Shown here: positions 1 to 23,498 of the stretch, in pieces
Layout: every line of letters starts with the position of its first letter
Numbering within the stretch: the stretch's first letter is position 1
Notes under the pieces: generated by a model
What the model was told of the DNA's origin: nothing
The model's input: only the letters and a program-made list of their open reading frames with translations
Databases searched by the model: none
IMG/VR virus record: IMGVR_UViG_3300006922_000190
Coordinates: 1-23,498 of that record
From: a virus
Length of the DNA stretch: 23,498 nt
Strand: one strand, 5' to 3'
Position numbers and translations under genes: made by a program

Positions 1-2
1 AA

Positions 3-1121
3 CAGATACCTAGCCAATTATTGCCAATAGAAAACACATTAGTAAAAGAGTTTTTAAGGCCATTAAATAAGTTTAATATTACTCATGAAACCTCACAATA
101 TTTGGAAACTAATACTTTTACCAATTCAGGTTTTGAGAATGCTTTAACAAATTGGACCACTTACGCAAGTACTGGTACAACATCACCAGGTGCTTTATCT
201 AGTGATTTCACAAAACAAGGTTTAAATAGTTTTAAAAACTCGCAAACACAAACCAATGAAACTGGCACTAGAAAAACATTAACTAAAACAGCTGATGTTT
301 ACAACTCAGCACATCTAGGCCATAAATTAAAAATTAACGCTTATTTTGATACTAATAGTGGTTATGGTAGTGTTAGTTTTAGATTTAGTGTAAAAGTAGT
401 TGAGCAAGGACCAGGAGCAACACAAATTAAATATTGGAATAATAGTTCTGAATCATGGCAAGATAGTAGTGTTGTTAATATACAAGATATTGATTCTGTT
501 GATGCTTGGGATGAGTTTGAATATGATTTTGGTACGTTTCCAATAACTGGTATATTGACATTAGATTTATATGAACCTTTTGTACAAAATTCTGGCGGTT
601 TAAATGCTTTATATTATGATAATATTGAGCTTTTATTTGACCGCAAAGAGGGTACAAAAAGAACAAATTTTTATGCCAATATAGATGGTTTTGCTTATGA
701 AAGAGTTAGAACAACTGGCTCAAATTTAACTGGTGAGCTAGATTTAAGTGATTTACAATTATCATCAAATAATTATACAAATTGTGGTTTATCAGCAACT
801 AGCTGTATAAGGCCTAGGGATGATAATGCTAGTTTTGTAAAGTCATTAGAGCAAATTGTAACACAACAAGTAATAAATGATTATAGAACAAACCTTGTTA
901 GATATGAGGGTAAATTATATAATTTAAATAATGACCCTATTGGTTTAAATAATAAAGTATGGATTAACTTTGGCAATCCAGCTAGTGGCAATTTAAGAGA
1001 GGATGTAAGCTGTTATATTGATGGCATGACTTATAGTGTTAAGAAAAATGCCTTTGAGGTTATTATGCACATACCTAACCAAAACGATGACCAAAGCAGT
1101 ACATTTAAAGCAACATTTTAA
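3..1121 (+). CDS. tail/adsorption-apparatus protein with CBM-like insert (5'-truncated)
   Basis: The frame is open from base 3 with no stop before the first possible start (TTG at 21), so this is the C-terminal part of a larger protein cut by the window edge. About residues 30-210 (counted from base 21) look like a jelly-roll carbohydrate-binding module: an FTNSGFENALTNWTTY opening, many beta strands, and a closing YYDNIELLF strand. The last 150 residues, ending with CYIDGMTYSVKKNAFEV, resemble C-termini of phage tail or baseplate proteins. A role in host surface binding is inferred. A strong terminator follows, so it ends a late operon. The exact tail component cannot be named. Confidence 0.6.
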   Translation, partial: QIPSQLLPIENTLVKEFLRPLNKFNITHETSQYLETNTFTNSGFENALTNWTTYASTGTTSPGALSSDFTKQGLNSFKNSQTQTNETGTRKTLTKTADVYNSAHLGHKLKINAYFDTNSGYGSVSFRFSVKVVEQGPGATQIKYWNNSSESWQDSSVVNIQDIDSVDAWDEFEYDFGTFPITGILTLDLYEPFVQNSGGLNALYYDNIELLFDRKEGTKRTNFYANIDGFAYERVRTTGSNLTGELDLSDLQLSSNNYTNCGLSATSCIRPRDDNASFVKSLEQIVTQQVINDYRTNLVRYEGKLYNLNNDPIGLNNKVWINFGNPASGNLREDVSCYIDGMTYSVKKNAFEVIMHIPNQNDDQSSTFKATF

Positions 1122-1147
1122 ACTTTTTTCTTTTCCTTGTTTGCTGT

Positions 1148-1187
1148 GAAAACCCTCTGAGTTCTTATATTTAGGGGGTTTTCTTTT
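1148..1187 (+). terminator. rho-independent terminator after the tail gene
   Basis: GAAAACCCTC (1148-1157) pairs with GGGGGTTTTC (1174-1183) with one G-T wobble, 10 bp around a 16-nt loop, followed by a short T run. It separates the late tail gene from the early region. Confidence 0.8.
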
Positions 1188-1230
1188 ATAAAATAAATTA
1201 AAATAATTCTTTTATTTACAAATTTTTTTT

Positions 1231-1238
1231 TATTTTTA
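1231..1238 (+). promoter_or_regulatory. candidate -7 element for the early region
   Basis: TATTTTTA lies 18 bases before the start at 1257 and fits the Bacteroidetes TAnnTTTG -7 element at all but the last base. No clear -33 TTTG is seen. It sits directly after a terminator and before the first early gene, which is where an early promoter is expected. Confidence 0.4.
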
Positions 1239-1256
1239 CAAGCTAAATAATTATAT

Positions 1257-1457
1257 ATGGAATTTGAACTACATTTCAGAAATGAGCTTAAAAGATTAAA
1301 ATTTAAGCGTTACCATGTGTGTGAAATATTAAATTGCACAATGCCAACATTAAAAACTAAAATAGAAAATCCTGAGCGATTGACTGTTGGCGATATTACT
1401 AAATTAAACAACTCAGGATTTGAATTAAACAGAATAATTTATGAACTAAAAAATTAA
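1257..1457 (+). CDS. small helix-turn-helix DNA-binding protein
   Basis: This 66-residue protein is almost entirely helical. Residues about 18-50 (YHVCEILNCTMPTLKTKIEN followed by a leucine-rich helix) read as a Cro/CI-like helix-turn-helix, with the usual pattern of skipping helix, polar turn and recognition helix, then the N-P-E-R-L-T turn and a closing helix. It is the first gene after a terminator and directly precedes the recombination genes, so a role as early transcriptional regulator is a reasonable inference. It lacks the dimerisation or cleavage domain of a lambda-type repressor. Confidence 0.6.
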   Translation: MEFELHFRNELKRLKFKRYHVCEILNCTMPTLKTKIENPERLTVGDITKLNNSGFELNRIIYELKN

Positions 1458-1466
1458 TTAAACTTT

Positions 1467-1997
1467 ATGAAATCAATAAATCAAAAGCTGTTTGCTTTAC
1501 AGCAAGAGATTGGAGCAATCTCAAAGGATGCAAAAAATCCTTTTTTTAAAAGCAGTTATTTCGACATCAATTCGCTAATTAATAATTTAAATCCACTTTT
1601 AAAAAAGCATAGTTTATTATTATTACAACCTATAATAAATAATGAGGTACATAGTGTTATACAAGATGTTGATTCCGATAATAGAATTTTATCTAGTATT
1701 AAATTACCAGAAATTAATGACCCACAAAAATTAGGGAGCTGTATAACTTATTTTAGGCGATACACATTACAATCATTATTAGGCCTTATGGCTGAGGATG
1801 ATGATGGTAATTTAGCTAGTAATAAAAAGGTTGAAGTTAAAAAAGAGGATAACCGACCATGGTTAGATATTAACCAAAAAAAAGCTGTATTAAATAATCA
1901 GCAAAGTAATGCAAAACAAGAGGCCCAAAGAATTTTAAAAAAATATAGAATGAAAACTATTTGGGCAACAGAAATTAAAAATCAATTTAAACTTTAA
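1467..1997 (+). CDS. erf: ERF-family single-strand annealing protein
   Basis: This 176-residue protein carries the hallmark of the ERF recombinase family (P22 Erf type): KLGSCITYFRRYTLQSLL followed by the acidic D-D-D-G-N stretch, near residues 87-113. The N-terminal segment with K-N-P-F-F-K-S-S-Y-F also matches the family opening. These proteins form rings on ssDNA and anneal complementary strands during phage recombination and genome circularisation. The C-terminus is a lysine- and glutamine-rich helical tail. The gene sits 10 nt before a DUF3127 SSB, and a RecE-like nuclease follows, so the three probably work together. Confidence 0.9.
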   Translation: MKSINQKLFALQQEIGAISKDAKNPFFKSSYFDINSLINNLNPLLKKHSLLLLQPIINNEVHSVIQDVDSDNRILSSIKLPEINDPQKLGSCITYFRRYTLQSLLGLMAEDDDGNLASNKKVEVKKEDNRPWLDINQKKAVLNNQQSNAKQEAQRILKKYRMKTIWATEIKNQFKL

Positions 1998-2007
1998 AAT
2001 AATAAAT

Positions 2008-2337
2008 ATGGAACTAAAAGGAAAAATTAAGTTAATAAATCCCACTAAAGAGTATGGTGCAAAAGGATTTAAAAAAAGAGAGCTAGTGATTGAAACTGGC
2101 GATGATTACCCACAATTTATAACTGTTGAGTTTATACAAGATAAATGTGAGGTATTAAATAGCTACAATGTTGGTGATGTTGTTACTATTGGTATTAACA
2201 TACAAGGTAGAGAATGGGAAAACCCTGAGGGTGAAACTAAATATTTCAACTCAATACAAGGTTGGAAAATTAGTAAAGAGGGCGGTTCGGCACCAGCTCC
2301 AGTAGTTGCAAATGAAAGCAACGATTTACCTTTTTAA
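2008..2337 (+). CDS. DUF3127-type single-stranded DNA-binding protein
   Basis: This 109-residue protein begins MELKGKIKLINPTKEYGAKG and has the strand pattern of an OB fold, including FITVEFIQDKCEVLN and VGDVVTIGINIQGREW. It matches my memory of the DUF3127 family, common in Bacteroidetes and their phages. The extreme C-terminus, NDLPF, is an acidic-hydrophobic tip like that of bacterial SSB (DDIPF), which recruits partner proteins, and it is preceded by a flexible Ala/Pro linker. It lies between the ERF annealase and the exonuclease. ssDNA binding is inferred from fold, tail and context. Confidence 0.75.
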   Translation: MELKGKIKLINPTKEYGAKGFKKRELVIETGDDYPQFITVEFIQDKCEVLNSYNVGDVVTIGINIQGREWENPEGETKYFNSIQGWKISKEGGSAPAPVVANESNDLPF

Positions 2338-2347
2338 ATTTTAAGTT

Positions 2348-2524
2348 ATGGCATACGAAAACAAGACAGAAACCATTGAGGGTGAAACATTTAATCATTT
2401 TAGAAATCAAACTAAAAAGATTTATGATGCAATACACTTTTTGGTCAAGTTTAATTATCAAGTCATTGACTTAGAGAATAAATGGATTAACAAATCTAAT
2501 GTTGATGAGTTAGAACACCCTTAA
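2348..2524 (+). CDS. small hypothetical protein (58 aa)
   Basis: A 58-residue frame begins MAYENKTETIEGETF and ends DELEHP. It starts 10 nt after the SSB gene and ends just before a terminator, so it is the last gene of the erf-ssb transcript. It is mostly alpha-helical (FNHFRNQTKKIYDAIHFLV) with balanced charges and no membrane segment. No family is recognised. The tight spacing and in-frame start support it as real. Confidence 0.6.
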   Translation: MAYENKTETIEGETFNHFRNQTKKIYDAIHFLVKFNYQVIDLENKWINKSNVDELEHP

Positions 2525-2551
2525 TTAATATAAAAGCAAACAAAGGGAACT

Positions 2552-2583
2552 AAGGGCGTAATTAATTTTATGCCCTTTTTTTA
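2552..2583 (+). terminator. rho-independent terminator
   Basis: AAGGGC (2552-2557) pairs with GCCCTT (2572-2577) across a 14-nt AT loop and is followed by a T run to about 2582. It ends the short HTH-erf-ssb operon. Confidence 0.7.
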
Positions 2584-2645
2584 TATTTTATTTTTATTTA
2601 TGCAAATTTTTTTTTAAATTTAAAATCAACTTTAAAATTTATTAT

Positions 2646-2849
2646 ATGAAAGTAACTAATGTAACTAAAGTTTATCGCCCTATGCGAAAGGTCGGTAATT
2701 TATTAAAAGACATATTTAGGCCAAAAGAATCAAAACATTTTTGGGTGAGAATATGTGAAATTGCTGAATCAAAAAAAGATAAAAAAGAGCAAATAAAAAA
2801 AATTAAGGAATTTTTAGAAAACAGAATAAAAGTATATGAAAATAATTAA
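2646..2849 (+). CDS. small basic hypothetical protein (67 aa)
   Basis: This 67-residue protein is strongly basic, with a lysine-rich helical C-terminal half. It overlaps the exonuclease gene by 14 nt, which suggests translational coupling. The N-terminus (VTKVYRPMRKVGNLLKDIF) is amphipathic. No family is recognised. A role assisting the nuclease or binding nucleic acid is possible from charge and overlap only. Confidence 0.55.
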   Translation: MKVTNVTKVYRPMRKVGNLLKDIFRPKESKHFWVRICEIAESKKDKKEQIKKIKEFLENRIKVYENN

Positions 2850-3591
2850 GGATAGCAATGAGGTTTACCATTCGCATAAATCTATAAGTGCAAGTGGTTT
2901 AAAGGAAATTTGGAAAAAATCAGTATATCATTTTTTAAATAGAAAATTTAAAGAAACTCCAGCAATGAAATTAGGAACTGCGGTTCATCAAATGTTATTG
3001 GAGCCAGAGGATTTTGATGACATATATTATGTTATAGATAAAATTGATAAAAGGACCAAAGCTGGTAAAGAGGCATATAGCAACCAAATAGAATTGGCAA
3101 AAAATAAAATAGTATTAGAATCTGATATGTTTTATATTATTAAAGAAATTGTAAAATCATTTAATAAAAATAAATTAGCTAAACAATATACAAGAGGCGA
3201 AATGGAACTATCACATTACACTAAATTTAATGGCATATATGTTAGGGTCAGACCAGATTGTATAAATAAAATGGCAAATTATATAAGTGATGTTAAAACT
3301 TGCCAAGATAATTCACCAGAAGCATTTAAAAGGGATGTATATAAATGGGGTTACCATTTACAAGCGGCATTTTATATGGATGTTTGCGGAATAGATAATT
3401 TTAAATTTATTGCTGTTACCACTACATATCCATATACTTGCGAGGTCCATACTTTGGATGATGATACATTAGAATTTGGCCGCAATGCATATAAACAAGC
3501 CATTAAGAGTTGGAAGGATTATTTGGAAACTAACATACCGCCTAGCTATACATGGTACAAATACGCTGAGGATGGCTCATTTTTAATATAA
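2836..3591 (+). CDS. RecE/exonuclease VIII-like PD-(D/E)XK exonuclease
   Basis: This 251-residue protein has the phage YqaJ/RecE/DUF3799 nuclease pattern. An N-terminal S-A-S-G-L-K-E segment and KLGTAVHQMLLEPEDF precede the active site, which consists of D141, D152-V-K154 and the Q176-A-A-F-Y helix. Such enzymes degrade one strand of duplex DNA 5' to 3', producing ssDNA for an annealase. Here the partner is most likely the ERF protein at 1467. The C-terminal domain of full-length RecE is about this size, so this is a complete catalytic module. Confidence 0.85.
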   Translation: MKIIKDSNEVYHSHKSISASGLKEIWKKSVYHFLNRKFKETPAMKLGTAVHQMLLEPEDFDDIYYVIDKIDKRTKAGKEAYSNQIELAKNKIVLESDMFYIIKEIVKSFNKNKLAKQYTRGEMELSHYTKFNGIYVRVRPDCINKMANYISDVKTCQDNSPEAFKRDVYKWGYHLQAAFYMDVCGIDNFKFIAVTTTYPYTCEVHTLDDDTLEFGRNAYKQAIKSWKDYLETNIPPSYTWYKYAEDGSFLI

Positions 3592-3592
3592 T

Positions 3593-4045
3593 ATGAAATT
3601 AGAATACTTTAAAGATATTGTTGAGAAACATACAGAATTAAAATTAAAAAATCCTACTAGAAAATTTGAGTATATTTTTGCCAGAGCGTGTTATTATTAT
3701 TTATGTAGAAAATATACTAAATGTAGTTTTCAGCAAATAAGCAAAACATTAAATAAAAACCATGCTACTGTAATACATAGCTTAAAAGAATTACCCTATA
3801 TTTTAAAGCATCATAAACATCTACAAACAATGTTTAATCAAATATTAAAAGAGGCCGACAAAGATTATATTTTTGAATCTACAAAAATGAGCATTGATGA
3901 TTTAGTAAAAGAGTATAATTTTTTATTGTTAAAAAATGGTGAGTTACAAAATAAGTTAGTAAATCAAGATAAAAAACTAAAATTAGTAAGGTCTGAAAAT
4001 AAAGAAATGAAACGAATTATTTACATCATGGCTGATACTGACTAA
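3593..4045 (+). CDS. DnaA domain IV-like DNA-binding protein with coiled-coil tail
   Basis: Residues about 22-67 match the C-terminal DNA-binding domain of DnaA: ARACYYYLCRKYTKCSFQQI followed by NHATVIHSLK at 56-65, corresponding to the DnaA signature (R/N)-D-H-(A/S)-T-V-x-H. No AAA+ ATPase domain is present; the whole protein is 150 residues. Residues about 95-142 are lysine- and glutamate-rich heptads likely to form a coiled coil, so it may dimerise. It could bind DnaA-box-like sites in phage or host DNA, either to recruit or to compete with host DnaA. It follows the exonuclease by 1 nt. Confidence 0.75.
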   Translation: MKLEYFKDIVEKHTELKLKNPTRKFEYIFARACYYYLCRKYTKCSFQQISKTLNKNHATVIHSLKELPYILKHHKHLQTMFNQILKEADKDYIFESTKMSIDDLVKEYNFLLLKNGELQNKLVNQDKKLKLVRSENKEMKRIIYIMADTD

Positions 4046-4053
4046 ATATTTTT

Positions 4054-4061
4054 TAATTTTG
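4054..4061 (+). promoter_or_regulatory. candidate Bacteroidetes -7 promoter element (TAATTTTG)
   Basis: TAATTTTG is a full match to TAnnTTTG in the short gap before the VRR-NUC gene, ending 12 nt before its ATG. A -33 TTTG is not evident, so strength is uncertain. Confidence 0.45.
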
Positions 4062-4073
4062 TAAATAAATTTT

Positions 4074-4448
4074 ATGTATAAAAACCCATATAGTAAATAT
4101 TTAGGCAAAGAGGATATATTACAAAACCAGGTCATGAAATACATTGGTTTAAAATATCCTAAGGCATTATTTACTCATGTAGCAAATGAGGGTAAACGAA
4201 CAAAATTTGAACAATACAAAATGAAATATCTAGGCACTAAACCAGGCATACCAGATATTATGATTTTTAATCCTAATAAGACAAAGAATGGTTTAGCGAT
4301 TGAATTAAAAGCTGGGTATAACAAACCCACCGAAAACCAAAAAAAGTGGCTTAGAGAGCTTAATAATGAGAACTGGGTGGCTGTTTGGCATAATAATTTA
4401 GATGAATGTATTGAAACAATAGATAAATATTTTAACAATGGCATCTAA
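4074..4448 (+). CDS. VRR-NUC domain nuclease
   Basis: This 124-residue protein fits the stand-alone VRR-NUC family, a PD-(D/E)XK superfamily nuclease common in phages. Key pattern: an N-terminal E-D-I-L-Q-N-Q-V helix, GIPDIMIF with D61, then GLAIELKAG with E77 and K79, and Q89-K-K-W. Related enzymes cut branched DNA, so a role in resolving replication or packaging intermediates is plausible. Its stop lies 11 nt inside the next gene. All catalytic positions appear intact. Confidence 0.85.
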   Translation: MYKNPYSKYLGKEDILQNQVMKYIGLKYPKALFTHVANEGKRTKFEQYKMKYLGTKPGIPDIMIFNPNKTKNGLAIELKAGYNKPTENQKKWLRELNNENWVAVWHNNLDECIETIDKYFNNGI

Positions 4449-4695
4449 TAGAACAAAAAAAATATACTTTGAACCTAATACACAAAAAGTGAGATGGACC
4501 CAAACCAGTAGCGATAATTTTAAATATGATTATAAATATATTGGCGAAGCTAATGAGCCAGAATTTGAGTTGCTTTTAGATTTTTTGTGGTTTCTTTATG
4601 AGGATAAAGAAATTACCTACAATCAATTCTTTGATACTTATAAACAAATTAGAGATTTTTGCGATTCAATAAAAGGTTTGGTTGACAAAGAATAA
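4438..4695 (+). CDS. hypothetical protein (85 aa)
   Basis: An acidic 85-residue protein starts inside the VRR-NUC gene (11-nt overlap). The N-terminal half has beta character (KKIYFEPNTQKVRW) and the C-terminal half is aromatic and helical (LLLDFLWFLYEDKEITYNQF). No domain is recognised. Coupled translation links it to the nuclease and the replication initiator on either side. Confidence 0.6.
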   Translation: MASNRTKKIYFEPNTQKVRWTQTSSDNFKYDYKYIGEANEPEFELLLDFLWFLYEDKEITYNQFFDTYKQIRDFCDSIKGLVDKE

Positions 4696-4709
4696 TATTT
4701 AACTTATTT

Positions 4710-5555
4710 ATGAAATACAATAAGATATTTAAACCTAAAAAGTTTGATAATTTTACCATAATACCTAGCTATATTTTCAGAGACAAAGGTATTTCTGTTG
4801 GTGCTACTGGTCTTTATTCTTATTTATTTTCACATACAGCTGACCAAGAAATTACTATTGAATTTATATGCGGCCATTTTAAAGAGGGCAAAGATGCTGT
4901 TAGAGCCAAGATAAAAGAGCTAATTGAATGTGGTTATTTAGAGCGTAAAAGAATAACCGACAAAGGTAAATTTAAAGGATTTAACTATATACTAAAAGCA
5001 AACCATAAAGGTAAAAAACCGAAATCGACAAAACCGATGTCGGAAAATCCGCCACAAAGTAATATTAATAATATATATACTAATAAAAGTAATATTAACC
5101 ACGATTCACAAATTGTAAATTCTTATGTACATTTTGTTGATTTATTTGACAAAAGGTATCAACCAAAAAGTGATACACAAAAAAATAAATGGATGCAAGT
5201 TTTAGATAGATGTGTTAGAATTGATAAATACGATTTAAAAGATATTTACTTAGCTGTTAAATATCATAGAAATGATGACTTTTGGAAAGACCATTTTTTA
5301 ACATTACTTAAATTAAGAAATAACGACAAAAATGGAATCATGTTTATTCATCGGTTTATGGAAAATTATAAAAAACAAAATAAACCCAAATGCTATTATA
5401 AAGTAAAAGGTATAAAAGAATATGTAAGTTATGTTGATGTTGATGGTAAAAATAAATTAGGAGCAATAACAAAAACTAATAAACTTAATGAATTTAATTT
5501 AAGTCAAATATTAGACAGAAATGAAATAAATGAATTGTTAAATTATTTAAAATAA
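4710..5555 (+). CDS. winged-helix replication initiator / replisome organizer-like protein
   Basis: This protein has 281 residues. Residues about 15-95 form a winged helix like phage replisome organizers and Rep proteins: IPSYIFRDKGISVGATGLYS, then EGKDAVRAKIKELIECGYLE and a basic wing. A Lys/Ser/Asn-rich linker (about 97-130) leads to a helical C-terminal domain (about 133-235) that could contact the helicase. The layout resembles lambda O, where the origin lies inside the linker coding region, and origin-like repeats occur here at the same place (5015-5098). It overlaps the next gene by 1 nt (TAATG). Direct evidence for initiation is lacking. Confidence 0.7.
   Translation: MKYNKIFKPKKFDNFTIIPSYIFRDKGISVGATGLYSYLFSHTADQEITIEFICGHFKEGKDAVRAKIKELIECGYLERKRITDKGKFKGFNYILKANHKGKKPKSTKPMSENPPQSNINNIYTNKSNINHDSQIVNSYVHFVDLFDKRYQPKSDTQKNKWMQVLDRCVRIDKYDLKDIYLAVKYHRNDDFWKDHFLTLLKLRNNDKNGIMFIHRFMENYKKQNKPKCYYKVKGIKEYVSYVDVDGKNKLGAITKTNKLNEFNLSQILDRNEINELLNYLK
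5015..5098. other. candidate replication origin (iterons, GC dyads, AT-rich repeat)
   Basis: Inside the initiator gene, AAAACCGA occurs at 5015 and 5030, exactly 15 bp apart, with a variant AAAATCCG at 5044. These overlap three small dyads: CGA-AA-TCG (5020-5027), CCGA-TG-TCGG (5034-5043) and CGGA-AAA-TCCG (5041-5051). Then comes a pure AT stretch with the 13-bp repeat AAAGTAATATTAA at 5056 and 5086, 30 bp apart. GC dyads next to an AT-rich unwinding region inside an initiator gene is the lambda ori plan. Alternatively, the repeats only reflect the low-complexity protein linker. Confidence 0.4.
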
Positions 5556-5947
5556 TGAGTAAGCTAATTAGGAACAGTAATCAAGTAAAACAAGCTATTG
5601 ATTTTAGTGGTATTGGTGATGATAAAATACATCCAACCGATATTGATGCTGTTTTAGAATTTGACAATAAAGCATTGATATTATTTGAGGCAAAAAAAGT
5701 TGGTAACAATTTACCTACTGGTCAAAGGTTATTACTTGAAAGATTAGTTGATAGTTGGCATACAGAAAAATCAATTGCTATAATTGTCAAACATGATTTT
5801 AAAGATGATACAATTGATATACCCTTAGCTGAATGTTGGGTAACTAATTATTATTATGATAGTAAATGGTATAAATGCAAAAAACCATTAAAACCATATT
5901 TGCAAAATATCTTAGATAAATGGAATATTACAAAATTATCATTATAA
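5555..5947 (+). CDS. PD-(D/E)XK nuclease-like protein
   Basis: This 130-residue protein has a recognisable nuclease core: HPTDIDAVLEFDNK with D31 after a leading helix, then ILFEAKK with E45-x-K47, and a GQ pair at 56-57 beginning the following helix. This is the order D, ExK, Q of the PD-(D/E)XK fold. It overlaps the initiator gene by 1 nt and precedes the primase-helicase, so a role in DNA processing during replication or recombination is likely. The precise family is not recognised. Confidence 0.6.
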   Translation: MSKLIRNSNQVKQAIDFSGIGDDKIHPTDIDAVLEFDNKALILFEAKKVGNNLPTGQRLLLERLVDSWHTEKSIAIIVKHDFKDDTIDIPLAECWVTNYYYDSKWYKCKKPLKPYLQNILDKWNITKLSL

Positions 5948-5963
5948 TATAAAAGTTTTTTTT

Positions 5964-5971
5964 TATATTTA
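5964..5971 (+). promoter_or_regulatory. weak candidate -7 element before the primase-helicase
   Basis: TATATTTA differs from TAnnTTTG only at the last base and lies 16 nt before the start at 5988, in a 40-bp AT-only gap. No -33 element is seen. Confidence 0.3.
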
Positions 5972-5987
5972 AAAAAATTTATTATTT

Positions 5988-7667
5988 ATGAATCACTACA
6001 ATGAGCTTATTGACTTAGGCATTATACTTAAACGCTCTACTGGCTCGGTCAAAACTAAATGTCCAAAATGCTCACATACTAGAAAAAACAAAAAAGATGA
6101 TTGTTTATCTGTTGATATAAATGAGGGTTTATATAATTGTCATAATTGCGGTTGGGGTGGTAATGTAAAATTTAAACAAAAGGTTGAATATGTTTTACCA
6201 CCAAAAGTAAATTGTAATTTAAATGACAAAGTAATTAAATGGTTTAATACTAGAGGCATTACAGAACCAACATTAATACATTGGAAAATAGGCGAATCAT
6301 TAGAATATATGCCTCAAGTTCAAGCCAAAAGGCGATGTATAAATTTTAACTATTATAGGTCAAATGAGGTTATCAATGTTAAATATAGGGATGGTCAAAA
6401 GAATTTTAAATTAGTTTCTGGTGCTGAATTAATATTTTATGGTATTGATAATTTAAATGATTCTAAAAGATGTTATATAGTTGAGGGTGAAATGGATGCT
6501 TTAAGTTTACATGAATCTGGTTTATATAGTGTTTGTTCAGTACCAAATGGAGCTAGTAAAGGTTCACAAAAATTGGAATATTTAGACAATTGTTGGGAAT
6601 ATTTTAAAGATAAAAAAGAAATAATACTTTGTACCGATAATGATGATGCTGGATTGCAATTAAGAAATGAACTGGCTAGGCGGTTTGGAAACTATCGTTG
6701 TAAGTATGTTGAGTTTGGTGATTATAAAGATGCTAATGAGGTTTTAATTAGTAAAGGTGCGGAAACTTTAAGAAATATAATTAAAGAAGCTAAAAACTTT
6801 CCATTAGAGGGTGTTTTAAATATTGATAATATTTGGAATGATGTTTTAAATTTTAATGATAATGGCATTACTAATTATAGTATTGGTTTACCAGGGTCAG
6901 ATGATTATTTTAAAATGGCATTTGGTGAATGGTCAGTTGTAAGCGGTATTCCTAATAGTGGTAAATCTGATATATTGGACCAAATACTATGCAACTTGGC
7001 TACAAAACATGACTTTAGATGTGCAATGTTTTCGCCAGAGAGTTTTCCATACGAGGGCCATATCAAAAGAATAGCAAATAAATTAAATAATAAAAATTGT
7101 AATGCTGATGATTTAAATAATACTAAGGATTTTATAATGGACCATTTTTTTTGGATTAAGATAGATTTAGAAAACTTAACCCTTAAAGGCATTTTAAATG
7201 CATTTAGAGAGCTTGTATTTCAAAAGGGTATCAATGTATGTGTTATTGACCCTTATAATATGTTAGACCATTCCGCACAAAGAGATTTTAGTTACATAGG
7301 AAAAATATTAAGTCAAATAACACAATTTTGTCAGCAAACTAATACACATTTATTTTTAGTGGCACATCCAAGAAAAATTGAAAGTGAGGGTGGTGTATAT
7401 AAAAAACCAACTCTTTATGATATTTCTGGTTCTGCTGATTTTTTTAATAAGGCATATAATGGTTTAATTGCATATAGATGCATAGGCCAAAAAACTAAAT
7501 ATAAAAGTGATGTTGTTAGAATCCATGTTGAGAAAGTAAAGCGTAAAGAAAATGGCCAACTAGGTGATTTTGAAATTGCACCAGATTTTGACAATGGCGG
7601 CATATATAAACCAATTTACACGACAGATAAAAAATTAGAAATAATAAAAGATAATGTACCATTTTAA
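5988..7667 (+). CDS. T7 gp4/Twinkle-like primase-helicase
   Basis: This 559-residue protein has three modules. A CHC2-like zinc ribbon has C25, C28, C51 and C54 (CPKC and CHNC). A TOPRIM primase domain shows VEGEMDAL at 165-172 and TDNDDAG around 216-222. A RecA/DnaB-type helicase has Walker A GIPNSGKS at 320-327, a Walker B-like VCVIDPYNM, and VAHPRK with DISGSADF near 450-480. Such enzymes prime and unwind DNA at the fork, so this phage makes its own primase and helicase. No phage DNA polymerase is in the window. The C-terminus ends NVPF, which may be a partner-binding tip. Confidence 0.93.
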   Translation: MNHYNELIDLGIILKRSTGSVKTKCPKCSHTRKNKKDDCLSVDINEGLYNCHNCGWGGNVKFKQKVEYVLPPKVNCNLNDKVIKWFNTRGITEPTLIHWKIGESLEYMPQVQAKRRCINFNYYRSNEVINVKYRDGQKNFKLVSGAELIFYGIDNLNDSKRCYIVEGEMDALSLHESGLYSVCSVPNGASKGSQKLEYLDNCWEYFKDKKEIILCTDNDDAGLQLRNELARRFGNYRCKYVEFGDYKDANEVLISKGAETLRNIIKEAKNFPLEGVLNIDNIWNDVLNFNDNGITNYSIGLPGSDDYFKMAFGEWSVVSGIPNSGKSDILDQILCNLATKHDFRCAMFSPESFPYEGHIKRIANKLNNKNCNADDLNNTKDFIMDHFFWIKIDLENLTLKGILNAFRELVFQKGINVCVIDPYNMLDHSAQRDFSYIGKILSQITQFCQQTNTHLFLVAHPRKIESEGGVYKKPTLYDISGSADFFNKAYNGLIAYRCIGQKTKYKSDVVRIHVEKVKRKENGQLGDFEIAPDFDNGGIYKPIYTTDKKLEIIKDNVPF

Positions 7668-7677
7668 AAATTAAATT

Positions 7678-7896
7678 ATGATAAAACTAGAACAAGAGGG
7701 AGATTTTGAAAGATTAATTTTAGCAATTTTTATTCAAGAAAATCCAAAAGAATATTTAAAAATTTTAAATTCTTTAGATACCGATTTAGCAATAGATATA
7801 AAAGAATATTATAAAGATTTAGAAAAAATGCATATACCTAAAAAATATAAACCAGATTTTTTTATAAAAGCAATTAAAAAATTTAAATCAAATTAA
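7678..7896 (+). CDS. hypothetical protein (72 aa)
   Basis: A lysine-rich, fully helical 72-residue protein starts 10 nt after the primase-helicase and ends 1 nt before the next gene. It contains no cysteine and no membrane segment. ENPKEYLKILNSLDTDLAID and a basic tail (KKFKSN) are its main features. The family is unknown; its position suggests a replication accessory role. Confidence 0.55.
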   Translation: MIKLEQEGDFERLILAIFIQENPKEYLKILNSLDTDLAIDIKEYYKDLEKMHIPKKYKPDFFIKAIKKFKSN

Positions 7897-7897
7897 T

Positions 7898-8236
7898 ATG
7901 ACTAAAAAAGAATATCAAGAAACTAGAAAATATATCTTAAATAAAGCTCAGGATATAATGGATGCTAAGCAACCAGAATACACAAACAAAAGTATTGATG
8001 TATTAAACAATTTTAAAACAACTGCTGAAAGTATAGGTATAAAACCTATGGAAGTTTGGGCGGTATTTTTTAATAAACATATACAAGCTATATTAACTCA
8101 TGCTGGTAATCCAAATATGATACAAGCTGAGCCAATTGATAGTCGTTATGCTGATGCAATAAACTATTTGTTTTTAGGTTTTTCATTACTTGTTGATGAA
8201 CAAAATAAAAAAGATATAATATCTGGCACAGAATGA
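7898..8236 (+). CDS. DUF1599 / nucleotide modification associated domain 1-like protein
   Basis: The 112-residue sequence fits the all-helical DUF1599/Nmad1 pattern: a leading helix, YTNKSIDVLNNFKTTAESIG, MEVWAVFFNKHIQAI, an acidic linker, and SRYADAINYLFLGFSLL with the R-x-D-A-I-N-Y motif. Nmad1 proteins are found in phages near base-modification genes, and the fold resembles MazG-type all-alpha pyrophosphatases. Conserved Asn, Lys, His, Arg and Asp positions are present. No hydroxymethylase, glycosyltransferase or other modification enzyme is visible here. The catalytic role is unproven. Confidence 0.6.
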   Translation: MTKKEYQETRKYILNKAQDIMDAKQPEYTNKSIDVLNNFKTTAESIGIKPMEVWAVFFNKHIQAILTHAGNPNMIQAEPIDSRYADAINYLFLGFSLLVDEQNKKDIISGTE

Positions 8237-8445
8237 ATAAGTATTTAAAAGCTCAATCCTGGTGTTTAGATAATAATATTAAAATCTATATAGTACCAAT
8301 AAAGAATAAAAAAGAATGTCATATTGAAATAAGCGACAATGGTTTATTTATTAAATCACCAGATACTTATAAAAATCAATCAATAGCCAGTAGTAAAATA
8401 TGGGATTTATACTTGTATTTATATGAAAAAAAGCAAAACAATTAA
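8233..8445 (+). CDS. hypothetical protein (70 aa)
   Basis: A 70-residue protein is translationally coupled to the previous gene (ATGA overlap). It shows a short alpha/beta pattern with a central DNGLFIKSPDTYKNQ turn and a C-terminal KIWDLYLYLYEKK helix. No family is known to me. It ends the main early operon just before a 91-bp gap with a promoter-like motif. Confidence 0.55.
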   Translation: MNKYLKAQSWCLDNNIKIYIVPIKNKKECHIEISDNGLFIKSPDTYKNQSIASSKIWDLYLYLYEKKQNN

Positions 8446-8477
8446 AATAAATTAAAAAAATATTTTGTTTTTTAAAA

Positions 8478-8485
8478 TATATTTG
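8478..8485 (+). promoter_or_regulatory. candidate promoter -7 element (TATATTTG)
   Basis: TATATTTG is an exact TAnnTTTG match, 51 nt before the start at 8537. TTTTG at 8463-8467 lies only 10 nt upstream, closer than the usual 17-21, so it may not act as the -33 box. The leader to the next gene is A-rich. Confidence 0.5.
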
Positions 8486-8536
8486 TAATTTAGCTGTATT
8501 AAACAAACAAATTAATATAAATTAAAAATTACAATT

Positions 8537-8842
8537 ATGAATGAATTAAAATTAAACAAAATTGAAAATTTGGGAAGCGGTGTTAAAATAGCAAATTTAA
8601 ATTTAAAACTATCAGTTGTATCATCTTATTACGATTCAATAAATTTTGAATTAAGAGCTACTGGTATTGCTGTTAGAGTTATGAGTGACCATACAGTTGG
8701 TGAGTTACAAATATTATTAAACTGGTTAAGTGAGGATAGTAAAGATGATAATAATTTAAGAACAAATCAATCTGAGGTTATTTTATTTGCAAAAAAAATG
8801 ATAAAAGCAAATGAATCATTAAAAGAAATAAAAGAAATATAA
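8537..8842 (+). CDS. hypothetical protein (101 aa)
   Basis: This 101-residue protein has a beta-rich N-terminal half (LGSGVKIANLNLKLSVVSSY and FELRATGIAVRVM) and a helical second half (VGELQILLNWLSEDS). It is neutral to slightly acidic and has no cysteine. The family is not recognised. It starts a separate small transcript with its own promoter-like element, followed by one more small gene and a terminator, so this pair may be expressed apart from the replication genes. Confidence 0.55.
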   Translation: MNELKLNKIENLGSGVKIANLNLKLSVVSSYYDSINFELRATGIAVRVMSDHTVGELQILLNWLSEDSKDDNNLRTNQSEVILFAKKMIKANESLKEIKEI

Positions 8843-8844
8843 TT

Positions 8845-9021
8845 ATGAAATATATAAAAGAAATAATAGATGGCAAACCTACAATGGTTTGTGTTTATGT
8901 AAAAAAAAGAGAGTTAATGAATAATATCGATATATTAAAACATTATTATCCAAATAAAAAAAGAGAAATAGGATTATATCAAAAAGAGTTACAAGAACTA
9001 AATAACTATATAAAAACCTAA
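8845..9021 (+). CDS. small hypothetical protein (58 aa)
   Basis: A 58-residue basic protein begins MKYIKEIIDGKPTMVCVYV and ends in a helical, lysine-rich tail. It starts 2 nt after the previous stop and ends 39 nt before a terminator hairpin. No domain is recognised. The spacing within a short transcript supports it as real. Confidence 0.5.
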   Translation: MKYIKEIIDGKPTMVCVYVKKRELMNNIDILKHYYPNKKREIGLYQKELQELNNYIKT

Positions 9022-9060
9022 TATAAAAAGCCAGGTTAATTCTATTGGCATTAGGTAATC

Positions 9061-9089
9061 AAAGGGGGTTTCACAACTCCCTTTTTTTT
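9061..9089 (+). terminator. rho-independent terminator before the packaging genes
   Basis: AAAGGGGG (9061-9068) pairs with CTCCCTTT (9077-9084), 8 bp with one G-T wobble and an 8-nt loop, followed by Ts to 9089. It divides the early and late regions. Confidence 0.85.
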
Positions 9090-9092
9090 ATG

Positions 9093-9100
9093 TATTTTTG
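9093..9100 (+). promoter_or_regulatory. candidate late promoter -7 element (TATTTTTG)
   Basis: TATTTTTG, an exact TAnnTTTG match, lies right after the terminator and only 4 nt before the terminase small-subunit ATG. Transcription from it would begin at or next to the start codon, giving a leaderless or near-leaderless mRNA. No -33 TTTG is seen. Confidence 0.5.
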
Positions 9101-9104
9101 TTAA

Positions 9105-9464
9105 ATGGCAATTAGACAAGTTTCGACACATAAAAAAAGATTAATGCTTAAAGCATTGGAAAAAAGTTTATCAGTTGTTACAACAGCTGTAAAACAAGTT
9201 GGCATTGATAGACAAACTCATTACAATTGGTTAAAGAAAGACCCAGATTATGCGGCCAAAGTAAAAGACATTGAGAATGTTACATTAGATTTTGCGGAAA
9301 GCCAATTACATGAACAGATACGAGAGGGCAATGTAACAGCAACTATATTTCTATTAAAAACAAAAGGGAAAAAAAGAGGGTATATCGAAAGGCAAGAAAT
9401 ACAGCACGATAGTACTATTGAAAGCAAACTAATTGAATGGACACCAGCCAAAGACAAAAAGTAA
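9105..9464 (+). CDS. terS: terminase small subunit-like HTH protein
   Basis: Residues about 14-50 form a helix-turn-helix (ALEKSLSVVTTAVKQVGIDR then QTHYNWLKKDPDY) of the kind in phBC6A51-type small terminases and related recruiters. The later segment EQIREGNVTATIFLLKTKGK followed by RGY is typical of small terminase subunits in Bacteroidetes phages. The protein would recognise phage DNA and load the large subunit, whose gene overlaps its 3' end by 28 nt. The length of 119 aa is short but normal for this group. Confidence 0.8.
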   Translation: MAIRQVSTHKKRLMLKALEKSLSVVTTAVKQVGIDRQTHYNWLKKDPDYAAKVKDIENVTLDFAESQLHEQIREGNVTATIFLLKTKGKKRGYIERQEIQHDSTIESKLIEWTPAKDKK

Positions 9465-10618
9465 CTGAGTATTGCAATAAACAATTTTACCAGGCGGTTA
9501 ACTCAGATAAAAGATTAAACATATTTCAAGGCGGTACCAGAAGCGGTAAATCTTGGTCACTAATGCAATACTGTTTATACTTAATGACTACTCACAAAGA
9601 GCCATTAACAATATCAATAGTTCGTAAAACATTACCAGCTCTTAAAAGGTCAGTATTAAGGGATTTTTTACATATATCTAAACAGCTGGGTATCTACTGG
9701 CATGGAGTGCATAATAAAACAGAAAATACATTTGAATACAATGGCCATACATTAGAAATGTTTAGTGCGGATGATGCACAAAAAATTAGGGGGTCAGCTA
9801 GGGATGTATTATGGATTAATGAGGGTAATGAATTATTTTTTGAAGATTACCAGCAATTAGTGATGAGGACCAGAAAAAATATTTATATTGATTTTAACCC
9901 ATCAGACCCAGTACACTATTTATATGATTTAGCTGAGCGTGATGATGCGGCATTATTTATAAGCACATATAAGGATAATAAGTTTTTACCAAAAGAGTTA
10001 GTTAATGAAATTGAAAGGATTAAAGAGCGTGACCCAGATTACTGGCGTGTGTATGGTGAGGGCCAAAGAGCTGAGTTTAGTGAAAAACAAATATTTAAGA
10101 ATTGGAATTATATTCCTTATAAAGATTTTCCACAATTAGATGATGAGGTGCTGGGATGTGATTTTGGATTTAGCCAAGATAATTTAGCTATTGTAAAAGT
10201 TGGTAAACATAATAACAGCTTATATATTCATGAGCTTATTTATAAAAAGGGAATGACTAACAGAGACATTGCAAACTTTATTAAGGATAGTAAATTAGAT
10301 GATATGCTAATGTATTGTGATAGTGCCGAACCAAAGTCAATTGAGGAATTACGCCAGATGTCAATTTGGGCAAAAGGAGCAACAAAAGGGCAAGGCAGTA
10401 TAAATGCATCAATTAGCTTGTTAAAAGAGTTTGACATATACGTTAGTGAGGAATCAACAAACATTCTTAAAGAGCAAATAGGTTACATATATGATGAGTT
10501 AAAAGATGGCACAATAATCAACAAACCAAAAGCAAATCAACAAGACCATTTGCTTGATAGCATTAGATATTGTGTTTATTCAAGGTGGCGGAATCGTAAC
10601 GATTTCTTTGTTGTATAA
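9437..10618 (+). CDS. terL: terminase large subunit
   Basis: This 393-residue protein is the DNA-packaging motor. Walker A is GGTRSGKS at 32-39, and VLWINEGNELFFEDYQQLVM supplies the Walker B-like strand and coupling region. The C-terminal RNase H-like nuclease domain begins at EVLGCDFGFSQDN (metal-binding Asp), with CDSAEPKSIEEL and QDHLLDSIRYCVY carrying later acidic residues. It is Terminase_3-like and of normal length. It hydrolyses ATP to pump DNA into the prohead and cuts concatemers. The start is inside the small-subunit gene, which implies coupling. Confidence 0.93.
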   Translation: MDTSQRQKVTEYCNKQFYQAVNSDKRLNIFQGGTRSGKSWSLMQYCLYLMTTHKEPLTISIVRKTLPALKRSVLRDFLHISKQLGIYWHGVHNKTENTFEYNGHTLEMFSADDAQKIRGSARDVLWINEGNELFFEDYQQLVMRTRKNIYIDFNPSDPVHYLYDLAERDDAALFISTYKDNKFLPKELVNEIERIKERDPDYWRVYGEGQRAEFSEKQIFKNWNYIPYKDFPQLDDEVLGCDFGFSQDNLAIVKVGKHNNSLYIHELIYKKGMTNRDIANFIKDSKLDDMLMYCDSAEPKSIEELRQMSIWAKGATKGQGSINASISLLKEFDIYVSEESTNILKEQIGYIYDELKDGTIINKPKANQQDHLLDSIRYCVYSRWRNRNDFFVV

Positions 10619-10645
10619 AAAAGAATTTATTATTTTGTATTTTTA
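10607..10645 (+). promoter_or_regulatory. candidate promoter before the portal gene
   Basis: TTTG at 10607-10610 and TTATTTTG at 10630-10637 are 19 nt apart, close to the Bacteroidetes -33/-7 layout but with T in place of A in the -7 box. A second near-match, TATTTTTA, follows at 10638-10645. The portal ATG is at 10663. Confidence 0.45.
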
Positions 10646-10662
10646 CATAAAATTTTATATTA

Positions 10663-12618
10663 ATGGCAACATTCTTTGATAGGTTAAGGTCTATAATAAC
10701 CAGTAAATCCCAAAATACAAGTGAACAATATAACCGAGCAATTTATAATTGGCTCGGCAATACTATTGTTTGGAATAGTGAAAATGATGAAACCTATATA
10801 AATGATGGTTACAGAAAAAATGCAACTATTTATTCAATTGTAAATATTATTACTAAGGCGGCATCTACAATACCCTATCACATTTATCGTAAGGTAAATG
10901 ACAATAGCTATAAAAGATATAAGGCAATGAGTAGTGGTATTGCTGACCCTAATGTTATGCTTAAATCTAATATGTTAAAAAAACACGCTCTTGTTGAGCT
11001 TGAGCATACTGATTTACACAAACTATTAGAGCGACCAAATCCAGCTCAATCCTATGCAACTTGGATTACTGAAATGATTGCCTTTGGTAAATTAACTGGT
11101 AACCGCTACATTTATGGTATTGGACCAGAAACTGGTGAAAACATAAATAAATATACTGAGCTTTACATTATGCCATCACAGATTATGGAAATAAATTCTG
11201 GGGGTATAATGAAGCCAGTTGAATCATATACTATTGAGTATAATGGTACATACCATATACCAGCTGACCAAATGTGCCATATAAAAGATTTTAACCCTTT
11301 TTATGATGGTACTGGTTCACATCTTTATGGTCAATCACCTCTAAAAGCTGGTTTACGTTCAATGACTACTAACAATGAGGCGACAGAAAGCGGAGTTAAA
11401 TTTTTACAAAACCAGACAGCTAGGGGTTTATTAATGAGTGATGAGGGTGATTTAAATGAGGTACAAGCTCAGCAATTAAAAGATAAATTTAGGAAAGAGC
11501 ATCAAGGCAGTAAAAAAGCTGGTGATATTATTATAACTCCAAAAAAATTATCATGGGTTAACTTTGGTTTAAATGCTAGTGATATGAGTTTAATTGAGCA
11601 ATATAATGCATCAATAAAAGATTTATGTAACATATACAATGTGCCAGTACAATTATTAAATAATACTGAAAGCTCAACATATAACAATATGAAAGAAGCT
11701 AAAAAGGCATTATATCAAAATTGTGTTATTCCTGAGTTATTAAAAATTAAAGATGAGTTAAATAGATGGTTAGCTCCAATGTATGGTGATGATATTTGTA
11801 TTGAATATGATTTTAGTGTTATCCCAGAATTACAAGAGGAAACTGATAAAATAGTGGACCAAATGTCTAAGGCATGGTGGTTAACTCCAAATGAAAAAAG
11901 AGCGGCCATGAGTTATGACCATGATGAACAAAACCCAATACTTAATGATTATTACATACCAGCTAATTTAATACCAGCTAGTGGTGATGATATTGATATG
12001 CCAGATGTTGTTGAAACTCCAATAAATGATATTGAAGTTGATATTGACAATGAGGATGATACTAAAAAAAAAAATCTAATAACTAACACAAATATTAAAT
12101 CATTAGTCAGCGGAATGACTGATGTTTATACAACTCAACAAGAAGCTGAGGACAGAGCTATTGAACTTGGCGGCTCAGGAAGCCATCAACATACATACGA
12201 TGGCGAACCAGTTTTTATGCCTTTTGAAAGTCATGATGAGTACATGGATGCTGTTGATAATGAAAAATACGATGAGTACAAAGCAGAGGGTTATTCTGAT
12301 TATCCACAAAGTGCAACTAATAACGCTAAGAGGGTAAAAAATTGGATTGATAAACATGGGCGTGATGAGGTTGATGGTATGACATCAATTGGCCTTTCGA
12401 GAATGAACCAATTAATTGCTAGGGAAAAACTTTCATTGTCAACATTGAAGCGGACATTTAGTTTTTTATCTAGGACCAAAGGCGGTGGCTATAATAAAAT
12501 AAATCCTAAGTTTAAAGATACACCATGGCGTGACAAAGGTTATGTTGCATTTTTAGGATGGGGTGGCCAAAGTATGTTAACATATAGTGAACGTAAATTA
12601 AATCAAATAAAAGAATAA
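10663..12618 (+). CDS. portal protein with extra C-terminal domain
   Basis: Residues about 1-430 are an HK97-type portal: SIVNIITKAASTIPYHIYRK, the ERPNP segment, FGKLTGNRYIYG, GQSPLKAG, and NVPVQLLNNTESSTYNNMKE. It forms the ring at the capsid vertex for DNA entry and the connector. After an acidic linker (about 440-475) come about 165 further residues with GSGSHQHTYDGEPVFMPFES and RMNQLIAREKLSLSTLKRTF, ending at GWGGQSMLTYSERKLNQ. A similar segment is known to me from phage capsid-protease or head proteins, where it is separate or fused elsewhere. Total 651 aa, well above the usual 400-500. Confidence 0.88.
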   Translation: MATFFDRLRSIITSKSQNTSEQYNRAIYNWLGNTIVWNSENDETYINDGYRKNATIYSIVNIITKAASTIPYHIYRKVNDNSYKRYKAMSSGIADPNVMLKSNMLKKHALVELEHTDLHKLLERPNPAQSYATWITEMIAFGKLTGNRYIYGIGPETGENINKYTELYIMPSQIMEINSGGIMKPVESYTIEYNGTYHIPADQMCHIKDFNPFYDGTGSHLYGQSPLKAGLRSMTTNNEATESGVKFLQNQTARGLLMSDEGDLNEVQAQQLKDKFRKEHQGSKKAGDIIITPKKLSWVNFGLNASDMSLIEQYNASIKDLCNIYNVPVQLLNNTESSTYNNMKEAKKALYQNCVIPELLKIKDELNRWLAPMYGDDICIEYDFSVIPELQEETDKIVDQMSKAWWLTPNEKRAAMSYDHDEQNPILNDYYIPANLIPASGDDIDMPDVVETPINDIEVDIDNEDDTKKKNLITNTNIKSLVSGMTDVYTTQQEAEDRAIELGGSGSHQHTYDGEPVFMPFESHDEYMDAVDNEKYDEYKAEGYSDYPQSATNNAKRVKNWIDKHGRDEVDGMTSIGLSRMNQLIAREKLSLSTLKRTFSFLSRTKGGGYNKINPKFKDTPWRDKGYVAFLGWGGQSMLTYSERKLNQIKE

Positions 12619-13610
12619 TGCCAACACCAAATCCAGGGGAAAGCCAAAGACAGTTTATTGCTAGATGTGTTATTGATGATGAAGCTAGAAATGATTTTCC
12701 TGATGCTGACCAGCGTATTGCTTTTTGCTATTCTCAATATGAAAATAAAGATGAAAATTTATTAGATACTAAAACATTTAAGCTATCTAAAAAATTTGGT
12801 GATGCATGGAAAAATGCAAATGAAAAACAAAGAAAAATAACTGAAAGGCGTAACACTAAAAGATTTAGGGATTTTTACCAAAGCCAATATAATAAAGCAG
12901 TTGATAATATGATTAATTATAATAATATTAGATACAATGATTTATTTAAGTATAATGATTTAAGAAAATTATATGATGAGCTTTATTTAGATACATCAAT
13001 GCATTTTGCTAAATGGTATGCTAAAACATTTGACTTGTATATAAACAAAGGCGTTGATTTTAGAAAATATTTAACTGAATGGGAATTGGCATTTATGGCT
13101 TATGCTCAAAAATATACAGCACTTTCAATTACTGGTGTTGCTAATACTGGTAAAAAAACAGCAATTAAAGTTATACAAAGATTATTTCAAGACCAGGAAT
13201 TTATGGCCCTTGGAGCTGATGCAAAAGCTAGGATATTAAAAAAACAATTAAAAAAATATTCAAGGTATCAAGCTCTAAGAGTAGTAAGAACAGAAACTAC
13301 AAGAGCGGCAAATTATGGAATTGAGCGTAGTGCATTAAGTGTTTTTGCTGGTAGCGATTTAATTAAAAGATGGTCAGCGGCAATTGATGGTAGGGAACGA
13401 GACTGGCATAATCAAGCTAATAATCAGGAGCGGCCACAACAAGAAACTTTTACTGTTGGTGGCGAATCAATAATGCGACCAGGTGAGGGTTCAGCTCGTA
13501 ATGTTATAAATTGTAGATGCTCAGCTGTATATTTACCAGTCAAAGATGCTAATACAATTAACCAGTTAGATAATATTGGTTTTGGCCTGGCTGGTGGTCA
13601 ATTAATATAG
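12618..13610 (+). CDS. minor head / head morphogenesis protein (Mu F, SPP1 gp7-like)
   Basis: This 330-residue protein overlaps the portal gene by 1 nt. Its C-terminal third carries the phage Mu F-type domain: RTETTRAANYGIERSAL, WSAAIDGRERDWHNQ, PGEGSARNVINCRCSAVY with the conserved CRC. The middle is helical. The first 40 residues hold a separate small motif, FIARCVIDDEARNDFPDADQ followed by R-I-A-F-C-Y, seen in several phage head proteins. It is probably carried inside the capsid or bound near the portal. Confidence 0.85.
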   Translation: MPTPNPGESQRQFIARCVIDDEARNDFPDADQRIAFCYSQYENKDENLLDTKTFKLSKKFGDAWKNANEKQRKITERRNTKRFRDFYQSQYNKAVDNMINYNNIRYNDLFKYNDLRKLYDELYLDTSMHFAKWYAKTFDLYINKGVDFRKYLTEWELAFMAYAQKYTALSITGVANTGKKTAIKVIQRLFQDQEFMALGADAKARILKKQLKKYSRYQALRVVRTETTRAANYGIERSALSVFAGSDLIKRWSAAIDGRERDWHNQANNQERPQQETFTVGGESIMRPGEGSARNVINCRCSAVYLPVKDANTINQLDNIGFGLAGGQLI

Positions 13611-13624
13611 TTAAATTAATTTAG

Positions 13625-13632
13625 TAATTTTG
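13625..13632 (+). promoter_or_regulatory. candidate -7 element before the prohead protease (TAATTTTG)
   Basis: TAATTTTG fully matches TAnnTTTG and ends 14 nt before the protease ATG at 13647, in the only gap of this head operon large enough for a promoter. It could raise protease and capsid expression above that of the portal. No -33 TTTG is at the right distance. Confidence 0.5.
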
Positions 13633-13646
13633 TAAAAAATATAATT

Positions 13647-14327
13647 ATGGATTTTATATATAAATCAGCTCCAATAGGCGATGAAATTATTGACTTTGAT
13701 GAAAAAAATAATATTGTCAAAGGTTATGGTTCTTATTTTGATAACAAGGATAGCGACATGGATATAATCCGCAAGGGTGCATATCAAAAGACAATACAAG
13801 AAAATGGGAATAGAGTAAAATATTTATATCAACATGATATGATGCAACCTATCGGTAAAATGTCTGAATTATATGAGGATGACAAAGGTTTAGTTTTTAC
13901 AGCTGAAATACCAAAAACTCAATTAGGTAATGATGTTATTGAATTGATGAAAGCTGGTGTTATTACTGAAAACTCTGTTGGTATTATGCCAATAATAAAA
14001 GAAAACAAGGGCGATTATAGAGAAATAAAAGAAGTCAAACTATATGAAATTAGTGCTGTTACATTAGCGGCAAATGACCAGGCCAAGATATTAGATGTCA
14101 AAGGCATGGTTGATATTGACAAAGTTTACAAGCGTTATGACAACATTTGTAAGCTACTTAGAAAAGGCAATATATCTGATGATATGGGATATGCCTTAGA
14201 ATCGGAAATACTTAAACTCAAAACATATTTCATGAACGCTACTCAGCCAGTTGAGGAAACTACTGAGCCAGTTGAAAAAATGGTACAAGAGGTTGATATT
14301 TACAAATACTTAATTAATAAACTTTAA
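13647..14327 (+). CDS. HK97-family prohead serine protease
   Basis: This 226-residue protein fits the U35/HK97 prohead protease: KGYGSYFDNKDSDMDII near the N-terminus, catalytic His63 in YLYQHDMMQPIGK, Ser110 in ITENSVGIM, and VKLYEISAVTLAANDQAKIL. It cleaves the scaffold part of the capsid protein and then itself during head maturation. The C-terminal tail (about 190-226) is rich in T, E and P and may be a scaffold or self-cleavage segment. It directly precedes the capsid gene. Confidence 0.92.
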   Translation: MDFIYKSAPIGDEIIDFDEKNNIVKGYGSYFDNKDSDMDIIRKGAYQKTIQENGNRVKYLYQHDMMQPIGKMSELYEDDKGLVFTAEIPKTQLGNDVIELMKAGVITENSVGIMPIIKENKGDYREIKEVKLYEISAVTLAANDQAKILDVKGMVDIDKVYKRYDNICKLLRKGNISDDMGYALESEILKLKTYFMNATQPVEETTEPVEKMVQEVDIYKYLINKL

Positions 14328-14342
14328 AAAAATTCTATTAAA

Positions 14343-15539
14343 ATGGATGAAAATGTAAAAAACCAGCTTGACCAATTAGGCGATATTATCGATGCTAAAT
14401 TGGAAAAAGCTCATGGACAAGCAGTTGATTCAGCAACTGGTAAGGCGGATGAAGCATTAAAAGGCGAAATCAAAAACCTAACACAAAAATTTACTGAGAG
14501 AATGGATGCTATTGAAGTATCTAATAAAAAAAGATTTGAAGCCTCACAAAAAGAGGATAAATCTTTTGGTGGCAATTTAACAAAAGCTATCAAAGAGGGT
14601 GCATTGGATTCAATGCGAAATGGCTCAAATAGAGGTGCCTCGTTTGATATAAAGGCGGACATGACTGTTGCGGCTGACTTTACTGGAGCGGTGATACCAC
14701 CACAAAGAATACCAGGGTATAAATTTGACCCTACAACTCCACAAAACATAAGACAATTAATCCCAATTGGTTCAACTAATAGCGATGTTGTTAAATATGT
14801 AAAAGAAAGTGGATATGTAAATGGTGGTGCGGCAAAAGCTGAGGGTGCTACATTAGGGCAATCAGATTTTAATATGACTGCTGTTGATGCTAATGTTAGA
14901 AAAATTGGAACATATCTAAGGATTTCAGATGAAATGCTACACGATACTCCGCAAATTTCTAGCTATTTATCAGCTAGGGTACCAGCTAAATTAATGGAAG
15001 TTGAGGATGACCAAATTTTAGGCGGTAATGGTTCAGCTCCAAATTTAAATGGTTTTTATAACTCTGGAACTAACTTTGATGTTTCCGCTAGTGGTAAATT
15101 CTACGAATCTGTAACTGCGGCTAATGAATTTGATGTACTTGTTGCGGCTATTAATCAATTAGAAATTAATAATTACAAAGCAGATTATATTCTATTAAAC
15201 CCAACTGATTTTCACAAAATCCTATTATTAAAAGATACTACTAATAACTATCTTAAGGACCAAGTGTATCAAGGGTTACAACCTAATTTCTTAGGTGTGC
15301 CAATCGCTGTAAATAACGAAGTTAACCCAGGAACATTCCTAGTGGGTAACTTTGGTCAAGCGGCTCAATTATGGGTTAGAGACAACGTATCTGTTGAATT
15401 CTTTACAGAGGATGGAACTAACGTAAGGGATGGTTTTGTTACTGTTAGAGTAATGGAAAGAGTTGCACTTGCAACATACTTGCCAAAAGCTATTATTGAT
15501 GGTACATTTAGTACTGCAAAAGCGGCTATAACTCCATAA
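14343..15539 (+). CDS. HK97-fold major capsid protein
   Basis: This 398-residue protein has an N-terminal coiled-coil scaffold (delta) domain (about 1-100, heptads such as IDAKLEKAHGQAVDSATGK), then the HK97 core from about DFTGAVIPPQRIPG. IRQLIPIGSTNSDVVKY, the E-loop region, LRISDEMLHDTPQISSYLSA, QILGGNGSAPNLNGF and FVTVRVMERVALATYLPKA match phage capsid family patterns. The delta domain is probably removed by the protease upstream. The gene ends just before a strong terminator. Confidence 0.93.
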   Translation: MDENVKNQLDQLGDIIDAKLEKAHGQAVDSATGKADEALKGEIKNLTQKFTERMDAIEVSNKKRFEASQKEDKSFGGNLTKAIKEGALDSMRNGSNRGASFDIKADMTVAADFTGAVIPPQRIPGYKFDPTTPQNIRQLIPIGSTNSDVVKYVKESGYVNGGAAKAEGATLGQSDFNMTAVDANVRKIGTYLRISDEMLHDTPQISSYLSARVPAKLMEVEDDQILGGNGSAPNLNGFYNSGTNFDVSASGKFYESVTAANEFDVLVAAINQLEINNYKADYILLNPTDFHKILLLKDTTNNYLKDQVYQGLQPNFLGVPIAVNNEVNPGTFLVGNFGQAAQLWVRDNVSVEFFTEDGTNVRDGFVTVRVMERVALATYLPKAIIDGTFSTAKAAITP

Positions 15540-15563
15540 TAATAACTATTATTATAGTAAAAG

Positions 15564-15588
15564 AGGGGTATTTATTACCCCTTTTTTT
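15564..15588 (+). terminator. rho-independent terminator after the capsid gene
   Basis: AGGGGTA pairs with TACCCCT (15564-15570 with 15576-15582) around TTTAT, followed by seven Ts. It isolates the head operon from the RNA gene downstream. Confidence 0.88.
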
Positions 15589-15610
15589 ATGGGGTAAACT
15601 GAAATAATAA

Positions 15611-15628
15611 TAAAATAAATGCAAAATA
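15611..15628 (+). repeat. promoter-upstream repeat, copy A
   Basis: TAAAATAAATGCAAAATA is repeated exactly at 15934-15951, 323 bp downstream, and both copies stand the same distance before a TATATTTG box. It looks like part of a duplicated promoter module. Confidence 0.7.
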
Positions 15629-15630
15629 AA

Positions 15631-15661
15631 TTTTGTAATTAAAAAAAAACTTTTATATTTG
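15631..15661 (+). promoter_or_regulatory. Bacteroidetes-type promoter for the noncoding RNA
   Basis: TTTTG (15631-15635) and TATATTTG (15654-15661) are 18 nt apart, matching the -33 TTTG / -7 TAnnTTTG consensus. Transcription would begin near 15668, with no start codon or gene following for about 350 nt. Confidence 0.7.
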
Positions 15662-15795
15662 TCATGTAATTAGTTAATAATTATTACGTTCATTAAAAAG
15701 GTGGTTAGTACAAGTTAGGGGTGAATGCCCTACAAAGGCGGTGCAAGTCCGCCCACCTTTTCAAATTAAGTTCATTGAAATAAAAAAAACTGAAA

Positions 15796-15852
15796 GCATT
15801 GATAAATGTATATTGGTAGAGTACACGAAATAACTGCCTACATTGAGAATGT
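15796..15852 (+). other. RNA hairpin repeat, copy 1
   Basis: Nested helices: GCATT/AATGT, internal loop GATA versus GAG, AATGTA/TACATT, a TATT bulge, GGTAG/CTGCC, and loop AGTACACGAAATAA (15820-15833). Six Ts follow directly, so it could also pause or end transcription. Confidence 0.7.
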
Positions 15853-15866
15853 TTTTTAAAAAGTAT

Positions 15867-15904
15867 GATAGTGTATTGGTTGAGTATATGAAATAACAAC
15901 CCAC
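15867..15904 (+). other. RNA hairpin repeat, copy 2
   Basis: Same plan as copy 1: GATA, a short GTG/CAC helix, TATT bulge, GGTTG/CAACC, loop AGTATATGAAATAA (15883-15896). Compared with copy 1 the apical stem changes A-T to T-A and T-G to T-A, keeping the pairing. The outer helix of copy 1 is not kept. Confidence 0.65.
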
Positions 15905-15933
15905 CAGTAAAAAATTTAAAATAGGTTTTTTTT

Positions 15934-15951
15934 TAAAATAAATGCAAAATA
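15934..15951 (+). repeat. promoter-upstream repeat, copy B
   Basis: Exact second copy of the 18-nt sequence at 15611-15628, again just upstream of a TTTG/TATATTTG promoter. Confidence 0.7.
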
Positions 15952-15953
15952 TA

Positions 15954-15984
15954 TTTGGTATTTAAAAATATTCTTTTATATTTG
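15954..15984 (+). promoter_or_regulatory. Bacteroidetes-type promoter for the 46-aa gene
   Basis: TTTG (15954-15957) and TATATTTG (15977-15984) are 19 nt apart, the best consensus match in the window. The upstream TTTG is itself part of a TATATTTG (15950-15957). The next start codon is at 16022. Confidence 0.7.
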
Positions 15985-16021
15985 GTGTATAATTAAAAAC
16001 AAAACAATAAAAATTATTATT

Positions 16022-16162
16022 ATGAAAGAATTAGAAAAGCAAATTAAAACATTAAGTAACGAAATTAGAAACTCAGAAAAAGTTTATCCTGATTTTAGAT
16101 TATTAGATTTACAAAGATTAATAGACAAGAGAGATAAATTATTTAATGAATTAGAAAAATAA
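16022..16162 (+). CDS. coiled-coil micro-protein (46 aa)
   Basis: A 46-residue protein begins MKELEKQIKTLSNEIRN and ends LIDKRDKLFNELEK, two amphipathic helices joined by VYPDF, likely an antiparallel helical hairpin or dimer. It has its own promoter (15954-15984) and a terminator 11 nt after its stop, making a single-gene unit. That promoter is a copy of the one before the noncoding RNA, so the two may be co-regulated. No family is recognised. Confidence 0.65.
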   Translation: MKELEKQIKTLSNEIRNSEKVYPDFRLLDLQRLIDKRDKLFNELEK

Positions 16163-16173
16163 ATAAAAACAAT

Positions 16174-16195
16174 GGGGGTGTAAAAACCCCCTTTT
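16174..16195 (+). terminator. rho-independent terminator
   Basis: GGGGGT (16174-16179) pairs with ACCCCC (16186-16191) around GTAAAA, followed by four Ts. It closes the 46-aa gene unit, but the short T run may allow read-through to the small genes downstream, which have no clear promoter. Confidence 0.75.
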
Positions 16196-16207
16196 AAAAA
16201 CTTAGAT

Positions 16208-16477
16208 ATGAAAATAAATTTAAAAAAAGTAAATTCAAAAAAAGCATTAGAGGCACAAGGTTATTGTACAATCCAATTTAATTTACCATACTGGGGTTTT
16301 TTCGATGATACAGATAATCCGCCTAAATATGCATTAATAGTTAACAATAAAAAAGGTGTATGTTTTGAAAATGGTGGTGATTATGGTTTATTGTCAACGC
16401 CTTGTTGGTCAATTAAAGAGGCATTAAATATTTACAATAATGGCATTTTTAAATTTGAGGATAAGGTAATCACTTAA
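16208..16477 (+). CDS. hypothetical protein (89 aa)
   Basis: An 89-residue protein with beta character and many aromatics: GYCTIQFNLPYWGFFDDTDN, YALIVNNKKGVCFENGG, and a closing WSIKEALNIYNNGIFKF. It starts 12 nt after a terminator. No known family is recognised. The compact, aromatic-rich sequence resembles small phage accessory or host-takeover proteins, but nothing specific can be claimed. Confidence 0.6.
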   Translation: MKINLKKVNSKKALEAQGYCTIQFNLPYWGFFDDTDNPPKYALIVNNKKGVCFENGGDYGLLSTPCWSIKEALNIYNNGIFKFEDKVIT

Positions 16478-16478
16478 T

Positions 16479-16598
16479 ATGAAAATAATATACTATAAAA
16501 AAATAAAAGATAATGCACTAAATATGCCAAAAGGTTATAGGCAATTGTTACTGCATGAATTATCTAAATCACTAATTAAAAATAAAGACAATGTTTGA
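16479..16598 (+). CDS. micro-protein (39 aa)
   Basis: A basic 39-residue frame, MKIIYYKKIKDNALNMPKGY onward, starts 1 nt after the previous stop and overlaps the next start by 8 nt. It is helical and lysine-rich. The tight packing is the main support, since a peptide this short is hard to prove by eye. Confidence 0.4.
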   Translation: MKIIYYKKIKDNALNMPKGYRQLLLHELSKSLIKNKDNV

Positions 16599-16704
16599 TA
16601 TGTATAAAAAGTTTTTAAAACAAGACCCTAACAACTGGAAGTGGTTAATTGCCATTCATGTAGTTGTTTACACAATATGTTTATTCTTAATGTTAGATAT
16701 ATAG
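16591..16704 (+). CDS. single-pass membrane micro-protein (37 aa)
   Basis: A 37-residue protein has a positively charged N-terminal part (MYKKFLKQDPNNWKW) followed by one hydrophobic helix (LIAIHVVVYTICLFLMLDI), so it is probably an inner-membrane peptide. It overlaps the previous gene by 8 nt and lies 2 nt before the next start. No family is known. Confidence 0.5.
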   Translation: MFDMYKKFLKQDPNNWKWLIAIHVVVYTICLFLMLDI

Positions 16705-16706
16705 TT

Positions 16707-16841
16707 ATGGCAAATAGAGAAAAATTTTTACACAATTTAAATAAAGCTAAAAGGCAGAGAAAAAATGAAAGGGCTGTACTTAATAATTTATTTAAAAACT
16801 ACTCAAAAGGTTTAATTAAAATAACTAAGGATAATGAGTAA
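16707..16841 (+). CDS. basic micro-protein (44 aa)
   Basis: The frame is open further upstream, but the ATG at 16707 directly after the previous stop fits the neighbours better, giving 44 residues beginning MANREKFLHNLNKAKRQRKN. It is strongly basic and helical, possibly nucleic-acid binding. It overlaps the next gene by 8 nt. Confidence 0.45.
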   Translation: MANREKFLHNLNKAKRQRKNERAVLNNLFKNYSKGLIKITKDNE

Positions 16842-16974
16842 ACCTAATTTAAAGCACTTTTTAGCGTTTATAATGTTCTTTTTGAGCGTTAGGGTAGTGT
16901 TACTATCAAGCGACTTTTTAACAGCCACAATACTATGTGTTTTTGGCGTTTCAATATTGACAAATGAGCAGTAA
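16834..16974 (+). CDS. two-helix membrane micro-protein (46 aa)
   Basis: A 46-residue protein with two hydrophobic stretches, HFLAFIMFFLSVRVVLL and FLTATILCVFGVSILT, joined by a short SSD turn: a likely hairpin in the inner membrane. Overlaps on both sides (8 and 11 nt) suggest coupled translation. The layout is holin-like, but it lies outside the lysis region, so a superinfection or host-interaction role is equally possible. Confidence 0.5.
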   Translation: MSKPNLKHFLAFIMFFLSVRVVLLSSDFLTATILCVFGVSILTNEQ

Positions 16975-17119
16975 AAAAATGATACATATTGATGACATGA
17001 TACAAGGTTCTATTGAGCGTAAGACATGGGATAATTTGCCACCTATAAAAAAAATAAGGATATATAAATTAGCTAATGATATTCATAAAATAGTACATTC
17101 CGAGGATAAATTTTTGTAA
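16964..17119 (+). CDS. small hypothetical protein (51 aa)
   Basis: A 51-residue frame starts inside the preceding membrane gene. It reads MSSKKMIHIDDMIQGSIERK and ends HKIVHSEDKFL, helical and mildly basic. It ends 31 nt before a terminator hairpin, so it closes the run of tiny overlapping genes. No family is recognised. Confidence 0.45.
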   Translation: MSSKKMIHIDDMIQGSIERKTWDNLPPIKKIRIYKLANDIHKIVHSEDKFL

Positions 17120-17150
17120 TTGTTGTTTTGTTTGAAATCTTGGAATGTTA

Positions 17151-17183
17151 AAAAGCCAGTTATTAATTTAGCTGGTTTTTTTT
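17151..17183 (+). terminator. rho-independent terminator upstream of the endonuclease
   Basis: AAAAGCCAG (17151-17159) pairs with CTGGTTTTT (17172-17180), with one G-T wobble, and the T run continues to 17183. It lies only 15 nt before the endonuclease ATG. Confidence 0.7.
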
Positions 17184-17197
17184 ATATATTCTTTTTT

Positions 17198-17572
17198 ATG
17201 AACCATAACCAAAAGGGTTGTTTTGCGGAATGTCATTTTGCGGCAATTGCCATTCAACATGGTTACAACGTATCAACTCCCTTAATAGGTTCAAGTTATT
17301 ATGACTGTATTCTTGAAAAGGATGGCAATATGTTCAAAATACAAATTAAGTATTTAGGCAAAGATAGGCGGAGACATAAAAACAGCATACAAATAACATT
17401 AAGGCGTACAGGTTTGCCATCCTATGAGAAAAAATATGTTGATTTCTTTGCATTGTGGGATGAGGGTAATAATGGTTTTTTTATAATTCCAAACTTAGGT
17501 CAATCTTGTTTGAAAATAAATATCAATGGAAAGTATAAAGAAAATTTTAATAACTTTGCATTGATTTCATAA
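17198..17572 (+). CDS. PD-(D/E)XK endonuclease, possible free-standing homing endonuclease
   Basis: The frame extends upstream to a TTG at 17120, but that part runs through the terminator; the ATG at 17198 gives 124 residues starting MNHNQKGCFAECHFAAIAIQ. Active-site pattern: E11, D36 in YYDCI, and FKIQIK with Q49 and K51, the D...QxK form of PDDEXK_5 proteins, which I recall include the group I intron enzyme I-Ssp6803I. RRRHKNSIQITLRRTG is a basic DNA-contact segment. It sits between two terminators in an otherwise structural region, like a mobile moron. No intron or clear own promoter is seen. Confidence 0.7.
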   Translation: MNHNQKGCFAECHFAAIAIQHGYNVSTPLIGSSYYDCILEKDGNMFKIQIKYLGKDRRRHKNSIQITLRRTGLPSYEKKYVDFFALWDEGNNGFFIIPNLGQSCLKININGKYKENFNNFALIS

Positions 17573-17583
17573 ATAAGTTTGAT

Positions 17584-17621
17584 GTGCCATTAGATTAAAA
17601 ACCTAGTGGCACTTTTTTTTT
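17584..17621 (+). terminator. strong rho-independent terminator
   Basis: GTGCCATTAG (17584-17593) pairs with CTAGTGGCAC (17603-17612), 10 bp with one T-G pair and a 9-nt loop, followed by nine Ts. It isolates the endonuclease gene from the connector operon. Confidence 0.9.
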
Positions 17622-17628
17622 ATCTTTA
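17621..17628 (+). promoter_or_regulatory. candidate -7 element for the head-tail connector operon
   Basis: TATCTTTA lies right after a strong terminator and 16 nt before the start at 17644. It differs from TAnnTTTG only at the last base. Since no other promoter is visible before the whole 17.6-21.7 kb operon, it is a reasonable candidate. Confidence 0.35.
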
Positions 17629-17643
17629 CATAAAATTAATATC

Positions 17644-17853
17644 ATGAAAATAAAACTTTTAATACCAATTAGTAAAGAGGGTCGTAATTACAATGAGGGT
17701 GATATAATTGAAATTAACGAACTTAATTCAAGTAAATGGATTTCTAAAGGATGGGGTGAAGCTATTGTTAAAAAAGAAGCTAAGCCAAAAAAAGAAACTA
17801 AAGAACTAAAATTAAAATCTAAAGAAACCAAAAATGAGGCAAGTAAAGATTAA
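17644..17853 (+). CDS. small head-region protein (69 aa)
   Basis: A 69-residue protein with a compact N-terminal half: LLIPISKEGRNYNEGDIIEI and SSKWISKGWGEAI, reminiscent of the short SH3-like phage proteins often encoded before connectors. The C-terminal third is a lysine- and glutamate-rich disordered tail. It overlaps the connector gene by 20 nt. The role is unknown; capsid decoration or connector assembly is a guess from location. Confidence 0.6.
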   Translation: MKIKLLIPISKEGRNYNEGDIIEINELNSSKWISKGWGEAIVKKEAKPKKETKELKLKSKETKNEASKD

Positions 17854-18352
17854 TTCAACTACTGGGTCGGAAATTGTTACATCCGCTGATTTAAAACTAT
17901 TTGCAAAAATAGATACAACAGCTGATGATGCGATTATTGCAAGGCAAATAACTCAAGCTAGGATATGGTGTGAGAATTATATTTCAAGGGATATTGTTGC
18001 AAAAAATAGAAGCTATTATTTAGATGAAACCAGCGGTACATTTACAATACCATTTGGGCCAGTTGCATCAATATCTAGTATTCATGCTGATGGCGTTGCA
18101 TTAACACATACAAATGTTGGTTTAGACAAAGAAACTATTGAGCTGGATAATGGTTATGCTAAAAAAGTAACTGTTGTATATATTACTGCTGGTCTTAATG
18201 ATTCTTTATTACAACAAGCTATATTGCAACTAGCCACAACATATTATGAAAATAGAGTTGATTTTAATTCTGGTGATGAAAACAATGCATCTGATTTAAT
18301 ACCAACCGATACAAGGGATATTTTAAATTCATATAAAGCAATGTTTTTATAA
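17834..18352 (+). CDS. gp6-like head-tail connector protein
   Basis: This 172-residue protein matches the HK97 gp6/SPP1 gp15 adaptor family: TSADLKLFAKIDTTADDAII, ARIWCENYISRDIV, a beta section with FGPVASISSIHADGV, and a C-terminal helix bundle LLQQAILQLATTYYENR ending ILNSYKAMF. It forms the ring under the portal. It overlaps the next gene by 1 nt (TAATG). Confidence 0.85.
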   Translation: MRQVKINSTTGSEIVTSADLKLFAKIDTTADDAIIARQITQARIWCENYISRDIVAKNRSYYLDETSGTFTIPFGPVASISSIHADGVALTHTNVGLDKETIELDNGYAKKVTVVYITAGLNDSLLQQAILQLATTYYENRVDFNSGDENNASDLIPTDTRDILNSYKAMFL

Positions 18353-18693
18353 TGAATATAGGTAAACTAAATACTAGAATACAGATAAAAAAATTAACTA
18401 ATGTATCTGATAATTTTGGCGGTTGGACCAATTCTGTTACTAATTATATTGATATTTGGGCTAAGTACAAACAAGTCAAAGGATTAAGAACATCAACAGA
18501 TGGCCAAAGACAAACCAGGACTGAGGTTGAATTAATATGCCGAGCTGATACAATAGATTTTATTGATGCTAATATTGGTGGTCAAGAGTGGTTTTTTCAA
18601 ATAGATGGCGTTGATGAGGATTACAGAATAAATGATATTTACGAAAGTGAATATAAAAATTATACAAAAATAATAGGAATTAAAATTGAATAA
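18352..18693 (+). CDS. head closure / head-tail joining protein (SPP1 gp16-like)
   Basis: A 113-residue beta-rich protein of the phage head-tail joining family: GKLNTRIQIKKLTNVSDNFG, IDIWAKYKQVKGLR, QTRTEVELICRADTIDF and DYRINDIYES. These small barrels form the stopper ring that keeps DNA in the head. Its place between gp6-like and gp10-like genes is canonical. A 1-nt overlap links it to both. Confidence 0.85.
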   Translation: MNIGKLNTRIQIKKLTNVSDNFGGWTNSVTNYIDIWAKYKQVKGLRTSTDGQRQTRTEVELICRADTIDFIDANIGGQEWFFQIDGVDEDYRINDIYESEYKNYTKIIGIKIE

Positions 18694-19142
18694 TGGCAAA
18701 AGCTGGTGTTAAAATAAATAGTAGTGATTTAGTTTTGCTAAATAAAAAGTTAAAAAAACTTAAAAAAATTAGCGAACAAAAACTAAGTAGTCAAATAGGT
18801 TATACAGCCGCTAACATAGTATCAAAAGCTGTTAAAAAAGTTCCTGTTGATACTGGTAATTTAAAACAATCAATTAGCTTTGGTTCACAAAAGAATAAAG
18901 CGTATGTTGAAGCGACTGCAAAATATGCACCTTATATTGAGTTTGGTACTGGTGGTGCCATAAATACTAATGATGCTGAGGAACTAGGTATAAGTGCATC
19001 AATGATAAAAGCTATGTTTAGTGGCCAAGGTAAAAGAGAGGTTACAATGAAGCCACAACCATATTTTTTTAATTCTGTTAGAGAGGGTTTTTATGAATTA
19101 TTACAAAAATTAGAACAAGAGCTAAAAAAAGCAACAAAATAA
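18693..19142 (+). CDS. HK97 gp10-like tail-joining protein
   Basis: A 149-residue protein with the gp10-family hallmarks VPVDTGNLKQSI, then ATAKYAPYIEFGTGG and, near the C-terminus, KPQPYFFNSVREGF. The N-terminus is a basic helix. Members connect the tail tube to the head. It occupies the conserved slot and overlaps its neighbours by 1 nt. Confidence 0.9.
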   Translation: MAKAGVKINSSDLVLLNKKLKKLKKISEQKLSSQIGYTAANIVSKAVKKVPVDTGNLKQSISFGSQKNKAYVEATAKYAPYIEFGTGGAINTNDAEELGISASMIKAMFSGQGKREVTMKPQPYFFNSVREGFYELLQKLEQELKKATK

Positions 19143-19582
19143 TGAAAGACCCTATAAAATTTATAAGACAAAAAATAATTACAACTTGCGGTGGTAATAT
19201 AAGTTATAATGGTGCAAATGTGCCATTTTATAACAGAGTGCCTAATAATGTATCATTCCCTTATGTGAGAGTTTATGGTTTATCAACAAATGCTATTGAT
19301 GATAACCAAACAAAATATAATGTTGAATGTATTACTAGAATTGAGGTTGTTACTAGATTTCAAAGTACAACAGGTGGTGATTTACAAGCTAATACAATCA
19401 TGAGTGATATAATGAATTTAATTATAAGTAAAAATCAAAGTGCATTTGATTTAACATCTAATAATTTTAATTGTTATGCGGTTCAAAATTCTGGCGTAAC
19501 ATATTTACAAGAGGATTTAACAGACCATACATATTTTAGGGCAATATTAGAATTATCAAATAAAGTTGAACAAACAAATTAA
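19142..19582 (+). CDS. tail completion / tail terminator protein
   Basis: A 146-residue protein fitting the DUF3168/gp17-like tail terminator pattern: VPFYNRVPNNVSFPYVRVYG near the N-terminus, then a beta sheet with RIEVVTRFQSTTGGDLQANT, and HTYFRAILELSNKV at the end. It caps the tail tube and ends the connector cluster. The family is judged by pattern and position. No major tail protein follows; lysis genes do, so the tail tube and tape measure must be elsewhere. Confidence 0.75.
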   Translation: MKDPIKFIRQKIITTCGGNISYNGANVPFYNRVPNNVSFPYVRVYGLSTNAIDDNQTKYNVECITRIEVVTRFQSTTGGDLQANTIMSDIMNLIISKNQSAFDLTSNNFNCYAVQNSGVTYLQEDLTDHTYFRAILELSNKVEQTN

Positions 19583-19586
19583 AAAA

Positions 19587-19748
19587 ATGGCATTACAAGA
19601 CATGAAAATATATTTATTTAATACAATTGCACTAGGTTTATCATTAACAAATATTGAAGTAACTTTGCGAATAGTTTTGCTTATTGCAACTATAATATAT
19701 ACAATACAAAAAATAAAAAGTAAAAAACAAGATGGCGACAAAAATTAG
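19587..19748 (+). CDS. small two-helix membrane protein, holin-like
   Basis: Start chosen at the ATG at 19587 rather than the TTG at 19566 that overlaps the previous gene. The 53-residue product has two hydrophobic stretches, IYLFNTIALGLSLTNIE and LRIVLLIATIIYTIQ, then a basic tail (KIKSKKQDGDKN). Two helices and a charged C-terminus fit a class II holin, and lysis genes follow. It overlaps the next gene by 17 nt. Confidence 0.6.
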   Translation: MALQDMKIYLFNTIALGLSLTNIEVTLRIVLLIATIIYTIQKIKSKKQDGDKN

Positions 19749-20043
19749 TGAAGATACTAACGTACAACTAGATTTAAAAACAATCGGAATTATCATTGCT
19801 GGTACAATTTCACTAGCTAGTATGTGGTTTACATTACAAGGCGATATAACTGATTTACAAAATAAAATTGATAATTTTTCTGGTGATGAATTTGTACAAC
19901 AAATGGAGTTTAAATTTAAAGATGAATTAATTAGAACTAACATTGTTCAAATTGATAAATTAACAGAAAACATAAAAGAGGATGTTGAGGAAAATAAAGA
20001 AGCAATAAAAGATTTAGAAGATAAAGTTTATAAAAAAAGATGA
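19732..20043 (+). CDS. membrane-anchored coiled-coil protein in the lysis region
   Basis: A 103-residue protein with one transmembrane helix (IGIIIAGTISLASMWFTL, about 18-35) followed by an acidic coiled coil to the end. The shape, an N-terminal anchor plus periplasmic coiled coil, resembles an inner-membrane spanin (Rz-like) or a holin-accessory protein. No partner lipoprotein is evident. It is coupled to the next gene by an ATGA overlap. Confidence 0.6.
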   Translation: MATKISEDTNVQLDLKTIGIIIAGTISLASMWFTLQGDITDLQNKIDNFSGDEFVQQMEFKFKDELIRTNIVQIDKLTENIKEDVEENKEAIKDLEDKVYKKR

Positions 20044-20393
20044 AAAAATTTATATTATGTGTGATATTTGTATTGGTTGCGGTTTGTGTTAAAGCTCAAG
20101 ATTTAACATTGATGCATATTAACGCTAGTTGGAATGTATCAAATAATTTTAATTTAAGAGGTATTGAAAATGCAAAAGTTAAATTTGCATTATTAGAGGA
20201 CCAGGCACCCTCATTAAGGTCTCAGATTAAATCTGTGCCAATAATTATTTTACTTGATAAAAATGGTAAACCTCGAGGCCAATGGAAAGCTGATTTAAGT
20301 TTCAAAATTACAGCTACAAAAGATGAAATACAGCAAAGAATTAATGAAATAATGCTAGAAGGCACAAAACCTAGAAGGGCAACAACAAACTAA
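20040..20393 (+). CDS. secreted thioredoxin-fold protein without active-site cysteines
   Basis: A 117-residue protein with a signal peptide (about 1-19, MKKFILCVIFVLVAVCVKAQ, cleavage after the A of KAQ). The mature part looks like a thioredoxin fold: LTLMHINASWNVSN, then SVPIIILLDKNGKPRGQW with a cis-Pro at 67 and a final amphipathic helix. Where an active thioredoxin has W-C-x-x-C this has W31-N-V-S-N, so it cannot do thiol exchange. It probably acts in the periplasm, perhaps as a binding scaffold. It lies between the coiled-coil gene and the endolysin. Confidence 0.65.
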   Translation: MKKFILCVIFVLVAVCVKAQDLTLMHINASWNVSNNFNLRGIENAKVKFALLEDQAPSLRSQIKSVPIIILLDKNGKPRGQWKADLSFKITATKDEIQQRINEIMLEGTKPRRATTN

Positions 20394-20402
20394 AAATAAA
20401 TT

Positions 20403-20882
20403 ATGATTAGTAAACACATTTCTGAAAAAGAAGCTACTAAAAGTATTACAGCAATGCGATTAGGACTTGCAAATACACCAGATGGCAACATTTTATCTAA
20501 TATGAAAGCAGTTGCGGAAAACATATTTGAGCCGCTTAGAAAATGGGTTGGTGGTCCAATAAAGATAAATTCTTTTTATAGGTCTGAGGCACTTAATAAA
20601 GCCATTGGCGGTGCATCAAAAAATGGCAAACAAACCTCGCAACATTGTTTTGGATATGCAATGGATATTGATGATATCTATGGTCATAAAACAAATGCTG
20701 AAATGTTTAATTATATAAAAGAAAATTTAAACTTTGACCAAATGATATGGGAGTTTGGTGATAGTACAAATCCTGACTGGGTCCATGTTAGTTATGTAAG
20801 TGATTCAGTTAATAGAAACCGCATATTAAAAGCGGTTAGAGACAAGGGTAAAACTAAATATATAGATATTACAAATAGTTAA
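20403..20882 (+). CDS. M15-family peptidase endolysin
   Basis: A 159-residue zinc peptidase of the M15 type (Peptidase_M15_3-like). Zinc ligands are H81 in SQHCFGYAMDID, D88, and H128 in WVHVSY; INSFYRSEALNKAIGG contributes the substrate-binding Arg. Such enzymes cut peptidoglycan peptide cross-links. No signal peptide, so it needs a holin for release. The gene begins 9 nt after the thioredoxin-like gene and is followed by a holin candidate. Confidence 0.88.
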   Translation: MISKHISEKEATKSITAMRLGLANTPDGNILSNMKAVAENIFEPLRKWVGGPIKINSFYRSEALNKAIGGASKNGKQTSQHCFGYAMDIDDIYGHKTNAEMFNYIKENLNFDQMIWEFGDSTNPDWVHVSYVSDSVNRNRILKAVRDKGKTKYIDITNS

Positions 20883-21035
20883 ATGAACTGGGAGTTTGCA
20901 ATAGTAGAAAAATTAACAACTGGACCATTATTAGGGTTTAGCTACTATCCAGCAGATGACTTTAATGACTGGACAGAATTTAATTTATATTTAATTTTAT
21001 TTGTAATGCATTTTAAATTTTATAATAATGAGTAA
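20883..21035 (+). CDS. conserved-looking small protein (50 aa)
   Basis: A 50-residue protein starts at the base after the endolysin stop. MNWEFAIVEKLTTGPLLGFS opens it, then YYPADDFNDWTEFNLYLILF and a short hydrophobic helix to the end, so it is probably membrane associated. It overlaps the next gene by 8 nt. The position beside a holin suggests a lysis accessory. I recall similar proteins in Bacteroidetes phages but cannot name a family. Confidence 0.6.
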   Translation: MNWEFAIVEKLTTGPLLGFSYYPADDFNDWTEFNLYLILFVMHFKFYNNE

Positions 21036-21501
21036 TAAAAAAAAATTCAAAGAAACTACTGTTGGTAAATTATTATTTGGTGCGGCATCAATGATAAACC
21101 CAACATTAGGCAAAGTATTAAGTGGTGTAAGTTCACCGCAAGATGCATTAGCTGAAATAAGCAAATCAAAAATATCTACTGATGACAAAATAAAATTACA
21201 GCAATTAATTTACGACCAACAAAATAAAGAGATGGATTCTGTTACTGACAGATGGAAAGCTGACATGAATAGTGTAAACTCAGGTTGGCTAAGTAAAAAT
21301 GTACGCCCATTAGTATTAGTGTGGTGCATAGTAGTTTTTTCATTAGCTGGTATTTTAGATAGTGTAAATTCAATAGATTTTCAAATTAATTCATTATGGA
21401 ATGATACTTTTGAAAAGGTTATGTTAGCAGTTGTATTTTCATTTTTTGGTGGGCGTACATTTGAAAAGGGTGCAAATATAATTACTAGCAATAAAAAATA
21501 A
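21028..21501 (+). CDS. 3-TM holin-like protein
   Basis: A 157-residue protein resembling the GTA_holin_3TM family. A soluble N-terminal part contains KLLFGAASMINPTLGKVLSG and a helix with QQLIYDQQNKEMDSVTDRWK. It is followed by WLSKNVRPLVLVWCIVVFSL and MLAVVFSFFGGRTFEKGANI, the family's membrane region. It would make the inner-membrane hole that releases the M15 endolysin. The proposed family is by pattern; a hydrophobicity count gives two clear helices and one weak one. Confidence 0.7.
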   Translation: MSNKKKFKETTVGKLLFGAASMINPTLGKVLSGVSSPQDALAEISKSKISTDDKIKLQQLIYDQQNKEMDSVTDRWKADMNSVNSGWLSKNVRPLVLVWCIVVFSLAGILDSVNSIDFQINSLWNDTFEKVMLAVVFSFFGGRTFEKGANIITSNKK

Positions 21502-21508
21502 ATAAACA

Positions 21509-21640
21509 ATGGAAACTATAAAACACATTTTTGGATTTTGTGGGGAATCACATCCAAATATATTTACATTAATTTTGGTTATAGTATTATTTAAAATTTT
21601 AATTAATAAACTATATAAAGCTAAATTTAACAATGGCTAA
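21509..21640 (+). CDS. membrane micro-protein (43 aa)
   Basis: A 43-residue protein, METIKHIFGFCGESHPNIFT followed by one transmembrane helix (LILVIVLFKILI) and a basic tail. The opening HIFGFCGESHPN resembles small proteins I have seen between the lysis and tail genes of other Bacteroidetes phages. It overlaps the next gene by 8 nt. Function is unknown. Confidence 0.6.
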   Translation: METIKHIFGFCGESHPNIFTLILVIVLFKILINKLYKAKFNNG

Positions 21641-21764
21641 AAACATAGTAAACAATTACAGAAAAAAGCATAAAAAAAGGCGGCCAGGTGTTCATTCTAA
21701 AAACGCATCCAAAAGTCAAAATGGTTATAAGAAAAAATCTAGGGGTCAAGGAAAATCAAGGTAG
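21633..21764 (+). CDS. highly basic micro-protein (43 aa)
   Basis: A 43-residue protein with over a third lysine and arginine: KKHKKRRPGVHSKNASKSQN, then GYKKKSRGQGKSR. RRPGVHSK and the K-K-x-x-G-Q-G-K end resemble small basic proteins in related phage genomes. The composition suggests nucleic-acid or ribosome binding, but it is not a ribosomal protein I recognise. It ends 36 nt before the tail-fiber start. Confidence 0.6.
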   Translation: MAKNIVNNYRKKHKKRRPGVHSKNASKSQNGYKKKSRGQGKSR

Positions 21765-21775
21765 CTAAAATTGCT

Positions 21776-21783
21776 TAAATTTG
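21776..21783 (+). promoter_or_regulatory. candidate -7 element for the tail-fiber gene (TAAATTTG)
   Basis: TAAATTTG is an exact TAnnTTTG match, ending 17 nt before the tail-fiber ATG. No -33 TTTG lies at the expected distance, so it may be weak. Confidence 0.5.
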
Positions 21784-21800
21784 TAGTTTAAAATAAATAT

Positions 21801-23498
21801 ATGGCTACTACATTTACTGGCTTAAGGGTTCAAGATACTTATAATGCAATCCTAAAAATAGGCGATAATACAAATTTAACTGGAACTGCAAAACTACTAA
21901 GCGATGGCCTTGGTAATGCATCCGCTGTTTATTTATCGACTACTAGATTAGGTATTGGTGTAACTCCAACATATCAATTTCAAACAAGTGCAAACGCTAA
22001 AATTGGTGGTAATTTAATTATTGCTGGTGATTTAACAGTAAATGGTACAACTACAATTATTGATTCAACAATTATTGCTATTGGTGATAATATGATTGAA
22101 ATGGCCAAAGGCAATACAGCTAATACAAAAGACATTGGCTGGTATGGTAAAATAGTATCTACTGGTACTAAGTATGTTGGAATGGCTTATGATGCATCAA
22201 CTGGTATTGCAACGCCAAAATTTAATTTAGGTTTTGGAACTGTTGAGCCAGGCAATACATTTGCAACAACTGTTACTGGTACTTTAGTCGCTAATTTAGA
22301 GGGTAATGTAACTGGTGGTACAATATCTGGTACAACTGGAACTTTTAGTGATGATGTAAGTATAGCAGTTTCTAAAAAATTAAAATTTGGTGGTGGTAGC
22401 CATACATATATTAATGAGGATATTGATGATAGATTGAGGTTTTTTACTGGTGGTGCAGAGTTTATGAGGTTTACAGAAGACACTACTAATACTGTACATT
22501 TATTTGAAAAAACAATAATTGAAAATCAACTTGAGGTAGATAATAATATAAGTGGCACAACAGCAACATTTACTGGCTTAGTAACTGGTATTGCACCAAC
22601 ATCTGATTTAAATTTTGCTACAAAAAAATATGTTGATGATAATACACCTACTGTTACAACACCAGCATTAAGTGCTGTTTTAGCTGTTGGTAATACATCT
22701 GGCTCTAATAATCTAATTATACAAGATAATGATGAATTAATTTTGGGTAGTGGCTCAGATTTTAAAGCATATCATAATCAAACAAATACACTATTTAGAA
22801 TTAATACAGGCGATTTAATTTTTAATTCATTTGTAACAGATGGTGATATTAAATTTAACTTAGATGATGGCGGTGGTTCTTTGACCGAGTATTTAAGATT
22901 AGATGGGGGTGCTATTAAAACAATAGCAAATAAAAACATTGCATTTATAGATAATGTAAAAGCTGAGTTTGGTAACTCAGGAGATTTACAAATATATCAC
23001 GATGGAGGACACAGTTATATAGATGATGTTGGCGAAGGAAGTTTATTTATACGAGCTGATGCTTCATTAAATTTTAAAAGCAATTCCCAAAATGAAAATT
23101 GGATTACTTGTACCTCAAATGGAAAAGTAGATTTATGGTATAATGGTAGTAAAAAGTTTGAAACTACAAACACAGGTGTTAGTGTTACAGGTGGTGCCAG
23201 TTTTACCAATAATGTTTATGCACCTATATATTATGATACAAATAATTCTAGTTATTATTTTGATGGTGCTGGTACAAGTGCTTTTAATATTGCAACTTTT
23301 ACAGGAAATGGAATATTTTCAGGTCAATTAAGCCCTAGAGTTAAAACAACTGGTAACGCAGAAACTGGTTTTCCAGGATTTATGTTATCAAACACTAATC
23401 AAGAATATGAAATAATTGTTGCTGGTAATGATTCTAATAAATTTAAAATAAGAAGTGTAACAGGTTCTTCAGATTTACTAAATATTGAAAGTGGTGGT
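21801..23498 (+). CDS. tail fiber protein (3'-truncated)
   Basis: An open frame of 566 codons from ATG at 21801 to the window end without a stop, so the C-terminus is missing. It starts MATTFTGLRVQDTYNA and contains GDLTVNGTTTIIDSTI (seen in many fibers), FATKKYVDDNTP around residues 272-283, and two related beta repeats: GSGSDFKAYHNQTN (316-329) and NSGDLQIYHDGGHSYIDD (392-409). Near 470 there is APIYYDTNNSSYYFDGAG. These are common in fibers of marine phages. It would bind the host surface, and a chaperone or receptor-binding domain is probably beyond the window. Confidence 0.85.
   Translation, partial: MATTFTGLRVQDTYNAILKIGDNTNLTGTAKLLSDGLGNASAVYLSTTRLGIGVTPTYQFQTSANAKIGGNLIIAGDLTVNGTTTIIDSTIIAIGDNMIEMAKGNTANTKDIGWYGKIVSTGTKYVGMAYDASTGIATPKFNLGFGTVEPGNTFATTVTGTLVANLEGNVTGGTISGTTGTFSDDVSIAVSKKLKFGGGSHTYINEDIDDRLRFFTGGAEFMRFTEDTTNTVHLFEKTIIENQLEVDNNISGTTATFTGLVTGIAPTSDLNFATKKYVDDNTPTVTTPALSAVLAVGNTSGSNNLIIQDNDELILGSGSDFKAYHNQTNTLFRINTGDLIFNSFVTDGDIKFNLDDGGGSLTEYLRLDGGAIKTIANKNIAFIDNVKAEFGNSGDLQIYHDGGHSYIDDVGEGSLFIRADASLNFKSNSQNENWITCTSNGKVDLWYNGSKKFETTNTGVSVTGGASFTNNVYAPIYYDTNNSSYYFDGAGTSAFNIATFTGNGIFSGQLSPRVKTTGNAETGFPGFMLSNTNQEYEIIVAGNDSNKFKIRSVTGSSDLLNIESGG

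Follow-up and report, generated by a model that had tools for sequence, protein, structure and literature searches.

The window (the whole 23,498-nucleotide stretch analysed here) belongs to a marine flavobacterial phage and carries a gene for an HK97-type major capsid protein (MCP), whose stop at 15539 is separated from the next open reading frame (ORF), at 16022, by a gap of 482 nt (15540-16021). The first-pass annotation had singled out this long gap as one that no protein frame explains, and it holds no sense-strand ORF of at least 40 aa. First in the gap comes a terminator, then a promoter of Bacteroidota type, a hairpin and GTTCATTAAAA; a three-way junction rich in GC is next, followed by GTTCATTGAAATA, a 3' part of 140 nt that has a hairpin in two copies with the loop AGTAYAYGAAATAA, a run of nine T and a second promoter. 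To judge from the sequence, positions 15654-15934 are a structured non-coding RNA cassette that was previously uncatalogued. The features are as follows.

14343-15539 (+): HK97-type MCP gene; PHROG phrog_10 major head protein, E=2.4e-56
15564-15588 (+): terminator hairpin AGGGGTATTTATTACCCCT (15564-15582) and T run closing the MCP gene, read from the sequence and kept in most MCP relatives
15632-15661 (+): Bacteroidota-type promoter, TTTG (15632-15635), 18 nt, TATATTTG (15654-15661), read from the sequence; the same element precedes the cargo in most relatives
15664-15687 (+): leader hairpin GTAATTA..ATTAC in a boxB-like position, from the fold; in the other RNA cassettes this place is taken by a hairpin with another sequence
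15688-15698 (+): putative boxA 1, GTTCATTAAAA, 34 nt from the start of the promoter element TATATTTG (34-35 in L057, L149 and L232)
15697-15760 (+): three-way junction without a D stem, of tRNA-like dimensions, from sequence and fold
15770-15782 (+): putative boxA 2, GTTCATTGAAATA, identical over its 13 nt to the start of the boxA in a 16S rRNA leader of Maribacter
15795-15853 (+): helix P1 enclosing hairpin 1 (stem GGTAG/CTGCC, loop AGTACACGAAATAA, 15820-15833), from fold and comparison
15854-15921 (+): helix P3 (15854-15859 with 15916-15921) enclosing the internal loop AGUAUGA/AGUAARAAA and hairpin 2, from comparison
15871-15904 (+): hairpin 2 (stem GGTTG/CAACC, loop AGTATATGAAATAA, 15883-15896), a direct repeat of hairpin 1 with compensatory stem changes
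15921-15934 (+): conserved 3' end AUAGGU then nine T, with a weak, A/U-only terminator-like fold, from alignment and fold
15934-15995 (+): second promoter-repeat copy (direct repeat D1, 84% identity), predicted to drive the next cargo ORFs (16022-16162 and 16208-16477)

The terminator upstream of the RNA, a promoter of its own in the form seen here, and a nine-T end (15926-15934) followed by a second promoter, with TATATTTG again at 15977-15984, had all been described in the first-pass annotation and are found as described. The two promoter regions lie in the copies of a 62-nt direct repeat (15611-15672 and 15934-15995) that are 84% identical, and as they flank the cassette they may provide a route for recombination. 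The claim for a promoter is based on the Bacteroidota consensus and on conservation in relatives, and not on a simple sigma-70 scan, which is at chance level in this AT-rich sequence (94 found against 101 expected). Transcription would be expected to start at about 15666-15669, and as the copy in the window lacks a strong terminator of its own, read-through into the downstream ORFs is possible.

Structure of the RNA

The ordered helices with conserved loops that were reported on first reading are borne out by covariation across relatives, not by the folding of a single sequence. Free-energy folding (ViennaRNA) gives the window RNA a z of -0.49 against dinucleotide shuffles, with 65 of 200 shuffles as good, and the homologues a z of about 0; these energies are ordinary and therefore the case is built on comparison. 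RNAalifold without guidance predicts P3 alone, a helix in which 5 of the 6 pairs change on both sides, and P3 is 100% paired across 7 distinct sequences. For the 3' core as a whole, tested in a structure drawn partly by eye and on about five truly independent lineages, paired cells amount to 97.6% compared with 79.4% in shuffles, covariation is 0.486 compared with 0.201 (0 of 500 shuffles) and double-change cells number 16 compared with 5.9, a signal that collapses when the structure is slid by one column (1 nt). The twin hairpins taken as one family of 7 sequences, 6 of which come from the window, its near-copy L068 or L132, show 100% pairing, a covariation of 0.679 compared with 0.278, and both-sided changes at 5 of 8 pairs around a nearly constant 14-nt loop; P1 is present in four sequences only and its support is weak. 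Comparative covariation thus demonstrates, at the level of sequence, a conserved RNA structure for the core.

A model from related contigs, which the first-pass annotation had suggested as a check, was built and is termed R1 (the Module A RNA family, defined here). It consists of P3, the internal loop AGUAUGA/AGUAARAAA, a variable P2 hairpin and the AUAGGU 3' end; the window has these features and scores 98 bits (E = 7e-16) against R1, being itself one of the sequences from which R1 was built. The sequence AUGAAAUAA, a two-codon AUG-AAA-UAA minigene, is found in most of the twin loops, namely hairpin 2 of the window, L132 and L126 and hairpin 1 of L132. It is not in all copies, with hairpin 1 of the window reading ACGAAAUAA (ACG) and L235 being without the stop.

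Upstream of the core, the junction has a 7-bp acceptor-like arm (AAAGGTG/CACCTTT), a 5-bp stem with the 7-nt loop GUGAAUG, a 4-nt connector and a 5-bp stem with the T-loop UGCAAGU (15742-15748). The loop GUGAAUG, at 15721-15727, has GAA in the place of an anticodon. Despite arms of 7 bp, 5+7 and 5+7 the standard architecture of a tRNA is not present, as the D stem is absent, and ARAGORN and the Rfam tRNA and tmRNA models were negative on this domain (no tRNA family down to E = 10). The closest resemblance is to the Tymovirus tRNA-like structure (RF00233), which shares the T-loop UGCAA and gives a weak covariance match of 21 bits against a cut-off of 40, although the junction in the window is not 3'-terminal and has no CCA. 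The junction and the full window RNA are known only from near-identical contigs, and a pattern search of other sequences for a related domain gave four other matches, all without the stems. The possible tRNA mimicry of this 5' domain is therefore a lead, not a result.

The RNA had been said to belong to no described family, and the Rfam covariance-model search proposed alongside that claim agrees with it: neither the window nor more than 20 related loci have a match in Rfam 15 at gathering thresholds, and none is credible at relaxed E, the weak matches being chance except for the sub-threshold tymovirus resemblance. The structured non-coding RNAs GOLLD and ROOL are likewise borne by phages and are dispensable in reported cases (PMC12286853), and the variable 5' region of GOLLD, which is able to hold tRNAs, can be likened to that of the window RNA. 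They are however 600-900 nt in length compared with about 265 nt, and occur by tRNA islands and not in a cargo slot with a boxA leader. Assembly into multimeric RNA cages marks GOLLD and ROOL, and their covariance models do not match the window RNA at the gathering threshold. Searches of named phages with three RNA queries gave nothing credible, and a query with the window itself returned short, weak matches only. Model R1 and a pattern for a second RNA (type B, below) had no match in 397 Flavobacteriaceae genomes, which are a part of the family and include no positive-control genome; genome-wide pattern matches in bacterial genomes were not significant, and the two inspected lay within or beside protein-coding genes.

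Cargo slots and their occupants

Near-identical copies of the RNA are present in four of the 75 MCP-relative loci compared (L001, L004, L023 and L068, from IMG/VR, among the matches listed) and a truncated copy in L002; the pattern method found no MCP relatives in sequenced genomes. A search with the twin-loop motif added divergent copies in L132, L126, L134 and L093, and L235, L232 and L236 came from one with the conserved 3' end, which also matched L149, again among the matches listed. P3, the internal loop, a P2 hairpin and the 3' end are common to the homologues; hairpin 1 and the 5' junction differ from one to another or are missing. The core moves as a unit, since it occurs in at least three genomic contexts: the slot behind the MCP gene (L001, L004, L023, L068), a slot behind the terminase gene (L132, L126, L134, L149, L232) and an early region, behind a small nuclease-like gene (L235).

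The first reading had placed the RNA between capsid and connector genes, and a structured RNA does lie there; it is not a fixed feature of the position, as most MCP relatives carry one of many unrelated small ORFs instead. Taken over both slots, the 70 distinct proteins of the first ORFs group into 51 clusters, a few of them being the next structural gene or spurious ORFs, and PHROG and Pfam gave no informative match for any of the ten cargo proteins tested. Of the 80 loci in the terminase family, 50 have an empty slot, with a gap of 31-79 nt only, and most of the others hold a cassette, whether ORF or RNA, that has a promoter of its own and ends at a terminator common to them; terminases that are 97-99% identical yet differ in cargo. 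The contigs are fragments and absence is best judged on the long ones: the core is found nowhere else on 14 long contigs (26-50 kb) that lack it in the slot, nor in the complete isolates P12024L/S, relatives that have no RNA after the terminase. From this distribution the RNA is, at the level of sequence comparison, an accessory and optional cassette in a cargo slot.

Other RNAs occupy the same slots. Type B RNA (GGTGTGAAACAG..), of 310-340 nt, has the same leader as the window RNA but differs in size, in sequence and in its helices, which covary on their own account. It is carried by L140, L144, L147, L226, L175, L042, L057 and others, and in L126, L134, L149 and L232 one cassette consists of the core followed directly by type B. 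Coordinates are L126:7093-7428, L140:10578-10921, L149:4933-5241 and L042:4394-4702. Type B may be a second new RNA family, and like the other ORF-less cassettes it has no Rfam match. Two further ORF-less cassettes with boxA leaders, L159:4250-4650 (with which L163 was grouped) and L051:4320-4700, have no similarity to the others and are likely to be additional structured RNAs.

The leader and its boxA

Nearly all RNA cassettes open with a promoter, a hairpin and a boxA in that order, the distance from the start of TAnnTTTG to boxA being 31-36 nt in most. Neither this leader nor the tRNA-like 5' domain had been noticed on first reading, nor had the fact that proteins or other RNAs may take the place of the RNA. 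A strict boxA core, GTTC[ATC]T[TA][AG]A[ACT]A, occurs in 11 of the 15 RNA cassettes left after deduplication, compared with 0 of 55 ORF cassettes (Fisher p = 6e-10, a descriptive value, as the loci that suggested the motif also served to test it and as contigs that are related do not count as independent), and the 7 looser matches in ORF cassettes are every one GTTATTT. The four RNA cassettes without the strict core are those of L226 (GTTAATTGACATATTG), L175 (GTTCATTAACGTATTG), L034 and L067; the RNA of L034 is a second cassette that has a perfect boxA further on. L067, a fragment from an MCP relative, has a non-coding stretch at 3800-3934 after a promoter, with no boxA, and the contig ends inside it.

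Identification as boxA has support independent of the p-value, because the motif is found at rRNA sites of the host clade and matches a CRISPR boxA of Legionella Lens. In the rRNA operons of the four Flavobacteriaceae genomes examined the motif recurs, as GTTCATTGAAATATTG, GTTCATTGACATATTG or a near variant, either ahead of 16S or between 16S and 23S, the window copies matching only the first 11-13 nt of the 16-nt consensus. The order of promoter, hairpin and boxA is also that of rRNA boxB-boxA leaders, with the difference that the phage leader drives an RNA other than rRNA and that antitermination here is a prediction from sequence. At rRNA operons boxA is reported to be necessary and sufficient to recruit antitermination factors (PMC10250234), and its effect on long untranslated RNA is established in other systems (PMC10250234; PMC7862264). 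As in the cassettes, boxA precedes a long untranslated RNA in the leaders of CRISPR arrays, according to PMC7862264, which cites Stringer 2020. The Legionella Lens CRISPR boxA, GTTCTTTAAAA (PMC7862264), is identical to the leaders of L126 and L134 and differs by one base from boxA 1 of the window; unlike CRISPR arrays, the phage locus shows no CRISPR repeats or cas genes. No boxA was found in the examined gap with the long RNA of phage ICP1, therefore boxA does not look general to phage non-coding RNAs.

Possible functions

The account that we favour, and consider on balance to be probable, is of an optional, independently transcribed RNA that acts in trans and is made with rRNA-style antitermination. 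It builds on the cassette anatomy, conserved structure, accessory distribution and boxA association that sequence comparison has established, and further supposes that boxA would work here, that the RNA would act in trans and that its target would be in the host. The RNA gene would be accessory ('moron'-like), with host RNA polymerase starting at the Bacteroidota-type promoter of the phage; the hairpin and boxA of the leader would recruit the host NusB-S10 antitermination machinery that serves rRNA, and the untranslated transcript would thereby escape Rho and be transcribed to its end. Once released, the RNA of about 265 nt, made up of the tRNA-like junction and the covarying two-hairpin core with its repeated 14-nt loop, would then act in trans; its most likely mode of action would be to offer the repeated loop to a protein or an RNA of the infected host. 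Gain and loss of the cassette would probably come about through recombination of the promoter repeats on either side of it.

It could instead be that the element acts in cis for processive antitermination, as HK022 put or the Bacillus EAR RNA do, so that RNA polymerase reads through terminators into the late genes. A boxA, a hairpin and a structured RNA within a late gene cluster would suit such a role, as would the weak A/U terminator that alone precedes the next ORFs in the window, but the RNA cassettes of the terminase slot end at a strong terminator (ACCCTTRCAG..GGGGTTTTTTT) that also closes ORF cassettes, gene order is kept in the 50 of 80 relatives in which the slot is empty, and the core occurs in an early region as well, so that we regard a role in cis as unlikely. 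Given a similarly small chance is a nucleic-acid decoy, which would titrate Nus factors through its two boxA copies or, by way of the twin loops or the tRNA-like domain, an RNase or a defence protein. The near-constant repeated loop on variable stems and an accessory distribution, typical of host-directed genes, fit a decoy, yet the other RNA cassettes have a single boxA, there is no known defence partner and the tRNA-like part is limited to one near-identical group. A regulatory or a toxin-antitoxin role, both named on first reading, may apply as well.

That the region is a gene for a small peptide, or an AT-rich spacer that is translated or arose by chance, is very improbable: an antisense frame is open in the window and L132, but in six frames over both strands none is open in all family members, which mostly refutes a peptide, and compensatory changes track RNA pairing. 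Lambda bar RNA provides a precedent for a two-codon minigene such as that in the loops, against which stand the copies with ACG or no stop. Least credible is a packaging RNA similar to that of phi29, one of the options raised on first reading, since such an RNA is required by the packaging motor and hence is in all phages with that motor, whereas this one, although it adjoins MCP or terminase genes in most members, is absent from most slots, which hold unrelated ORFs or nothing, and from near-complete contigs of close relatives with the same terminase or MCP, and one member is in an early region. The observation made on first reading is confirmed as a whole, and its interpretation partly supported.

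In addition to the trans-acting account of the window RNA, we suggest more tentatively, as something that may or may not hold, that there is a class of exchangeable RNA cargo, in which marine Flavobacteriia phages swap small protein genes for several unrelated structured RNAs in promoter-flanked slots, a shared rRNA-style hairpin-boxA leader letting host RNA polymerase finish the untranslated gene. To our knowledge the accessory genes of phages have been studied almost exclusively as proteins. Here one hypervariable slot is filled by a structured RNA in some phages and by a gene for a small protein in others, the RNA cargo being marked by its promoter-hairpin-boxA signature, and a covarying RNA family is added that is absent from Rfam 15. 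The signature gives a sequence handle by which more RNA cargo may be found, and the leader offers a testable account of how an untranslated phage RNA would get past Rho in its host.
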